From positions 1-64,000 of the IMG/VR virus record IMGVR_UViG_3300020445_001720: a DNA stretch of 64,000 nt; one strand, 5' to 3'. Shown here piece by piece: positions 1 through 64,000 of this stretch (the stretch's first letter is position 1; every line of letters starts with the position of its first letter). The translations under genes were made by a program, and so were the position numbers. This stretch comes from a virus. The notes under the pieces are model-generated. The model had not been told where the DNA came from and did no database searches. It worked only from the letters and a program-made list of their open reading frames with translations.

Positions 1-196
1 ACAACTCAACTAGCATCTCACTACCAAAGTTATCAACCATGTAGTCAGTAATCTCATCCTCATAATCATTGAAGAACCTTACATTGTCTGCATAATAAAT
101 GTGATCGTGTGCCACACCTGATGCACACCCATGCTCTATGATCTCTCGGAGAGTATCAATGTCATAGGTTTCTTGAATTGTTTCTAATCCTGTCAT
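1..196 (-). CDS. Hypothetical protein, N-terminal part (runs off window)
   Basis: An open frame starts at an ATG on the minus strand (194-196) and stays open to the window edge, giving 65 residues. It begins MTGLETIQ and contains an acidic, aromatic-rich stretch near its visible end. The start codon overlaps the TGA of the upstream HAD-like gene in an ATGA arrangement, so the two are almost certainly translationally coupled. I do not recognise a family with certainty; similar short acidic proteins occur in T4-like cyanophages. The C-terminus is missing, so function cannot be judged. Confidence 0.6.
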   Translation of the reverse strand, partial: MTGLETIQETYDIDTLREIIEHGCASGVAHDHIYYADNVRFFNDYEDEITDYMVDNFGSEMLVEL

Positions 197-537
197 TTCT
201 TATCGTTAAAAAATAGGTCAGAATGCCAACCTTTATCATCAATAAAATAATCGGCATGAGGTTTACCCATGATCAACTCATGGTACTTAACACCCCAATC
301 ATTTAATTGTTTTTCAGTAAGTTCAAATAAAACTTCTTTTGCTAATATTGCAGCATCAAAATGAGTTTGATCAGAAAATCTACCCATTGCTCTTGCAGTG
401 AAGTAGATAATATAATGACCTTCATCATAAAGTTTATTTAATACCTTGATTCTATCTTGCCAAGGTTCTGCTTTGTGATAGTCTCTGCCTATTGTTGGAG
501 TACAGATAGTACCATCAATGTCAATACAATATTTCAT
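193..537 (-). CDS. HAD-superfamily phosphatase-like protein
   Basis: This 114-residue protein has the HAD motif I DxDGT at residues 6-10, with D6 as the expected nucleophile and D8 as the acid/base. A threonine after a hydrophobic strand (YFTAR, about 45-49) fits motif II, and FIDDKG near residues 98-103 fits the metal-binding motif IV. The cap is minimal, as in short phage and capsule-locus HAD proteins. It probably hydrolyses a small phosphomonoester, but the substrate cannot be read from sequence. It overlaps the 35-codon ORF upstream and the partial gene downstream by 4 bp each, so it belongs to the operon that begins with the helicase. Confidence 0.75.
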   Translation of the reverse strand: MKYCIDIDGTICTPTIGRDYHKAEPWQDRIKVLNKLYDEGHYIIYFTARAMGRFSDQTHFDAAILAKEVLFELTEKQLNDWGVKYHELIMGKPHADYFIDDKGWHSDLFFNDKK

Positions 538-641
538 CCGTATAAGTGTACGTTGTAATTTTTACGAACTGGTGGATATTTTAGCATATTTTTATGCTTA
601 GTAACCACTGTGTAAATTTTTAATAGTTTTTCTGAATTCAT
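534..641 (-). CDS. Small hypothetical protein, 35 aa
   Basis: This short ORF fills the gap between the helicase and the HAD gene exactly. Its ATG overlaps the helicase TGA (ATGA) and its own TGA overlaps the HAD start codon (ATGA). The product is basic and lysine/tyrosine-rich: it begins MNSEKLLK and ends HLYG. The double 4-bp overlap is the main argument that it is translated, since a chance ORF would rarely fit both junctions. No family is recognised. Confidence 0.6.
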   Translation of the reverse strand: MNSEKLLKIYTVVTKHKNMLKYPPVRKNYNVHLYG

Positions 642-1822
642 GATCTAATAACTGAAGTTGCTGCTTGTCCTTTGTTGAACACAGTATCAATAACTGCTTC
701 AACCTTTCTTGCAGTTGAAATACCAACCTTAGAATAAACTGGAACACATACTAATCCATATGTCTTCTCTCTGCTACCTTTTCTTATAACCCTTCCTATT
801 GTCTGACTAATTCCAATATAATCCATAGATCTCATAAACAATACTGCCTCAAGACCTTTTACATTGATACCCTCTGAGAGGATGCTGTGATGCAATACAA
901 CAAACTTTGTACCATCTACACCCCATTCGTTAAGTGTATTGAAGAACTCCTCTCTACTAACCTTCTGACCATTGATAAAAGCACCTGTCTTAGAAGTAAT
1001 AAACATCCAATTATAACCACGTTCTCTCAACTGAACACAGAAATCAGTCTGTGATACTAAATTAGTAATCTGCTTTGTAGACTTAGCACATATCAATACT
1101 TTGTCCTTCTGAATGTTATCAAGAGCACTGATCATTTGATCGCAATCAGCATCTACAACTAACTCATCCTTATCTAATATTCTTGTCTTGTATACTGCAA
1201 CCTTTGGTGGTAAGATGTGTCCTTCCTCTACCAATTTAGGTGCAGGTACTTGGCAAATAACATTACCAAAGATATCAGCATCATTCATACCAACTTTAAG
1301 AGGTGTAAGAGAATGCTTTGGTGTAGCAGTAAAGAAGTATGCTCTTGCAGAATACATTGAAAAGTATTCTACTGCTTCAACAAAATTCTTCTGAACTCCA
1401 TTGTGTGCTTCATCAAAATAAATTGTATCTACATCAATACCACTCCGCACAATCTTATGTAATGAATGATATGTAGTGAATATAATAGTGTTCTTGCTCT
1501 TCTTTGCAAAATAAAATAACTTGATATCATTTACTTGAGTACTGCAGAAATATAGACTCTTACCAGTTAGATCTCCACTATGAACGTGCATTACATCATC
1601 AGGATGAATATCAATCATTTCCCGAAATTCTGAGCATAACTGCTTTGCAAGTAATATACGAGGTGCAACTACTACAATAGTTTTAGGAGCACTCTTGAAC
1701 TGATATATTGCATCCTCTATCATGCACATTGTTTTACCACCACCAGTAGGAACAATAACTTGTCCCTTTGTGTTAGATTGCATAGCAACTAAAGAATCAA
1801 TTTGATGGGGACGTAATTGCAT
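638..1822 (-). CDS. Superfamily 2 DEAH-box helicase (UvsW-like)
   Basis: The 394-residue protein carries Walker A PTGGGKT (25-31), a DEAH box (137-140), a motif III-like TATP, and motif VI QTIGRVIRKG near residue 335. This is the layout of superfamily 2 DNA helicases such as T4 UvsW and the helicase subunit of type III restriction enzymes. In T4-like phages this role is branch migration and unwinding of recombination or R-loop intermediates. It lacks the extra N-terminal DNA-binding domain of T4 UvsW (T4 about 500 aa), so it is a compact relative. A well-formed sigma70 promoter lies 22 bp upstream of its ATG. Confidence 0.85.
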   Translation of the reverse strand: MQLRPHQIDSLVAMQSNTKGQVIVPTGGGKTMCMIEDAIYQFKSAPKTIVVVAPRILLAKQLCSEFREMIDIHPDDVMHVHSGDLTGKSLYFCSTQVNDIKLFYFAKKSKNTIIFTTYHSLHKIVRSGIDVDTIYFDEAHNGVQKNFVEAVEYFSMYSARAYFFTATPKHSLTPLKVGMNDADIFGNVICQVPAPKLVEEGHILPPKVAVYKTRILDKDELVVDADCDQMISALDNIQKDKVLICAKSTKQITNLVSQTDFCVQLRERGYNWMFITSKTGAFINGQKVSREEFFNTLNEWGVDGTKFVVLHHSILSEGINVKGLEAVLFMRSMDYIGISQTIGRVIRKGSREKTYGLVCVPVYSKVGISTARKVEAVIDTVFNKGQAATSVIRS

Positions 1823-1843
1823 TGAATCTGTTTCGTTATACTT

Positions 1844-1872
1844 ATTATAGCAAACGCAACACCATTTTGCAA
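1844..1872 (-). promoter_or_regulatory. Sigma70-type promoter for the helicase operon
   Basis: On the minus strand, TTGCAA (1867-1872) is followed by a 17-bp spacer and a perfect TATAAT (1844-1849). The -10 is preceded by TGC, giving an extended -10. The predicted start lies about 15 nt upstream of the helicase ATG. The TTTGCTATAAT core is nearly identical to the promoter at 47196. Confidence 0.8.
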
Positions 1873-1889
1873 ACTAATGTGCCAGTATT

Positions 1890-2210
1890 TTAACTGTCTT
1901 CGTCTATCTTAGCAGAAAGTCTTTTAAGTGCGTCTTCCCACCCATCTTTATCTTGAGACCATTTATCTAATGGACAAGACTCTAATACAACTTTAGCTTT
2001 AGCAGGTATAAAACATCCACACTCTGCACACATATCTTTCTTCTTTATCCACATTTCACATGATTTACAAATCTCATGCCTAACATTATAGGTTTCATCA
2101 GATACCATTAAAGAACCAGCTCCGTTCTTATTAAGATAGTTTATGATGTCCCAAGAAAAATTGGCAAAATTCTTTGTTTTCTCAATGAAAGATGGTTCTT
2201 CCTTTTCCAT
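1890..2210 (-). CDS. Small zinc-ribbon-like conserved phage protein
   Basis: The 106-residue protein has a CxxC-X(n)-CxxCxC cysteine cluster in its central part: CKSCEMW around residues 48-54, then CAECGC around 63-68, and a further Cys in SCPLDKW. This arrangement suggests one structural zinc site. Similar short zinc-ribbon proteins are frequent in marine T4-like phages, where their role is unknown. The N-terminal half is predicted helical and the C-terminal tail is acidic. The gene stands alone between the helicase promoter and the adhesin gene. Function is not assigned. Confidence 0.65.
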   Translation of the reverse strand: MEKEEPSFIEKTKNFANFSWDIINYLNKNGAGSLMVSDETYNVRHEICKSCEMWIKKKDMCAECGCFIPAKAKVVLESCPLDKWSQDKDGWEDALKRLSAKIDEDS

Positions 2211-2217
2211 ACATCTT

Positions 2218-2245
2218 AATATATCATATTATTATATATTGTCAA
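2218..2245 (-). promoter_or_regulatory. Possible sigma70 promoter before the zinc-ribbon gene
   Basis: A perfect TTGACA (2240-2245, minus strand) is followed 16 bp later by TATATT (2218-2223), preceded by TGA. Transcription would start almost at the ATG (2210), implying a leaderless or very short leader. A TATAAT at 2231-2236 could be an alternative -10, but it has no good -35. Confidence 0.45.
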
Positions 2246-3393
2246 CTTGCAGGATAATCTCCCTTAATTGTAGTAGAACTAATAGATCCAATTACAGTAT
2301 AACTTGTTCCTGCAATTGCTCTTCCTGAAGTACCACCGTCTCCAGTATTATTAGTGTTTCCACCTGCTAATGCCCACTCTCCACCTGCTCCACCTGTTTC
2401 TCCTGGTTGCCCTTGAGAAGAATTACAACCATTATCAGGATCAGGATCCGCACCAACATCTCCTTGTAGTGCACCAGATTCATTTCCATGTCCTCTTCCA
2501 GTACCACCATCGCCACCTTCTCCACCAAGTCCACCTGCTACAGTGTATTCATTAAGGCAGTCATCATATCTCCACCAACCATTTGTTTCAAACCAACAAC
2601 TTCCCCACCAGTTACAACGTCTTCTTCTAGAACATCCACCTCCTGAATAACATCCACTTGTTGATGTCCACCCCTCTGGGCAACTAGGACAACTATTACA
2701 GTTTTGAACAGTCTGATAATCTTGGCATAATCCAGCATCACCTTGATCTCCAGTCTTTCCTTTCTCTCCTCCACCTCCTCCACCATAAATTCTTGCAGAA
2801 GAGTTTACATTTACAACTAAACCTTCTCCACCAGTTGAAATAATAGAGAGTGCAGTTCCACCAGTTTGTCCACTAATTGAAACGTTACCAGGTTTTCCAC
2901 CACCCAATCCAGGTCCACCCTTAATTGTACCAATAACTTCAAATAAAACGTTATATGCTGGAGACTCCTCAAATGAAGCTGCAGGAGTAAGTGCATTATC
3001 AGATCCTATATTACCTTCTATAAACATAGTTTTAGGTATAGTTTTCCCCAAATTGGTATTCCAATTTAAAGCATCAACATCAAAATAGATATCAGATCCA
3101 GTCTGTGTAATATAATAAAATTTTATACTATTTCTAAATTGCCCCAAAGCAACATCACTAACAGAACCTATTGCAGAATTTTCTGTAGAATCTGGAACTA
3201 TTGGATTTGCACTCGTAGGATTTGTATCTCTTTTTAACTCCGACATACTAATTGGAGCAATATCAGAAGCAAATGATTCAGATCCACCAGAAGTAGTTTT
3301 GCGAGATTGTGCTCTAAAAGTTCTCCTCAACTCGCTAAAAGTTATGGGTCCTGAAGTAAAAAATGGTCCTGCTTTTGATACTGATACAGACAT
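2242..3393 (-). CDS. Glycine-rich, cysteine-rich putative tail-fibre adhesin
   Basis: This 383-residue protein has an ordinary beta-rich N-terminal half. Its C-terminal half is dominated by glycine runs (GGGGGG near residue 212, then repeated GGxGG and GxGG blocks). Between the glycine segments sits a compact Cys/Trp/Arg-rich insert (about 225-280) with roughly ten cysteines. Glycine-rich blocks separated by hypervariable loops are the hallmark of distal adhesins such as gp38 of T2-like and S16-like phages, where polyglycine helices form a receptor-binding sandwich. I infer the same role. The gene is the last of the fibre block and follows the halogenase, and a late promoter motif precedes it. 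Confidence 0.6.
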   Translation of the reverse strand: MSVSVSKAGPFFTSGPITFSELRRTFRAQSRKTTSGGSESFASDIAPISMSELKRDTNPTSANPIVPDSTENSAIGSVSDVALGQFRNSIKFYYITQTGSDIYFDVDALNWNTNLGKTIPKTMFIEGNIGSDNALTPAASFEESPAYNVLFEVIGTIKGGPGLGGGKPGNVSISGQTGGTALSIISTGGEGLVVNVNSSARIYGGGGGGEKGKTGDQGDAGLCQDYQTVQNCNSCPSCPEGWTSTSGCYSGGGCSRRRRCNWWGSCWFETNGWWRYDDCLNEYTVAGGLGGEGGDGGTGRGHGNESGALQGDVGADPDPDNGCNSSQGQPGETGGAGGEWALAGGNTNNTGDGGTSGRAIAGTSYTVIGSISSTTIKGDYPAS

Positions 3394-3412
3394 TATATAC
3401 GATCTTTTTTAT

Positions 3413-3420
3413 TATTTATA
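3413..3420 (-). promoter_or_regulatory. T4-type late promoter, TATAAATA
   Basis: The perfect T4 late -10 element TATAAATA lies on the minus strand just before the adhesin gene, 20 bp from its ATG (3393). It abuts the end of the halogenase gene. It predicts gp55/gp33-dependent late transcription of the adhesin separate from upstream genes. Confidence 0.7.
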
Positions 3421-3421
3421 T

Positions 3422-4888
3422 TTATTTTTTGATTATGACTGAACCATTTAAAACAGATCTATGAGGAACAGACCTACCTTTACTCTTTGTACGTTCCTGT
3501 AATTCATGGGATTCTTTACATTCCTCTAATATACTTTTTGATCTAGGTAGATCTTTTATAAATTCATTAACTGAATCAACATGTATCATTTCTAGACCAT
3601 TACTAACTTGTATGTAACTATCAATATGCCATATAGAATCCTCACTCATAATCCCAGATGGTATAAATTCAATAGAACATTTTTCTTCATATGCTTTCAT
3701 CCAATCTGTTTTATTAGCAGTCATATATTTCCAGAAAGGAGAATCTATCCTATTTGTAGCATAATGTAAACAAATAAAATTAAATACGTCTAAGTAACTT
3801 TTCTGATTAAAATCATTATAATTAATCCTATCAAAATCTAAAAACTTAAGAGTAGTGTTATTTTGTACAAAAAATTGCAATTGATTATAAACTATATGAA
3901 GTCCTGTAGATTCTAATGGTTCAATAAACCCACTTGCAAGACCAACAGATAAACAATTTCCTATCCAATTTTTCTTATAATATCCTGGTTTGTAATGAAT
4001 TACTCTAGGATCATCGTTTAATTCAACACCATGATTCTTTTTCAACCATTCATTATAATTATTTTTTGCCTCTTCATCTGAAGTAAATTTAGATGAATAT
4101 ACGTATCCAGTTCCATATCTTTTCTTTAGTGGAATCTGCCATATCCACCCATCATTTGTTGCCTCTGCCTGTGTATATGAGGGTATCTCTCTAAGATTAT
4201 GAGGTATCTGTTGTGGAATTGCTCTATCTAATGGCAGATAACTTGTAATATCAACCCACTCAGGGTTTAAATGTTTAAATAAAACACTATTAAATCCAGA
4301 AGCATCCACATAAAAATCAGCAGTTACTTCTCCCCTATCTTTAAATACAATACTCTGTATACTTTTTCCATCTGAATTTACTTTCTCTACTACATCATCA
4401 ATAAGATCTATTTCTTCTTCAATATCATCTAAAATATATTGTGTGGCAATTTGCGTATCTATATGAAAAGCATGTTCATAATAAAAATCATGACTGGGAA
4501 CTGTCGTTGTTGCTTCATTATATAATATTCCCCCATTATAAGTTCCATTTGGAATTGAATATAAAGATTCTGGATAATCTCCTCCTATTCCATCTACCTT
4601 ACATTTACCAAATCCATGAAAATATTCTTTATTTTTTGTCCAATTCTTAAAATTTATTCCTAACTTTACCGTACTTCCAGTATCCTTAATAAAATCTCCA
4701 ATCTCTACTTTTAAATATCTTCTAAGAAAATCTCCAAATGCAGGTGTTGTGCTTTCTCCAACACTTATATTTTTTTTCTTACTATCATAATATACCTCTA
4801 CCTTAACTCTACCAGCATAAAATCTTTTAAAAACAGCTGCAGCCATCAGTCCAGATGTACCAGACCCAATAATAATAAGTTTTTTCAT
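3422..4888 (-). CDS. Flavin-dependent tryptophan-halogenase-family enzyme
   Basis: The 488-residue protein shows the complete signature of flavin-dependent halogenases. There is an FAD-binding GxGxxG (GSGTSG, 8-13), VGESTTP (43-49), and the candidate catalytic lysine K75 in a VKLGINF context (PrnA K79). The halogenase-specific WxWxIP motif is WIWQIP (248-253), and FIEPLESTG (321-329) has E326-S327 matching the PrnA Glu346-Ser347 pair. Length is normal for the family, with no truncation. Such enzymes oxidise halide with FADH2 and O2 and transfer it to an aromatic substrate. A cyanophage member (VirX1 of phage Syn10) has been characterised. The substrate here is unknown. It sits between two fibre genes and ends at the adhesin late promoter. 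Confidence 0.9.
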   Translation of the reverse strand: MKKLIIIGSGTSGLMAAAVFKRFYAGRVKVEVYYDSKKKNISVGESTTPAFGDFLRRYLKVEIGDFIKDTGSTVKLGINFKNWTKNKEYFHGFGKCKVDGIGGDYPESLYSIPNGTYNGGILYNEATTTVPSHDFYYEHAFHIDTQIATQYILDDIEEEIDLIDDVVEKVNSDGKSIQSIVFKDRGEVTADFYVDASGFNSVLFKHLNPEWVDITSYLPLDRAIPQQIPHNLREIPSYTQAEATNDGWIWQIPLKKRYGTGYVYSSKFTSDEEAKNNYNEWLKKNHGVELNDDPRVIHYKPGYYKKNWIGNCLSVGLASGFIEPLESTGLHIVYNQLQFFVQNNTTLKFLDFDRINYNDFNQKSYLDVFNFICLHYATNRIDSPFWKYMTANKTDWMKAYEEKCSIEFIPSGIMSEDSIWHIDSYIQVSNGLEMIHVDSVNEFIKDLPRSKSILEECKESHELQERTKSKGRSVPHRSVLNGSVIIKK

Positions 4889-4896
4889 AAATCAAA

Positions 4897-7065
4897 TTAA
4901 GATAAAGTCAAATTTGCACTTCCAATACCTGCAACTGTAAAGATTAATTTAGTTCCTTCTACACTTATTTGAACTGGAGTTCCAGTTCCACTTGTAAATC
5001 CGTTTGCTGCTGTTACAATTCCTGTTTGATTAGCAAATCCTACCCATTCATCATCGCAATATGCTTGATGTTCTCCTGCATCTGTATTATAAATTACAGA
5101 TCCAGATTGAGTAGTAACACCAGTTCTTTGAGCATTTGTTGCATGAGGGGTTCTCATTGCTCTAGAAGAAGTAACACCAGGACCACTTCCTGCTTGGGAG
5201 AAATCAACCGCAGCAAGAGGATCATGCGTACCTACACCTACTAAACTGCTTTCATCGCATACAAGACCAGAATTATAAACTCTAATCTGTGTATTAAAGA
5301 ATCCTGCGGGTTCATAACATGCCAAAGATTCTGATGTATTTGATTCGTATAAGTATGCTATCGAAGTTGTTCCTACACCAACTGCACCAAAGTTTGCTTG
5401 TCCACCAACTACTAAAGCACCACTAACAGAATTGCTAGTGTACTCATTACTTGTATTAATTCCAAGTCTTCCGATTAATCCTGTTTTAGATTGTGCATCA
5501 AGATCAACTATTGGATCATCAGTTCCTATACCAACACTAGTTCCTGCACCAATACTAGAGTTTGCATATATTTTTCCGAAAGTATTAACTCCTGCGTTAT
5601 TGATCTTAGAAGGAATGACATTTGGTAAATTCCATGTTCCCGCATTAAGTGATCCAGCTACCGTAAGGTTTCCACCAATAGATGAGTTACCTGTAACAGT
5701 TGATGTACCAACCACATGTAACTTATGCTCTGGAATCGCAACACCTATACCTAAATCACCTTCATAAGTTAAGGTCATCAGGTCGCCATTTGATTGACCA
5801 TCAACAAAGTTGAAGTTACCTGTTGATAATCCTGCAGGACCTCCATGAAGAACTAAGTTAAAGTTTCCTGTATCATTATTAACTATATCAAGTGTTTTAT
5901 CAGCAACACCAAACTTAAATGCTGCAGAACTAGCACCAACACCTACTGATTGTCCAACAGAAATTACAGCACTGTCTTTATCAGAAACTACTTCTATTTT
6001 TGCAACACCACTTGGTTTGCGAATCTGAAGATCAGAGGTAGGAATAACTGTTCCTATACCAATAAATTGTCCATTGTTTGCGAGGATAGTTCCACCAGTA
6101 CCAACATGAAGTATATCAGTTACTGTACTTACCCCTATTGTTGAGAAACCTGATTTTATTTCAGACGCATTTAAAATAATTGCACTACCAGATCCAAGAC
6201 TAAATGCTTCTGTTCCTGTTCCAACAGTTCCAGTTGTTTCTTTATTAACTAATTCTACCCAGTTTCCATCATGTGCATATACTGCTTTTCCACTTTCATG
6301 AACATGAGCAAAAGCACCATGATATGTTGTTGCAGATGGTAGATCGCCATAAGTTGAATACAAGAATGGAATTACATTACTTGTTGCTGCACCAACAATT
6401 CTACCGTTGGCATCAATACTTCCATCAACTTTTAGTGCATCAACCCCAGATTGAAGTTGACTTACTGTTAATAAAGGTAGTGATGTACTATCAATAATTG
6501 ATGTAACACCTGTTATTCTTGCTTCAGGACCTTCAAATGAAAGTTGTCTTGTTGTTATTATACCTGTTGCCTTAATATCTCCTGTTGAATTTATTCCAAC
6601 ACCTGGAGAATTCAAATCATCTGCGGTTCCACCAATTTGAAGAGCATTGTATGGAAGTTCAGTTGCTATGCCAACATACCCTGCAGAATATATGCTTGAG
6701 AAACCTAAACCTGGATTTACATCAATCCATTGAGATGTAGGTAGATTTACTAACCTACCACCGTCTCCAAAGTAAGTAACAACTCCTGATGTGGAAGTTG
6801 CAGTAATAATACCCGATGAGAGTATAGATGCTATACCAACCTCAATCTGCCCTATAGTCGCTACTCCCGAAACTGTAGCACCTTCCTGAATAAATGCATT
6901 TTTTATCGTTGCTATCCCGACAACTTTCGCAGTTCCCCTAACATCTAAAAACTCTGTTGGAACCGATGTACCGATTCCAACCAGACCATTGGGGTTTACG
7001 ATAAAATTGTCGTCATCAACTTGGACACCATTACGAAAATTAAACGACTTCTTATAATTAGGCAT
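4897..7065 (-). CDS. Trimeric tail-fibre-like virion protein
   Basis: The 722-residue protein starts with an N-terminal segment shared in style with other fibres here (NFRNGVQVDDDNFIVNP). It then repeats short units of the form GIGT-x2-P-x3-LDV-x-G, interleaved with Gly/Ser/Thr/Val-rich beta strands. These units are typical of trimeric beta-structured phage fibre shafts. A segment near 620-680 (SGSVIYNTDAGEHQAYCDDEWVGF-like, Trp/Tyr-rich) resembles small head- or tip-type domains seen at fibre ends. No enzymatic motif is visible. It is 8 bp from the halogenase and 12 bp from the S74 fibre gene, so it is expressed with the fibre block. The exact fibre (side or tail) cannot be named. Confidence 0.7.
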   Translation of the reverse strand: MPNYKKSFNFRNGVQVDDDNFIVNPNGLVGIGTSVPTEFLDVRGTAKVVGIATIKNAFIQEGATVSGVATIGQIEVGIASILSSGIITATSTSGVVTYFGDGGRLVNLPTSQWIDVNPGLGFSSIYSAGYVGIATELPYNALQIGGTADDLNSPGVGINSTGDIKATGIITTRQLSFEGPEARITGVTSIIDSTSLPLLTVSQLQSGVDALKVDGSIDANGRIVGAATSNVIPFLYSTYGDLPSATTYHGAFAHVHESGKAVYAHDGNWVELVNKETTGTVGTGTEAFSLGSGSAIILNASEIKSGFSTIGVSTVTDILHVGTGGTILANNGQFIGIGTVIPTSDLQIRKPSGVAKIEVVSDKDSAVISVGQSVGVGASSAAFKFGVADKTLDIVNNDTGNFNLVLHGGPAGLSTGNFNFVDGQSNGDLMTLTYEGDLGIGVAIPEHKLHVVGTSTVTGNSSIGGNLTVAGSLNAGTWNLPNVIPSKINNAGVNTFGKIYANSSIGAGTSVGIGTDDPIVDLDAQSKTGLIGRLGINTSNEYTSNSVSGALVVGGQANFGAVGVGTTSIAYLYESNTSESLACYEPAGFFNTQIRVYNSGLVCDESSLVGVGTHDPLAAVDFSQAGSGPGVTSSRAMRTPHATNAQRTGVTTQSGSVIYNTDAGEHQAYCDDEWVGFANQTGIVTAANGFTSGTGTPVQISVEGTKLIFTVAGIGSANLTLS

Positions 7066-7076
7066 CTCTATACTTT

Positions 7077-10000
7077 TTAGTTATTTAGTCTTTGTTCTAA
7101 TGAATCAACTTTCGCGTTGAGTTCTTTAATTGCTTCCACAAGTAGGGGAACAACTTTATCATAATCAACAGCAAGATATCCACTCTTGCGTGTTGTAACT
7201 GCTTCTGGTAAAACTCCTTCAAGTTCCTGTGCAATCACACCAACATCTTTACCTGTCTTTCCAGACTTATCATTCCAATCATAGGTATTACCACTGATTG
7301 ATATAACTTTAGCAAGAGGATCATCAATAGGAGCAATGTTATCTTTCAATCTACGGTCAGAAGTATAGAATGCAGTGATATCTCCTTCTACATTCAAGTC
7401 TGATGTCATAGTGGTAACAGTGCTTATAGAAACACTACTTCCAATTGCAGCACTTACAACAAGATCTCCACCTCTAGTATCAATAGTTGTAGTACCACCA
7501 ACACCAAGTCTAATTCCATCAATGTATGCTTCTTCAAATGCTTGATCAGATTTACCAATGTATGCTCCTTTATCAACATCGGGAATAATTCCTGTATCAA
7601 CAATGATTTCATCACCAAATGTTGCTTTACCAGAAATACCCATACCACCTGCAATAACAAGAGCACCTGTGGTTCTACTTGTTGATTGAGTTACATCATC
7701 TAATTTTAAAACTCCAGTAATTGTTCCTGTATTTCTAAGTCTAACTTCCTTGTTAAATGTTACAGGACCATCAAACTGAGATAGTACTGTTCCAGACTTA
7801 CCACCTTCAACTCTTAATCTTTCTTTGATTAAGACTTCATCAAATACAACACTTAATCTACCAACTTCCTGTCCTGTTACAGTAGGAGATGGAACATCAA
7901 ATGTTCTCTCTTGTCCAGTTGCAGAACTGGATTTCTTATTACCAATAAAGAAGTCTCCTTCGCTGTTCATACCAGTATAAACAACAACACCAGCAGCTTT
8001 CTTCTGAGACTGTGCTAAGAAGGACTCTTTATCTGTTAAAGTTCTTACCTGTACTTGAGGTAAACCAGTAGAATAGTTACCTGGACCAAAACCAAGATAT
8101 TCAAATGTATGTCCAGAAGCACGAATAATAGATGGTCGTCTTAATTCAATTGCTTTTGGTTTTATTTTTCTACCAATTGATCCTGTAGCATGAGATTCTT
8201 TTGGAGTTCCAAACACACCACGAATAACGTTCAATTCATTACTATTAGTTCCACTAAATGAGGAATTAGAAATCCTCATTATTTCATTATCAATCTGAAC
8301 GTATGATCCAACAGGGAATTGATTTAGAGTTGCAATACCACAAAGAGAAGAATCGGTAACAGCAATAGTATTTCCATCTGAAATTGGTACATGAAGGAAT
8401 AACTTATCATTGTCGTAAGATGATACACCTCTTGTTGCTAAATTCTCTGTTACAGCATCCGAAGCAGCATTATTTGAATCAAAACCATGAGGTACTAAGT
8501 ATGAGGTAGATGATAAGGTATCAGATGTTTTAACTGTGAATGTAGTAACACCAACCTTCTCATTAATAACAAAGACTCCTAACTTATTATTACTTGAATC
8601 TTTAAACTCAACTTTAGAACCTGCAGTTAAACCATGTGCAAAGGAACTAGTAAAGGTTGTAATACCTAATACTGGTCCTGCAACTGAAGTTACATGAACA
8701 GAAGGTCCTAGATTTACTAGATACTGCCCTGAATGGATCTCTGTATCTCCTGCAGTTATAGCAATTGAAACTTGATTTTTAGAAGGTATTGAAGCAATCT
8801 TATAATATCCCTCTCCAGTAGTTCCTATTCCTGTTATCTGAATTGCATCTCCTATATTTGTAGAGATACCAGAAGAAGATATTGTAACTCCTGCACCTGT
8901 ACCAGAACCTAAAACTGAGGTATCAAAGTCTAATTGTTCAGCATCAGTATATCCAGATCCTCTAGAGATGAAACTTACATCTGTTATAGTTCCACCTGTT
9001 CCAACTACTACTTTAGCAGTTGCACCATCCCACGTTGTAGTTCCATCATTAAGTAGTTTAACATTATAGTGTGTTCCTTCATTATATCCACTACCACCTG
9101 CAAATGAACTGTAAGTAGTTACACCTGAGAATCCATGTTCTCTATCAAGAGTAACAGTTGCAACTCCCGCATTTACACTAGTGAAGACTGTTGTTACACC
9201 AGTTATTTTTTTACCAATACCAAAATCTTCTACAAATGAATCTAAAGTTTCTCTTGTTACACTCTTGGTAAGATCGTTAGATACAACTTCTCCAATTGGA
9301 GCTCTTTTTGCAAAGGACTTTATTGGACCAGGATTATCATTTACATTATCCTTATCTAACTCTGGATAAAGGTTAGTAACATTTTGACTATATTTAAAGT
9401 TATTAAATTCTACAGGTAATGCATTGTTAGCATTTAAAACATAACCATGATACACACCATCTTGTACATCTTTAATATAATCTGAAATTATTTCTGAACG
9501 ATATACATAATAATTTTTATTAGTATCATTCTTTTGGAATCTTGGTAGATTTAAATTTCTTACTGAAGTATCGCTATTAAATACACCTGGTGTATGTACA
9601 GTGCTATCAACATCTGTACTTGAATATGTAAATTCATGATCATTTACAATACCAGTTACTGCAAACCTTCCATTATATCCAAGATTACCTAATCCACCAG
9701 TATTTGTTGTACTTCTTACATTTACAATGTTAACTAAATTACCTGTGTTTAATTCATGTGGAACTTCTGAAGTTACAGTTACAACACCTGCACTACCTGA
9801 TATACATGTACTAATAAATCTTGAGTTTCTAGCAAAATCATGATCTGTAGCACCAATACTTACCCTTGATGAGTCAGCATCATTTCTAAATCCAGTAGAA
9901 CTTGATTCCTGAATAATAAAGGTTTCAGCAGGTTGTTTAGCATTTTCAGCATCTTTTGGAACAACTATTCTAACTTTATATAATTTTTCATCTAAACTTC

Positions 10001-12356
10001 TTGAATCGTCCGTTCTTACAATAAAAGTATTATCAGTTTTTTGTGTAAGAGCAGAAACTCCATTAGTGTTTAATGCACTATAAATGCTATTGCCGTGTGT
10101 ACTGTGAAGATACCAGTTACTTGCATCAGCATCCCACTGAACTGGATGTCCTACATCTCCTGAACTCTTATCAGAAACTCTACTGGTTATTGTTAAATCA
10201 TTTCCACCATATACTGTAACTGGTGAATCACTATCCGCAGATGCTTTAGAAGATGCTAATTTAATTGTAGTAGAACTTTCCTTAATAACATAATAAAGTC
10301 TATGGGGAACTATATTTTCTGGAAGATCTCCATTACTACTAGTAATAACAACACTTTCTCCAGTTAGAAGATTATGTGTTCCTATAGTAAATATATTATC
10401 ACTAGGTCCAGAAGTTACAGGGAACTCTTTGTATGCTATATTAACTCCAAGAGAAGTTGTTCCACCACTAACATTATTATCTACCATGCAGATATTAGAA
10501 GTGAAGGTACCAATACCAACACCTAAATCTACAGAAATAACATCATCTCTTTTTGCACCAATTCTATAACCTTGTGTTAAGACTGGAGGAGCATCATCAA
10601 AATTATTAAACCCATAAAGATATAATTGACTTGAAATACCAACTGATGTAGTAAGACCAACATCTAAAGATTGCCAATCAACATTCGTTTCTGATTCATC
10701 TATTGATCTTGGAGTTATAATAGATGTTATGTAAGATTTATTATCTTTATCAAACGCAGCTTTTCTAAATCCATCTGAAGCAAGAGAGAACTGTCCAAAG
10801 TTAGAGTTTGAGTTAGTAATAGAAGCATCACCACCACTAGCAGTCTCAAAATGCTTATTATAACCAATAGCAAATACAGATACAATCTGCATAACAGCAT
10901 CATTAGTTATCTTAATATGAGTAGTATCCCACCCACTACGATAAACAGCTTCAGAATCTAAATGATATACCTTTGCGTTATCTAATGAAGATGAACCAGA
11001 AGATAATTCTGCTCCTGTCTTCTTACTTATAGATCTTCCTTCATAACTTCTTGTTGCTTCATTATATTTTACAAATGCACGATCATCCTTTTGTAGTGAT
11101 ATACCAGTAAACTGGGCAACAACCATTGAACGGAAACCAGATGATTTTGCTCCATCTGCATGCATACCATTCATACCAAATACAGATCTCAATGATATGT
11201 TAAAGATATAAGGAGAAGCACCAGAAACAGTATCAGTTTCAATTGTTACTACTGCACCACTAACATCAGGTACAGTTAGTAAGTTTGGTTGAACATATGG
11301 TAAAAGATATGTAAATGTTTTACTATTAATTATACTTTGTACCGTAGTTGATATATTATAATCATTTACGTTATCAGGTACACCAACACCATCAATTTTA
11401 ATTGGCGTTCCTTCATTAAAACCATGATCCAATACAGTAGTAACTGTAATAACTGGTCCTGCTGTTCCACCACTACCAGATTCAATTCTTGCAATTGTTA
11501 ATGGATCTGCAGCAAATGCACCTACAATTTCCCACTCTGGTCTCTGTTTTGCGAATGCATCTGGATCATCAGGATATTTCTCTGGAATATTTCTTATAGA
11601 ACTGAACGCATTTGACAGTTTACTATAATACATGTCAAGGTCACTTATATCATAACCAGAAACATTGTTTACACCATCAGCATATTCAAAACAAGTTAAT
11701 TTATGGTGAGAGAAAGTTGGTTTTGAACGATTAGTTGTTGAGAAATCTACTGGGTCAGTATATACAGTCTCTAATTCATTACCATCAAAGATTGAGAACT
11801 GCCAGAAATAAGATGTACCAGTAATTCTGAATATAGAAGATCCTGCAACATCTGTATCTGTTGGGTTTGGAATATATTTTGGTCTTATCTTTGTCTTTCT
11901 TAAATCTAATCCAACAAGTGATGTACCACGAGGAACAACTATACCACCATAAACACTATTAAACTTATATAATTGGTTTTCTACCTGATTCAAATCAAAG
12001 TTTGAATCTAAATTTAAAGCAATTTCTTCAGAAGGTGGAGAGCTTGTACCAGAGGGAGAAGTAACCCTTACACCTAAACTTGCATCATTAAAGATGGCAA
12101 AACCAGGTCTATTATCTACAAAATGCTCTCCTGGAAAAAGCAAGATTGTAGTTTGTTCTATTTTATCGTTATTATTTCCTTTAAGATATGAAAATCTAGC
12201 AGACTCTATTAATGCCCTTTGAATCGTTTTAAAAGGTTTAGCAAGAGAATTACCTTGGTTTTCAATACTATCTGTAGATTCAAGATCATTTGGATTGACA
12301 TAAAGAGTCCTTCCGTCGGTATTCTTGATAAAATTATCTAATTTATTAAGCGGCAT
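7077..12356 (-). CDS. Giant tail fibre with C-terminal peptidase S74 chaperone
   Basis: This 1759-residue virion protein begins with a region like pectate-lyase-type beta-helix starts (GRTLYVNPND, then KPFKTIQRALIE, then LLFPGEH). It continues through many Gly/Thr/Val-rich beta repeats. A module with TNSNSNFGQ near residue 510 is shared with two other fibres in the window. The C-terminus is an intramolecular chaperone of the peptidase S74 family: S1666 in TSDRRLKDNI, GVIAQEL, YDKVVPLL, and a final coiled-coil. S74 domains trimerise the fibre and then cleave themselves off just before the serine, which would release about 94 residues. The preceding late promoter motif is at 12388-12395. Confidence 0.88.
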   Translation of the reverse strand: MPLNKLDNFIKNTDGRTLYVNPNDLESTDSIENQGNSLAKPFKTIQRALIESARFSYLKGNNNDKIEQTTILLFPGEHFVDNRPGFAIFNDASLGVRVTSPSGTSSPPSEEIALNLDSNFDLNQVENQLYKFNSVYGGIVVPRGTSLVGLDLRKTKIRPKYIPNPTDTDVAGSSIFRITGTSYFWQFSIFDGNELETVYTDPVDFSTTNRSKPTFSHHKLTCFEYADGVNNVSGYDISDLDMYYSKLSNAFSSIRNIPEKYPDDPDAFAKQRPEWEIVGAFAADPLTIARIESGSGGTAGPVITVTTVLDHGFNEGTPIKIDGVGVPDNVNDYNISTTVQSIINSKTFTYLLPYVQPNLLTVPDVSGAVVTIETDTVSGASPYIFNISLRSVFGMNGMHADGAKSSGFRSMVVAQFTGISLQKDDRAFVKYNEATRSYEGRSISKKTGAELSSGSSSLDNAKVYHLDSEAVYRSGWDTTHIKITNDAVMQIVSVFAIGYNKHFETASGGDASITNSNSNFGQFSLASDGFRKAAFDKDNKSYITSIITPRSIDESETNVDWQSLDVGLTTSVGISSQLYLYGFNNFDDAPPVLTQGYRIGAKRDDVISVDLGVGIGTFTSNICMVDNNVSGGTTSLGVNIAYKEFPVTSGPSDNIFTIGTHNLLTGESVVITSSNGDLPENIVPHRLYYVIKESSTTIKLASSKASADSDSPVTVYGGNDLTITSRVSDKSSGDVGHPVQWDADASNWYLHSTHGNSIYSALNTNGVSALTQKTDNTFIVRTDDSRSLDEKLYKVRIVVPKDAENAKQPAETFIIQESSSTGFRNDADSSRVSIGATDHDFARNSRFISTCISGSAGVVTVTSEVPHELNTGNLVNIVNVRSTTNTGGLGNLGYNGRFAVTGIVNDHEFTYSSTDVDSTVHTPGVFNSDTSVRNLNLPRFQKNDTNKNYYVYRSEIISDYIKDVQDGVYHGYVLNANNALPVEFNNFKYSQNVTNLYPELDKDNVNDNPGPIKSFAKRAPIGEVVSNDLTKSVTRETLDSFVEDFGIGKKITGVTTVFTSVNAGVATVTLDREHGFSGVTTYSSFAGGSGYNEGTHYNVKLLNDGTTTWDGATAKVVVGTGGTITDVSFISRGSGYTDAEQLDFDTSVLGSGTGAGVTISSSGISTNIGDAIQITGIGTTGEGYYKIASIPSKNQVSIAITAGDTEIHSGQYLVNLGPSVHVTSVAGPVLGITTFTSSFAHGLTAGSKVEFKDSSNNKLGVFVINEKVGVTTFTVKTSDTLSSTSYLVPHGFDSNNAASDAVTENLATRGVSSYDNDKLFLHVPISDGNTIAVTDSSLCGIATLNQFPVGSYVQIDNEIMRISNSSFSGTNSNELNVIRGVFGTPKESHATGSIGRKIKPKAIELRRPSIIRASGHTFEYLGFGPGNYSTGLPQVQVRTLTDKESFLAQSQKKAAGVVVYTGMNSEGDFFIGNKKSSSATGQERTFDVPSPTVTGQEVGRLSVVFDEVLIKERLRVEGGKSGTVLSQFDGPVTFNKEVRLRNTGTITGVLKLDDVTQSTSRTTGALVIAGGMGISGKATFGDEIIVDTGIIPDVDKGAYIGKSDQAFEEAYIDGIRLGVGGTTTIDTRGGDLVVSAAIGSSVSISTVTTMTSDLNVEGDITAFYTSDRRLKDNIAPIDDPLAKVISISGNTYDWNDKSGKTGKDVGVIAQELEGVLPEAVTTRKSGYLAVDYDKVVPLLVEAIKELNAKVDSLEQRLNN
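7082..7088 (-). promoter_or_regulatory. CTAAATA late-type motif
   Basis: CTAAATA on the minus strand lies 16 bp upstream of the 722-residue fibre gene start (7065), within the end of the preceding gene. The same heptamer recurs before several other genes (31325, 31355, 32127, 38652, 42423). It is probably a variant late promoter element. Confidence 0.4.
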
Positions 12357-12387
12357 TGTCGTACAAGACCATGAGATTTCTATGTTT

Positions 12388-12395
12388 TATTTATG
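12388..12395 (-). promoter_or_regulatory. T4-type late promoter, CATAAATA
   Basis: CATAAATA on the minus strand lies 31 bp upstream of the S74 fibre ATG (12356). A 6-bp stem hairpin (12398-12415) sits directly before it, without a T-tract, and may attenuate upstream transcripts. Confidence 0.6.
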
Positions 12396-12440
12396 GTAGT
12401 AGGAGTTACCCTACTTTCATAATATAGTACCAAACCACTT

Positions 12441-12614
12441 TTAAAGGTCTGAATGTGTTTGCATTTCAAACCACTCTTCTTCGGTTTCGGCTTGTTTTTT
12501 TAATATGGATGCTTTTCCATCAGCATCTACAATACCAATAAGTTCCCCATCTTTCGCTCTGCTGATCATTTCATACTTGTTGTTCTGAAACTCTTCAGAT
12601 GTAATAATGTCCAT
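12441..12614 (-). CDS. Small hypothetical protein, 57 aa
   Basis: An ATG at 12612-12614 opens a 57-codon frame ending in TAA at 12441. The product is acidic and polar (begins MDIITSEEF, ends THSDL), with a central GELIGIVDADGKA segment that looks like a small beta-hairpin. It lies 5 bp downstream of the 64-residue gene and reads in the same direction, so both are probably made from the promoter at 12837. No family is recognised. It lies between two structural genes. Confidence 0.6.
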   Translation of the reverse strand: MDIITSEEFQNNKYEMISRAKDGELIGIVDADGKASILKKQAETEEEWFEMQTHSDL

Positions 12615-12619
12615 TTTGG

Positions 12620-12814
12620 TTACTTAAGTGATAAATCTGCGTATTCAATTTGGTCTGCCTTCAAATGTTCATTGCAGACTCTAAGTACATTCATAAATTC
12701 ATCCGTAGTATCGCATTCTATTAATTTTTCATCTTCCTCACTACCAACCAATAAAAATGATTTGGCACAAAGGTCTATGATCACACGATCAACGAATTCA
12801 CTAGGATCAATCAT
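12620..12814 (-). CDS. Small hypothetical protein, 64 aa
   Basis: The 64-residue acidic protein (MIDPSEFVDR start) contains two likely helices and a Cys-rich middle (LCAKSF, ECDTTDEF, RVCNEH). It is the first gene after a consensus sigma70 promoter, which suggests early expression although it is embedded among late structural genes. It forms a two-gene unit with the 57-residue ORF downstream. I do not recognise a family. Early small acidic phage proteins are often host-takeover factors, but nothing in the sequence demonstrates that here. Confidence 0.65.
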   Translation of the reverse strand: MIDPSEFVDRVIIDLCAKSFLLVGSEEDEKLIECDTTDEFMNVLRVCNEHLKADQIEYADLSLK

Positions 12815-12836
12815 CCCTAACTTACAAAGTACTAAT

Positions 12837-12865
12837 ATTATATAGTACTATCAGATTCATGTCAA
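12837..12865 (-). promoter_or_regulatory. Consensus sigma70 promoter with dyad over the -10
   Basis: On the minus strand a perfect TTGACA (12860-12865), a 17-bp spacer and a perfect TATAAT (12837-12842) form a full-consensus promoter. Arms AGTACTA (12828-12834) and TAGTACT (12843-12849) make a 7-bp inverted repeat around the -10, which looks like an operator. Confidence 0.85.
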
Positions 12866-12871
12866 TAGAAG

Positions 12872-13414
12872 TTACAACCCTAAGAGAGTTTTTAATTCTG
12901 CGGTTGTAAGACCAACATTCTCAAGTTTTTGTGCTGCAGTTAGAGTAGATGCAGTGGAAACAATACTCCATGCATTAGTAACTCCTATTCCTGCATCAGC
13001 ACCTCCAGATGCAGTATCCCATGCCAACGCAGTTTGACGTAATACTACAGGTGGAGTAAATGTAGTTACTCCTGCAGGAACTGGTCCCCATGGACTTGTA
13101 ACAACTACAACTGATCCTATTGTTGCAGCATCGACAGAATAGTAATTTCCACTCCAATCTTTAATTTGACTCCACGTTTGAGCACCTTCATCAAATACTC
13201 TAACTTTTCCAAGTTCTGCTTCAGGTGGAGCAACTGGAGTGGTCAATGCAGGTGCATTATAATACGTAGGATTATTTGGAGCAGATGCTTTCTCAAATGT
13301 CCCAAGATACTCTTTATTAGTCTCACCGTAACTATACAGTGGGCAAGTGTTTTCAGCATCTACGGTAATAGTGCGTTCTACACCATCATAAGTTTTACAG
13401 GTTACGGTTGCCAT
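12872..13414 (-). CDS. Virion-associated hypothetical protein, 180 aa
   Basis: The 180-residue protein starts MATVTCKTYDG and is rich in Pro, Ala, Thr and Val. A middle segment (VVVTSPWGPVPAG) fits an exposed beta domain. Its C-terminal end (LTAAQKLENVGLTTAELKTLLGL-like, here about 158-180) is a helical pair that resembles tail ends found in phage tail-fibre assembly or accessory proteins. It follows the collar-domain fibre gene with 41 bp between them, and a late motif lies in that gap. I infer a fibre accessory or small virion protein; no enzymatic motif is seen. Confidence 0.6.
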   Translation of the reverse strand: MATVTCKTYDGVERTITVDAENTCPLYSYGETNKEYLGTFEKASAPNNPTYYNAPALTTPVAPPEAELGKVRVFDEGAQTWSQIKDWSGNYYSVDAATIGSVVVVTSPWGPVPAGVTTFTPPVVLRQTALAWDTASGGADAGIGVTNAWSIVSTASTLTAAQKLENVGLTTAELKTLLGL

Positions 13415-13452
13415 ATCCTTTTATAACAATTATCTAGAAGTTTGATTACACC

Positions 13453-13460
13453 TATTTATG
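13453..13460 (-). promoter_or_regulatory. T4-type late promoter, CATAAATA
   Basis: CATAAATA on the minus strand overlaps the 3' end of the 879-residue fibre gene and lies 38 bp upstream of the 180-residue gene ATG (13414). It gives that gene its own late promoter. Confidence 0.6.
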
Positions 13461-16095
13461 TTTTTATTATAGGCAAGAAATTAATATTTCGTGGTCTGGT
13501 CTCACTACCATTGTTTCCACCATTTGTAGCGTTTGGCGAACCACCTTCAACATTTCTTATGAAACTGGAATCATCTGCAGCTGGTCTATCATTAGCACCA
13601 CCACTCCAGTCGCTATTTCCAAGAGCATGAATTGGTATGTCATGAGTGTGAGTTTGGAATTGATGGGATTGACTTGATGCAAATGCTCTACCACTATCTA
13701 CACCTTTAGCATCATCATATCCTCTAATAAATTCTCCACGAAGATCGGGAACACTAAAGTTCTGTCCACTTCCTCCATATTGAAATCCAATCGCATTGTA
13801 TAAATCTTGATGTTGCCCAATTCCTGGATTATTACTTATATTACCATATGATGCACCATCACAATATAAGAATCCTGAAGGGGGAGTTGGATAACTTCCA
13901 CTTCCTTTATCTCCAGCATACCATACAATACTACCTGTGACAACACCACCAACAGCACCAGTACCCTGAATACCTTGTACTCCCTGAATACCTTGAATAC
14001 CCTGTCCACCAACAACACCACTAATACCCTGATTACCCTGTAATCCTTGAATACCTTGAGATCCTGTAATTCCTTGTATACCTTGATTACCCTGACCAGT
14101 ATTACCCTGAACACCTAAAACACCTTGTATTCCTTGAATACCCTGAATACCTTGAACACCTTGATTACCATCTGGTCCTTGAAGACCTAAAAGACCCTGA
14201 ATACCTTGTATACCTTGAGATCCTACACCATTATCTCCCTGAATACCTTGCGTTCCTTGTGGTCCTTGAATACCCTGAATACCTTGAGCACCCTCTTCAC
14301 CAGTATTACCCTGAACACCCTGAATTCCTTGAATACCCTGCTCTCCTTGAATACCCTGAATACCTTGAAATCCTTGAGTTCCCTGAACACCCTGAATACC
14401 TTGAACACCTTGTTGTCCTTGAGGACCTTCTCCACCCTGAACACCCTGAACACCCTGAGCACCAACACCCTGAATTCCTTGAATACCCTGTATACCTTGG
14501 TCACCTTGTGCACCAGTTGTACCTTGAACACCCTGTAGACCTTGATTACCCTGAATACCCTGAACACCCTGAATACCTTGATAACCCTGTCTACCCTGTA
14601 AACCTTGTGTACCTTGTGCACCAGTTACACCTTGAATACCTTGAATACCTTGAGATGCTTGATTACCTTGTGCACCAGAGATACCTTGTATACCTTGATT
14701 TCCCTGTATTCCTTGTCTACCTTGTCTACCTTGCCTACCCTGATTTCCTTGCCTACCTTGGCGACCTTGGATACCTTGCTCTCCTTGAATGCCTTGATTA
14801 CCCTGAACACCCTGAACACCCGAAGCACCTATTCCTTGTATACCCTGTACTCCTTGTATACCCTGTAAACCTTGTTCTCCAGTTGTTCCTTGTGCAGCTT
14901 GAGTTCCTTGTCTACCTTGGGTTCCTTGTTGTCCCTGAATACCCTGAAGACCTTGAAAAGTAGCATCTTCAATACTTATTGATCTGGTTGTATCTTGATC
15001 AGCATCATATATTAATAATAAATCATTAGCACCATCAGCACTTGAAGTTTGAACTTGTTCTGTTATTGCTTTTTTAGTTACTTTACCGTCAAAGACAGAT
15101 GCAGTAGACATACCAGAAACAAATGATCCACCATCTACAGTTAGATTAGATGAGGAAACTGCAGAACCAACTACAACTCCAGTAGTAAAAGTTGATACTC
15201 CAGTAAAACTTGAAACACCTGTTACTGTTAAATTTTTTGTTTCAGTAGTTTCAGAGAACTTTGAATTACCAACAACTTCAAATATAACTTCTGGGGACTG
15301 GGTTCCTATTCCTATTCTATTATTTGTGTAATCATACCAAAAAACATCAGCACCACCAACAGTTCCTGATGCACTATGATATTGTATTTGGGATACTGTT
15401 CCCCCCGCACCAGAAGTAACTGCATTTGCAGTTTGCCATTGCATTCCTCCAGTAGCAGTTTTAACTAAAAGTTCTCCAGTACTTCCTGTCCCATCTCCAG
15501 CATCAACTATAGCTCCACTAATTTTTACATTTCCTACAATATCTAAATCATACTTTGGTATAGCACTTCCAATACCAATATTGCCATTAGTTTTAGAAGA
15601 TAATATGGTTCCACCAACACCAATTTGAAAAACATCTGTTGCAGTTACTATTCCTGAACTATTAACTAAAAGATATGGAGATGCATCAAAACTACCATCA
15701 TCATTGAATATAATTTGACTAGCACTTCCTGGTGGAGATATCGTGATTGTGGATATAGATCCAAAATTATTTGCAGTTACATTTACAATATTACCAACAA
15801 AATCAAGTTTACTAATACTATTACCAGTACCAACTATCCCACCCTCATCAAAAATAGTTAAACCAGTAGTTAATATACCTGAAGGAGCAACCTGCCAATA
15901 ACGATCATATTGTCCACCATTTTCAACAGTAACTAACTGATAGTATTCATCTCTTATAGGAAGTGTTTTTTCTCCAACAAAACCTAAATTGGGTTCTGTC
16001 TCTTCGGGAGACAAATATACATGACGATCTGTACTTAAACCACTTAACGTAGAAAGTTTTCTTTTACCACTTAAAAATCTCGCCTTATTCGCCAT
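13456..16095 (-). CDS. Collagen-like fibre with tail-collar domain
   Basis: The 879-residue protein has three parts. Residues 1-380 are beta-rich fibre sequence with GIGT-type repeats. Residues about 380-716 are an almost uninterrupted collagen-like Gly-X-Y array dominated by GIQG, GVQG, GRQG and GNQG triplets. Residues about 720-879 form a phage tail-collar domain (YCDGASY, VPDLRGEFIRGYD, then SHxHxHDIP and a Gly/Asn-rich end). Collagen-like shafts trimerise, and collar domains usually form the distal receptor-binding part. Glutamine instead of proline is strongly preferred at Y positions, so the helix cannot rely on hydroxyproline. It is 1 bp from the upstream 747-residue gene. Confidence 0.9.
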   Translation of the reverse strand: MANKARFLSGKRKLSTLSGLSTDRHVYLSPEETEPNLGFVGEKTLPIRDEYYQLVTVENGGQYDRYWQVAPSGILTTGLTIFDEGGIVGTGNSISKLDFVGNIVNVTANNFGSISTITISPPGSASQIIFNDDGSFDASPYLLVNSSGIVTATDVFQIGVGGTILSSKTNGNIGIGSAIPKYDLDIVGNVKISGAIVDAGDGTGSTGELLVKTATGGMQWQTANAVTSGAGGTVSQIQYHSASGTVGGADVFWYDYTNNRIGIGTQSPEVIFEVVGNSKFSETTETKNLTVTGVSSFTGVSTFTTGVVVGSAVSSSNLTVDGGSFVSGMSTASVFDGKVTKKAITEQVQTSSADGANDLLLIYDADQDTTRSISIEDATFQGLQGIQGQQGTQGRQGTQAAQGTTGEQGLQGIQGVQGIQGIGASGVQGVQGNQGIQGEQGIQGRQGRQGNQGRQGRQGRQGIQGNQGIQGISGAQGNQASQGIQGIQGVTGAQGTQGLQGRQGYQGIQGVQGIQGNQGLQGVQGTTGAQGDQGIQGIQGIQGVGAQGVQGVQGGEGPQGQQGVQGIQGVQGTQGFQGIQGIQGEQGIQGIQGVQGNTGEEGAQGIQGIQGPQGTQGIQGDNGVGSQGIQGIQGLLGLQGPDGNQGVQGIQGIQGIQGVLGVQGNTGQGNQGIQGITGSQGIQGLQGNQGISGVVGGQGIQGIQGVQGIQGTGAVGGVVTGSIVWYAGDKGSGSYPTPPSGFLYCDGASYGNISNNPGIGQHQDLYNAIGFQYGGSGQNFSVPDLRGEFIRGYDDAKGVDSGRAFASSQSHQFQTHTHDIPIHALGNSDWSGGANDRPAADDSSFIRNVEGGSPNATNGGNNGSETRPRNINFLPIIKT

Positions 16096-16096
16096 A

Positions 16097-18340
16097 TTAT
16101 GTTGTACTATTTTCTAGGATACTTGCAAGAAATTCCATTTGTAATGGTGCGACTAATCCACCAGGCTGAGCACCAATTTGAAGGGTTACTGTATTTAATG
16201 TAGTAGCACCGACAGAAACAGAAGTATTATATGCAGGATCTATATTTGCTCTTGGATATAACTTAGTTGCTGTATTATTATCTTTATCGCAAGTAAACCC
16301 AAGAGATCCTGTTGCTATCTTAACATTCTTACCAACCATTAACTTATGAGATCCAAGAGTTAATACTAAATCCCCATTTGCAGGATTATAGTCTGCATCA
16401 GTTGGTTTGTGATATACAAGACTTGAGATACCAACATTAACTGTTATAGTATCTGATGTCGTTGATACGATAGGAATAGAGGTATTATAATATGGATCAG
16501 TTGTTCTTGGATAAGAATGTTCCGAATTATGAGTATCCATATCACAAGTAAATACTAAAGAATTAGCAGCAATCTTAATTGATTCTCCACCCTTCTTCAT
16601 ATCTCCAACAGCATCAACCCATGTATGAATATCTGTATTTGTAGAAGGAGTACCATTAGGTCCTAATACTTGAACTTCAAAAGTATCTGTAGTTACAACT
16701 TTGGATATGGGCAACCATCTATTATATGCGTAATCATTAACTCTTGGATATGCTTTTGTACTCTTAGTTCCGACAGACTGACCCACATTGATTGTAAATG
16801 CTGTTGTTGATGTAACAGTCACAGCAGTAGTTACTCCTGCAATAGGATCATCAGAACGAGGATATTCATGTTCAGTCGCATGACTATCTGCGTCGCAAGT
16901 AAATTTTATTGATTCATTATCAAGAGTAATTGTATCACTAGTTGACATTCCATGAGCAGAACCAAATGATAATGTAAGAAGACCTGTTGATGGAACATAA
17001 GTTGACCCATTTGGAGTCTTTTGATTTCCAGACTCTGCACCACTCTGAACATTAACTGCATTTGGTTGTGCCGATACGAATGTATGAATTCCGTTACCAT
17101 AAGGACAATTAAACCTCAGAGATTCTGCATCAAATTTTACTCTCTCTCCTACAGAATATTCATGATCAGCAATAGTAACAGTCATAATTCCTGTAACAGG
17201 ACTGTATTGTGCACTTTGTACAGTTGTTGTTACCCCACTCTTCAGACTATGAGCACCAATATTAAGAGTTAACTGTCCTGTTGTTGGTGCATAAGATGCA
17301 TTTGAAACATTGTAATTAACAATAGTTGAAACCCCTACATTTACAGTAAATGTATCATCTGTAAATGTTGTAATTCCTAAATTAAAAGCATTATATTTTG
17401 GATCACTTCTTCTTGGATATGCATGATCTGTTACACCACCATCCATAGTACACTGGAAGGTAATACCATCAGTTTTAATTCCAACTGTGTTTGCATCTGT
17501 CAATCCATGAGATGATTTTGTAATTACTAAATTTCCCGTTGCTCCATCATAAGTAGCAGTTGTAGGGGTAACATTACCACCTCCCGTAACTTTAACAGCA
17601 CCCGCAAGTGCACTTACGAATGTATGTGTATAATCTCCACCCTGAATTACTGAACCATCAGTCGCTCTAACAAACTTATGATCATACGCACCACCAGATA
17701 TTATTGAGCTGGTTGCTGCACTTACAAAATTATGCACAGAGTTGCCAACATAAGTATGAGCAATTCCAGCAGAACTTCCAATATTAGCAGAGAATGTTTT
17801 TGATATACCTACACCATTAACAATAGTATCAACAACATATGATTGTTGTGGATCTGGGAAGAAACTAGTAGTAATACCAGACCCTGAAGGGCAGATAAAC
17901 TCTAATCCAGATAAAGTTATTTCTTGTCCAACAGGAAAATTATGTGGTGTTAAAGTTGTAACTGTTACGATACCACTTGGTTCATCATATTCAGCACCTG
18001 TAACTGATACTATACCACTTTGTTTTGCATCAACATATATTTCATCTACTTTTATTGCATCCTTCTCTAATACTAAACGACCATCAATAAGAACAACTGC
18101 ATCATTTGGTGGAACTTGTATATCTCTTATAACACGAGTATCTCTAAAATTACCTGTACTTCTTGAAGTTCTTCTATGCCAGAATGTTACTGCAGGATAA
18201 GATACTCCAATACCAACATTTGATACTTGAGCAAATAGAAGAATTGAGGAAACTCCCGTAGGAACCTCATAAAGTTTCTGCGGACCTGGTGCTACAGGAA
18301 CTGCAACTGTTAAAAACTTATTTACTGGTGCGACTGCCAT
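16097..18340 (-). CDS. Repeat-containing virion protein, 747 aa
   Basis: Residues 1-105 and the last 15 residues match the 113-residue protein at 61448-61789: a PTG/PVG start, LLFAQVSN versus LLAQCTN, VPPNDAVVL versus IPPNDTVNL, and LASILE versus LTSILE. Between them is a roughly 620-residue insertion. It is built from at least five related units with a FTCDxD element followed by YPRxxDPxYN and a TFTVNVG strand. It therefore looks like a small core fold expanded by an internal repeat array. No enzymatic motif is present. The unit also appears at the visible start of the partial protein at 61794. Probably a baseplate- or fibre-associated virion protein. Confidence 0.75.
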   Translation of the reverse strand: MAVAPVNKFLTVAVPVAPGPQKLYEVPTGVSSILLFAQVSNVGIGVSYPAVTFWHRRTSRSTGNFRDTRVIRDIQVPPNDAVVLIDGRLVLEKDAIKVDEIYVDAKQSGIVSVTGAEYDEPSGIVTVTTLTPHNFPVGQEITLSGLEFICPSGSGITTSFFPDPQQSYVVDTIVNGVGISKTFSANIGSSAGIAHTYVGNSVHNFVSAATSSIISGGAYDHKFVRATDGSVIQGGDYTHTFVSALAGAVKVTGGGNVTPTTATYDGATGNLVITKSSHGLTDANTVGIKTDGITFQCTMDGGVTDHAYPRRSDPKYNAFNLGITTFTDDTFTVNVGVSTIVNYNVSNASYAPTTGQLTLNIGAHSLKSGVTTTVQSAQYSPVTGIMTVTIADHEYSVGERVKFDAESLRFNCPYGNGIHTFVSAQPNAVNVQSGAESGNQKTPNGSTYVPSTGLLTLSFGSAHGMSTSDTITLDNESIKFTCDADSHATEHEYPRSDDPIAGVTTAVTVTSTTAFTINVGQSVGTKSTKAYPRVNDYAYNRWLPISKVVTTDTFEVQVLGPNGTPSTNTDIHTWVDAVGDMKKGGESIKIAANSLVFTCDMDTHNSEHSYPRTTDPYYNTSIPIVSTTSDTITVNVGISSLVYHKPTDADYNPANGDLVLTLGSHKLMVGKNVKIATGSLGFTCDKDNNTATKLYPRANIDPAYNTSVSVGATTLNTVTLQIGAQPGGLVAPLQMEFLASILENSTT

Positions 18341-18344
18341 ATTA

Positions 18345-21300
18345 TTATCTGAGTGCTAAAATGAGGGGAGTAACTTCTGCTTGGATTGCCCGACTAAAAT
18401 CTCTACCTCTAATCGTTGAAGTTGTTTGATCAATTGTGATACCTTCACCTATTTTGAAGTTACCAGCTTGGTCGGTACTTGTAAATGGTATTTGTGCACC
18501 ATTAGTAGCAACGACCTCGTTTTCAGGAATAGGAACTCCACCCTGAAAGGGGTTCGCTCTATTTATATTTACACCTGTACCGACATATTCAAATGAATGT
18601 GAGCTGGTTAATATTCTACTGATTCTAAACATTTCAACAGTTACACCAACTCCAATACTATAAGGTATAAACTGGTCAAGAGTTACTGTTGAAATGCCAA
18701 CTGTTGGTGTAGGATCCGTTGCTTCAGCAACAGTGAAGTATATTGGTTCTGTTACAGCAGTTGCTATTCCTCCACCACCTCCACCGATTGAAATTACCAA
18801 TTCCTCATTAGGTAAGTAATTTCTACCTTCATTAGTAACATCAATTGAAGTAATAGTTCCAGCAGTACTTACATTTACACTAGCTTCAGCAGAAATTCCT
18901 TCAGGTCCTCCAGGAGATGAAACTGTAACTGCAGGTGGTGATGCCTGACTATATCCACTACCACCATTCAAAATATTAATTTTTCTTAAAGAACGCAACG
19001 GTGCAGTAATAATACCACTAACAGTTGTATCATCATAATCATCAAGATTTATCTTAAAGTATAATGCTTGTCCGTTATATGGTCTTCTATAATTACCTAT
19101 AGTATCTGCAACTCCTGTTAATGTTGTTGTATCAAAATCTCCTCCAACTGTTGCTACTGTTGTTATACCTGTGAAATCAATTCTACCAACACCATCAGCA
19201 ACTAATCCATAGTTACCAAAGGAACAGTTTGAGTTTGTTAGATCGCAAGATCCACCAGTATCACAGAATATAGCAATATCAGTATTAATAGTGAATATAG
19301 ACACTAACTGTGCATAAGCATTATTAGTAATAGAAACACCAATACCGTTTTCATTATATTGGGTAAATGAATCGCAAACCATAGACTTCAGATCTTGTCC
19401 TGGATTTACTGCTCCAGTAAATGCAGAACCTACATGATCCCCATCAATCTTCATACCAGTACTATCAGTAATAAAGTTTGTACAGTTCCTAACATAAGGG
19501 GATCTCCATCTACCACTAGGACCTTCATTACAAGGACCAATATCTAAACATCCTGATCTTGCACTACCAATTCCTGCAGGAGGAGGAAATGCTACACAAC
19601 CACCTTTAATTGTTATTGGTGCTAGATCATCTAATGGATCAGGACTATAAGCAAAATTTAAATTTTCAAGCAAACATCCTCTTCTAACATAGAAAATATC
19701 ATCATCATTCTGTGGATATATTGTAACTAAACGCATATCCTGTCCAGTTATACTAACATCTGTTCTTAAACCAACTGGATTATTTTCTGAATAAACACCA
19801 GTTCTAACATAAATTGTATCTCCTGGTTGGGCAACAGCAGCTGCACCACCAATAGTTAACTTTGCGTCTCCTTCTGTTCTACCACTATTAGCATCATTTC
19901 CAAACTTGGAAACATAAATTATATTCTTAGAGTCTCCACCTCTTGGTGCCCAAACTACTTTACTATCTGGATAAGTTATTGTTGGTACACCTGCAGTACC
20001 TACTCCAATAATTGTACTGGTAATACCAACAAGAGTATTAATTGCAGAATATACATTTGCACATCCTTCTGGATCATGATTATTATTTCTAGCAGAATCT
20101 GGTGATATTGATGGATCAATTACTTGTGAAGAAAATAATGAATATGAATCTGTTCTAGTATCTGGTAATCTTGTAAGACCAACACCAACAGTTACAATTC
20201 CAACTAATGATGTTATAGAAGCAACTTGATCAACACGGGATGTAGCAGATCCTATAGTTATCTGTGTAAATGTATTAAGTGTACCAGATACTTTTGCAAC
20301 CGTATTATTTCTTATAATATCATTTACAACAGTAAGCATTTGGTTGTAACCATATAATACTTGTGTCTCTTCTCCTTCTACAAATCTTCCTTCAACATAA
20401 TATTTGGTAGCATCGTAAACTCTATCATTACCACTAAATGATAGGTTGTACATTACAGAATCTAATATTTGTTTAACATCATCAACACAAGCTTGTGATC
20501 CACCAGTCATACTATGAGATGGATATGTTGCCAATATTCTGTCTACTGTTTCTGCAGCAACAAAATCTTTATTGAGTTCAATTAATCTTGAAGATGCAGC
20601 ATACTCACTATTAATTGCATCTATCTGATATGATCTTGGATATGGAGAATTATTAATAACATATTTTGCAACATTAGAAGCATAATCAACTGCTGTTACA
20701 GTTGCATCTTTAATTGAATAACCATTATCATCTGTACCAGTGATATGGATTAAAGTATCTCCATTATAAAAAGATAATCCAGCACCAACACTTTGTTCAT
20801 TACCACCTTTTGTTATGTCATTGGCAACAGAATATAAAATTGCTTTAATATCATCTCTACAATCTCTGTAATGAGATGTTGTTAAAGAAAAACTAGGACT
20901 TAGATAATCAGTACTTGTAACAAATCCAAGAGATTCTGCAGCAATAAAATCAGCATTTTGTCTGAGTAATGCAGCAGCATCAAAGAATCTAGGTGCTATT
21001 AATCCAGTTGTACCAACACCTACTGAAGCAAAAACAGATTTAGGAACTCTTACATCGTCAGAAGTTGTAAATGAATTAAATCCTACAGTATTATTAGAAT
21101 CATATATTGCACCTTGATTAAAGAAAACATCTTTATCGAATATTTCAAACTCTCTTGATGGTAAATTGGTTCCAACACCAATTGATCCTATACCAGTTGT
21201 TGTAATTACTATTCCATCAGGACCAACTTTCAATGTTCCTTCAAGAGTTGAATCTCCATCTACATTTAATGCGGAATCAAAATCAACATCATTAACAACA

Positions 21301-22553
21301 TTTAATTGACTTTGAAGAGTTGTATTATTTGCAACGGTTAAAGTATTATTAAGAGTCGCTGCACCTGAAACTTCAAGTGCTTGTTCTAACTTTGTATCTT
21401 TCTCTACTGTTAGTTTATCTTTGAAAGTTGCAGCAGCACCAACTTCCATTGTACCGAATATAGTTGCTGAAGTTCCAACTTGTATATTTTCGGTAATTGA
21501 TGCACCTTTACCAACAACAATTTGTTGTTCAAATGTTGATACACCTACGACTCTTACATCTCCCATAAAGGTAGATGCAGATCCCACATATAAAGTATCC
21601 TCAAGTGCAGTGGAACGTTCAACTGTTAATGAGTTTTCAAATAAACCTTGACCTGTTCCTCCAACTGTAAAATCATCAAGTATTGAAGTTATACCAGTTA
21701 CTTTAAATGGAGCATCTATTGTAGAACCAGCTCCTGTTGCATTAAATCCTTGAGTAAATTCTGCTCTCTGAAAGAAACTAGAGATACCTAATACAATTAT
21801 ATCTCCTTGAAATCTTGAAACACCTGCTACATGAAGATGATTTTGTGGAAGTGTAAGACCAATACCAATATATGAGTTAGTTACAAGTCCAGCAGGTCTC
21901 TTTTCCCAGAATGTTCTTATAGAAATATCTGCAATATTGGGATTATTTGGGTTTATAGAACCTTCTACTAATTCTTTTAGTGCTCCACCACCACTAGTAA
22001 TGAAGTTAAGACCACGGAATGATGAAGTACCTACAAGAGTTTCTTCGTTATAAACAAAGATACCTTCACTGAATGAAGGTTCAAATTCTACCCATTTTAT
22101 ACCTTCAGAATCCTTTGTTAAGAATGCTCCTAAAACACCAGGATTATTAGTTGAGTCATATAAATTGGCACTCAATCTCATGTCGCCAACAACATCCAAT
22201 CTTCTTGTTGGATCTAATGTTCCTAAGCCTAATCTACCATCACTCTCTTTTATTATTAAACTTGCACCACCTGGATTTCCATCCGAACCACCAACCCTAA
22301 AAGTATCAGTAACAGTTAATACTCCTACTTGTAATTCTTTTAATTCTTGATCAAAATTTACTGCACCCTTAAACGTACTAATACCATTGAAGACAGCATT
22401 ACCTAATACATTTAAATCTCCAAAATCGCTATCATCCCCTTGAAAATCATAATATAATTTACCAAAAACATAAACGTCTTTATAGAACTTTGCGTCCTCA
22501 TTTTGTATCGTTGGTTTTCCAATTATAGTCAAGTCTTCTCTCTTTTCTTCCAT
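18345..22553 (-). CDS. Large beta-helical fibre/baseplate protein, 1402 aa
   Basis: Residues 1-480 carry GIGT/VGAAxT-type beta repeats resembling a stacked fibre shaft. Two helical blocks follow, with CRDDIKAILYSVANDITKGGN and a second CVDDVKQILD copy. Next is a right-handed beta-helix start of the pectate-lyase type (YVSKFGNDANSGRTEG, TIGGAAAVAQPGDTIYVRTG). A TNSNCSFG module follows, then a C-terminal STDQAGNFKIGEGITIDQ block. The helical, TNSN and C-terminal blocks are shared with the partial protein at 61794. It overlaps the spike gene by 1 bp, so it sits next to hub genes and may be baseplate-attached. Confidence 0.75.
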   Translation of the reverse strand: MEEKREDLTIIGKPTIQNEDAKFYKDVYVFGKLYYDFQGDDSDFGDLNVLGNAVFNGISTFKGAVNFDQELKELQVGVLTVTDTFRVGGSDGNPGGASLIIKESDGRLGLGTLDPTRRLDVVGDMRLSANLYDSTNNPGVLGAFLTKDSEGIKWVEFEPSFSEGIFVYNEETLVGTSSFRGLNFITSGGGALKELVEGSINPNNPNIADISIRTFWEKRPAGLVTNSYIGIGLTLPQNHLHVAGVSRFQGDIIVLGISSFFQRAEFTQGFNATGAGSTIDAPFKVTGITSILDDFTVGGTGQGLFENSLTVERSTALEDTLYVGSASTFMGDVRVVGVSTFEQQIVVGKGASITENIQVGTSATIFGTMEVGAAATFKDKLTVEKDTKLEQALEVSGAATLNNTLTVANNTTLQSQLNVVNDVDFDSALNVDGDSTLEGTLKVGPDGIVITTTGIGSIGVGTNLPSREFEIFDKDVFFNQGAIYDSNNTVGFNSFTTSDDVRVPKSVFASVGVGTTGLIAPRFFDAAALLRQNADFIAAESLGFVTSTDYLSPSFSLTTSHYRDCRDDIKAILYSVANDITKGGNEQSVGAGLSFYNGDTLIHITGTDDNGYSIKDATVTAVDYASNVAKYVINNSPYPRSYQIDAINSEYAASSRLIELNKDFVAAETVDRILATYPSHSMTGGSQACVDDVKQILDSVMYNLSFSGNDRVYDATKYYVEGRFVEGEETQVLYGYNQMLTVVNDIIRNNTVAKVSGTLNTFTQITIGSATSRVDQVASITSLVGIVTVGVGLTRLPDTRTDSYSLFSSQVIDPSISPDSARNNNHDPEGCANVYSAINTLVGITSTIIGVGTAGVPTITYPDSKVVWAPRGGDSKNIIYVSKFGNDANSGRTEGDAKLTIGGAAAVAQPGDTIYVRTGVYSENNPVGLRTDVSITGQDMRLVTIYPQNDDDIFYVRRGCLLENLNFAYSPDPLDDLAPITIKGGCVAFPPPAGIGSARSGCLDIGPCNEGPSGRWRSPYVRNCTNFITDSTGMKIDGDHVGSAFTGAVNPGQDLKSMVCDSFTQYNENGIGVSITNNAYAQLVSIFTINTDIAIFCDTGGSCDLTNSNCSFGNYGLVADGVGRIDFTGITTVATVGGDFDTTTLTGVADTIGNYRRPYNGQALYFKINLDDYDDTTVSGIITAPLRSLRKINILNGGSGYSQASPPAVTVSSPGGPEGISAEASVNVSTAGTITSIDVTNEGRNYLPNEELVISIGGGGGGIATAVTEPIYFTVAEATDPTPTVGISTVTLDQFIPYSIGVGVTVEMFRISRILTSSHSFEYVGTGVNINRANPFQGGVPIPENEVVATNGAQIPFTSTDQAGNFKIGEGITIDQTTSTIRGRDFSRAIQAEVTPLILALR

Positions 22554-23287
22554 TAGATACCAAGACCTCCTATTATACTTTTAATAGAATCATTACTGAT
22601 TTGTCCTTTTAATTGATCTTTAAGTGCATTTGTATCAATCTTGGATGCAAGATCAGTGTATGCACTAAGTTTTCCTCCTATTTGAGATTCAAACTTACCA
22701 GCAAATGTATTTGCTGCAGTTGCAAGTTCAGGTAATGCTCCACCTAATGCATCTGCTAAGAAATCTCCACCAACAAAACTTCCCGCAAAAGCATTTCTGG
22801 CAAAATCTATACCCATAGATTCAGGAAGATTACCCAACTTAGCAGAAACAACAGCTTTTAAACCGTTAATATCTACCTTTCCACCTTTAGCATTTAAGTT
22901 TATATTTTTTCCTATAATATCAACATCATTATCTGCCTTTATTAAAATATTTGGTGCCTTGATTGTAACTGCTCCATTACCATTTGATGTAATAGTAATT
23001 CCTCCTTTCAGAGAAGTTATACTTATATCATCATCCTTTGCACTAGTATTATTAGCACCTGCAGCAATTTCCAATTTCCTATCGCTATGTAAACTTAATG
23101 TTCCAGCATTAGTCTGAAACAAACTTGATTTATCTCCATCATCATTTGCACCATATATTAACCAGGACAAGTTTCCCTCATTGCCCATCTGAGGATTATT
23201 AGCATCAATTCTAAAATCGGGACCTAAAGAAATAAATCTCCTTCTGTCCCAATTACATGCCTCTACTGGTCTTTCTGTATTAGCCAT
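22553..23287 (-). CDS. Beta-helical spike-like baseplate protein
   Basis: The 244-residue protein has a mid-section (about 55-145) of short alternating hydrophobic strands, such as ISITSLKGGITITS, VTIKAPNILIKA and NINLNAKGGKVDI. This pattern resembles the triple-stranded beta-helix of T4 gp5's C-terminal spike. The C-terminal third is helical and Gly/Ala-rich. It immediately follows the gp5-like OB-fold gene (1-bp overlap). I infer that the spike function carried by one polypeptide in T4 gp5 is at least partly encoded here as a separate protein. No lysozyme motif is visible. Confidence 0.55.
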   Translation of the reverse strand: MANTERPVEACNWDRRRFISLGPDFRIDANNPQMGNEGNLSWLIYGANDDGDKSSLFQTNAGTLSLHSDRKLEIAAGANNTSAKDDDISITSLKGGITITSNGNGAVTIKAPNILIKADNDVDIIGKNINLNAKGGKVDINGLKAVVSAKLGNLPESMGIDFARNAFAGSFVGGDFLADALGGALPELATAANTFAGKFESQIGGKLSAYTDLASKIDTNALKDQLKGQISNDSIKSIIGGLGI

Positions 23288-25311
23288 TAGTTATCGACCT
23301 CACTTGATCCCAAAGACCCGCCATCATCAATACAATCAATAACCTGCTGTACTTCTCCCTTATATTCAGGAGTTCCTAAGACAGGTCTAATTAAAGCACC
23401 AGTTCCTGTACCTTTAATTCTAATTTGCGGTAAATTCGGAGTTATACTAATATTTAGTGGTTTAACAGAAACGATACTTCCCTTATCAACAATAACCTTA
23501 TATTCATTTCCAAAGTTATCAACTCCTATATCTCCTTCAGAATATCCTAAACCAGGATTATCAACTATTGTATCTACAACACCAACTTCTTCAATTTCTC
23601 CTGGTGGGTATCCTTCTCCTTCAGATACCATATATATCCCAACAACTTCACCATTTTTAACTAATGCTCTAGCAACAGCACCATATCCTTGCTTACACTC
23701 ATCAACAATCTCAACGAAAGGAGGAAACTCATAATCAACACCAGGTTTATTAAGTTTAATACCAATAATACTTGCAGTAGTCTCTACAAATCCAGGAGGA
23801 CCATTTAATGTTCCCATAATAGCTTCTGCAGCTGCTCCAAGTCCATTACCACCAAATATTCTAACTTTTGGTTTACCACAACCTGTTCTAGTTCCCCCAA
23901 AACATGCTCCTAAAGGATCTTTAAAGTCTTCAGCAAAATTTGGAATATTTAAGTTTACGTCTAATGAACTTCCAACTCCATCTACTGATTGAACAAGATT
24001 ATTTGCAGCATCCAATACACCATCAACACTATCCAAAGTATCCTTAATTCCTCCTCCTATTGTAAATGATTTAGGAAGACCAGTACATTTATCAATGTTT
24101 TGACCACAATCAAATATTGCACCTACAGTACTAATCATATCTACTTTACTTCTAATCTTTTCAGTAATATCATATCCACTAGACAATACTTTAGTTATTC
24201 CTCCAAGAGGAGTTGCTAATGTAGAACCAATACTATCAACTATACTATTTAAAGCTGCACCTGTAAATTGATCTGCCATACATTCTGGAAATCCAGTAAC
24301 ATCATCAAACGAATCAACCATAGATTTCAACATTTTTTCAATTATATCTTCTAGCATTAAATTAACATTACTTGATAAACATGGAAGTGCCTTTGAAAGT
24401 GTATTAACTGGAAGAACCATAGCTTTCTGTGCTGCTACACCTCCTAAATGTGCTGCTACAGGATTTGCTGTTAATGCTAATATATTAGAAAAAACACCAT
24501 CATATAATACCTTTAATCCTGTCTGTACCTGTCCTGTTAGTTCTCCAACAACATTTTCACTAATATCTCCAACTAAACCATTAACACCTGTTGCTATAGT
24601 TTTGGTTGTCTCTTTTATTGACTCATTTATTTTATCAATCTGACCTTCACCCATATTTGAAAGACGTTTAAAGTCTTCTAAAAAGTTATTAACAGTTGTC
24701 TTTACTTTGTTTACACTACCATCTACACAAGGACTCTCCTTTGTAATTTGTTTACCAAGAACACTACTTACGGTTACAGTAGGAGGATTTCTCTTCTCTG
24801 CTTGGTCTTGAGTAACATTTATAGGACTTACTACAGCATCAGTTCTCTCCTCATTAGATTCATTTGCAGCAATAACGGTGGTACCTGTTGGATTTGGTAT
24901 CTCATTGGTATAACCTGTGAATGGTATAAATGCACCACTATATTCCGCAAATGCCTCAGTAGCTGCTCTGGTTCTACCAAAACTTGCAATAATTGCTGGA
25001 ACTTGAGCATCATCTCCATCTAAGAAAAATCCTAATACAATTTCTCCAGGTTCAATGTGAATTGACTGTGCCTGATTAGCTGCACCAGTTCCTGCAGTTG
25101 GGGGTAACAGTACAATTGCTAAAGGTAAATCTTTATCTGGTAACTTATTCTCATCAGGATGATAACCCATAATCCTGACTCTTCTTTTAAGACCCCAGTT
25201 TTCATTAACGTTATAATTTACTTTATGATTGGGAGATGGAGGAACTTGTCCAATCCACCACCTAAAACCATCTCTTCCAAGAAAATTAGTTTTTAAATTA
25301 GTATTATCCAT
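23287..25311 (-). CDS. 5: Baseplate hub gp5-like protein (OB-fold)
   Basis: Residues 10-115 match the gp5 N-terminal OB-fold of T4-like hubs: WWIGQVPP, VRIMGYHP, LPLAIVLLPP, and EIVLGFFLDGDDAQVPAIIASFG. In T4, gp5 sits at the centre of the hub under gp27 and carries a lysozyme domain and a beta-helix. Here the 674 residues continue with a long helical, Ser/Asn/Gly-rich region and a C-terminal domain with GxGYxxGxIG-like and FPPFVEIVDEC segments. I see no lysozyme domain. The neighbours gp27 (3 bp upstream) and the spike-like gene support the hub role. The symbol is by homology to the T4 gene number. Confidence 0.8.
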   Translation of the reverse strand: MDNTNLKTNFLGRDGFRWWIGQVPPSPNHKVNYNVNENWGLKRRVRIMGYHPDENKLPDKDLPLAIVLLPPTAGTGAANQAQSIHIEPGEIVLGFFLDGDDAQVPAIIASFGRTRAATEAFAEYSGAFIPFTGYTNEIPNPTGTTVIAANESNEERTDAVVSPINVTQDQAEKRNPPTVTVSSVLGKQITKESPCVDGSVNKVKTTVNNFLEDFKRLSNMGEGQIDKINESIKETTKTIATGVNGLVGDISENVVGELTGQVQTGLKVLYDGVFSNILALTANPVAAHLGGVAAQKAMVLPVNTLSKALPCLSSNVNLMLEDIIEKMLKSMVDSFDDVTGFPECMADQFTGAALNSIVDSIGSTLATPLGGITKVLSSGYDITEKIRSKVDMISTVGAIFDCGQNIDKCTGLPKSFTIGGGIKDTLDSVDGVLDAANNLVQSVDGVGSSLDVNLNIPNFAEDFKDPLGACFGGTRTGCGKPKVRIFGGNGLGAAAEAIMGTLNGPPGFVETTASIIGIKLNKPGVDYEFPPFVEIVDECKQGYGAVARALVKNGEVVGIYMVSEGEGYPPGEIEEVGVVDTIVDNPGLGYSEGDIGVDNFGNEYKVIVDKGSIVSVKPLNISITPNLPQIRIKGTGTGALIRPVLGTPEYKGEVQQVIDCIDDGGSLGSSEVDN

Positions 25312-25313
25312 AA

Positions 25314-26774
25314 TTATTCTTCTCCCTCTGTCCCTGTTCCCGATTCTCTTCCAGGATTATCTCCTGCAAAATCTCTCAATAATTTCATAGATGTATAAGA
25401 TTTTTCTATATCGTAGTGATGGCATAACTCTTTAATTATATAAGGACCACTCATCTTTCCACCATCTCTTACTAATTCTTTGCTCATTTTAGGAAATTCA
25501 CATTCAACACACATACCCACTTCTAAATTTGAGTTAAGGGGAATTGTCATATCCAACACATTTGTAAATAATGTATTATATCTTGTAACAGATTGCATTT
25601 GAAATTGCAATGGATCAGATGACTTGAGATGATTTGTGTCTCCCCTTGCTAATACACCTATATCAAGAACTCCAGTAAGTATTCTGCTTGCAGTATCCTC
25701 AATAGTATCATCAGAATCTGCATTAAGTTTTAAAGGGTAATCTGCAGGATTTTCAGAACCCATCAAAGACATATTATCTTCTTTTAATGCATCTTTTCTT
25801 TTATATACATTACCTTTAAATTCAAAATTGTATGGATTAAAATACATACCAGAAGTTGCATAAACTCCTAATTTTAAATTTTTAACAATGTCATTACTTA
25901 CCTGTATTGAAAATTTTAATATCTTAAAATCATTATTTAATGGTCTATCTTGATCATCATACGCTACTGTTGCTTCTTCATAATAAAAAGGAGGTGATTT
26001 TTCTTTATCTCCATTACTATTTGTAATTTTATAATATTCTTGCCTCATTAAAGTATCAACAGATTTAAATTTAAAACCTGTTTTGGTTTGATAAAATAAA
26101 AATCCAGCACTCTTACCTTTTGCACTATTAGACACAGATTTTTTTGCTAACCATGTTATTACAGGAAATGGTTTTCTCATATTCCCAATAAATCCATAAG
26201 AATTTGATGTTAATTCAACTTCAATACGGTCTTGATCCTCAATCTTAAGAGTATCTTTTAAAATATTCGTAACAGTAGCACCAATATTCTGATTTGGAGA
26301 ATATTTCTTATAACATCTTTCCGTTTCATTAGTCAATGCTTCTCTACTTGTTAGATGTAAAGTAAACATTTCTCTCTTAGAATCTCTGAGAATATTGGTA
26401 ATACTAGTAATATAAAGATAATCATTAACTTTTGTAGAAAAATCTAATGGAATATTAGTTTCAGTATTTGCTCCTATTTTAATCTTACACCTTTCTCCTC
26501 CTCTAATAGGAAAACCATCAAAAAGTGCAACTAGTTCATCACCTTCAGTACTTTCTTCAGATAAGTCTTTAACAACTTGAGATTCATTTAATATTGTTAC
26601 TTTCATAGTAATAGCTGGAGAGAATATATCTTCAAAATACTCAATAGACACAACATATGGAACCAGATCAAATTCGGATGTTGAACCCTTTTGATCCGTT
26701 TGTTCTGCATACCCATCTCTCCTATCTGAGGATATAACAAACTCTTCTATTATGGATCGATTAGTTGCTGACAT
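25314..26774 (-). CDS. 27: Baseplate hub protein gp27
   Basis: The 486-residue protein has the architecture of T4 gp27, which forms the trimeric torus at the centre of the baseplate and binds gp5. Recognisable features are an N-terminal strand-rich domain with IEYFEDIFSPAITMKV, a middle block YITSITNILRDSKREMFTLHLTSREAL-like, a WLAKKSV helix followed by FLFYQTKTGFKF, and a C-terminal GPYIIKELCHHYD. The length is above T4's 391 residues but normal for marine T4-like phages. It lies between the tape-measure-like genes and gp5, the expected order. Confidence 0.85.
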   Translation of the reverse strand: MSATNRSIIEEFVISSDRRDGYAEQTDQKGSTSEFDLVPYVVSIEYFEDIFSPAITMKVTILNESQVVKDLSEESTEGDELVALFDGFPIRGGERCKIKIGANTETNIPLDFSTKVNDYLYITSITNILRDSKREMFTLHLTSREALTNETERCYKKYSPNQNIGATVTNILKDTLKIEDQDRIEVELTSNSYGFIGNMRKPFPVITWLAKKSVSNSAKGKSAGFLFYQTKTGFKFKSVDTLMRQEYYKITNSNGDKEKSPPFYYEEATVAYDDQDRPLNNDFKILKFSIQVSNDIVKNLKLGVYATSGMYFNPYNFEFKGNVYKRKDALKEDNMSLMGSENPADYPLKLNADSDDTIEDTASRILTGVLDIGVLARGDTNHLKSSDPLQFQMQSVTRYNTLFTNVLDMTIPLNSNLEVGMCVECEFPKMSKELVRDGGKMSGPYIIKELCHHYDIEKSYTSMKLLRDFAGDNPGRESGTGTEGEE

Positions 26775-26780
26775 TATAGA

Positions 26781-28034
26781 TTATGTATAAGTAAGATCCT
26801 GTAACATTAATTGTTCTATACTATTTAACTCATCAGAACCACCAGATATAACAACATTCCCACCTTCCGAAGATCCATTCACATTTACTTGTTGTGGACT
26901 ATTATCAATAACAGTTATTTCTTGTGGTTTTACTTTTGGAATTATCATAGCAAGTTTTTGCTCAGTGTTATTTTGTCCTTCTATTCTTAAATCTTCATTC
27001 TTAATTTTTTGTCCTGCAGCATTAACTTGCTGATGAACCTTATCTGTCAATGATAATTGTTTATTTTCTAAAGTATCCTCATTATTCACATTATTATAGT
27101 TGTCCCTATATCTAATTTGACTAGGATCTGGAGCAAATGGTAATGCACTAATAGCAGCATTTATCTCCTCTTTAGTATCATAAGCAGAAGGATTTTTCTC
27201 AATAGTTTCCTTGACCTGTTCATAAAAAGCAGGAGGAAAAAGATCCCTATTATCCTCTAATACAACAAATGGATCAACTTTTTCGCTATTACTACTTATT
27301 CTATTTCCAGTGTTATTTTCATCATTATTAGGTTTTGGTAATCTCGTTTCACTATCTTCTATAGAAGAATCGTCAATTCCACCATTTAATTCTTGTTCAA
27401 ATTCTTTTTCTGGATTATCAAGAACCCTTTCTGCACCAGTAATGTCACCATTAAGTCTCTGCCATGATAATTCTATATCAGAAAATGCATCCTTTATTTT
27501 ATCAGAAGAATCTGCAAAATCAAATGATAAAATATTTTGTCCGAATGCAATAACTAATCCACCCAAACCTTTCACAAAATCCATAGTTCCACCAACAGCA
27601 TTACCTATTTTATTCCAAACACCTACAATAAAATCAATTCCTCCCTGAATTGTTTCCATAATATTACCAGCATTCTTAAGTAACCAAGCACCTGCAAAAA
27701 GTCCCATTATATTAAGTACTTTACTAAGAATATTTCCACCAGTTTTCTTGATAGATTTGCCAATATTTGCAAATGTATCTCCAACAAGATTAGATTTTTC
27801 TAATCTACTTTCTTCAGACTGCTTTTTCACTAAATCTCTATATTTTGCAGCATCATCTTTAATAAGTTGTAATTCCTTTTCCTTTAATCTATTACTTTTT
27901 TCCAACTCATCTTGTACACCAAGTACACTCTTTGACATACTTTTAAGATTATTTTTTAACGAACGAAAACTATCTCTCATAGAAGATATGGGAGACCTTA
28001 CAGTTTTACCACCTGATGTTGTTACTTTCGCCAT
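26781..28034 (-). CDS. Putative tape-measure/hub protein, 417 aa
   Basis: The N-terminal 90 residues are predicted coiled-coil (SMRDSFRSLKNNLKSM, then QDELEKSNRLKEKELQ). A strongly hydrophobic segment, ILSKVLNIMGLFAGAWLL, follows at about 100-118, then further hydrophobic stretches to about 170. The C-terminal half is polar and Asn/Glu-rich. Coiled-coil plus hydrophobic segments between the assembly chaperone genes and gp27 is the expected position and composition for a tail-length ruler such as T4 gp29. The next gene upstream has a similar layout, so the two may share this job. Assignment is by context, not by a recognised motif. Confidence 0.5.
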   Translation of the reverse strand: MAKVTTSGGKTVRSPISSMRDSFRSLKNNLKSMSKSVLGVQDELEKSNRLKEKELQLIKDDAAKYRDLVKKQSEESRLEKSNLVGDTFANIGKSIKKTGGNILSKVLNIMGLFAGAWLLKNAGNIMETIQGGIDFIVGVWNKIGNAVGGTMDFVKGLGGLVIAFGQNILSFDFADSSDKIKDAFSDIELSWQRLNGDITGAERVLDNPEKEFEQELNGGIDDSSIEDSETRLPKPNNDENNTGNRISSNSEKVDPFVVLEDNRDLFPPAFYEQVKETIEKNPSAYDTKEEINAAISALPFAPDPSQIRYRDNYNNVNNEDTLENKQLSLTDKVHQQVNAAGQKIKNEDLRIEGQNNTEQKLAMIIPKVKPQEITVIDNSPQQVNVNGSSEGGNVVISGGSDELNSIEQLMLQDLTYT

Positions 28035-28039
28035 TTAAT

Positions 28040-29485
28040 CTATGCTCCAGGTGTGTTAAATTCTGATTTTGCATTCAGAGCATATAAATTATCACGATTA
28101 CTTGATGCAATATTCGGTATAGTATTTTTCGGAGTTCCACCACCTCCACCATTTACTGTCTGACCACCGTTATTAGGTCGAATGACTGTTACAATTGGTT
28201 TTGGTTGCGTAATTTGTCCAAGGTTTTGGAAATTATTATTATTCGTACCATTTATCTGAACATTATCTCCATTACCTGTAATATCAATTCCTTCATTATT
28301 AGCATCTCTCGTCAAATCACTGTGTATAGATTGCCCCATAGCAGAAACACTCAAGACACCCGAAACACCTTGCATACCTGGAATCAAACTGGTAATAGCA
28401 CCTGCAGTATATAATCCTGCACCTACCCAGTTACCCTTCATACCCTCACTTACAGCACCCCAAATATCAAGACCAGTACCAATAACAGGTATGGCTCCTA
28501 AAACTCCTCTCCTAGCAACTGCTCCAGCTGCTCCTCGTGTTGCTGTTGTTGCTGCTGTTGTTGCTACTCTTGTTGCACCTCTTGAACCTATATTAAAGAA
28601 TCCTTTTATTGCAGTTCTCATACCAGGACCAATTGCCCTTGCAATACCAACATATGCCTTCCTTATTGCAGTCTGAATAATGTTACCTGCTACTCTAAAT
28701 GGGAATGTTACTACCCTAGTAGCAAATGAAGCTACACCTGTAGCAAACTTAGCAGCAAGAGATACTAATTTACTCGTAAATCTTGTGAAAAGATGGAACC
28801 CCCTTGTTACTTGTTGAAGAGCAGAGTTTAAATCTACACCCAATTGCCTCATCAGGTCACTATTACCCTGTTGCCACGCAGTAAACGTCTCAAATACTTT
28901 TTTAGCAAGGAAACCACCAAAAAGAAGTAAAAGTGCATTTTTGATTTTATCAAAAAATCCTACTGTTTTCTTTTGTGTAGCATCTACCTTTGATTTTGCT
29001 TTTTTTTCTAAATCAGGTTCTTCTAATTCATCTTCTCTTTGCTCTTTTATCTTATTTTGGAAGAAAAGATTTTGTTGCTTTGCTAATTCTTCCTGTATCT
29101 TAGCCTCAGTTTCATTTCCTTTTATAATTACCTTTCTAATATTAGCAAGAACTGTTTGCATATTAGCAACAGTAGATTCTAATACATCTACTCTCTTTGT
29201 TAAAGTATTAACTGGAGCAACTAAAGCACCAGCATCTGCTTGAACTCTCTGACCTACATCACCTCTATTTGACAATACCAAAGCACCGCCACCACCAAAA
29301 TTCATCTTACTGGTTCTAGCAATTGCCTGTCTATTTTGTTTAGATAATATACTACTACGACTCTTAAATACCTTCTTTCTTTCTTCATTTGACAAAATTT
29401 TTCCCGTAGAAGGATCTACCCCAGTATCTGCTGCATCCAGACTGGGATTATTACCTATATTGAAAAAACTGTCTTTAACCGCCAT
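28040..29485 (-). CDS. Putative tape-measure/hub protein, 481 aa
   Basis: Residues 80-165 form a charged coiled-coil region (VDVLESTVANMQTVLANI and a Glu/Lys-rich stretch). A hydrophobic segment IKNALLLLFGGFLAKKVFETF follows. A long region of amphipathic and Ala/Gly-rich helices comes next, and a second hydrophobic domain lies around IPVIGTGLDIWGAVSEG. This is typical of phage tape-measure proteins. It directly follows the gp26-like gene and its frameshift extension, exactly where lambda-like tail gene order places the tape measure. It overlaps the 58-codon ORF by 11 bp. Its first hydrophobic segment resembles that of the 417-residue neighbour (FGGFLAKK versus FAGAWLLK). Confidence 0.55.
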   Translation of the reverse strand: MAVKDSFFNIGNNPSLDAADTGVDPSTGKILSNEERKKVFKSRSSILSKQNRQAIARTSKMNFGGGGALVLSNRGDVGQRVQADAGALVAPVNTLTKRVDVLESTVANMQTVLANIRKVIIKGNETEAKIQEELAKQQNLFFQNKIKEQREDELEEPDLEKKAKSKVDATQKKTVGFFDKIKNALLLLFGGFLAKKVFETFTAWQQGNSDLMRQLGVDLNSALQQVTRGFHLFTRFTSKLVSLAAKFATGVASFATRVVTFPFRVAGNIIQTAIRKAYVGIARAIGPGMRTAIKGFFNIGSRGATRVATTAATTATRGAAGAVARRGVLGAIPVIGTGLDIWGAVSEGMKGNWVGAGLYTAGAITSLIPGMQGVSGVLSVSAMGQSIHSDLTRDANNEGIDITGNGDNVQINGTNNNNFQNLGQITQPKPIVTVIRPNNGGQTVNGGGGGTPKNTIPNIASSNRDNLYALNAKSEFNTPGA

Positions 29486-29651
29486 TTATACCACGTTTTA
29501 AATTTTCCTCTTCGATATGCTGAGATAAGAGAGTTACATATATTTCTCTTTCCCAAGGCATCATATTTTCTAATTCTGTTAATGAATATTTATGATGCTG
29601 CATCAGGGCAAAATTCGTCTTAAAGTATGACTCAAGAGATTCGTGAGCCAT
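29475..29651 (-). CDS. Tail assembly chaperone C-terminal ORF, 58 aa
   Basis: This ORF begins with ATG two bases after the stop of the gp26-like gene and ends 11 bp inside the 481-residue gene. The product contains HHKYSLTELENMMPWERE, a signature like that of the second part of tail assembly chaperones: a small helical domain with a conserved MPWER-type turn. It may be translated alone from its ATG, or as an extension of the upstream protein by -1 frameshifting. The frame from the slippery site enters this ORF three codons before its ATG. A fused product would be 298 residues. It corresponds in position to the small gp51-like hub assembly genes of T4-like phages. Confidence 0.7.
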   Translation of the reverse strand: MAHESLESYFKTNFALMQHHKYSLTELENMMPWEREIYVTLLSQHIEEENLKRGINGG

Positions 29652-29653
29652 GG

Positions 29654-30370
29654 CTACTCGAAAAAAGACGATAAACCCTCCAAAACGACATGATTATTAA
29701 CTTTAGTTTTAGGATTAACTATATCAAACTCATGTTTTAGTTTAGGCATAGTCTCAAAGAAAGTCTCAATTTTCTTAAATTGCTTAGAATTAAGTTGTTC
29801 AAGAAAAGTATGTAATTCTTTCTTTGTACAATCTGAAGCAGCAAATGATTCCTCTGGACTAAAAACTTGATCTACACAATCAGCAACCAAATTAAAAGTT
29901 TCCTCTACTGAAACATCAGTAGAATTAAAATTAGATTTGATAAATTGTCCTAAAGAAGGATACTTCAATCTCAAAGTATAACTATCATCTAGCACTACGT
30001 CTCTATCATGATCTGGATTAACATCTAACTTTATTTCATCTATATCAACCACAGCAGGAACCTGTGTAACACCGTCATCAGGACAAGTTATTAAAATTTC
30101 AACTTGTTCTCCAACAGATTTACCACGAACATGTAAGAATAGATATTCTATCTCAAAAGTTGGTAGTCTATCTACTCTAACACCTTTGCTTAGTATACAA
30201 CTACTAAGAACATCTTTAACAGCACGACCAATCTGTTTCTCATCTTGACTTTCCATTGCTATAACAAGAATTTTTTCTTCTTTAACAAGGAAAGGTCTAT
30301 ATTTTACAGTCTTATTTGTAATAGGTAACTTCAACTCATAGGTTGGAGTCGCAATGGTTGGTAAAGGCAT
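29654..30370 (-). CDS. 26: Baseplate hub/tail assembly protein gp26-like
   Basis: The 238-residue protein matches the T4 baseplate protein family typified by gp26. Features are an N-terminal strand TYELKLPITNKTVKYRPF, then KEEKILVIAMES, a LPTFEIEYLFLHVRGKSVGE block, and a C-terminal helical half with FETMPKLKHEF. Family members start tail or baseplate hub assembly and are functionally like tail assembly chaperones. The last codons read TCT TTT TTC GAG TAG, which contains a T-TTT-TTC slippery heptamer. The gene is followed by the 58-codon ORF in the -1 frame and then by tape-measure-like genes. Confidence 0.75.
   Translation of the reverse strand: MPLPTIATPTYELKLPITNKTVKYRPFLVKEEKILVIAMESQDEKQIGRAVKDVLSSCILSKGVRVDRLPTFEIEYLFLHVRGKSVGEQVEILITCPDDGVTQVPAVVDIDEIKLDVNPDHDRDVVLDDSYTLRLKYPSLGQFIKSNFNSTDVSVEETFNLVADCVDQVFSPEESFAASDCTKKELHTFLEQLNSKQFKKIETFFETMPKLKHEFDIVNPKTKVNNHVVLEGLSSFFE
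29660..29666 (-). other. Candidate -1 ribosomal frameshift site (T TTT TTC)
   Basis: On the minus strand the zero-frame codons TCT TTT TTC place a canonical slippery heptamer T_TTT_TTC two codons before the gp26-like stop. A -1 slip gives TTT TTT CGA GTA GCC ATG, which is in frame with the 58-residue ORF. Confidence 0.6.
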
Positions 30371-30417
30371 AATAAATTATAACAATTCGTATAGTATATA
30401 GGAGAGTTTTTTAAACT

Positions 30418-31323
30418 CTAAGCTTGTGGGTTATATGGATTCCCAGTAAATCCAGGATCTCCTTGTATGTTAGTATTTCGAAGATATAAAGGAGGAAATG
30501 CCGTTGATTCCTGGTTTGAATCTACATTATAAAATGATGACATATTGGTTAGATTAGACCAATCTATATTGAATGGATTTGTATCTACCGCATTAAGTAC
30601 ATCAGGTATATTGGCATTCATAGCTCTTAATTCGATATTTTTATTCATTTCTTCAACGGTAAGATCATTATTTTTAACACTATTACGATATTTGGATATC
30701 CTACCTATAGGTCCAGAAACATAACGAGTATATTCAAAAGTTGCAGAAGCAGTTAAAATTTTAGACTGATCATATCCAACTTGAACATCAGTTACATTTT
30801 GAGGAAATAAATTAAAGAAAGTATATTGCAAATTATCACTATAGTCTCTTTCAAATTTTATTATTTGAGTCTGTTCCATCCTATAATCATCAGGATATTG
30901 CATCCTAATAAAGTAATTTGTTTTATTTTGGGAAACGGATCCTCTCCTACCAGCAGGAGCATGAGTTCCACCAGCAATAAATTCCATCCAATGTTCTAAA
31001 AATTTTAAAACCTTATATTCCTTATCAACATAAAAAGTAAGTGTAATTGGCACATACATTCTACTATGTGCAAACTTTTCAGTTATTCCTGTATACCCAC
31101 CTGTTACATTAGAAGTTGCAAGAGATGCAAATGGTAATGCAGCAGCATTGCATAATAAACCTAAATCTCCTCCTATAAATCTTTTATCTACTCCTCTATC
31201 TTCTAAGTATCGACTCAAAGATCCACTCATACTACCAAAATTAACTGCGTAATGGGAAGTTTGTGCAAGATTTGTAAGAGTAGGTTTCAAATCACTTATT
31301 CTTCTTGGTCTTTGGTTTGCCAC
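30418..31323 (-). CDS. 54: Baseplate tail-tube initiator gp54
   Basis: The 301-residue protein resembles T4 gp54 and, more distantly, the tube protein gp19. It has HYAVNFGSMSGSL at 23-35, a PFASLATSNVTGGYTGITEKFAHSRMY-like strand region, ITLTFYVDKEYKVLKFLEHWM around 95-115, and TASATFEYTRYV near 210. gp54 binds the hub surface and, together with gp48, starts tube polymerisation; gp48 is encoded just across the divergent junction. The start codon is GTG (31321-31323), with no ATG nearby. A CTAAATA motif lies 31 bp upstream, mirrored on the other strand for gp4. Confidence 0.8.
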   Translation of the reverse strand: MANQRPRRISDLKPTLTNLAQTSHYAVNFGSMSGSLSRYLEDRGVDKRFIGGDLGLLCNAAALPFASLATSNVTGGYTGITEKFAHSRMYVPITLTFYVDKEYKVLKFLEHWMEFIAGGTHAPAGRRGSVSQNKTNYFIRMQYPDDYRMEQTQIIKFERDYSDNLQYTFFNLFPQNVTDVQVGYDQSKILTASATFEYTRYVSGPIGRISKYRNSVKNNDLTVEEMNKNIELRAMNANIPDVLNAVDTNPFNIDWSNLTNMSSFYNVDSNQESTAFPPLYLRNTNIQGDPGFTGNPYNPQA

Positions 31324-31324
31324 A

Positions 31325-31331
31325 CTAAATA
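31325..31331 (+). promoter_or_regulatory. CTAAATA late-type motif for gp4 operon
   Basis: CTAAATA on the plus strand ends 31 bp before the gp4 ATG (31363). It is the mirror image of the motif at 31355-31361, so this 39-bp gap seems to hold two symmetric divergent late promoters. Confidence 0.5.
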
Positions 31332-31354
31332 TCTATTATGAGTTTAATTATACT

Positions 31355-31361
31355 TATTTAG
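31355..31361 (-). promoter_or_regulatory. CTAAATA late-type motif for gp54
   Basis: CTAAATA on the minus strand ends 31 bp before the GTG start of gp54 (31323). Spacing is identical to the plus-strand copy for gp4. Confidence 0.5.
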
Positions 31362-31362
31362 C

Positions 31363-31797
31363 ATGACATATAAAGGAAAATACCGTCCATCTCATCCAGA
31401 AAAGTATAAAGGTAATCCTATGAAAATAGTGTATCGTTCATTATGGGAAAGAAAATTTATGGTTTATTGTGATAAAAATAGAAACATATTAGAATGGTGG
31501 AGCGAAGAAGTTGCTATTCCTTACAGATCACCTATTGATAGAAGAGTTCATAGATACTTCCCAGATTTTTATATTAAAGTAAAAGAATCTCATAATAAAA
31601 TTAAATCATACCTTATAGAGGTAAAACCTAAAAAACAAACAAAACCTCCCATAAAACCAAAGAGACAAACAAAAGGTTACATTCGTGAAGCATATGAATA
31701 TGCTAAAAATCAATCAAAATGGAAAGCAGCAGCAGAATATTGTTTAGATCGTGGGTGGGAATTTAAAGTAATTACAGAAAAAGAACTAGGAGTATGA
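31363..31797 (+). CDS. 4: Head completion protein gp4, PD-(D/E)XK fold
   Basis: The 144-residue protein matches the T4 gp4 (gp50/65) head completion family, which is related to the TnsA N-terminal nuclease fold. Visible elements are YRSLWERKFMVYCD (24-37) and RRVHRYFPDFYIKVK with D68. IEVKPKK follows, with E86 and K88, completing a PD-(D/E)XK-type site. gp4 acts after DNA packaging to make the head competent for tail joining. It opens the plus-strand island and its TGA overlaps the next ATG (ATGA). Length fits the family (T4 150). Confidence 0.85.
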   Translation: MTYKGKYRPSHPEKYKGNPMKIVYRSLWERKFMVYCDKNRNILEWWSEEVAIPYRSPIDRRVHRYFPDFYIKVKESHNKIKSYLIEVKPKKQTKPPIKPKRQTKGYIREAYEYAKNQSKWKAAAEYCLDRGWEFKVITEKELGV

Positions 31798-32138
31798 GTA
31801 GACTATCTGAAATATTAAAAGAATATACAGGTTCAGAGGATGTTGATGATGTATACCAAGAAGTTCTAGGTGTATTGTCAGAAGGAGATGTTCCTCAGAT
31901 CGGAAAGTATTACACCTTTGTATATCGTCCCAAAACACCCAACTTAAGATATGATGAATATCCTTTAGTAGCAGTTACAAGTATATTTGATTGGGGATTC
32001 AAAGGAATTAATTTCCATTGGGGAGAATCAAGACAATATACCTTTCCAGAAATAATAGGTGGTTTATATAATATAACTGATCTAGAGATAGATGACGCAA
32101 GAAATTTATCTTTCGGTAAATATCGGCTAAATAGATAA
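31794..32138 (+). CDS. Conserved phage protein, 114 aa
   Basis: The protein contains GKYYTFVYRPKTPNLRYDEYPLVAV (about 37-61) followed by GFKGINFHW. This pairing, a short barrel-like strand set with PKT, a YD-x-YPL element and G-x-NxHW, recurs in many tailed phages in small proteins of unknown function encoded near structural genes. The N-terminal 30 residues are helical and acidic. It is translationally coupled to gp4 by an ATGA overlap and followed 10 bp later by gp48. That places it with late morphogenesis genes. Its role is not established. Confidence 0.65.
   Translation: MSRLSEILKEYTGSEDVDDVYQEVLGVLSEGDVPQIGKYYTFVYRPKTPNLRYDEYPLVAVTSIFDWGFKGINFHWGESRQYTFPEIIGGLYNITDLEIDDARNLSFGKYRLNR
32127..32133 (+). 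promoter_or_regulatory. CTAAATA late-type motif before gp48
   Basis: CTAAATA on the plus strand overlaps the stop of the 114-residue gene and lies 15 bp upstream of the gp48 ATG. It is in the same sense and at about the spacing seen before other late genes. Confidence 0.4.
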
Positions 32139-32148
32139 AAAGAAATAA

Positions 32149-33231
32149 ATGGCAGAGAATACAATAACAGATTTAGAAGGTTACTATGATTCTATAAAGG
32201 ATTCTGGCATATTTTCAGAGGAAGCACAAAGTAGCTTTGATCCTACATTCGGTTTCACAGGTTCATCAGCAGATGCTGCTAAGGCATTCGCAGAAAATTC
32301 AAATCTAAGTAATGAAACAGGACCTTCTGACGGAATACCAAGATCATCTGCACCGTTTAGATATCCTTATACAAAAATAGATGAACATGATGATTATATG
32401 AAACTTGAGATAGTTGAATTTGTTGCGCCAGGTTTAGATAGAATTTCAGATAATGAATTTAATTTAAAAACTAGTGACCATATTGCGAAAAAAGATATTC
32501 TTTATACAATAATGCTACCAGTACCACAAGGACTAGAAGATACTAAAGGTGCGAATTGGTCAGATGGTAATATGGGTCCAGCAGAAGCAATGATAGCATC
32601 TGTTGTTAAAAAAGGTATGACAACAGATGGTAGTATTGCTAGTATGGCAGGAGGTGCTTTTAGTGAACTACAGTCCCAATTAACTCAGTTAGGACAAGCA
32701 GATAGATCAGTAGTAGGTAATATGCTTACAGGAACAACTGCATCTTTAGTTGCAAATGCACTAACAGGGTCGGGTGCTAATTTCTTTGGTAGAGAAACTG
32801 GATTAACAGTAAACAAAAACCAACAATTATTATTTGATGGTATTACGGGAAGAAATTTTTCCTTTAGTTGGGATATGGTTCCAAGAAATAATAAAGAAGC
32901 TGATCAAATAAAAATTATTATTAGAATTCTTAAACAAGCAATGTCTCCCCAAAGAGGAGGAACAGCAACTGTAAAGGGTCTATTTTTAAAGTCACCAGAT
33001 ATATTTTATCTAACATACATGCACGGAAAAGATATGCATCCTTTCTTAAATGCTTTTAAACCATGTGCACTTACTGGTCTAAGTGTGAACTATACAGGTT
33101 CTGGTACATATGCTACATATCGTGATGGAACTCCTGTACATTTAAGTTTAAGTTTAAATTTCGCAGAACTAACTGCCGTATACAGAGACGATTATGCAGG
33201 ACCAAATTCAGGAGATGGAGTAGGATACTAA
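32149..33231 (+). CDS. 48: Baseplate tail-tube cap gp48
   Basis: The 360-residue protein matches T4 gp48 in length (364) and layout. It has an N-terminal polar segment, FRYPYTKIDEHDDYMKLEIVEF around 70-90, a helical region with Ala/Gly/Ser repeats (about 155-215), and FDGITGRNFSFSWDMVPRN. A C-terminal tube-like domain follows, with FLKSPDIFYLTYMHGKD and CALTGLSVNYTGSG. gp48 with gp54 caps the baseplate and nucleates the tail tube. The stop codon overlaps the gp53 start (TAATG). Confidence 0.85.
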   Translation: MAENTITDLEGYYDSIKDSGIFSEEAQSSFDPTFGFTGSSADAAKAFAENSNLSNETGPSDGIPRSSAPFRYPYTKIDEHDDYMKLEIVEFVAPGLDRISDNEFNLKTSDHIAKKDILYTIMLPVPQGLEDTKGANWSDGNMGPAEAMIASVVKKGMTTDGSIASMAGGAFSELQSQLTQLGQADRSVVGNMLTGTTASLVANALTGSGANFFGRETGLTVNKNQQLLFDGITGRNFSFSWDMVPRNNKEADQIKIIIRILKQAMSPQRGGTATVKGLFLKSPDIFYLTYMHGKDMHPFLNAFKPCALTGLSVNYTGSGTYATYRDGTPVHLSLSLNFAELTAVYRDDYAGPNSGDGVGY

Positions 33232-33887
33232 TGGGATTTTTTAGAGAATTACCAAATATTGAATATCTGTCTGTACTATCAGATAGAAACTCATCATTAG
33301 ATTATGTTAAAGTTAAAAATTTATTTCGTCGTGTAAAAATAAGAGATGATTTAAAACAATACTTTACTATCTTTGATAGAATAACTATAAAGGATGGTTA
33401 TCGTCCTGATCAAATTGCAGAACAAGTATATAGAAATCCAGATCTTGATTGGGTAGTCTTACTAACTGCAGGAATAGTTAATGTAAATAATGAATGGCCA
33501 TTAACCAGTAATGAATTATATGAATTCTCTCTTAATAAGTATGGTGAGAATTTAAATGCAACAAAACACTATGAAACAATAGAGATTAGAGATGCAAATA
33601 ATAGATTAATCTTACCTAAAGGTCAAATAGTAGACTCAGATTTCTCTATACCAGATCCTACCAACCCTCTCACTGATTTAACAGGTAATGCAATTAGAAT
33701 AGGTTTATCATACTATCAATATGAAACTCGTGTAAATGAAAAGAAAAGACAAATTGAATTATTAAAACCAGATTACCTATCTCAGTTTTTAAAAGATATG
33801 AGAAAAATTATGAAGTACACTAAATCATCTCAATATGTAAGTACTCGATTAATAAGAACATCTAATAGTAGAATAAAATCTCCATAA
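33231..33887 (+). CDS. 53: Baseplate wedge protein gp53
   Basis: The 218-residue protein matches T4 gp53 (196 aa), which joins baseplate wedges around the hub. The LysM-like segment is clear: ITIKDGYRPDQIAEQVYRNPDLDWVVLL at about 51-79, followed by NNEWPLT. The N-terminal FRELPNIEYL is also typical. The C-terminal helix LSQFLKDMRKIMKY ends the protein with a basic tail. It is the last gene of the plus-strand island and is followed by a strong bidirectional terminator facing gp32. Confidence 0.88.
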   Translation: MGFFRELPNIEYLSVLSDRNSSLDYVKVKNLFRRVKIRDDLKQYFTIFDRITIKDGYRPDQIAEQVYRNPDLDWVVLLTAGIVNVNNEWPLTSNELYEFSLNKYGENLNATKHYETIEIRDANNRLILPKGQIVDSDFSIPDPTNPLTDLTGNAIRIGLSYYQYETRVNEKKRQIELLKPDYLSQFLKDMRKIMKYTKSSQYVSTRLIRTSNSRIKSP

Positions 33888-34006
33888 AAAAAGGAGCCCC
33901 CATCAGGACCCCAATATTCTGGTTCTCTTGGATCTATTCTTGGATCCCACCAAAAGAATCCAAGTTGATGCAACCTAACATGCATCAGTGGTTTTTTTAA
34001 TTCCAT
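33830..34006 (-). CDS. Possible small protein, 58 aa, antisense to gp53 end
   Basis: A minus-strand ATG at 34004-34006 is preceded by GGAGAGGAA, a strong Shine-Dalgarno match at close spacing. The 58-residue product is rich in Trp, Asp, Pro and Gly in its first two thirds (GFFWWDPRIDPREPEYWGP), a composition unlike random AT-rich sequence. Its last 58 bp overlap gp53 in antisense. A terminator lies just upstream on the same strand, so expression would depend on readthrough or an unseen promoter. I consider it likely but unproven; no family is recognised. Confidence 0.45.
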   Translation of the reverse strand: MELKKPLMHVRLHQLGFFWWDPRIDPREPEYWGPDGGSFFYGDFILLLDVLINRVLTY

Positions 34007-34020
34007 TTCCTCTCCAATAG

Positions 34021-34048
34021 AAAAAAAGGGTCTTTATAGACCCTTTTC
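34021..34048. terminator. Bidirectional rho-independent terminator
   Basis: A 9-bp stem (34024-34032 with 34039-34047) and a 6-nt TTTATA loop are flanked by T-tracts on both strands: seven Ts on the minus strand and TTTT on the plus. It separates the convergent gp53 (+) and gp32 (-) units. Confidence 0.88.
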
Positions 34049-34064
34049 TAATATATTCTATTTA

Positions 34065-34955
34065 TCATTCTTGTGCTAGTTTAGCAAAATATGATAACGC
34101 ATCATCCTCATCTTCAGTAGATGGTGTTGCTTGAGTTGCAGCAGTAACTAATTCTTCTGCAGAACCACGACCATCATCTTCACGTTCCAGATCTTCTGTT
34201 TGTTGTACACGAGTAGTTCCAAGTCTTAAAACAGATTCAAGTCTCTTCTTCAAATCTTCATATGATTTGAATTGATCAGCAGCAACAAACTCCTCAAGAG
34301 AGTATTGCTTTTTCCAGATCGCTTCAAGAGCATCGTCATCATCAAGTAATGGAGTTACAGCAGCAAATTCAGAACTATCATAGTTTCTGTATCCTGCTAC
34401 GTTCTTTGCCTTCAACTTGAAGTTAGCACCTTGCCAGAAATCGAATGGATCGATTGCTTCCTCGTCCTCAAACTCAGGTTGCATTGCTGCTGTGAGTTTG
34501 TCAAAGATCTTCTTACCGAACTTATATAAGAATACTTTACCTTCGTTCTCAGGGTTTGTAGGATCCTTTACAACGTAGATATTACTAACGTAAGTCAACT
34601 TACGTTTCTGCTTTCTAGCAGTTTCTTTACCTGCATCAGTTCCATTGTTCCATAGTTCTGAATTGTATTCAGACACTGGATCTTTCTGTCCTAATGTGGT
34701 TAAAGAGTTTTCGATATACCAACCGCCAGGACCTTGGAAAGCATGGGAGTATAGTTTTACGAATGGGAGATCTTCCTTGTCAGGGGGTGGAAGAAAACGT
34801 ATAACAGCATAGCCATTACCACTTTTGTCTACGTCTAATTTCCATAAACGGTCATCTCCTGCTGTACCGTTATTATTCATTTTTTCGACTTCCTTAACTA
34901 ACTTTGCAGTTAAAGATCCTAATTTAGATTGCTTTTTAAGATTAGCAAACGACAT
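34065..34955 (-). CDS. 32: Single-stranded DNA-binding protein gp32
   Basis: The 296-residue protein is the T4 gp32 homologue. It has the basic N-terminal cooperativity segment, the OB-type core with GYAVIRFLPPPDKEDLPFVKLYSHAFQGPGGWYIENSLTT (about 48-87), and KVFLYKFGKKIFDKL. The C-terminus is a long acidic tail ending DDALSYFAKLAQE, which recruits replication partners in T4. The T4 zinc-binding Cys residues are absent; the core has no cysteine. Cyanophage gp32 proteins are like this. It is preceded by a sigma70 promoter and AT-rich 9-bp tandem repeats, a plausible autoregulatory leader, since T4 gp32 represses its own translation. Confidence 0.93.
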   Translation of the reverse strand: MSFANLKKQSKLGSLTAKLVKEVEKMNNNGTAGDDRLWKLDVDKSGNGYAVIRFLPPPDKEDLPFVKLYSHAFQGPGGWYIENSLTTLGQKDPVSEYNSELWNNGTDAGKETARKQKRKLTYVSNIYVVKDPTNPENEGKVFLYKFGKKIFDKLTAAMQPEFEDEEAIDPFDFWQGANFKLKAKNVAGYRNYDSSEFAAVTPLLDDDDALEAIWKKQYSLEEFVAADQFKSYEDLKKRLESVLRLGTTRVQQTEDLEREDDGRGSAEELVTAATQATPSTEDEDDALSYFAKLAQE

Positions 34956-34967
34956 TTAGATTACCTC

Positions 34968-34985
34968 GGATTAATTGGATTAATT
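34968..34985 (-). repeat. Tandem 9-bp repeat in gp32 leader
   Basis: GGATTAATT is repeated twice head-to-tail on the plus strand (34968-34976, 34977-34985), followed by two more GGAT elements. It lies in the gp32 mRNA leader between the promoter and the ribosome-binding site, where unstructured AT-rich RNA could bind excess gp32. Confidence 0.5.
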
Positions 34986-34995
34986 GGATGTTTGG

Positions 34996-35024
34996 ATTAT
35001 AGCAGAGAAATTATTAAAAGTCAA
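34996..35024 (-). promoter_or_regulatory. Sigma70-type promoter for gp32
   Basis: TTGACT (35019-35024), a 17-bp spacer and TATAAT (34996-35001) with a preceding TGC form a strong extended -10 promoter on the minus strand. It abuts the stop of the DUF1825 gene and gives a leader of about 35 nt. Confidence 0.85.
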
Positions 35025-35354
35025 TCATTTAATGTTTTCTTTTAATGTTTGAATAGTATCATTCATACAATTAAACAAGATCTGCATATCAGTACCAGGT
35101 GGGAAACCCATATGATTAATGGATTTCTGCAACGTTTGTTGCATTTGTTTTGCCTCTGGCGAATCTGAAAGAGACAGTCTAGTATACATAACTTTCTGCT
35201 TTTCTAATAATGTAATTAGTTTGTCAACGTGTTTAACCTTATCTTCACGAGACATCATTGGATACGCAAATGCACGAGAGTACACTTGTTCTTGCAACTT
35301 ATTGATCTCAGTAAGTTCTTTTTTAACTATTTCGGAATCAAAAAAATTACTCAT
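35025..35354 (-). CDS. DUF1825-like protein
   Basis: The 109-residue all-helical protein begins MSNFFDSEIVKKEL, the typical opening of the DUF1825 family, and has a FPPGTDMQILFNCMNDTI-like C-terminal helix. DUF1825 is found mainly in cyanobacteria and in their T4-like phages, where it often sits between gp32 and gp59 as it does here. Its function is unknown. Its presence is one of the better arguments for a cyanobacterial host. It overlaps gp59 by 8 bp. Confidence 0.75.
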   Translation of the reverse strand: MSNFFDSEIVKKELTEINKLQEQVYSRAFAYPMMSREDKVKHVDKLITLLEKQKVMYTRLSLSDSPEAKQMQQTLQKSINHMGFPPGTDMQILFNCMNDTIQTLKENIK

Positions 35355-35964
35355 CTAACGCATCTCTTAAAATTTTTTTATAGTTAAATACATTAATATT
35401 TAGGAAAGGATTATATTTCTTTATCTTTAAACTAACAGATTCCCACACTGGATCTTGCAACTTCTTATCAAAGTTTTTTCTGAAAGAAAAGACTTTTTCC
35501 AGTATGATAAGCGTTTCTAGCGAGGTCTCTCCACCCAGATAACTTTTTAACAATAGGGGATGACCCTTTGAGCAATCGAACACTGTTTCTAAGTCTCTCT
35601 CTGAGAGTAATTTCTGGGATTGCTCCTTGAAAATATAGGTCAAACTCTGTATTCGTCTCATCCACTCTGCGTAGATTCTTTCTCCACTGTTGATTATCTC
35701 TCCGATCCATAGGTTTTGGGGGGTGTCTGTGTTTATAAAATTTGCTAAAAGAAAGTTTAGCACTTCTTCATCCGAATACTTTCGGGATGTTTTCTCAAAC
35801 CAATATTTGTCCTTCCTTTTATTAAAGGATGTCATAGTAGCACGAGACTTACCACCATATTTAAAAAAATCATACTTACTATTAGTAAAATGACTTTTCA
35901 TAGAGAGATAAGTTTGATAAGTCTCAAAAGGTGTCACTTTCGTCTTCATCATGTTGTTCCACAT
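35347..35964 (-). CDS. 59: Helicase loader gp59
   Basis: The protein (up to 205 residues) matches T4 gp59 (217), which loads the gp41 helicase onto gp32-coated forks. The N-terminal domain FETYQTYLSMKSHFTNSKYDFFKYGGKSRA (about 13-42), the KYWFEKTSRKY element and LNFLLANFI are characteristic. All-helical, basic C-terminus. The first ATG (35964) overlaps the upstream gene by 41 bp. ATGs at 35952 and 35949 (MMKTKVTPFE) are also plausible starts and fit the family N-terminus better. It follows the gp32-DUF1825 order known in cyanophages. Confidence 0.85.
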   Translation of the reverse strand: MWNNMMKTKVTPFETYQTYLSMKSHFTNSKYDFFKYGGKSRATMTSFNKRKDKYWFEKTSRKYSDEEVLNFLLANFINTDTPQNLWIGEIINSGERIYAEWMRRIQSLTYIFKEQSQKLLSERDLETVFDCSKGHPLLLKSYLGGETSLETLIILEKVFSFRKNFDKKLQDPVWESVSLKIKKYNPFLNINVFNYKKILRDALDE

Positions 35965-36136
35965 TATCTAGTTCTGTTATAGAATCAACAGGAACTTCAT
36001 GTCCGTTAATACTATACCAATGTTGATTCACACCTATAATATCAGGTTTAACACCTAGATATTCAAGTTCAGGAAAATTATGTTCACGCAACATCGCTTG
36101 AAGACGATGATGCATTAATTCGGATTTGGTAGGCAT
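35924..36136 (-). CDS. Small conserved hypothetical protein, 70 aa
   Basis: The 70-residue protein has a basic helical start (TKSELMHHRLQAMLREH) and a compact middle with a W-Y-x-I-x-G-x-x-V-P element. It ends in a strongly acidic tail (about 57-68). It overlaps the 2OG-oxygenase gene by 22 bp and gp59 by up to 41 bp, so the four genes from gp33 to gp59 form one tightly packed unit. No known family is recognised. The acidic tail could mimic nucleic acid or contact a replication partner, but that is speculation. Confidence 0.6.
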   Translation of the reverse strand: MPTKSELMHHRLQAMLREHNFPELEYLGVKPDIIGVNQHWYSINGHEVPVDSITELDNVEQHDEDESDTF

Positions 36137-36699
36137 CTATGCAAGAAATTAAATGAAATAGAAATTCTTGGTTCAGTTTTATTTTGATTTGGTTGAACAC
36201 CATGTCTTACATGTGAAGGAAAAAGATATACTGTTCCTTCCTCACATGGCATCCACCAACCATCAGAAGTGTAAGGATTATTGTCTCCAGCAACTGTCCA
36301 CGGATTTTGAAAATCTGCAGTAGGATTTTGAAACTGAATATAACCACAATCAGAAGGAGTTTTTACATAGTAAACACCACTAATAATTGATTGATTATGG
36401 GAATGAGTCCAATTAAAGTCCCGATATCTATTAACATTGACCCACATGTTATTGATAACAACTGGTGCAATATCAATCCTTTGACACAAATCATTACCAA
36501 AATTGGTAAGTTTATTGTAAAGGTGTTCTAAAACTTCTGGAGGATCAATGATATCATTTGACTGATATCCTCCCTGATTACTTACAATTCTTCCCTCACC
36601 ATTCTCCTCCATATCCAAAGCCCAGTCAACAATTTTTTCATTATCAAGATTTAATTGTTCACTTGCAAGATATGTAACGAAGAGGTCGCGTAAACGCAT
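36115..36699 (-). CDS. 2OG-Fe(II) oxygenase-like protein
   Basis: The 194-residue protein matches the short putative 2OG-Fe(II) oxygenase family common in cyanophages. The metal-binding region is THSHNQSIISGVYYVK, with H99 and H101. The distal histidine lies in FPSHVRHGV (H166), and R178 in EPRISISFN would bind 2-oxoglutarate. The YIQFQNP strand between them is typical. Such phage enzymes may hydroxylate protein or nucleotide substrates; none is known here. It lies inside the replication cluster, between gp33 (1-bp overlap) and the 70-residue gene. Confidence 0.75.
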   Translation of the reverse strand: MRLRDLFVTYLASEQLNLDNEKIVDWALDMEENGEGRIVSNQGGYQSNDIIDPPEVLEHLYNKLTNFGNDLCQRIDIAPVVINNMWVNVNRYRDFNWTHSHNQSIISGVYYVKTPSDCGYIQFQNPTADFQNPWTVAGDNNPYTSDGWWMPCEEGTVYLFPSHVRHGVQPNQNKTEPRISISFNFLHRCLPNPN

Positions 36700-36959
36700 T
36701 ATAAGGGTAGTTTTGCTCTTGATGTAGGTTTCATATAGTTAAGACGAGTTGCGTCCCACTTAAGTCTTTCTTTCAAAGGTTTTGAAATAAGTCTTGTTAT
36801 TGATTCTACCTCAAGTGCATTAATTTCGCAATAGTAGCAGATAGCATCAATATAATTGAATTCTTCTTCTGCTACGATTTTTTCAATCTCCATAGCAAAT
36901 TTCTGAGGAGTCAAAAATTTACTCTCAATTGCTTTTTCTAATTCTTTATTTGGTTCCAT
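36699..36959 (-). CDS. 33: Late transcription co-activator gp33
   Basis: With the start at 36957-36959 the product is 86 residues. It aligns by eye with the conserved part of T4 gp33: FAMEIEKIVAEEEFNYIDAICYYCEIN versus T4 FIIEKMVEEFGMSYLEATTAFLEEN. The end is LKW-x-x-TRLNYMKPTSR plus a hydrophobic LPL tail, matching the sliding-clamp-binding C-terminus. gp33 bridges RNA polymerase and the clamp for late transcription, consistent with the late motifs in the window. A longer in-frame start at 37064 would overlap the exonuclease by 119 bp and is less likely. T4 gp33 is 112 residues. Confidence 0.75.
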   Translation of the reverse strand: MEPNKELEKAIESKFLTPQKFAMEIEKIVAEEEFNYIDAICYYCEINALEVESITRLISKPLKERLKWDATRLNYMKPTSRAKLPL

Positions 36960-37629
36960 AGAGGTCAAGTTTATCCCCAACAAATTTTCTAATATACTTG
37001 GTGAGGAGTTTAATGTACTTTGTTTTGTCATACTCTTCATAAACGACGCATTCTCCATTTTCACATGCCATGATAATTACAAGTTTTTTAACAGATATTC
37101 CTGTTAATTCATAAAGCATACAACCGTATGCCATTGCTTGGACGAAATAATGTTCGACCCATTCTCTGGGTTTAGGTTTTTTAGACGTTTTAAAATCTAT
37201 TATAGATAACTCTCCATTATATTCAGCAATACAATCAACAGTTCCAGCAATACCTAATTCTTTACTATATAGGGCACCTTCCAGAGAATAGATGTTATCT
37301 ATTTTCTTTAGTTTTCCCTTTGATATTTTAAAAAGGAAATCTGATATAGGAGGAACTTCAGGAAGATCTTTATCGTTCTTCAAATAGTGTTCCGTAAGAG
37401 TGTGCATATTAGTCCCACGGGTTGTAGCCGCTTTCGTAATACGATCTGCCTCTTCATTACCTACTCTCTTTCGCCAGTTAACAAAGATTTCTTTATTAAA
37501 ATGACTAGTGATGGAAGTAATAGAAACTAATTTAAGTAACTCATCTTCGTCTGGAACTGAATAATAACGAACCCCATCTATGGTTTCCCTAGAAAGTTTG
37601 GGGAGATTCAAATCAACATGTGTAAACAT
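36946..37629 (-). CDS. PD-(D/E)XK exonuclease
   Basis: The 227-residue protein is a RecB/Cas4/MGME1-type nuclease. The catalytic motif is GTVDCIAEYNGELSIIDFKTSKK, with the Asp of GTVD and the D-x-K of IDFKTSK. An upstream helix carries RGTNMHTLTEHYL, the family's H-containing motif. A downstream HYFVQAMAYGCML matches the QxxxY motif. Such exonucleases process DNA ends in recombination or degrade host DNA; in cyanophages the gene is often near phoH and gp33, as here. It overlaps gp33 by 14 bp and PhoH by 1 bp. Confidence 0.82.
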   Translation of the reverse strand: MFTHVDLNLPKLSRETIDGVRYYSVPDEDELLKLVSITSITSHFNKEIFVNWRKRVGNEEADRITKAATTRGTNMHTLTEHYLKNDKDLPEVPPISDFLFKISKGKLKKIDNIYSLEGALYSKELGIAGTVDCIAEYNGELSIIDFKTSKKPKPREWVEHYFVQAMAYGCMLYELTGISVKKLVIIMACENGECVVYEEYDKTKYIKLLTKYIRKFVGDKLDLYGTK

Positions 37630-38381
37630 TACATACCCATTTCAAGTTTGGCGACAAGATATTCTTTCACAAGTCCAGAACGTATTATATCGTCTAAACC
37701 AAATTCAATAATATCAACTGAAGGCATTGTTGATAATATTTTCATAAAATCAACAATACCATTTCTGTCATTGGTTTTAGTAAGATCTGATTGAGTAGCA
37801 TCTCCACAGAACATAATCTTACTATTATCTCCAACTCTTGTCATTATACTATCTAATTCATGAAAATTCAAGTTTTGAAATTCATCAACTATAACAATTG
37901 AATTATCAAGAGTTGTTCCTCTGATAAAAGATGTTGACCAGAATTTGATAGATCCCTGTGCTTTTAGATTGCCATAGAGCATTTCAAAGTCTGCATCAGA
38001 TGGCATCTGAAACATATATTTTACCATATGTTTATATGGAATTTGATATATGTCTGCTTTATCTTCATGATCACCAGGCAAAAATCCAATCTCCCTTGTA
38101 GAAACTAGAGATCTTACAAGATATATCGTTTCGTAAGGTGTATCATCACTCAATACATCTTTGATTGCATTATAAAGAGTGATAAATGTTTTTCCTGTTC
38201 CCGCAACACCATATGCAATTATATTTTTTCCTTCAGAGTATGAATTAAACAATTCTGTCTGATGGTCAGTTAATGGATTTACCCCTGTGAGATAGTGTGT
38301 ATTTAAAGGTTTTTTTCTCTTCATTTGCTTGGTAGTTAGTCCTACACCAATTGGTTGCTCTGCTTTCTTTTTACGTGCCAT
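37629..38381 (-). CDS. phoH: PhoH-like P-loop ATPase
   Basis: The 250-residue protein has Walker A GVAGTGKT (58-65) and Walker B IVIVDEFQN with D166 and E167. The sensor region KIMFCGDATQSDL and a C-terminal EFGLDDIIRSGLVK are also present. This is the PhoH family found in most marine T4-like phages. The biochemical role is unresolved; it is thought to be an RNA or DNA helicase/ATPase, sometimes linked to phosphate starvation. The N-terminal 25 residues are very basic. It is followed immediately downstream by the exonuclease. Confidence 0.9.
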   Translation of the reverse strand: MARKKKAEQPIGVGLTTKQMKRKKPLNTHYLTGVNPLTDHQTELFNSYSEGKNIIAYGVAGTGKTFITLYNAIKDVLSDDTPYETIYLVRSLVSTREIGFLPGDHEDKADIYQIPYKHMVKYMFQMPSDADFEMLYGNLKAQGSIKFWSTSFIRGTTLDNSIVIVDEFQNLNFHELDSIMTRVGDNSKIMFCGDATQSDLTKTNDRNGIVDFMKILSTMPSVDIIEFGLDDIIRSGLVKEYLVAKLEMGM

Positions 38382-38630
38382 TTATAAAAGTTTCACTCCC
38401 GACCTAGGTGCTTTCTGTACTTTTCTAAGTACATCATTCCAACCAGGTTTTGATTTTCTTAATTTATCTTTCCATTCTCCAACTTCTCCTACGCCAGGCA
38501 TAGTAGAGGGATCAGAATAATCTCTCTTCCAATCGGGATTATCATCACACCACTTCGTCCAGTCATGAACACTCATGACAACTTCTTTTTGTTCTCCAGT
38601 TTTTGAATTAACAACGGGATATGTAGCCAT
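38382..38630 (-). CDS. Conserved phage protein downstream-paired with PhoH, 82 aa
   Basis: The 82-residue protein begins MATYPVVNSKTGEQKEVVMS and has WCDDNPDWKRD, VGEVGEWKDKL and a final GWNDVLRKV helix. This is the pattern of a small cyanophage family resembling the FmdB-type zinc ribbon fold, but without its cysteine pairs. It directly abuts phoH and is probably co-translated with it. Function is unknown. A CTAAATA motif lies 21 bp upstream of its start. Confidence 0.65.
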   Translation of the reverse strand: MATYPVVNSKTGEQKEVVMSVHDWTKWCDDNPDWKRDYSDPSTMPGVGEVGEWKDKLRKSKPGWNDVLRKVQKAPRSGVKLL

Positions 38631-38651
38631 AATAATTATGCGTTATAAAAG

Positions 38652-38658
38652 TATTTAG
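38652..38658 (-). promoter_or_regulatory. CTAAATA late-type motif before the phoH unit
   Basis: CTAAATA on the minus strand overlaps the stop codon region of the 143-residue gene and lies 21 bp before the ATG at 38630. It is the same heptamer as before gp4, gp54 and gp48. Confidence 0.35.
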
Positions 38659-39086
38659 TTCAGAGAGGTAGTATTGGGATCAATATACTGTGCCTTAGTT
38701 TTTCCAGAGTCTCCAATTAAACCATGTCCCCAAACAGTTTCTTCAGTGATTGTAGCACCCTCTTCAAGATCTTGTCTACTCATCATATCATTAATCATCC
38801 TCTTCATTTTATCTTCTTCCAATTTTACTTCATTTTCATGCTCTTTTATTTTATCCATACCCCATTTATAAACAGTTTCTTCAAAATTCATCGTTTTTGC
38901 AAAAGGAACATAATCTTTTATACTTGTTGGTCTAGGTAATGCAACTATCACTTGTGATTTTACTAAAAACTTATTATTTTCAGTTTCTTCATGAAGAGCA
39001 TATGTAAATTCTATGTTAGAAACCATTCTAGGAAGATATGCATGATCTTCAAGTTTACACTTTATTAAATACCATTTAAATTCCAT
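38655..39086 (-). CDS. Conserved hypothetical protein, 143 aa
   Basis: The 143-residue protein begins with a beta-rich domain (MEFKWYLIKCKLEDH, then SNIEFTYALHEE and FLVKSQVIVALPRP). A charged helix (about 85-110) and a C-terminal extension ending NTTSLN follow. No known motif is present. It lies 1 bp from thyX and in the same direction. Proteins of this kind occur next to thyX in marine T4-like phages, without assigned function. Confidence 0.55.
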   Translation of the reverse strand: MEFKWYLIKCKLEDHAYLPRMVSNIEFTYALHEETENNKFLVKSQVIVALPRPTSIKDYVPFAKTMNFEETVYKWGMDKIKEHENEVKLEEDKMKRMINDMMSRQDLEEGATITEETVWGHGLIGDSGKTKAQYIDPNTTSLN

Positions 39087-39087
39087 T

Positions 39088-39720
39088 TTAACTCCACTCT
39101 AAGGACTCTGATACAGTAGGGAACTGTTCAATAAACACTTTTCGACATTCGTTAGCAATGTCCATATGTTCTTTTTGTGTTCCATGTGCTGAACGTAAAT
39201 TTATATAGTGTATCCATGAACGACATGAACCTGTCATGTATATTCTTGTTGGTGTGCATAGTGGTAATACCATTCTGGCACATTCCTTTGCAACACCATC
39301 TTCAAGCATTTGATTATACAAAGCAAAAGCACTACTGAACAAAGTATTCATCTGCCTATTTAAGGTTTCAGCAACTTTTGGATCTAAATCATCAATACTA
39401 TTCTGTCTATTCTTACTATCTTGTCTTCTTAATTCTGGCAATTCAATTGTTTCAAGAAGTTTAGCATCAGCATACCTTTGAGAAAACTCTTGATATGTAA
39501 AACTTCTATGTCTTAATATCTGTGCTGCAATTGCACGAGTAGTTTCTATTTCAAGTGTCATTGAAGACTGTTCAAAAACAGACCAATGTTGATGTTGAAT
39601 ACAATATCTCAACAATCCTGCAAATTTTTCATTATCCTGATTTGAAGGATTAGATACTCTGGCAATATATGCCATAGTTTTTTCTGCATCAGGTGTAATG
39701 CTTATTAATTTTACATTCAT
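39088..39720 (-). CDS. thyX: Flavin-dependent thymidylate synthase ThyX
   Basis: The 210-residue protein carries the ThyX signature RHRSFTYQEFSQRY (family form RHRxxSxNExSxRY), which binds FAD and dUMP. It also has HQHWSVFEQSSMTLEI upstream and CRSWIHYINLRSAHGTQKEHMDIA near the C-terminus. ThyX makes dTMP using methylene-tetrahydrofolate, NADPH and FAD, supplying nucleotides for phage replication; many marine cyanobacteria and their phages use ThyX rather than ThyA. Its 5' end shares an 18-bp identical stretch with the start of the next gene upstream (39726-40016). Confidence 0.93.
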   Translation of the reverse strand: MNVKLISITPDAEKTMAYIARVSNPSNQDNEKFAGLLRYCIQHQHWSVFEQSSMTLEIETTRAIAAQILRHRSFTYQEFSQRYADAKLLETIELPELRRQDSKNRQNSIDDLDPKVAETLNRQMNTLFSSAFALYNQMLEDGVAKECARMVLPLCTPTRIYMTGSCRSWIHYINLRSAHGTQKEHMDIANECRKVFIEQFPTVSESLEWS

Positions 39721-39725
39721 TATTT

Positions 39726-40016
39726 CTACAGAATAAGTTTTTTCTTAGGTGGGATTGCAACAGGAGCATACATTTCATTATATTGCTCAATGATTTCATC
39801 CTTAGTTTCACTAATATATACGACATATTTTTTAGTGACTTCGATCTGAGTCTTATCTCCTTTATTAATAGGAGACCAAGGAGCAAATGCTATATTTCCC
39901 TGTCCTGAAGGAATAGCAACTATAGGATTTACAATAGTAATAGAATCCTCAGTTTCTTTAACAAGGTCTGCTACTACGTCTTCACCAGACCACATACGAA
40001 TTAATTTTACATTCAT
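39726..40016 (-). CDS. Small hypothetical protein, Sm-like fold possible, 96 aa
   Basis: The 96-residue protein starts MNVKLIRMWSGEDVVADLVKE and continues with ITIVNPIVAI, FAPWSPIN and a KYVVYISE strand. The order of short strands around a WSGEDVVAD turn is like Sm/LSM-type RNA-binding proteins that occur in marine phages. This is a fold-level impression only. The gene is 5 bp upstream of thyX and overlaps the 60-residue gene by 4 bp (ATGA). It ends in a basic PPKKKLIL tail. Confidence 0.6.
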   Translation of the reverse strand: MNVKLIRMWSGEDVVADLVKETEDSITIVNPIVAIPSGQGNIAFAPWSPINKGDKTQIEVTKKYVVYISETKDEIIEQYNEMYAPVAIPPKKKLIL

Positions 40017-40195
40017 TTTCCAAATCCTTTTGAGTTTTTTGCTTCTGCTGTTGTAAGTTCTTCTTTGAGAATTCTCAATTGAGATCTCATAGTTTTAATC
40101 TGTTCATCGGTATATAGTTGATCTTGCTTGAGTAATCTTTCAAGCATTTTCACCAACTTTCTTGCTCTATTAGTCTGCATAACCATCGTCATCAT
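40013..40195 (-). CDS. Small basic coiled-coil protein, about 60 aa
   Basis: The product is a single long charged helix: RKLVKMLERLLKQDQLYTDEQIKTMRSQL-like, then a coiled-coil heptad region, ending SKGFGK. Several ATGs are possible (40195, 40192, 40186, 40180); MVMQT at 40186 resembles relatives in cyanophages. It overlaps both neighbours by a few bases. Function unknown. Confidence 0.6.
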   Translation of the reverse strand: MMTMVMQTNRARKLVKMLERLLKQDQLYTDEQIKTMRSQLRILKEELTTAEAKNSKGFGK

Positions 40196-40343
40196 CTAGT
40201 ATCTCATCATAATCACCAAAGAGGAACCCATCCACATTAGCTGCTTCTTTGTATGCTTCAACATCAGAATAAACCTCTGCTTTAAGTGCATCTACTGCTA
40301 ATTCTAATGAACGAACAATATCCTTTAATTTAGAACGGTCCAT
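40170..40343 (-). CDS. Small acidic helical protein, 57 aa
   Basis: The ATG at 40341-40343 gives a 57-residue product (MDRSKLKDIVRSLELAV start) with two helices and a highly acidic end (EILDDDDGYAD). A longer in-frame reading to 40472 would run back through the terminator and promoter, so it is rejected. The gene is the first after the promoter at 40363 and is followed by a run of overlapping genes to thyX. Function unknown. Confidence 0.7.
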   Translation of the reverse strand: MDRSKLKDIVRSLELAVDALKAEVYSDVEAYKEAANVDGFLFGDYDEILDDDDGYAD

Positions 40344-40362
40344 AAAAATTTTCATTTCATTT

Positions 40363-40391
40363 AGTATAGCACAAAAAAAGAAGGGGATCAA
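40363..40391 (-). promoter_or_regulatory. Sigma70-type promoter embedded in a terminator
   Basis: TTGATC (40386-40391), a 17-bp spacer and TATACT (40363-40368) preceded by TGC lie on the minus strand. The -35 falls in the loop and stem of the terminator hairpin at 40378-40400. Predicted start about 13 nt before the ATG at 40343. Confidence 0.6.
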
Positions 40392-40400
40392 CCCCTTCTT
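40373..40400 (-). terminator. Rho-independent terminator
   Basis: A perfect 9-bp stem (40378-40386 with 40392-40400) and a 5-nt loop are followed on the minus strand by a run of seven Ts. It ends transcripts of the small genes at 40435-40776. Confidence 0.88.
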
Positions 40401-40434
40401 ATTCATATCCTCAAGTAAGATTAATTTACCGTGA

Positions 40435-40569
40435 TTATGGAGCGACTGCACAAAACTGTGTTTGCTCCTCATGCTTGATCCCCCTGTAAGTAAGATCAGC
40501 TTTTATTCTTTGACAAGATTTCTTGTCGTTGGTGTTGTATGTAACACCTCTATATGTAACTTGTGCCAT
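40435..40569 (-). CDS. DUF4278-like peptide, 44 aa
   Basis: An ATG at 40567-40569, with AGGAG six bases upstream, opens a 44-codon frame. The product contains VTYRGVTY near the start and LTYRGIKH in the middle. This is the repeated TYRG-x-x-Y/H element of DUF4278 proteins, which are known from cyanobacteria and cyanophages. Function unknown. It is the last gene before the terminator at 40373. It is one of the stronger pointers to a cyanobacterial host. Confidence 0.78.
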   Translation of the reverse strand: MAQVTYRGVTYNTNDKKSCQRIKADLTYRGIKHEEQTQFCAVAP

Positions 40570-40602
40570 TGGATTACTCCTAAAGTAGTTGGGTTTTTTA
40601 AG

Positions 40603-40627
40603 TCCGTTCCTTTAGTCGGCTTTTGCG
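40603..40627. repeat. Imperfect direct repeat, copy 1
   Basis: This 25-bp sequence, TCCGTTCC followed by (T/G)xAGTCGGCTT and TTGCG, recurs at 40791-40815 in the same orientation. The two copies flank the 54-codon ORF, each lying upstream of a small gene. Confidence 0.65.
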
Positions 40628-40776
40628 TCCCACTCACAATGAGGTGTCTCCTCTATCACTACGCTGATCATCTCAGCTCGTGTCTCTTCTTCTATCTTAA
40701 ACTCATTCATCTTATCTAAAAGAGTCTGAGCTTCAATACAAGTAAAGGTAGTTGCGATAACTGCTAGATGAAACAT
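40612..40776 (-). CDS. Small conserved cyanophage-type protein, 54 aa
   Basis: An ATG at 40774-40776 opens a 54-codon frame. The N-terminus is hydrophobic (FHLAVIATTF), then CIEAQTLLDKM and a charged helix (EEETRAEMISVVIEET), ending CEWDAKAD. The organisation resembles tiny conserved proteins of T4-like cyanophages. No good Shine-Dalgarno sequence precedes this ATG; the internal ATG at residue 23 is an alternative. It is transcribed from the promoter at 40848. Function unknown. Confidence 0.6.
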   Translation of the reverse strand: MFHLAVIATTFTCIEAQTLLDKMNEFKIEEETRAEMISVVIEETPHCEWDAKAD

Positions 40777-40790
40777 GGGATGAACGATAA

Positions 40791-40815
40791 TCCGTTCCGA
40801 GTCGGCTTACTTGCG
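40791..40815. repeat. Imperfect direct repeat, copy 2
   Basis: Second copy of the repeat at 40603-40627: identical TCCGTTCC, then AGTCGGCTT and TTGCG with small indels. It lies in the leader of the 54-codon ORF. Confidence 0.65.
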
Positions 40816-40847
40816 CTCTGAATGTATCAGAGTGAACGATTGTGTTA

Positions 40848-40876
40848 ATAATAACACATGTACAGTATATAGTCAA
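40848..40876 (-). promoter_or_regulatory. Sigma70-type promoter with dyad over the -10
   Basis: TTGACT (40871-40876), a 17-bp spacer and TATTAT (40848-40853) preceded by TGT lie on the minus strand. Arms TGTGTTA (40841-40847) and TAACACA (40852-40858) form an inverted repeat over the -10. The leader is about 65 nt before the 54-codon ORF. Confidence 0.82.
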
Positions 40877-40883
40877 GTATTAC

Positions 40884-40899
40884 TGTAACATCTGTTACA
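40884..40899. promoter_or_regulatory. Perfect palindrome, NtcA-box-like (GTA-N8-TAC)
   Basis: TGTAACA-TC-TGTTACA is a 7-bp perfect inverted repeat directly upstream of the -35. It contains GTA-N8-TAC (40885-40898), the consensus of the cyanobacterial nitrogen regulator NtcA. The distance to the -10 is 31 bp, longer than the usual 20-24. Confidence 0.5.
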
Positions 40900-40967
40900 A
40901 TTTGATAAAATCTTCACAAATCAAAATTTTGGCGGGGATTTTTTCCGACTATTTTGGTAAATAAAAG

Positions 40968-41189
40968 TTAATTTTGGTTTTGCCCTTCAAGTTTAAAATA
41001 CTTTTTAATAACTTCAACTTGATCTTCATACTTAGCAATGATATTGAGTTCCTCTTCGATTGCCTCTACAATATTAGAGTGCTCTCCAATTCCTACAGGA
41101 TTGGTTAAGTATACTTCAACATTTGCTACATGCTTTTGGATATCACCTTGTGCATGTGCTAGAAGTGCTTTAATTAATTGATTTCTCAT
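40968..41189 (-). CDS. Conserved hypothetical protein, 73 aa
   Basis: The 73-residue helical protein reads MRNQLIKALLAHAQGDIQKH, then VEVYLTNPVGIGEHSNIVEAI and IIAKYEDQVEVIKKYF. It strongly resembles a small family common to T4-like cyanophages with no known function; the GIGEH element is its most recognisable part. It is the last gene of the operon that starts at the 47196 promoter and lies just before the regulated promoter at 40848. Confidence 0.75.
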   Translation of the reverse strand: MRNQLIKALLAHAQGDIQKHVANVEVYLTNPVGIGEHSNIVEAIEEELNIIAKYEDQVEVIKKYFKLEGQNQN

Positions 41190-41212
41190 TTTAAAATTTA
41201 ATAATAATAGGT

Positions 41213-41590
41213 TTACCTCTTCTTTTTTGCTGGTTTTGCAGAACTATAACCCCATAGCTTTGGACTAATAGTTCCTCTACCCCAACTAATATCCTTTAAT
41301 TCACCTTTGAACTTATCCCAATACATATCAAATAGCTTAGTTTTCTGTCCTCTAGTTAAATCATAACAAACTTTATCATCAACATGATACTTTATTATGA
41401 AAGCATCATTGGGATATTCTGGTTTTGAACAGTCTTCAATACTACCATTGTCCAGCAAAATTTCACAACCATATACATCTTTAGATGCTTGTTTTTCAGT
41501 GGAAGACCAATTCTGTTTTGATTCTAGTTTTTTAGGATCTGGTATTTTGGGTGCCTTTTTTAATTCTGTTTTAGTTTCCTTTTCTGTCAT
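41213..41590 (-). CDS. Conserved hypothetical protein, 125 aa
   Basis: With the start at 41588-41590 (MTEKETKTELKKAP) the product has a Lys/Glu/Pro-rich N-terminus and a compact domain from about residue 35. The domain includes KDVYGCEILLDNGSIEDC, ICYDLTRGQKTKLFDMYWDKF-like and a basic AKPAKKKR tail. The 33-bp longer reading would overlap the gene upstream, so the later ATG, 14 bp after that gene's stop, is preferred. Such proteins occur in cyanophages; function unknown. Confidence 0.65.
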   Translation of the reverse strand: MTEKETKTELKKAPKIPDPKKLESKQNWSSTEKQASKDVYGCEILLDNGSIEDCSKPEYPNDAFIIKYHVDDKVCYDLTRGQKTKLFDMYWDKFKGELKDISWGRGTISPKLWGYSSAKPAKKKR

Positions 41591-41604
41591 AATAAAAATT
41601 TCAA

Positions 41605-42192
41605 TTAAGAACGATTTCCCCATTTAATATCTGGGTATGCTTCAGATACAATCTCTTTAGTTATTTTATACCTAGTTTGTAACTTTTTATCTTTTGTTAG
41701 AACTACAATCTCTGCCTCTAGTGGATGTAATCCTTGAAGGATATTAATAAACATAGTCTCTTTACGAAGAGAACTAAGTGCATCATTACCACCTTTAACA
41801 AAATTATAGAATCTTTTGAACTCTGCTCTTATAGATGATTTTCCTTGATCTTGAGATCCTAAAGACTTGGTTCCCAACTCACCCATCTTATCAACAGCAT
41901 CGCGAATCTTTTCGCTTAGAGTTCCGCTAAAAGAATCCTGCTCATCTACAGCAGCATATGGAACATCGCCTGGTGGCAGTGTGGATATTACAGTTTCATC
42001 AAAATTCCAAATAAAGATAGTCTTTAAAGCATTATCTCCAAATTTTCTTAATGCTTCAATCTTTTTTGCTTTTGTTTTCTGTGCTACAACAAGATCAAGG
42101 ATCTCAAATAAAAATGGATTTACTGGGAGATCTAGAGGGGGAGCTGGTTTTGTTGTTTTTCTAGTCGTCTTCTTCGGTTTCGTTGTTGTCAT
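41605..42192 (-). CDS. DUF6433-like protein
   Basis: The 195-residue product (start 42190-42192) has a basic Lys/Thr/Pro-rich leader and then the DUF6433 layout: LFEILDLVVAQKTKAKKIEALRKF, LKTIFIWNFDETV, LPPGDVPY, a helix with FKRFYNFVKGG, FINILQGLHPLEAEIVVLTKDKKL, and a final ITKEIVSEAYPDI. The family is common in T4-like phages, including cyanophages, with no known function. It overlaps the membrane protein gene by 32 bp. Confidence 0.75.
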   Translation of the reverse strand: MTTTKPKKTTRKTTKPAPPLDLPVNPFLFEILDLVVAQKTKAKKIEALRKFGDNALKTIFIWNFDETVISTLPPGDVPYAAVDEQDSFSGTLSEKIRDAVDKMGELGTKSLGSQDQGKSSIRAEFKRFYNFVKGGNDALSSLRKETMFINILQGLHPLEAEIVVLTKDKKLQTRYKITKEIVSEAYPDIKWGNRS

Positions 42193-42394
42193 AATTTTCA
42201 AAGTTAAATGCAATTACCTCATCGGGAACCAAATTCCCATTCATATCAAACATCTCAGGATGTGGTTTTGGTATCTCTCTATAGTTTAGCATATAATCTC
42301 TTACTAGCCAACCTACTATAGATCCCAATGAAAAGAGTACAAATGATATTGGCAATACTGATATGAGTATTATGTCAACATTGCTTAAATTCAC
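42161..42394 (-). CDS. Small single-pass membrane protein, 77 aa
   Basis: The start codon is GTG (42392-42394), preceded by AAGGAGGTG, a near-perfect Shine-Dalgarno sequence. Residues 7-30 are a transmembrane helix (DIILISVLPISFVLFSLGSI). A conserved cytoplasmic segment REIPKPHPEMFDMNGNLVPDEV and an acidic tail follow. Similar membrane proteins with the HPEM-x(1-3)-NGN element are found in many cyanophages. Function is unknown. The GTG overlaps the stop of the 68-residue gene (GTGA). Confidence 0.75.
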   Translation of the reverse strand: MNLSNVDIILISVLPISFVLFSLGSIVGWLVRDYMLNYREIPKPHPEMFDMNGNLVPDEVIAFNFENYDNNETEEDD

Positions 42395-42597
42395 TTATCC
42401 ACCTCCTTTAAGGTACTTGATGTATTTAGTTTCTTTATGGATAAAGAAAATTCAAAATAGAGGTTTAATTCTCTTTTGAAGAAAGAACCAACTCTTTTAA
42501 AAATGATATGTATTGGTTTACGACGTTTTGTTTTTCCTCCCTTTAATAGAAATTCAAAACCACGATTAATTTCAAGATCATTATTTAATTGATTCAT
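42391..42597 (-). CDS. Small basic hypothetical protein, 68 aa
   Basis: The 68-residue protein is strongly basic (KGGKTKRRKPIHIIFKRVGSFFKREL) with a hydrophobic/aromatic core segment, ending in LKEVDK. It overlaps the glutaredoxin start by 1 bp and the membrane protein by 4 bp. It could bind nucleic acid or membrane; no family recognised. Confidence 0.55.
   Translation of the reverse strand: MNQLNNDLEINRGFEFLLKGGKTKRRKPIHIIFKRVGSFFKRELNLYFEFSLSIKKLNTSSTLKEVDK
42423..42429 (-). promoter_or_regulatory. CTAAATA motif before the membrane protein gene
   Basis: CTAAATA on the minus strand, inside the 68-residue gene and 28 bp before the GTG start at 42394. Could be an internal late promoter; the position within a coding region makes chance more likely. 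Confidence 0.3.
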
Positions 42598-42833
42598 TAA
42601 ACGATGTTATTCTCTTTTAAATATTTAACAGTGTCAACACATCCTCCTATTCTCTTACCATCAACTATGACTTGAGGAAAGGTAGATCCTTCTCCAAATT
42701 CTGATATAAATGCATCTCTGTTAAAATGTTGATCTAAATTATACACTACAAACTTACTTCCTGTCAACTCTAATACTTGTTTTACTTTATCACAATAGGG
42801 GCAACCCTCTTTTGTGTAGACTGCAAAATTCAT
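42597..42833 (-). CDS. Glutaredoxin
   Basis: The 78-residue protein is a complete glutaredoxin: CPYC active site (11-14), a TFPQVIV cis-proline strand, and the GGCVD glutathione-binding turn near residue 63. In T4-like phages such proteins (T4 NrdC type) reduce ribonucleotide reductase and other targets. No reductase gene is visible nearby in this window. It is co-directional with the small genes downstream and separated from the 200-residue oxygenase-like gene by 50 bp. Confidence 0.92.
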   Translation of the reverse strand: MNFAVYTKEGCPYCDKVKQVLELTGSKFVVYNLDQHFNRDAFISEFGEGSTFPQVIVDGKRIGGCVDTVKYLKENNIV

Positions 42834-42858
42834 AACTTGATTTGATTTATTAAAATTT

Positions 42859-42866
42859 TATTTATC
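42859..42866 (-). promoter_or_regulatory. Possible late promoter, GATAAATA
   Basis: GATAAATA on the minus strand lies 25 bp upstream of the glutaredoxin ATG in a 50-bp AT-rich gap. The last seven bases match the T4 late element. Confidence 0.4.
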
Positions 42867-42883
42867 TCTTTATTATTCTCTTC

Positions 42884-43486
42884 TTAATCAAAGAAGAACA
42901 TGTGCCATAATCGACAATTTTCTTTACAATCGCCAAAATATTCTGAGGCAGCGTGTATATTTCCACCACTGAAGAGAACTAATCGGTTATAAACATTTCC
43001 TGCAACATCAACAACTTCATATGGTGTCTTATCTAAGAAAGTTCTACCTGGAAATACTTCATTACCTTGTGTAGTTGTCCAATCAATCATTGTATTATGA
43101 TGAATCTTAGTTGCTCTATGTCTAAACATAGATGTTCCACACTCAGGAGGAGCATCTGGTGTTAAGTATATCATACCTGCCCATCTTTGTTCATCGCAAT
43201 GATATACTAATTTTTCTCCTGACCAATTATGTTGAAACCGAGCATTCATTCCATGCTCTTCCCATTTGGTAATTTTAATACCTAAAAGATCTTCAAATGA
43301 TTCTTTTAAACCTGGTATGAAAAATTGTTTGCGTGTTCTTCTTCCAATATAACCATCATCGTCATAGTAGTCTTGCTCTAAAGCAAACTTTCTAACCTGA
43401 TCAGGATCCTTATAGAAATTATCAACTATAATTACTCTTTGATGTTTTCTATAATCTGGATTAACAACTAGTAGAGTATCACTCAT
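42884..43486 (-). CDS. 2OG-Fe(II) oxygenase-like (DUF6445-type) protein
   Basis: The 200-residue protein has HxD at H96-D98 (VYHCDEQRWAGMIYLTPDAP), a CGTSMFRHR segment, the distal histidine H178 in GGNIHAA, and R192 near the C-terminus. The N-terminal VIIVDNFYKDPDQVRKFALEQDYY is the usual start of DUF6445-type proteins. An intact facial triad suggests an iron- and 2-oxoglutarate-dependent hydroxylase. It is 1 bp from the glycosyltransferase gene, so it may act on the same target, such as a sugar or a surface protein. That is inference. Confidence 0.75.
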   Translation of the reverse strand: MSDTLLVVNPDYRKHQRVIIVDNFYKDPDQVRKFALEQDYYDDDGYIGRRTRKQFFIPGLKESFEDLLGIKITKWEEHGMNARFQHNWSGEKLVYHCDEQRWAGMIYLTPDAPPECGTSMFRHRATKIHHNTMIDWTTTQGNEVFPGRTFLDKTPYEVVDVAGNVYNRLVLFSGGNIHAASEYFGDCKENCRLWHMFFFD

Positions 43487-44295
43487 TAGAATCCTAAATG
43501 CTTACTACGAACAAAATCTAAATCAAATGATGTTGTAGAGATTCTTCTAATATCCCCTCTAGGATTATTCTCCATAGAATCTCCTTCCCAAGGTAAGTTA
43601 GTAGGACCTTGAACTCTCCAATTTGCACCCCACTTTTCAGTTAAGTAATCAATATTTAATTGATTAGACATTTCAAGTTTGTCTGCTAACTCTGGTTCAT
43701 TCTTTTTAGTTTGACTTCCATGAGTATAATACTCTTCTTTATGTCCAAACCCATGATAATACTGACTTTCTAACTCTATTACTTTTTTAATAGGACGATG
43801 TATAAATCGCATAATCATATCAGCATCTTCGCAATATGCAGGATATAAATTTTCATCAAACAAACCAAACTGTCTGACAATACTTTCTCTAATGAAAAAT
43901 AAATCCCAACTACCTACACCATAATCTCCTTTATTACCATGTATCATTCCAATCATTTCATCTGAATTGGCAGTGTTAATCATTTCTTCCAAGAATCCTG
44001 GACAAAAAGAAACATCGTCATTACATATGATCCAATATGGTGCCATAACATAACACTTAATGATTAAATTCCAAGCACCTGACACTCCAAGATTGCCAGG
44101 TAAATTTGCAACATTTACCTTTTTTATATACTTATATTTTAAACTTGCTAACTTAGCAAGGTCTTCATCAAGTTCTCCCCTACCATTATTATTAACAATG
44201 AAAACTTCATCAACAGGATAATCAATGCTAGTAAGCAAACGACTTACCCAAAAAGTACTATTAGTAACAGGAACTCCAATAACAGGTATCGACAT
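43486..44295 (-). CDS. GT-A family glycosyltransferase
   Basis: With the start at 44293-44295 (MSIPVIGVPVTNSTFW) the product is 269 residues. It shows a GT2-like pattern: an N-terminal strand VIGVPV, VDEVFIVNNNGRG, NLGVSGAWN, the metal-binding CNDDVSF (a DxD-type motif) and EDADMIMRFIHR. The longer ORF start at 44349 would run into the upstream gene. It presumably transfers a sugar from a nucleotide-sugar to an unknown acceptor: virion glycoprotein, host surface glycan or DNA. It is followed by the oxygenase-like gene and preceded by the double methyltransferase. Confidence 0.8.
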   Translation of the reverse strand: MSIPVIGVPVTNSTFWVSRLLTSIDYPVDEVFIVNNNGRGELDEDLAKLASLKYKYIKKVNVANLPGNLGVSGAWNLIIKCYVMAPYWIICNDDVSFCPGFLEEMINTANSDEMIGMIHGNKGDYGVGSWDLFFIRESIVRQFGLFDENLYPAYCEDADMIMRFIHRPIKKVIELESQYYHGFGHKEEYYTHGSQTKKNEPELADKLEMSNQLNIDYLTEKWGANWRVQGPTNLPWEGDSMENNPRGDIRRISTTSFDLDFVRSKHLGF

Positions 44296-44299
44296 AATT

Positions 44300-46186
44300 T
44301 TATAAAGAATTGAACATGTATTTTTCAGCTTTTTTAGTTTTGCCGTCAACGCAAACCATTTTATCTATAATCTTTTTATGAACCAGATCTGGATGAATCC
44401 ACCAATCTTCATAAGGTCTATCATCATCTGGAGATATGTTATCTACAACCAATTTATAACCAAAAGATTCAAGATATTTTCTAGACTTATTTCTAAAAGA
44501 TTTAGTTTCATCACAATAGTAATCATGCTCGTAAGTTATAACAGCAAATCTATAAGTTTCAAATGGTATATTAAGAAGAATCTTATAAGTTACCTCTGGA
44601 GGATCACAATCTAACTGTAGATAATCAATATCATTTGGCATATCTAATCCTAGTAAAAATCTCTCATAATTTATTTTAAGAGCATCTTTAAGAACACATG
44701 TATGTTTTCTCTCAGTGTTATGTGCATTGACAAAATTTTCATCAATATCAATTGCAACACCTGTCCAATTATAATTACCTTCTAATAAAGCAGTATTGTT
44801 TCCATAGAAGGAATTACCTGCACCAATTTCAAGATACGTTCCATTTTTCTTTCCATTTAACATAGAGAGAACAAACATATCTTGATATGATTCCGCAAAA
44901 TTCTTTTCTATATCTCTAGAGTTTCTAAAGTTATATCTGAGTTTTTTATGATCTCTTTTCCTATACCAATTTAATCTAGGTAAACCTGCATTATCATCTT
45001 TTGTTAGTCTTTTAAGATTATCAATTACAGATGCTTTAAATGTATCATTTAAATCATCATTATCAAGAAGGTCTTGAAGTAAATCTCTAGATTCATCACA
45101 AAGACCACACCACCAAGAAGATATTGCTTTTTCAAAAAGAATACCATAAAATCCTGGATAATCAACATCTGTGCGTAATGGTTCTGGATCTCTCTCACAA
45201 AATGCTTCGGCTAAACATGCAGTCTGATAACAATCCTTCCAAGCACCATCATCACTTTGATTATGATGTTCATAATGTCTTGCAAGAAGAAAGTGTGCCT
45301 CTGGACGTTTAGGCATAACAATCATTGCATTTTGAATTAACCCTTTAACAGTGAACTTCCTTGTCCCTTGCTTTTCATAACACATTGCAGCACGAATTAA
45401 ACATTCATATTGTAATAATTTACTATCACTTCTTTCAACAGTTCTTAGACAGTAAGACATACATGCTGCTGTCTGTCCTATATCCCAATAGAACATCGCA
45501 ATAAGATAATTTATCTCTGGATCTTCTGGATGTTGAATGTAATGATGAAGTAGATTAGTAAGATATTTTACATCATAATCATTTTTATTAGTATTTGATG
45601 CCACTATTTTAGATAAAAATGTTTCGGGAGAAATTAAATTTAACCATTCTTTTCTTTTCTGAGAGAAAGTATTAAAGTTTAGATCATCTATCTTATCAAG
45701 TTTTTCTTGATATCCTTTAGTTATAATACCACAACCATAATCAGTATCAACAACACACATGGCAAGATCATCTCTTTCTTGTCTTAATTGTACATATGCT
45801 TTCCAACAATCTCCATTCCAAATTCCTCCTTGATAAGGAAGAGTTTGATGTTCTTCTAATTGAGGATTCATATCATGACATACGATAAATCCACCATCAG
45901 ATAAGACTTTTAAAGAATTATTAATATCTCTATAAACTTGATCTGCATGATGAAGTCCGTCAATGAATATAATATCCCAAGTTCTTTTATCAGTTTTAAA
46001 GAAACTATCAGAATCAGTATGGATAGTTGCAGGAGTACTTGTCTCTGGATCAACACCTACTTTATTTTTACACTTAATATCTCTAAAATTTTCTCCTGCA
46101 GAAACACCTATCTCAAGATAATTCTCAGCACTTATTTTATTAATTAACGATTGAATAATATCAGTTCTTTTCATCATACTTCCCAT
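44300..46186 (-). CDS. Fusion of two methyltransferase domains with TPR-like middle
   Basis: The 628-residue protein has three parts. Residues 1-150 are a class I methyltransferase (NYLEIGVSAGENF, VGVDPE, IIFIDGLHHADQVYRDI). Residues about 215-400 are helical repeats of TPR type (DPEINYLIAMFYWDIGQTAACMSYCL, RPEAHFLLARHYEHH). Residues about 440-600 are a FkbM-like methyltransferase (TYLEIGAGNSFYGNNTALLE, AIDIDENFVNAHN, DIDYLQLDCDPPEVTY). SAM-binding glycine motifs are intact in both. FkbM enzymes usually O-methylate sugars. The first ATG overlaps the upstream gene by 26 bp; 46177 or 46174 are also possible starts. Confidence 0.78.
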   Translation of the reverse strand: MGSMMKRTDIIQSLINKISAENYLEIGVSAGENFRDIKCKNKVGVDPETSTPATIHTDSDSFFKTDKRTWDIIFIDGLHHADQVYRDINNSLKVLSDGGFIVCHDMNPQLEEHQTLPYQGGIWNGDCWKAYVQLRQERDDLAMCVVDTDYGCGIITKGYQEKLDKIDDLNFNTFSQKRKEWLNLISPETFLSKIVASNTNKNDYDVKYLTNLLHHYIQHPEDPEINYLIAMFYWDIGQTAACMSYCLRTVERSDSKLLQYECLIRAAMCYEKQGTRKFTVKGLIQNAMIVMPKRPEAHFLLARHYEHHNQSDDGAWKDCYQTACLAEAFCERDPEPLRTDVDYPGFYGILFEKAISSWWCGLCDESRDLLQDLLDNDDLNDTFKASVIDNLKRLTKDDNAGLPRLNWYRKRDHKKLRYNFRNSRDIEKNFAESYQDMFVLSMLNGKKNGTYLEIGAGNSFYGNNTALLEGNYNWTGVAIDIDENFVNAHNTERKHTCVLKDALKINYERFLLGLDMPNDIDYLQLDCDPPEVTYKILLNIPFETYRFAVITYEHDYYCDETKSFRNKSRKYLESFGYKLVVDNISPDDDRPYEDWWIHPDLVHKKIIDKMVCVDGKTKKAEKYMFNSL

Positions 46187-47171
46187 ATATAAAATCTTCT
46201 ACAACTTTAGGAGAAACTCGCAATAGATATGCAGCATTATCTTGGAATCCAAAGGTCATTAATAAATCTCCTTTATAATAACACATGCCAGTACAGAATT
46301 CAACATGTGCATCCATAAAAGAAAAATCTTGTGAAAATGCACAACATTGCCATTCTTTATTCCATACTAGGAATCTATGTTTATAAAGTCCATCTTTTCT
46401 TCCAACTTCACTATCAAACAAATCAACTTCATGAGTTAATGCAAAATGATAATCTTGATCTCCTGCTTGTCCAAAGTCCATTGGAATTACATGAGATCCT
46501 CCTCTAACATCTCTTGGGATACTAACAAGATCAGTTAGATGTGTAGTTGTTGATTTTCCTGTAACAGGATCCACCTTAACTACTTCTGTTGGATTAGACC
46601 ATTTTACATAGTGCCATGGCATATCCGTAATTGCCATCCAATTCTTTTCACAATATGAATTTGGATCTTTTGGAGGATCAATACGAACTCTTGAAACTTC
46701 TTTTACAGCATCTTCAGTAACTTCTATTTTAGAAAGTTCCATTCTGCCTTGTCCATTCTCTGTTGTATCTCTTCTTACTCCTGAAATATACAAATCTCCT
46801 TCCCAACGAAATATTCTAGAATCCTCAAGACCGACAAAATCCCACAGAGGTTCCTTATCTAATTTTGTTGTATCTATTTTATTATATCTTGATATATTAA
46901 GATCATCATCCATCTCCAAATAATAATTTGTTGTCCTCAAGTGCATATCATTTTCTGGATGCACATATGTCAAAGGACCCCATTGATGTTGAAAGGTCTT
47001 TTTTTCTGAATGATAGAAAGTATAATTAACGTGTCTTAAATTTACAATAATCTTTCCATTATCATTATAAACAGAGGGATTCATTAAACCCGTCCCATTT
47101 GTAATGGATGCAGGAATAATTAAAGGATGAATACTACCACCATTATCTAAAGCAATCTTCGCAAAGTGCAT
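46161..47171 (-). CDS. GH130-like beta-propeller protein
   Basis: From the ATG at 47169-47171 the product is 336 residues (an upstream TTG start adds three). It has repeated beta-propeller blades with NPSVYNDNGKIIVNLRHVNYT, FVGLEDSRIFRWEGDLYISGVRRDT and FCTGMCYYKGDLLMTFGFQDNAAYLLRV. The LEDSRI element resembles the LEDPR signature of GH130 glycoside phosphorylases and GH43-like propellers. Such proteins accompany glycosyltransferases in marine phages and bacteria. The catalytic residue could not be identified with confidence. It is the first gene of the operon at the 47196 promoter. Confidence 0.65.
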   Translation of the reverse strand: MHFAKIALDNGGSIHPLIIPASITNGTGLMNPSVYNDNGKIIVNLRHVNYTFYHSEKKTFQHQWGPLTYVHPENDMHLRTTNYYLEMDDDLNISRYNKIDTTKLDKEPLWDFVGLEDSRIFRWEGDLYISGVRRDTTENGQGRMELSKIEVTEDAVKEVSRVRIDPPKDPNSYCEKNWMAITDMPWHYVKWSNPTEVVKVDPVTGKSTTTHLTDLVSIPRDVRGGSHVIPMDFGQAGDQDYHFALTHEVDLFDSEVGRKDGLYKHRFLVWNKEWQCCAFSQDFSFMDAHVEFCTGMCYYKGDLLMTFGFQDNAAYLLRVSPKVVEDFIYGKYDEKN

Positions 47172-47195
47172 ACACTTCAATCAATATTATAAAAC

Positions 47196-47224
47196 ATTAT
47201 AGCAAAGGTTTAATTAATTTACAA
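47196..47224 (-). promoter_or_regulatory. Sigma70-type promoter for the glycan-type operon
   Basis: TTGTAA (47219-47224), a 17-bp spacer and perfect TATAAT (47196-47201) preceded by TGC lie on the minus strand. The predicted start lies about 18 nt before the ATG at 47171. Its core matches the promoter at 1844. Confidence 0.83.
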
Positions 47225-47232
47225 GTATATAA

Positions 47233-49428
47233 TTACATACCACATACTCTTGTCTGGTGCAGTCCAATGGTATCGCTTGCTGCGTCGTCAAATCCAGTAG
47301 CATGACCAACATAATACAGTTTATCATTCTGTCCTATCATTCCAAATCCATCATCATAAACGGCACTATGAATACATGCTATTTTTTCAAATGTTCTCAT
47401 TTCTAAACCGTTATAATAACTTGTACCATCCAATTCCCAAGGAAACTTACCTTTATGGTCTGTATGAATTGCCCAAGAGTTACGAGGACCTCTACCTCTA
47501 CCTTCATTTACATTACCAGTTGTTGTTACTCTACCAGTATTAAGTAAGAATGCACGAGTTCTATAATCTGTATTAGAATATCCAGATCTCTTCATATCAA
47601 TAACCTCTCCAGAAGTATCAGTAGCATTCATAGGAACTGGATATTGTAATTCAGCATTTGTCATATGGTTATCGCCAAAATCAGGGGATGTTGCAACATA
47701 TCCATCCCATGTAGCAAAGGTATAATTCTGTTGATTACCTACACCATATAACATTCCAGTTGATCTTTGTTTCAAAACCATACTAGCATTACCCTGATCC
47801 ATGTTAACCCAGAAATCTTCAACATCATTATATAATTCCGTCATACTCCATAATTGCCTCATTCCACTTCCATTCATCTCAAGAGTTTTTCCTGCACCCC
47901 AGAACATTTGTTGCATTGGAGAGAATGTCTTACCACCAGTCCAATAATCATTACCATTATTTGAACCAGAACGGTAGAAGTTTTGTCCAATCCATGGAAG
48001 ATAACCAGTACAATGCATAACACCATCATGTGTTAGTACCCAAACAGCATTATAAGAATTATATCCTGTCTTAACTATTTTTTTAATTCCTCCATGTCTA
48101 TTAAAATCATATGGAACTTTTCTAGGATAACCTTGATATTGATCATCTCCAACACCAAGACCACCATAAGCATTATAACCCCAACCCCATAAATTTCCAT
48201 CTTCATCTAAAGCATGTCCATGTTGATAGTTACCACCACCTAACCAGAAATCTCTAAGTTTACGATTATCAAATACCTGTTGTGGTATTTTTGCAGGAAT
48301 GTAACTATTATTCCATCCGTTATTATATCTAAAGTTTCTACCTAAACCAGAGTGTCCGTTATATCCCCAAGTCCATAACTGTCCATTAATATCTAAGGCA
48401 CCTACGCAGGTATTGGAGTTATTAGCATAATCTCCTTCATTACTTGTACCAATCTTGATTGCCTGTATGTCAATCATTAATCCAGTACCTCTGGTACGCA
48501 TATTAGTATTAGCCTGGATTTGTTGGTTGTAGTTTAAACTACCACCATCATTATTAGTTCTACCTGCTCTTTTTGTGTAATATCTATTATTTGTTCCACC
48601 ATCTCCTTTCATGAAGGCTCCCCATCCTGCAATGTAAACTTCTCCAGTATCAAATAAGAAAGAGTAATGATGATTAGCACCACCAACACATTGAATTAAT
48701 CTAGGTCTTTGCCATGGTGCAGCTGCAGTACTGTTTGTATATGCTGCTCCTCTAGGAGAATTACCATCATATTCATCCCAGAAATTAAATACTGAACTCA
48801 CCTGATGCGCTTGAAGCCCACCATAATTCCATTCAGAACCACCCCAACCATAGTTGTCATGATATCCTACATGGGTTGCTTCATATTCTCCGTTAATTAC
48901 AGATAATCCTCCTTGATCAAGACCTGGCCAATCAACATCACCCATAGTAAAACCATGGTTATTAAAATCATTTCTATTACCAACTTGCTGCCTCCATCCA
49001 AAGGGATTTCTATTCCAGAATCCTATACTCCTATCTCCTGCATTTTGATTCGATCCTGTAGAAACTTTTTCCCAGAAACTTGATCCACGAGTATGTCCTT
49101 CATAAACTGGATGAATGAATCTACCATGTTTTACACAAGTATATTGATCTCCATTATAATTTACAATGTCTCCTGGATAATATTCTCCTTTATCCATCCA
49201 CTGACCAGTCCAAATATAACCACTAGTATATTGTTCCCATCCGTCAGTATCATGCTCTGGTTTAGTATTCCAACCAAATCTATTATCTTCCCTATACTTA
49301 TCAGTCGTGCAAACCCATGTAGAACCACCCACTCTAACGACATCATTTTTATCGTAAGTTTTACTTTTATTCCATTCCCCTACATAATCGAGGGTCATGT
49401 CTTTTGCCATATGTCTGAGTCTGTCCAT
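47233..49428 (-). CDS. RCC1-like propeller adhesin with carbohydrate-binding-like modules (copy 1)
   Basis: The 731-residue protein starts with two CBM5/12-like modules: EWNKSKTYDKNDVVRVGGSTWVC near residues 18-40 and YYPGDIVNYNGDQYTC near 84-99. Both follow the W-x-Y-x(3-5)-GDIV-x-Y-x(3)-Y-x-C scheme of chitin-binding type 3 domains. A Gly/Asn/Trp-rich region of RCC1-type repeats follows, such as LWTWGYNGHSGLG and LWGWGYNAYGGLG. RCC1 repeats form seven-bladed propellers. It is one of three related proteins in a row (also 50158 and 52746). I infer receptor-binding virion proteins. Confidence 0.75.
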   Translation of the reverse strand: MDRLRHMAKDMTLDYVGEWNKSKTYDKNDVVRVGGSTWVCTTDKYREDNRFGWNTKPEHDTDGWEQYTSGYIWTGQWMDKGEYYPGDIVNYNGDQYTCVKHGRFIHPVYEGHTRGSSFWEKVSTGSNQNAGDRSIGFWNRNPFGWRQQVGNRNDFNNHGFTMGDVDWPGLDQGGLSVINGEYEATHVGYHDNYGWGGSEWNYGGLQAHQVSSVFNFWDEYDGNSPRGAAYTNSTAAAPWQRPRLIQCVGGANHHYSFLFDTGEVYIAGWGAFMKGDGGTNNRYYTKRAGRTNNDGGSLNYNQQIQANTNMRTRGTGLMIDIQAIKIGTSNEGDYANNSNTCVGALDINGQLWTWGYNGHSGLGRNFRYNNGWNNSYIPAKIPQQVFDNRKLRDFWLGGGNYQHGHALDEDGNLWGWGYNAYGGLGVGDDQYQGYPRKVPYDFNRHGGIKKIVKTGYNSYNAVWVLTHDGVMHCTGYLPWIGQNFYRSGSNNGNDYWTGGKTFSPMQQMFWGAGKTLEMNGSGMRQLWSMTELYNDVEDFWVNMDQGNASMVLKQRSTGMLYGVGNQQNYTFATWDGYVATSPDFGDNHMTNAELQYPVPMNATDTSGEVIDMKRSGYSNTDYRTRAFLLNTGRVTTTGNVNEGRGRGPRNSWAIHTDHKGKFPWELDGTSYYNGLEMRTFEKIACIHSAVYDDGFGMIGQNDKLYYVGHATGFDDAASDTIGLHQTRVCGM

Positions 49429-49442
49429 CTTTAAATTCTATT

Positions 49443-50153
49443 CTACGGTGTGGTGGGAATACTATGATCATTTGGGTCATCCATGGCAGAGGTTGCCATT
49501 CCAACTCCTGCTATGCTATCGTCACCTCCATCATGTATTGCAACTAAAGTATTATGTTCGGTTGTGCTCAATGCTTTTAAACCTAATTGATCAACTAAAA
49601 AAGTATTATTTGGAGATGTAGAAGTACTCAAGTATTTAGACCTTAAGTTTTCATTTTGTTTTAAAATTACAAATGTATAATTTGTACCGATACCTGTTTG
49701 TAATGAAGCATCATTTTCAAATTTAAGATTGCACCATTCTGCTTCAGACATTAATGCCAGTTGTGCTAGATCTCCTTCATATCTATCTACCGAATTTTCA
49801 TCAGGAACAAAAAATGATTGTGATATATTATCCACTGTGTATGAAGGATGAATTGCCCAATACTCTGTTGTGGTATTAATTCCAGCAGTCAAACTTAAAC
49901 TACTTGAATAAAGAAAAACTTCACATGATTCAGGTTCAAAATCTTCTGGAGGACATCTTACAGGGTCTTCATTTTTTACAGTTGAAATACCTGTAACATT
50001 TCCTTCCTCATCAAATAAATTAATTTCAGTATAAGAGGTTAAAATACCTATAATAGGATCCTCAAGAGATGGATTAACAACTTCTTGAGTTGGCCAAATC
50101 AATGAGTATGTTTCATTCTTAGATATTATATTGTATGTTGTTGAAATAGACAT
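49443..50153 (-). CDS. Virion-associated hypothetical protein, 236 aa
   Basis: The 236-residue protein begins MSISTTYNIISKNETYSLIWPT and is beta-rich with scattered acidic loops. A middle segment EYWAIHPSYTVDN and a C-terminal helix-like LKALSTTEHNTLVAIHDGGDD are the most regular parts. It lies between two of the RCC1-like proteins, with gaps of 14 bp and 4 bp, so it is co-expressed with them. No family is recognised. A fibre-attachment or assembly role is possible from context only. Confidence 0.55.
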   Translation of the reverse strand: MSISTTYNIISKNETYSLIWPTQEVVNPSLEDPIIGILTSYTEINLFDEEGNVTGISTVKNEDPVRCPPEDFEPESCEVFLYSSSLSLTAGINTTTEYWAIHPSYTVDNISQSFFVPDENSVDRYEGDLAQLALMSEAEWCNLKFENDASLQTGIGTNYTFVILKQNENLRSKYLSTSTSPNNTFLVDQLGLKALSTTEHNTLVAIHDGGDDSIAGVGMATSAMDDPNDHSIPTTP

Positions 50154-50157
50154 TTAA

Positions 50158-52725
50158 TTAACCAACTCCGTGATGATGAACTGAACCCCAAACGTGACCA
50201 ATGAAATAAGCAGCACCCCAATCATAGTTACGACCTCTACCTGTCAATTCTCCATTACTGAATAAAGTCATTGACCACGGAGTATGACTTGAATCACCAT
50301 CATAATCTCCAGTTGCCCAGATATCTATACAAGTTACTCCCCCATTATCAAATGTAACACTACTCTGACCTTGACTGTAAGTTGAAGAAGAAGATGTGTT
50401 ATCAGCAGGAGTGGATCCACCTGCAGAATAGAAAGGTGCATGTAACTGTCTTCCTAGAGCATACTGCCTTTGACCATTTTGCTGATATCTAACCTGATTG
50501 TTTGTCACATTGCTACTGCTTCCACAACCACTTTCTCCATATCCATTCCAACCAGTTGCATAAACATGTCCTTTATCAGTAAGGAAGTATTGACAAACAC
50601 CACCCGATCTTCCAGAAGAACACATAGCAACACAATTTTGTAAAAGTTGGTTACTAGAACTTCCTGGCATATATGTTGGGTTGTTGGCTGAGTTGGTACT
50701 AGGAGCACTATTATCTCCCGTCATATTATAATGACCATCATATCCAGTTCCATATGTGGTTCCATCATTAAGTCTCCACCATAAATGCCCATACTCATTA
50801 CAAGCATCAGCCCAGAAGTTTCTGATTGAACCATTACCTGTTAATCCAGTTCTTCTAGTTAAAGAACTACTATTAGTTCCTGTGGTCGTGTTCTGACTTC
50901 CTAATTGTCCATATCCATTGTATCCTTGACTCCAGATTGATCCATTTCCATCTAAAACATAGAGACTATCAACGTTTGCTTCTGAACAAGCAACAACAAC
51001 TTTTTGAATTCCTCCATAAGTAGCCCAGTTAACATTTATTTTTTGAGGAGATTGTGATCTATCAGAATCTCCAAATCCACTGTTTGTAGGATATCCAAGA
51101 TTACCTCTAGTATTATAACCCCAAGACCAAAGTTCTCCATCTTCATCCATTACCATAGACCATCTATGTCCTGCCCAGATGTCAACAATCTTTTTCCCTC
51201 CAAAGAAAAGATCTTTATTCATCGAATGAATCAAGTACACTCGATTGTTTATACCCATACTATTAGCAGAGAAGTACATAATATCGTCTGATGAATCACC
51301 AAATCCACCACCTCTATCAGAAGAAATACCACACTGACCAGTATCGTTTCTTCCCCATGTATGAACTTCTCCATACTCATCTAAAGCAACAATATGAGAA
51401 TCACTATCTCTTGCTTGCCTTCCACCACTTACTACTTTTACAATAGATCTTCCTTTGAACTGAGTTCTATGTAGGTTAATACCCTGATCTGTACCTTCAT
51501 CATTATCCCAACCTAAGTATCCGTTACCATAGGTTCCAGACATGGTTAGAGTACCATCACTATGAAGATTTGCCCTCATAGAGGTCCAACTATGCATTGC
51601 CTGTATAACAGTAGGATTATGATCAGTTCTTTGTCTCGGTAAATTACCAATATCAGGTTGTATACCCGTCTTAGCCATTAGAGCATTAGAGATATCTGCC
51701 TCTCTTACTCCCTGATGAATTGTATTTGCTCCCTGAGTATAATATTCATTTGGTGTTCCACCCTCTGCAACTAACTGTCCATTATTACAAAGGAATTGAT
51801 TACTCTTACGATATGACATATGTCCATCGTTCCAACCAGAATTCCATCTCCATGCATGAGGAGAAGTAGAACCTATACCCAAACTTGTATTCCAAGGAAT
51901 ATTACCATTCCATCTATTATTTGTTCCCCACTGTGGAAGATCTATCCAAGGATGTCCTTTCCATTTCCATGGTTGCTTATTTGTAAATCCACTCACAGCT
52001 TGATGAGGCATTAAATCATCTCCTCTAGAGAAAATTCTCCAAACTCCAGGAAAATCAAACTGAGGATCTACATCTGAATGACCTACACCACAAACATATG
52101 ATGAATTATTTCTTTGAACAATATCGCCTGGAAGATATACAGCATCGTCGTCCCAGTTTCCTACAGGATTATAACCCTCAGATAATATATCCCAATCTAA
52201 CCAGTTAACAGAATGCTCATACATTCCACACATTCTACGTGGTCCTAATGTAAATGGTGCATTAGAAACAGCTGCTGTATTAATACCAACTTGGTTTAAA
52301 TATAAATCTGCTGTGTTTGAATCTACAACACTAATTGAAGTAATACCCACATAAGGATCAAAATACTCACTGTAAACCATAAGACCAGTAGGTGGTGCAA
52401 ACTCTTCTCCAGTTTCAGAATAGACACCTGGCATTGTACCATCAGCACCACTATATCTTTGATGAGAAGTTACTAATCCCCACTGCTGAGTTTGTGGATT
52501 GAACCCACTAAAATCCATACGAATTTTATTGGTCTGTATTCCTAAAGTTGGTACAGTTCCATTTATAGTATTGAGAAATATTGGAGAATGATTCTTTGGC
52601 GTATCATTTTGAAAGATATATGTCCTATTATCATAATCTACAATATCTCCCTTACTGTAAACTGTCGAGGCACTATAAGTACCTCTATGCATGAATTTAA
52701 CTTTTCCTAATGTAATGTTAGGCAT
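50158..52725 (-). CDS. RCC1-like propeller adhesin with carbohydrate-binding-like modules (copy 2)
   Basis: The 855-residue protein has a first CBM-like module at about 10-40 (RGTYSASTVYSKGDIVDYDNRTYIF). A second is near 190-215 (NWDDDAVYLPGDIVQRNNSSYVC). RCC1-like repeats follow from about residue 420: VHTWGRNDTGQCG, LWSWGYNTRGNLG, IWSQGYNGYGQLG, VYATGWNGYGESG. The IVALDEYGEVHTWG and MVMDEDGELWSWG pattern is the classic RCC1 blade repeat. A 190-residue segment between the modules is not repeated in the neighbours. Same likely role as the two relatives. Confidence 0.75.
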   Translation of the reverse strand: MPNITLGKVKFMHRGTYSASTVYSKGDIVDYDNRTYIFQNDTPKNHSPIFLNTINGTVPTLGIQTNKIRMDFSGFNPQTQQWGLVTSHQRYSGADGTMPGVYSETGEEFAPPTGLMVYSEYFDPYVGITSISVVDSNTADLYLNQVGINTAAVSNAPFTLGPRRMCGMYEHSVNWLDWDILSEGYNPVGNWDDDAVYLPGDIVQRNNSSYVCGVGHSDVDPQFDFPGVWRIFSRGDDLMPHQAVSGFTNKQPWKWKGHPWIDLPQWGTNNRWNGNIPWNTSLGIGSTSPHAWRWNSGWNDGHMSYRKSNQFLCNNGQLVAEGGTPNEYYTQGANTIHQGVREADISNALMAKTGIQPDIGNLPRQRTDHNPTVIQAMHSWTSMRANLHSDGTLTMSGTYGNGYLGWDNDEGTDQGINLHRTQFKGRSIVKVVSGGRQARDSDSHIVALDEYGEVHTWGRNDTGQCGISSDRGGGFGDSSDDIMYFSANSMGINNRVYLIHSMNKDLFFGGKKIVDIWAGHRWSMVMDEDGELWSWGYNTRGNLGYPTNSGFGDSDRSQSPQKINVNWATYGGIQKVVVACSEANVDSLYVLDGNGSIWSQGYNGYGQLGSQNTTTGTNSSSLTRRTGLTGNGSIRNFWADACNEYGHLWWRLNDGTTYGTGYDGHYNMTGDNSAPSTNSANNPTYMPGSSSNQLLQNCVAMCSSGRSGGVCQYFLTDKGHVYATGWNGYGESGCGSSSNVTNNQVRYQQNGQRQYALGRQLHAPFYSAGGSTPADNTSSSSTYSQGQSSVTFDNGGVTCIDIWATGDYDGDSSHTPWSMTLFSNGELTGRGRNYDWGAAYFIGHVWGSVHHHGVG

Positions 52726-52745
52726 GTTTCTTAATTAATTTCTTT

Positions 52746-55259
52746 TTAATAATGGGAATTACGAAGTCTTTTCATACCGCCATTAGCTGACGCATTACTC
52801 ATACTAGCTATATATCCACTGTTTCCAATAGATGGATTCTGAGCATGGAATACTTGACCTGTTCTTAGATCAGCCCACATACTCTCTTTACTGGAAGATT
52901 GTCCACATGTATGGAAGAACCAGTTACCATAATTAGCATATGGTTCATGGATTCCTGGTTTTAGTCTATAGTTATTCTGTACATAATCTGGATCGAAATC
53001 TCTTCTAGTATTATACCCATCACTGTCAACTCTACCAAAGTTGTGTCCAGCATGATACCATTCGCCCCAATTATTATATTTTCTTGCAGCGAATGTACTA
53101 TTATATCTATACGCAGCGATAGAAATATGAGAACTATTATGTCCCTGATTAGATTCAACCATCATACAGTTTGTGAAATCTGAGTTATTTCTTTGCTTAA
53201 CATTTTGGAATGTTGATGCGTTTGAAGTATTATTAGAACTATTACTTAAATTATAATATCCATTATATCCACAAGCATACAATTGATTATTAATATTTGA
53301 TGATCCTCTGGTCATATAAGAGAATACATGACTGTTTCCACCACAGCACCAATAATCTACGCAGTCTGTAATCACAGATCCTTGTCCAGAACCTTGGTTT
53401 GAAGTTGCTGTTACTGGATTTGAAGGACTACTATATCCTGAAGTACGAACTTGAATTGGAACCTGACATCTGTTTGTATGATTATGTCCTAAGTTACCAT
53501 AACCATTATATCCCCAAGTATATACGGATCCATCCCCTCTTACAAGAGCATTAAAACCATGAGATCCAGAACCATTGATGCTCATTTTCTTAACTCTCTG
53601 GTTGGTTCCTGTTAAAGTACCAAAAGCATTAGAGTCAACTCTACTAGAACTTAAATTACTTCTATTACTTGTATCTCCTTGTCCTAATTGTCCATATCCA
53701 TTATAACCACAACAATATAAATGTCCTTTATCAGTTAAAACAAACAGTTGTGCATACTGTCCACCAGTTGCCCAAATCTCAACAATTCTACCATATGAAC
53801 TAGCACTAAATGAAATTTGTGTTGGTTCATCCCTATTAGTGGTTGTAGAATCTCCTATCTGCCCATATCCATTATAACCCCAAGAATAAAGATCTCTTGT
53901 ACCATCAGTATTTTCAATTAAAGCATGCATTGTACAAGATACCTGAGTACCTCCACCAGTTGATGAAGCAATACGGATTGCCTTTTTACCTCTTAGTACT
54001 GTTGTACCAGATTTATTTACGTTTGCATATCCACATCTGGCAGGATGATGCACTCCTGAGTCTGTAGTTCTATTATCTCCAGCTTGTCCATGTCCATTAT
54101 ATCCAGAATAATGAACCTCTCCATTATTAAATAAGAACAAAGTATTACCTTGTCCATGTTCTACTTGAATTATTTTTGGATATTCTCCATCTGGAGTTGG
54201 AAGAAGTCCATCAATATAATCTAAGTTGCAGAAATTTCCTTCATTCTGTGCACTAGTATTAGCAGAATCATTATCATTCTTTGCAATACCAGACATTTTA
54301 TAGTAATCTCTTCCATTTCCTACCCACATACCTCTACGATTGATATACCCAAAATCGTACATTGGGTTATGAGTTCCATATGTTTTAGCAGGACCAATAC
54401 TATCTCCCATACCAACTAAAACATTAGTTCCTGTTGCTCCCGCAGTGGTATTAGTTGTTACATATGTACTAAAACTAGGATCGCTTCCACCACTTCTTCC
54501 TGTATAACCAGAAACTGATGTATCAATATTAATTGTTGGACTTGAAGTATAGCTTTTGCCAGGATTTATAATTTCACATTGGAATATATTACCACTTGTA
54601 TTAATATGTGCCACTCCTTCAAAGTCCGATCCACCACCACCTGAAGCAGTTAGTCTAATCATTCCTGTTTTAGGACTACCTGTTTTTCCTTTAACTCTAT
54701 TAGATGTCAACCATCCCGATCCTTGTCCACTAAGGATTAGAGTATTGATAGTTCCTATTACTGATTGAGATTTCGCATTCCATAAAGGTTTGTAAGGAGG
54801 ACTATATCCATCATTATCTTTACCTAAGAAAGTAGTTACTCTTCTAGAAATATGCTTAGATAAACGATACCAATAAGTAGATTGTGTTGTTGGTTCGTCT
54901 ATTGGTAAAGCAGTTGCTGGATTATTACCAGTATGTGCCTGTCTACAAATATATGTTGAAGTATCATAATATTTCCAACAAGAATTATAAGCATACTCAT
55001 GTATGTAAGTTACAATATCATTTAATTGATATGCTGTTGAACTACTCCAATTACCCCTATCTCTTGATAAACCAGATATTTTTTCCCAATAACTAGCATT
55101 TGTACCAGGAACATGACTTCCGCCTGAAGTATTAGTTTTACAAAGATATTGTCCACCACCATAATTGACAATATCATCTACAGTGTAAGCATCTGACGTA
55201 TTATATACACCTCTTACATTGTATCTAACTTTTCCTAGTGAACTTGTACTAATTCCCAT
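52746..55259 (-). CDS. RCC1-like propeller adhesin with carbohydrate-binding-like modules (copy 3)
   Basis: The 837-residue protein has CBM-like modules at about 12-60 (GVYNTSDAYTVDDIVNYGGGQYLC) and 68-130 (NWSSSTAYQLNDIVTY). A Gly-rich beta segment follows. Regular RCC1 repeats then occur: VHYSGYNGHGQAGD, LYSWGYNGYGQIGD, LYCCGYNGYGQLGQ, VYTWGYNGYGNLGH, LYACGYNGYYNL. These repeats are closer to one another than in the other two copies. The start KVRYNVRGVYN matches KVKFMHRGTYS of copy 2, so the N-terminal attachment region is shared. It lies 3 bp from the collagen-like giant fibre. Confidence 0.78.
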   Translation of the reverse strand: MGISTSSLGKVRYNVRGVYNTSDAYTVDDIVNYGGGQYLCKTNTSGGSHVPGTNASYWEKISGLSRDRGNWSSSTAYQLNDIVTYIHEYAYNSCWKYYDTSTYICRQAHTGNNPATALPIDEPTTQSTYWYRLSKHISRRVTTFLGKDNDGYSPPYKPLWNAKSQSVIGTINTLILSGQGSGWLTSNRVKGKTGSPKTGMIRLTASGGGGSDFEGVAHINTSGNIFQCEIINPGKSYTSSPTINIDTSVSGYTGRSGGSDPSFSTYVTTNTTAGATGTNVLVGMGDSIGPAKTYGTHNPMYDFGYINRRGMWVGNGRDYYKMSGIAKNDNDSANTSAQNEGNFCNLDYIDGLLPTPDGEYPKIIQVEHGQGNTLFLFNNGEVHYSGYNGHGQAGDNRTTDSGVHHPARCGYANVNKSGTTVLRGKKAIRIASSTGGGTQVSCTMHALIENTDGTRDLYSWGYNGYGQIGDSTTTNRDEPTQISFSASSYGRIVEIWATGGQYAQLFVLTDKGHLYCCGYNGYGQLGQGDTSNRSNLSSSRVDSNAFGTLTGTNQRVKKMSINGSGSHGFNALVRGDGSVYTWGYNGYGNLGHNHTNRCQVPIQVRTSGYSSPSNPVTATSNQGSGQGSVITDCVDYWCCGGNSHVFSYMTRGSSNINNQLYACGYNGYYNLSNSSNNTSNASTFQNVKQRNNSDFTNCMMVESNQGHNSSHISIAAYRYNSTFAARKYNNWGEWYHAGHNFGRVDSDGYNTRRDFDPDYVQNNYRLKPGIHEPYANYGNWFFHTCGQSSSKESMWADLRTGQVFHAQNPSIGNSGYIASMSNASANGGMKRLRNSHY

Positions 55260-55262
55260 TTT

Positions 55263-58200
55263 TTATAATTCTAAAACTAAATGTCCTGATGAGTCTATTG
55301 AAGCTTCAACACCTCCTGGAGCAATAAAATCGTGTAAGATTGGTTGAGATCCGCGAATGAAATCATTCTTCTCACTGTAATCTACGGATGTAGTTGAGTC
55401 AACCTCAGTAAATGATAGTTTACCATAATTGGTAACATCATTCTTGTTCTTATTTATGCCGAAATAATAATATGAATTTGCTGCACTAACGTTAGTTAGG
55501 TTTGCACCACTACCACTAAAACTTGTTGCAGTAACAGCACCAGTATTTGCGTTAAAGTTAAAAGTAGTATTACTTACCGCAGTCTGATTAGTTCCTAAAG
55601 CATCAACTAAAACTGGATGTAAAGTAGTTCCTGATGATGTTGCAGCATTTACAGTTGTGGAAGGACCTCCAGGACCTTGAGTACCCTGTCTTCCTTGAGT
55701 TCCTTGAGAACCCGTTGTACCTTGGCGACCCTGTGTTCCTTGAGCACCCGTTGTTCCCTGAGAACCCGTTGTTCCTTGAGAACCCGTTGTTCCCTGTGTA
55801 CCCTGTCTTCCTTGAGTTCCTTGAGAACCTGTTGTACCCTGTCTTCCTTGAGTTCCCTGTGTACCCGTCGCTCCCTGAGTTCCTGTTGTTCCCTGAGAAC
55901 CCGTTGTTCCCTGAGAACCAATAGTTCCTTGGCGACCTTGAGTACCTTGAATACCTTGATTTCCCTGATTTCCTTGGCGACCCTGTGTTCCTTGAGCACC
56001 CGTTGTTCCCTGAGAACCCGTTGTTCCCTGAGAACCCGTTGTTCCTTGAGTTCCTTGTTCTCCAGTTGTACCCTGTCTTCCCTGAGTACCCTGTGTACCC
56101 TGTCTTCCTTGAGTTCCCTGTGTACCCTGTCTTCCTTGAGTTCCCTGATTACCTGTATCTCCTTTTGTACCAGTTCTTGCGAAAGTAACAATTATATCTT
56201 CAGAATTACTAAATGATGTTGAACCAGAAACGTAAGAAACAGTTACCTTATGATATCCACTTGCTTCAGTATTAGTTCCACTGATTGTGAATAGTGTAAA
56301 ATCTTCTGCGTTAGTCTTATTAGATATCCTTACATGTCCCTTTACAGTAGATGTAGAATCATCAATAGTTCTTAGGAAGTCTTCTATATTAGTACCACCA
56401 TCATCCTGATCATCAATGTACATTACTGTAGCAGATGATAATGTTCCGTTATTAAATCTTAAATTTCCTTGACCTGGATCACTATCTGTTGTTGTAGTAC
56501 TGAATGTGTAATCAAACGTAGCACCACCGAAGTTACCTGTAGTACCCTGTGTTCCCAAAGTTCCTTGAGTTCCTTGAGTTCCCTGTGGACCCTGATTTCC
56601 TTGGCGACCCTGAGTACCTTGAGTTCCTTGTTCTCCAGTTGTTCCTTGGCGACCCTGAGTACCTTGAGTTCCTTGTTCTCCAGTTGTACCCTGAGTTCCC
56701 TGTCTTCCTTGAGTACCCTGAATACCCTGACGACCTTGGCGACCTTGTGTTCCCTGATTTCCTTGAGTTCCTTGTGTACCTTGAATACCTTGAATACCCT
56801 GTCTACCCTGAGTTCCTTGTTCTCCTTGGACACCTTGAATACCTTGTCTACCCTGAGTTCCCTGTGGACCCTGATTTCCTTGGCGACCCTGAGTACCTTG
56901 AGTTCCTTGAGGTCCAAGATCACTAATATTAATAGTACCAGCCATACCTGAGTGGTTCTGGCAAACATAATAAACATTATTTGGTGCGTTATATGGAACT
57001 TCGTAAGTTATGATTGCTGACTGAGAACCATTATTACTTACACCATCTCCAGCATCAAGAACATTTGATGAATTATAAGCACCTGAACTTGTTTGAAGCC
57101 AGAATGGATGTCCAGAAGCACTTACATCAAATGTATATGCAAATCCTCTTAGTAATTCTAAAGTTGGATTGCTAAAGGTATCAATTACATAGTTACTTGA
57201 TCCATTATTAGTTACTGTATATTCTCTGGATCCTGGATAACCCTGAACACCTTGGCGACCTTGGGTTCCTTGAGTACCCTGTGTTCCCTGACGACCTTGC
57301 TGACCCTGTGTACCTTGAGTACCTTGAGTACCTTGATACCCTTGGCGACCTTGAGTTCCCTGTGTACCTTGAGTACCTTGAGTTCCTTGTTCTCCAGTTG
57401 TTCCTTGAGCAGCTTGAGTACCTTGAATTCCTTGGATACCTTGTCTACCCTGAGTTCCTTGTCTACCCTGAGTTCCCTGTGGACCCTGAGTTCCTTGTGT
57501 ACCTTGGTGACCTTGAGGACCTTGAGAACCTTGAATACCTTGTCCACCCTGAACACCTTGAATACCTTGTCTGCCTTGATTGCCCTGAATACCCTGAACA
57601 CCTTGACGACCTTGCTGACCCTGAATACCCTGAACACCCTGAATACCTTGGCGACCTTGATTACCCTGAGTACCCTGAGTACCTTTGTCTCCAGTTCTAT
57701 TAAATGCAAGAGATAATCTCTCTCCAGATCCAGGTACACTACTACTATTTGATATTAATGTAACAGCAATCAAATAGTAACCACTCATATCGGTTACAGT
57801 GTCTACTTGGAATACGTAGTTATTATTATTTGCGTTATCAGAACTGTATATTGTTAGATAACCTTCATTAGAACTGGAAGAATCATCCCAAGTATCAAAC
57901 CAACCTGATTGATCTGTACTGAAATCATCGCTATCATCAATATAAATTCTATCAACTGATCCAATTGTTCCATTATTGAATTTTACAAATCCACTACCAG
58001 GATCTGAGTTTGTTGTATTAGTACTGAATAAGTACTCAATTCCACCTCTCTTACCAACTTGTCCTTGAGTTCCTTGTCTTCCTTGGGTACCTTGAGTGCC
58101 TTGTGTACCCTGTCTTCCTTGAGTTCCCTGTGTACCCTGAGTTCCTTGTTCTCCTTGGACACCTTGTCTTCCTTGCTGACCTTGAATACCTTGTCTTCCT

Positions 58201-61200
58201 TGAGCACCTTGTATTCCTTGCTGACCTTGTATTCCTTGAATACCTTGGCGACCTTGAATACCTTGCTCTCCTTGAATACCTTGAGTACCCTGTCCACCTT
58301 GTAAACCTTGACGACCTTGGACACCTTGCTCTCCTTGAATACCTTGTATTCCCTGACGACCTTGAGCACCCTGAGTACCAGTAGTACCTTGAGTTCCTTG
58401 GCGACCTTGAATACCTTGTCCACCTTGTCTACCCTGAGTACCTTGAGTTCCCTGTGGACCTTGAGTTCCCTGAGTACCTTGTTGTCCTTGGATACCTTGG
58501 ATACCTTGTTGTCCTTGTAATGCTACCTCTTGAATAAGAGACCATGATACACCAATTCCAGTAGAAGTTAGAACTGAAGTTGTTGTTCCAACTTGATCAA
58601 TATTATCAAATAACTTTCCTTTAACATCAAGACCAGAGAATGCAGTTATAACACCAACACTACTAACAGTCTTAGCATGGAATACTTGAGTAGTTGTAAT
58701 TCCAAGTGTGCTAACTCCACTAACATTTAATCCAGTTAGTTTTGGAGCCATTGTAACTGAAACAATACCAGAACTAACTGTTAAGTTAGTATCATCTATT
58801 TTAACAATACCTTTAGCAGAAGTTGATGCATCAGAATGAATGTTACTAGTAACAACACCACTTACACGACCATAAGAATCAACATTAATTTCAGTAACAA
58901 AAGAATTATCTCCAGTTGTTATATCTGATTTAGAATTAGTTACTGTTGCTAAATCAATATCATTTGCAGCAACAACAATACGATCAGCAGATGCTGTTGC
59001 AACTGCCAGTTCATTAGGATTAGGGTTGATTAAACCCGCACCAGCAAGAGTTATAGTTGGAGATGTAAACTGTGCCCATTCTAGTATAGAACTACCAATC
59101 GAAACCGTGCCTTGAGTTGTATGAACCCAACCAGTTCCTCCATTAACTGTACCATTACTAATAAAGGTAAAGTCACCTTGTGCTATCTCATCATTAGTAT
59201 CATACGTTGCTGCCCTAACAAGTTCAAAGTTTGTAGATCCACTACCAACTCTGTTGACTACGTATATACCATTATGTGCTTTATTAGTTTGATCTTTGAC
59301 TAAGACTCTATCATCAAATCCCAATCCTGCAAATAAGTCAATTACTATTGCAGCATTTGTATTTCCATATAATTTTGCACCTATTCCAGAAGTTCCGTTA
59401 TCATATCCACCTGCTATATTTGCTGTTGTTGCAGCAGACACTGCTTTTTGAACTGTAATAGATGATTGGAAGTTATCAAGATAATTCTTAGTTACAAGTT
59501 CGTTAGTTGCAGAAGGACTATACTCTGTAGCAAAGAAACGATAACCATATACATTACTGGATATACCTGCCTGTCCAGAAACTGTAAGAGTTCTGTCCAT
59601 GGTATCGGTTCCAACACCAACACGACCAGTGGCATCATCATAATTTAATCCAGTCGCACCATCAAAACTACCACTGTTATTAAACTGAACATTATGGTTT
59701 GAACCACCAGGTCCAACACTATTAGAAGTAACAGTTGCAATATTTCCAGAAGCAGATGCATTTATTCCTGTTCCTACAAAATCAATCTGTGTTATAGAAG
59801 CAAGAGTTCCCTGTTGAGATCCCTCATCTTTAATAGTAACACCAGTAATAGCACTTGAAGGAGCACCATCTACCCAATCAATACCATCTGCTGTTGATAT
59901 TAGTACCTGTCCATTAGTACCAGCTTGATTATTTTTATCGTATAAAGCACCTTGTAATCTTAAGTTTCCATCAACATCTAACTGTTGACTTGGAATTGTT
60001 GTAGTACCAACTCCAACTTTCTTTGTTAATCCATCAACATGTAGAGCATCATTTAAATTAATATCTACATCGCCACCGTCACCTAATTTTACATAGTCTT
60101 GTGCACCTTCATATGCATCTATTAATTGCTCATTACCAGCAAATATTCTTAATCTATCAGCATCATATTTGATGTAAGTATCTGTATCATCCTTATGATA
60201 TAGATTTTCTCCAACATAAACAGTATCTCCGAATGTTGCGATTCCTGTTACTGTTAATGATCCACCAAGTTCATCAGATACACTTACTCCTGCAAATGTT
60301 GCAGACTTGGTTACTGTAAGGTCAGTAGTTCTTGTCTCTCCATAAACATCAAGTGCTTTAGTAGCTAAACTTGTTCCAATACCAACTTTACCATCTTGTA
60401 ATATTGAAAGTGCTTCAACCTGTGTGCCTGTTTGGTTATCAGTTATAAATGAAAGTGTCTTCTTATTACCGTCTCTCGTTCCCAAATATTTTACATTAAA
60501 TCCATAGTCACCACTATCCATCGTGATGTCATTGGATGCTCCACTCAATCTGATTAGATCAACATCTTTTGCAACTGTGTTAACTCTGATAACTGAACCA
60601 GATGGAGTACCTGTTGCATAATTAATATTTAAAGTATTATCATCAAGATTTACATCAGCATTAATATCTACAGCAGCACCGAATGTTGAAACACCTGCTA
60701 CGTTTACAGCATCTAATTGAGTTTGTCCATCTACATCTATGGAATCCTCAATATCCATAGGACCTACAAATGTAGATACACCTGTAACTTGTAATTGATT
60801 GGTACCAGTTGTGCCACTAATAGTAATTCCATACCCAGTTGTGGCTATCTTCTCTACATTATTATAATATAATGAAGTATTAGTATCAGGATTAAATACT
60901 GCACTTACTTTACTATTAGCTGCATCATTAATATAAACTTGATTTGAACCCAGAAATACACTACCAGTTCCAGAATCGTTTATATAACTATGGCCACCAT
61001 CATGATATATGCTTAGGTCTGAACTATCACCAAATGTTGCTTTAGAATGATCAAGAAAGTTTATAGTATTTGTTGAAGGAGTAAATGTAATTGAAGTTAC
61101 ACCTGCTGTAGCACCTATTAAGTTTATAATATCTCTAAAGGTTGCAATACCTGTTATGTTTAGAGTTTGTGTCTCTAAAACAGTAATAGAGGTTATTCCA

Positions 61201-61433
61201 AGAGTTGATATACCAGAAAGTGTTATATTTTCAAATGAACCATCAAACTTAGTTGCAGTTACAACACCAGTAAACTCACCACCACCTTTTACGTAGAGGT
61301 CAGAGGTAGCATTTGTAGTTCCAACACCTACACGACCCAAAACTGATAAAGAAGTATCCTCCGATCTATATTCGGGGATACCAATCTTTAGAGAGTTCTG
61401 TCTACCGCTTAAATATCTTACTGGTCCTGCCAT
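55263..61433 (-). CDS. Giant collagen-like fibre with cupredoxin-like insert, 2056 aa
   Basis: Residues 1-965 are beta-rich fibre shaft with GVGT-type repeats. Four collagen-like Gly-X-Y blocks follow (about 969-1129, 1248-1401, 1506-1638, 1753-1923), dominated by GTQG, GRQG and GIQG triplets. Three globular domains separate them. Those at about 1130-1247 and 1639-1752 are homologous (YLFSTNTTNSDPGSG versus YTFSTTTTDSDPGQG, both ending FNRTG/FARTG). The middle one (1402-1505) has GHPFW (H1442) and YVCQNHSGM (C1491, H1494, M1497), the ligand set of a type 1 copper site. The C-terminal 130 residues resemble a small tip domain. The start MAGPVRYLSGRQNSLKIG resembles that of the 879-residue fibre (ARFLSGKRKLSTLSG). 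Confidence 0.88.
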   Translation of the reverse strand: MAGPVRYLSGRQNSLKIGIPEYRSEDTSLSVLGRVGVGTTNATSDLYVKGGGEFTGVVTATKFDGSFENITLSGISTLGITSITVLETQTLNITGIATFRDIINLIGATAGVTSITFTPSTNTINFLDHSKATFGDSSDLSIYHDGGHSYINDSGTGSVFLGSNQVYINDAANSKVSAVFNPDTNTSLYYNNVEKIATTGYGITISGTTGTNQLQVTGVSTFVGPMDIEDSIDVDGQTQLDAVNVAGVSTFGAAVDINADVNLDDNTLNINYATGTPSGSVIRVNTVAKDVDLIRLSGASNDITMDSGDYGFNVKYLGTRDGNKKTLSFITDNQTGTQVEALSILQDGKVGIGTSLATKALDVYGETRTTDLTVTKSATFAGVSVSDELGGSLTVTGIATFGDTVYVGENLYHKDDTDTYIKYDADRLRIFAGNEQLIDAYEGAQDYVKLGDGGDVDINLNDALHVDGLTKKVGVGTTTIPSQQLDVDGNLRLQGALYDKNNQAGTNGQVLISTADGIDWVDGAPSSAITGVTIKDEGSQQGTLASITQIDFVGTGINASASGNIATVTSNSVGPGGSNHNVQFNNSGSFDGATGLNYDDATGRVGVGTDTMDRTLTVSGQAGISSNVYGYRFFATEYSPSATNELVTKNYLDNFQSSITVQKAVSAATTANIAGGYDNGTSGIGAKLYGNTNAAIVIDLFAGLGFDDRVLVKDQTNKAHNGIYVVNRVGSGSTNFELVRAATYDTNDEIAQGDFTFISNGTVNGGTGWVHTTQGTVSIGSSILEWAQFTSPTITLAGAGLINPNPNELAVATASADRIVVAANDIDLATVTNSKSDITTGDNSFVTEINVDSYGRVSGVVTSNIHSDASTSAKGIVKIDDTNLTVSSGIVSVTMAPKLTGLNVSGVSTLGITTTQVFHAKTVSSVGVITAFSGLDVKGKLFDNIDQVGTTTSVLTSTGIGVSWSLIQEVALQGQQGIQGIQGQQGTQGTQGPQGTQGTQGRQGGQGIQGRQGTQGTTGTQGAQGRQGIQGIQGEQGVQGRQGLQGGQGTQGIQGEQGIQGRQGIQGIQGQQGIQGAQGRQGIQGQQGRQGVQGEQGTQGTQGTQGRQGTQGTQGTQGRQGTQGQVGKRGGIEYLFSTNTTNSDPGSGFVKFNNGTIGSVDRIYIDDSDDFSTDQSGWFDTWDDSSSSNEGYLTIYSSDNANNNNYVFQVDTVTDMSGYYLIAVTLISNSSSVPGSGERLSLAFNRTGDKGTQGTQGNQGRQGIQGVQGIQGQQGRQGVQGIQGNQGRQGIQGVQGGQGIQGSQGPQGHQGTQGTQGPQGTQGRQGTQGRQGIQGIQGTQAAQGTTGEQGTQGTQGTQGTQGRQGYQGTQGTQGTQGQQGRQGTQGTQGTQGRQGVQGYPGSREYTVTNNGSSNYVIDTFSNPTLELLRGFAYTFDVSASGHPFWLQTSSGAYNSSNVLDAGDGVSNNGSQSAIITYEVPYNAPNNVYYVCQNHSGMAGTINISDLGPQGTQGTQGRQGNQGPQGTQGRQGIQGVQGEQGTQGRQGIQGIQGTQGTQGNQGTQGRQGRQGIQGTQGRQGTQGTTGEQGTQGTQGRQGTTGEQGTQGTQGRQGNQGPQGTQGTQGTLGTQGTTGNFGGATFDYTFSTTTTDSDPGQGNLRFNNGTLSSATVMYIDDQDDGGTNIEDFLRTIDDSTSTVKGHVRISNKTNAEDFTLFTISGTNTEASGYHKVTVSYVSGSTSFSNSEDIIVTFARTGTKGDTGNQGTQGRQGTQGTQGRQGTQGTQGRQGTTGEQGTQGTTGSQGTTGSQGTTGAQGTQGRQGNQGNQGIQGTQGRQGTIGSQGTTGSQGTTGTQGATGTQGTQGRQGTTGSQGTQGRQGTQGTTGSQGTTGSQGTTGAQGTQGRQGTTGSQGTQGRQGTQGPGGPSTTVNAATSSGTTLHPVLVDALGTNQTAVSNTTFNFNANTGAVTATSFSGSGANLTNVSAANSYYYFGINKNKNDVTNYGKLSFTEVDSTTSVDYSEKNDFIRGSQPILHDFIAPGGVEASIDSSGHLVLEL

Positions 61434-61447
61434 TTTATTTTAAAGAA

Positions 61448-61789
61448 TTAAAGGTTGGATGTTTCTAGAATACTAGTTAAAAACTTCAAATTCGTTGCAT
61501 TACTACCGTTGGTTACTAGAGAATCTCCAGTTTCCAAAACTAATTTACCAGCTAATAGATTGACTGTATCATTTGGGGGTATGGGTACCTCAGAGATCAA
61601 TGGTACATCAGTACCATCTCTACGGAACTGAAAAGTCATTGTATACGTAGCTGAACCCATATTTGTGCATTGTGCTAAAAGAACAACTCCAGTATATCCA
61701 ACTGGTGCTGTATACACTACTGCTTCTGCTGTCGTGACTGTCTGGGTAACAGTCTGAAATGCATTAACTGCTGCTGATGCTGCTGCCAT
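61448..61789 (-). CDS. Small virion protein, 113 aa
   Basis: The 113-residue protein is a compact beta sandwich-like domain: VVYTAPVGYTGVVLLAQCTN, MTFQFRRDGTDVP, VPIPPNDTVNLLAGKLVLETGDSL and LKFLTSILETS. The same core, split by a roughly 620-residue insertion, forms the two ends of the 747-residue protein at 16097-18340. It lies between the giant collagen fibre and the partial beta-helix protein, mirroring the order found at 13456-22553 (collagen fibre, core-fold protein, beta-helix protein). It may connect or stabilise fibres. No enzymatic motif. Confidence 0.75.
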   Translation of the reverse strand: MAAASAAVNAFQTVTQTVTTAEAVVYTAPVGYTGVVLLAQCTNMGSATYTMTFQFRRDGTDVPLISEVPIPPNDTVNLLAGKLVLETGDSLVTNGSNATNLKFLTSILETSNL

Positions 61790-61793
61790 TTGA

Positions 61794-64000
61794 TCAATCT
61801 CCTCCTAAAGCTAAAATGAATGGTGTAACTTGGCTAAACAAACTCTTGACATAAATCGAACCTGATATAGTTCCTGTGGTTTGATCTATAATTACACCAT
61901 CACCAATCCTGAAGTTACCATCTTGATCTGTGCTTGTGTATATAACTTCTCCACCTTCTAATTTTATAACCTCATTATCTGTAACTGTTACCCCACCTTT
62001 AGATGGTCTAGCAGTTTCAATTGCATTACCTGCACCAACATATTCAAATGAATGAGAAGAAGCAATTTGCAAACTCTGTCTAGAGAAATATGCAGTACTT
62101 CCGAACCCAACATCATTATTTAGATTCTGAACCAAAGTAACTGTTGAGATACCACTTGAAGGTAATGTTGCTTCATCAACTGCATATAATATAGGTGCAA
62201 TATCAGTTGTACAAGTAGCAGTTACTCCACCACCAACAGGAGCAGCAAAAGTAACAACAGGTGGAGTATCAGAAGTGTACTGGAATCCAGTAGTTATGAT
62301 ATTAACACCCGTTACCTCTCCTTGTGCATTAATATTAGAAGTTAACTGAGCAGTAATTGCATTTCCTGGTCCTGTTGGATCTGTTACAGTTACTGCTGGT
62401 GCTGTTGAATAACCAGAACCAACATTAGTTAAGGTTACACCTTGAACTGAGTAATACTTTTTATTAAAGAATATTGACTGTCCTCTATAAGGTCTGAATG
62501 TACCAACACCCTCAACTGTAACTACGTTAGTACCTCTTGTATAATTAACAGTTGTATTAGTAGTTGTTCCTACTGTAGCACTATATCTATCTAAGCACTT
62601 ACTACTACTATCTCCAGTTCCTTCAGAGATTAAACCTTCTCTACCGAATGAAGAGTTAGAGTTTGTAAGATCTAACTGTCCTCCACTACCTGCATAAATT
62701 GCACGATCATTACATATAGTGAATATAGAAACTAACTGAGCATATGCACCGTTAGTAACTGAAACACCTATACCACCCTGATTATACTGAGTATATGAGT
62801 CAACGTTAAATGAACCTTGAACACCGACTGTATCTCCCAAGTCTCCAACATCAGCATTAAATCCATCAATCTTTGCACCAATACTATTTGCAATAAAGTT
62901 AGTACAGTTTCTTATATAAGGACCTTTTGTAATTGGACCTGTACCTTGAGAAGGACTTAAAGTAGCAGTTAAAATACCAGAATTTACAGTACCATTATTA
63001 CCAGGAAACTGTGTTGTAATACCAGAACCACCTGCAAATGCAGAAGGACCGTCTTCAATTATACTAGTTACTATTCCTACACATGTAAATATTGCTGAAA
63101 CTGCAGTTGCACATCCATTTACAGACTCGTTAAACGCACCTGATGGAGTAATTCCTCTATCTTTTACTTGAGTAAATCCATTATTATAATAATTTCTTTG
63201 TTTCAATACTGTTCCACCAGTATTATAATAGTGATCTACAGTCGATACACCAACTACAACCTCAAAACTATTATTATTGACAACTCTTTTAACTGGGAAT
63301 GTATAACCAAATGTTCCATTAGGATAAGTTGTTGGACTTCCACTATACTGACAAGTCATTCCGATACCTGCTAGTTTTACTGAATCATCTCTTATCAAAC
63401 CATGAAGAGGTGCAGTAACTGTCATAATACCAGTTGTCCTATCATAAGTTGCACCAGTTACAGCAGAAGATATACCACTTGCAGTACTTCCCCATGTTGA
63501 ATTGTTAATAATGGATCTTGAAATTTCAGCAGAACGATAGAAAACATCTATTGTTTCTGAAGCAACTCCAACAATATGTTGTAAGTCTGTTCCATTATAA
63601 TAAGATAAACCAGCACCAACTGTTTTAGAATTACCACCTCTTGTTATATCATGTGCTACTGCATTTAAAATTGAAGCAACATCTTCAACACAATTAGTAA
63701 TTGAACTAACTCCTAAATTAACGGTTGCTCTCTTTAGACCGTTAGTTGTTGCAGTTACAAATGTATGAATACCTGTATTTGTAGAGGGTGCAGTTTCAAG
63801 AATATTAACTTTAAATGTATTTGCATCTACCTTTGTTATGGGTAGATCCCTACTCATTGCATAATCACTTGGTCTTGGATATTTTCCATTACCACCACTA
63901 CCATGTGAACACTGGAATGTTATTGATTCGTGATCAAACTGAACCACATCTCCAGTATTAAACCCATGATTAGCAACTGTAGCAGTTAAAATACCTGTTA
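61794..64000 (-). CDS. Beta-helical fibre protein, N-terminus outside window
   Basis: The frame is open to the end of the window: 17 codons upstream of the GTG at 63945-63947 contain no stop, so the protein is longer than the visible 735 residues. The visible part has a YPRPSDY unit like those of the 747-residue protein, then CVEDVASILNAVAHDITRGGN. A beta-helix region follows with IRNCTNFIANSIGAKIDG and LTNSNSSFGREGL. The C-terminus is STDQDGNFRIGDGVIIDQTTGTISG, ending LALGGD. These last blocks match the 1402-residue protein closely, so the two are paralogues. Confidence 0.8.
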   Translation of the reverse strand, partial: TGILTATVANHGFNTGDVVQFDHESITFQCSHGSGGNGKYPRPSDYAMSRDLPITKVDANTFKVNILETAPSTNTGIHTFVTATTNGLKRATVNLGVSSITNCVEDVASILNAVAHDITRGGNSKTVGAGLSYYNGTDLQHIVGVASETIDVFYRSAEISRSIINNSTWGSTASGISSAVTGATYDRTTGIMTVTAPLHGLIRDDSVKLAGIGMTCQYSGSPTTYPNGTFGYTFPVKRVVNNNSFEVVVGVSTVDHYYNTGGTVLKQRNYYNNGFTQVKDRGITPSGAFNESVNGCATAVSAIFTCVGIVTSIIEDGPSAFAGGSGITTQFPGNNGTVNSGILTATLSPSQGTGPITKGPYIRNCTNFIANSIGAKIDGFNADVGDLGDTVGVQGSFNVDSYTQYNQGGIGVSVTNGAYAQLVSIFTICNDRAIYAGSGGQLDLTNSNSSFGREGLISEGTGDSSSKCLDRYSATVGTTTNTTVNYTRGTNVVTVEGVGTFRPYRGQSIFFNKKYYSVQGVTLTNVGSGYSTAPAVTVTDPTGPGNAITAQLTSNINAQGEVTGVNIITTGFQYTSDTPPVVTFAAPVGGGVTATCTTDIAPILYAVDEATLPSSGISTVTLVQNLNNDVGFGSTAYFSRQSLQIASSHSFEYVGAGNAIETARPSKGGVTVTDNEVIKLEGGEVIYTSTDQDGNFRIGDGVIIDQTTGTISGSIYVKSLFSQVTPFILALGGD

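Follow-up and report, generated by a model that had tools for sequence, protein, structure and literature searches.

The IMG/VR virus record analysed here has 65,063 bases, of which the window covers 64,000. The reverse strand of the window carries the gene of a large collagen-containing tail fibre, set among tail genes of a T4-like phage that is a distant relative of P-SSM2 (Table 1). With its long Gly-X-X repeats and its tail-fibre context, the product is a collagen-like phage fibre, and it is therefore presumably trimeric. An N-terminal fibre region is followed by five Gly-X-X blocks of 20-57 triplets, and the two blocks that flank the domain considered below are uninterrupted. Compared at the DNA level, the whole gene showed scattered partial similarity to other sequences, mainly in the part that encodes collagen. 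Two other long interruptions of the collagen region are occupied by copies of a companion beta domain, the AlphaFold2 (AF2) model of which has a pLDDT of 94.8. This domain is found together with the cupredoxin described below in many contigs and in S-H34; neither a PDB fold match at E<=0.001 nor an NCBIfam match was obtained for it.

Table 1. Features of the fibre gene, with positions in the 64,000-base window.
Feature	Position	Strand	Residues	Basis
Collagen-containing tail fibre gene	55263..61433	-	2056 aa	ORF; Pfam Collagen E=1.1e-84; PHROG tail fibre families
Collagen-like block 1	58038..58514	-	974-1132, 53 triplets	Gly-X-X repeat
Companion beta domain, copy 1, in first collagen interruption	57690..58046	-		
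Collagen-like block	57414..57692	-	1248-1340, 31 triplets	Gly-X-X repeat
Collagen-like block N-terminal of cupredoxin	57225..57404	-	1344-1403, 20 triplets	Gly-X-X repeat
Predicted cupredoxin domain between collagen blocks	56913..57227	-	1403-1507, 105 residues	AF2, Foldseek, hhalign
H1442 codon, predicted first copper ligand, in GHPFW	57108..57110	-	motif 1441-1445	
C1491 codon, predicted thiolate ligand, in CQNHSGM	56961..56963	-	motif 1491-1497	
H1494 codon, predicted second His ligand	56952..56954	-		
M1497 codon, predicted axial Met ligand	56943..56945	-		
Collagen-like block C-terminal of cupredoxin	56520..56915	-	1507-1638, 44 triplets	Gly-X-X repeat
Companion beta domain, copy 2, in third long collagen interruption	56169..56522	-		
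Last collagen-like block	55659..56171	-	1755-1925, 57 triplets	Gly-X-X repeat

Other genes of the window deserve mention. Just downstream of the fibre gene and on the same strand, 50158-52725 and 52746-55259 encode proteins with RCC1-like beta-propeller repeats and, towards their N-termini, CBM_5/12 matches that are above the cut-off in one and below it in the other; both are possible adhesins. A second collagen-like tail fibre gene, for a protein of 879 aa, is located at 13456-16095 (-), and 3422-4888 (-) encodes a phage member of the tryptophan halogenase family (PHROG 2928, E 7.8e-102).

The insert between the two uninterrupted collagen blocks carries, in order, the ligand set of type 1 copper proteins, His...Cys-x(n)-His-x(n)-Met. 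These four residues had been singled out in an earlier, sequence-only reading, and their positions, with the first His in GHPFW, were confirmed. The same reading had likened them to the ligands of plastocyanin and pseudoazurin; their order bears this out, but their spacing does not. Plastocyanin and pseudoazurin have C-x2-H-x4-M, whereas the loop of the insert is C-x2-H-x2-M, which is the spacing of amicyanin, and the profile of the insert was aligned with the C-x2-H-x2-M of 1id2 and 3c75. C1491 is the single cysteine of the entire fibre. Across the homologues, the first His is followed almost without exception by a Pro. Small blue copper proteins usually have Asn or Ser at this position, and it is multicopper oxidases that carry HPF there; the phage site may therefore not be classically blue.

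The fold of the insert was predicted with AlphaFold2 from a 39-sequence alignment of viral homologues. The best model has a mean pLDDT of 95.1 and a pTM of 0.87, the pLDDT of the other four ranging from 65.9 to 80.1, and it forms a Greek-key beta sandwich of the cupredoxin type. Cupredoxins typically have their first His before a strand, their Cys after a strand, and their second His and Met in the loop that precedes the last strand. The predicted model matches this arrangement: in its own numbering, H40 lies just before strand 43-45, C89 just after strand 84-88, and M95 just before strand 96-102. When the model was compared with the PDB using Foldseek, 35 matches were obtained at E<=1e-3, all of them to cupredoxins or to multi-domain copper oxidases and nitrite reductases. 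They were led by rusticyanin (E 1.9e-5, TMq up to 0.67), AcoP, Hyphomicrobium nitrite reductase, plastocyanin and pseudoazurin, with moderate TM-scores to solved cupredoxins (0.41-0.67). A PDB search with the single sequence of the insert returned only the Glr2806 protein, a match judged to be spurious.

Homology to known cupredoxins was detected by profile-profile comparison. Aligned with hhalign against 28 Bacteroidia domains matched by PF00127 (Copper-bind), the insert family gave a probability of 96% (E 4e-9), and its H, C, H and M shared columns with the ligands of the PF00127 domains; the controls, one reversed and ten column-shuffled profiles, did not exceed 1.1%. Furthermore, some bacterial proteins were matched by both models; L140, for instance, by Copper-bind PF00127 (1.1e-10) and by the profile of the phage domain (2.7e-5). 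Direct matches to curated families were weak (halocyanin 1e-3, amicyanin 5.6e-3, Copper-bind 0.012, rusticyanin 0.026), the rusticyanin profile reaching E 1.9e-4 with the S-H9-1 copy of the domain. No member was seen to pass the curated Pfam or NCBIfam cut-offs, including those of PF00127 and of amicyanin TIGR02657; for halocyanin, the score was 19.1 bits against 93.8. The Pfam family At5g54830 was sub-threshold in the fibre (E 0.07), though up to 2.1e-5 in other members, and was not relied on. The assignment of the insert to the cupredoxins, put forward in the sequence-only reading, is thus well supported by the predicted fold and by homology in which ligand aligns with ligand, as well as by the conservation of these ligands.

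In the viral alignment used for modelling, the four ligands are all among the 13 invariant columns. Over 88 unique copies, counting for each site those that have a residue there, the first His was found in 81 of 87, the Cys in 81 of 82, the second His in 81 of 82 and the Met in 82 of 82. Part of this sample was found by peptide patterns that contain the ligands and is biased accordingly; whole-domain tblastn matches in phages, second copies found by profile and Bacteroidia genomes were used as well. Among 34 diverse representatives (<62% identity), conservation was 0.97 for the Cys, 0.94 for the Met, and 0.94 and 0.91 for the two His, the median column being at 0.50, and the ligands fell within the eight best-conserved well-populated columns. 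One miss at each ligand site comes from a single representative, L173, which is probably a false positive. Degenerate copies are rare, and losses tend to occur together in them: L167 lacks both His and the Met, and the second copy of L130 has Ser at the Cys and His positions. A Lentisphaerae MAG protein (L082:4677-6125) has Asn in place of the first His (GNPFWIK), and its domain is fused to a downstream region that resembles the formylglycine-generating-enzyme type. As for cysteines, 73 coding frames, some of them truncated, have 99 among the 37,970 residues that lie outside the domains, and 79 ligand Cys plus 4 others within the domains.

This pattern of conservation suggests that the domain binds a metal. 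The reading that we favour, and consider fairly probable, is that a genuine cupredoxin has been reused as a knob of the fibre and probably holds one copper, which would staple the sandwich, the knob itself being used in assembly or adsorption. The main competitor, a good deal less probable, is structural reuse alone, whereby the cupredoxin fold would serve as a rigid insert, its His, Cys, His and Met being kept for packing rather than for metal. Many relatives of the cupredoxins do without copper, redox chemistry is needless in a fibre, and the few copies devoid of ligands, such as that of L082 or the second one of L130, are compatible with a purely structural role. However, packing does not readily account for four ligand-site residues that outrank almost all others across highly diverged sequences, nor for a Cys that is otherwise rare in these proteins and yet is retained at a single position.

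Far from being a one-off, the domain recurs widely as a module in the structural proteins of cyanophages. A tblastn search of 50,697 phage records detected it in 302, or in 308 with a more relaxed limit, and almost all of these records bear the name Synechococcus phage, Cyanophage or Prochlorococcus phage; P-SSM2 itself encodes four copies. In many IMG/VR contigs it is found between or after collagen blocks, with one or two copies per fibre. It also forms the C-terminus of the gp9-type baseplate proteins of Syn9, S-SM1, S-H35 and P-TIM68, of which those of Syn9 and P-TIM68 match T4_gp9_10_N at their N-terminus, and of a subtilase of phage S-H9-1 (L090:2315-4321). In the podovirus P-SCSP2, it is present in the N-terminal region of a protein. 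S8 proteins similar to the S-H9-1 subtilase are found in BFVD for ACG-2014e and ACG-2014h. The domain is also matched by structure predictions for further viral proteins, among them beta-sandwich proteins of pithovirus and marseillevirus. Outside viruses, 15 of 295 Bacteroidia genomes have matches at E<=0.001, some of them weak, and several of these homologues have apparent secretion or lipoprotein signals. An apparently secreted actinobacterial protein, from Ilumatobacteraceae (L083:1341-2141), has a collagen repeat of its own and a C-terminal cupredoxin, the same pairing as in the phage fibres.

Phage records list the domain only under tail fibre, connector or hypothetical names. The P-SSM2 protein PSSM2_028 (AAX44406.1, phage tail fiber-like protein), whose record carries no cupredoxin annotation, shares 54% identity over the domain, the four ligands and the position between collagen blocks; unlike the window fibre, it is shorter (559 aa), has another C-terminal part and an extra Cys pair in the domain. 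The baseplate wedge tail fiber connectors of the gp9 type, Syn9 gp102, S-SM1 gp9 and P-TIM68 gp087, also have the domain with its four ligands, but as a C-terminal domain that follows a T4 gp9/10-type N-terminal region (PF07880 in Syn9 and P-TIM68), with no collagen. Of the solved folds, those of rusticyanin and AcoP are nearest; both are copper proteins of acidophiles that are longer and have other loop lengths. With the amicyanin/plastocyanin-azurin family (PF00127; TIGR02657), the phage domain shares the predicted fold, the ligand order, the column-to-column alignment of the ligands and a Cys that ends the strand preceding the ligand loop, and with amicyanin the length of that loop. It differs from this family by the Pro after the first His, by a conserved GVTNNG region and by scores below the cut-offs. 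Moreover, members of the family are free periplasmic electron carriers, whereas the phage cupredoxin is part of a fibre.

The presence of the domain in fibres and baseplate proteins, together with the surface environment suggested by its secreted bacterial homologues, might point to copper-dependent host recognition. A loaded or apo knob would then dock on a copper-handling protein of the host surface, or mimic a redox partner, and thereby aid adsorption. This possibility, which we regard as unlikely, is modelled on the iron-bearing tail fibres proposed under the name of Ferrojan Horse. In particular, HxH motifs in the tail fibre of Alteromonas phage R22Y were proposed to bind iron (PMC11705849), which, like the present case, places a putative metal site on a marine phage fibre, but the site considered here would be a cupredoxin copper site and not an HxH iron site. 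Against it, copies located mid-shaft, in gp9-like baseplate proteins or fused to a subtilase suggest a generic role rather than one specific to a receptor.

That another transition metal such as zinc would be the physiological ligand appears improbable. Zinc occupies Cys/His sites in many proteins, and cupredoxins can take it up in vitro, but Met is atypical for zinc, ligand order and spacing follow the pattern of type 1 copper proteins, and the nearest folds as well as the matched cupredoxin profiles belong to copper proteins. Finally, a chance motif in an unrelated beta sandwich, to which the sub-threshold Pfam and NCBIfam scores might have pointed, was rejected as highly improbable in view of the controlled profile homology, the fold match, the bacterial proteins recognized by both models and the ligand conservation in the 34 representatives.

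The insert, then, is best read as a homologue of the plastocyanin/amicyanin/rusticyanin superfamily that serves the collagen-like fibre as a globular, modular knob. Its four conserved ligand residues most likely hold one copper in a type-1-like site, the loop of which has the length seen in amicyanin. Free copper is scarce in the cyanobacterial cytoplasm, which counts against a copper-holding knob; as fibre folding occurs in the cytoplasm of the host, copper loading would probably take place during or after lysis. Once bound, the metal would most likely act as a staple of the Greek-key sandwich, with the knob offering a surface for interactions in virion assembly or host adsorption and not for catalysis. 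The domain occurs mid-shaft, at tips, in baseplates and at the tail of a protease, and this variety of positions argues for a generic structural or interaction module over one dedicated to a single receptor.

The cupredoxin family is a classic one, and its phage sequences have for years been in public records as fibre, connector or hypothetical proteins. The searchable literature yielded no account of a phage fibre or baseplate that contains a cupredoxin, a weak negative given that most subscription papers lie outside its scope. A textbook electron-transfer domain with intact predicted ligands thus appears to be a common virion building block of abundant ocean phages, and its recurrence in this state suggests, short of proof, that these virus particles carry metal. 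Copper matters to the likely hosts: in one study (PMC13374865), Prochlorococcus was more sensitive to copper than the other picophytoplankton. A bolder proposal, which seems to us rather doubtful, is that marine cyanophage particles are copper proteins with many redox-competent type 1 sites, whose copper loading controls fibre stability or attachment; if true, it would tie phage infectivity to the copper chemistry of the ocean. The domain also offers a concrete and inexpensive way to test whether phage particles contain copper and how a metal acts in a fibre. For many cyanophages, it further provides a functional hypothesis for the C-terminal domain of their gp9-like baseplate protein.
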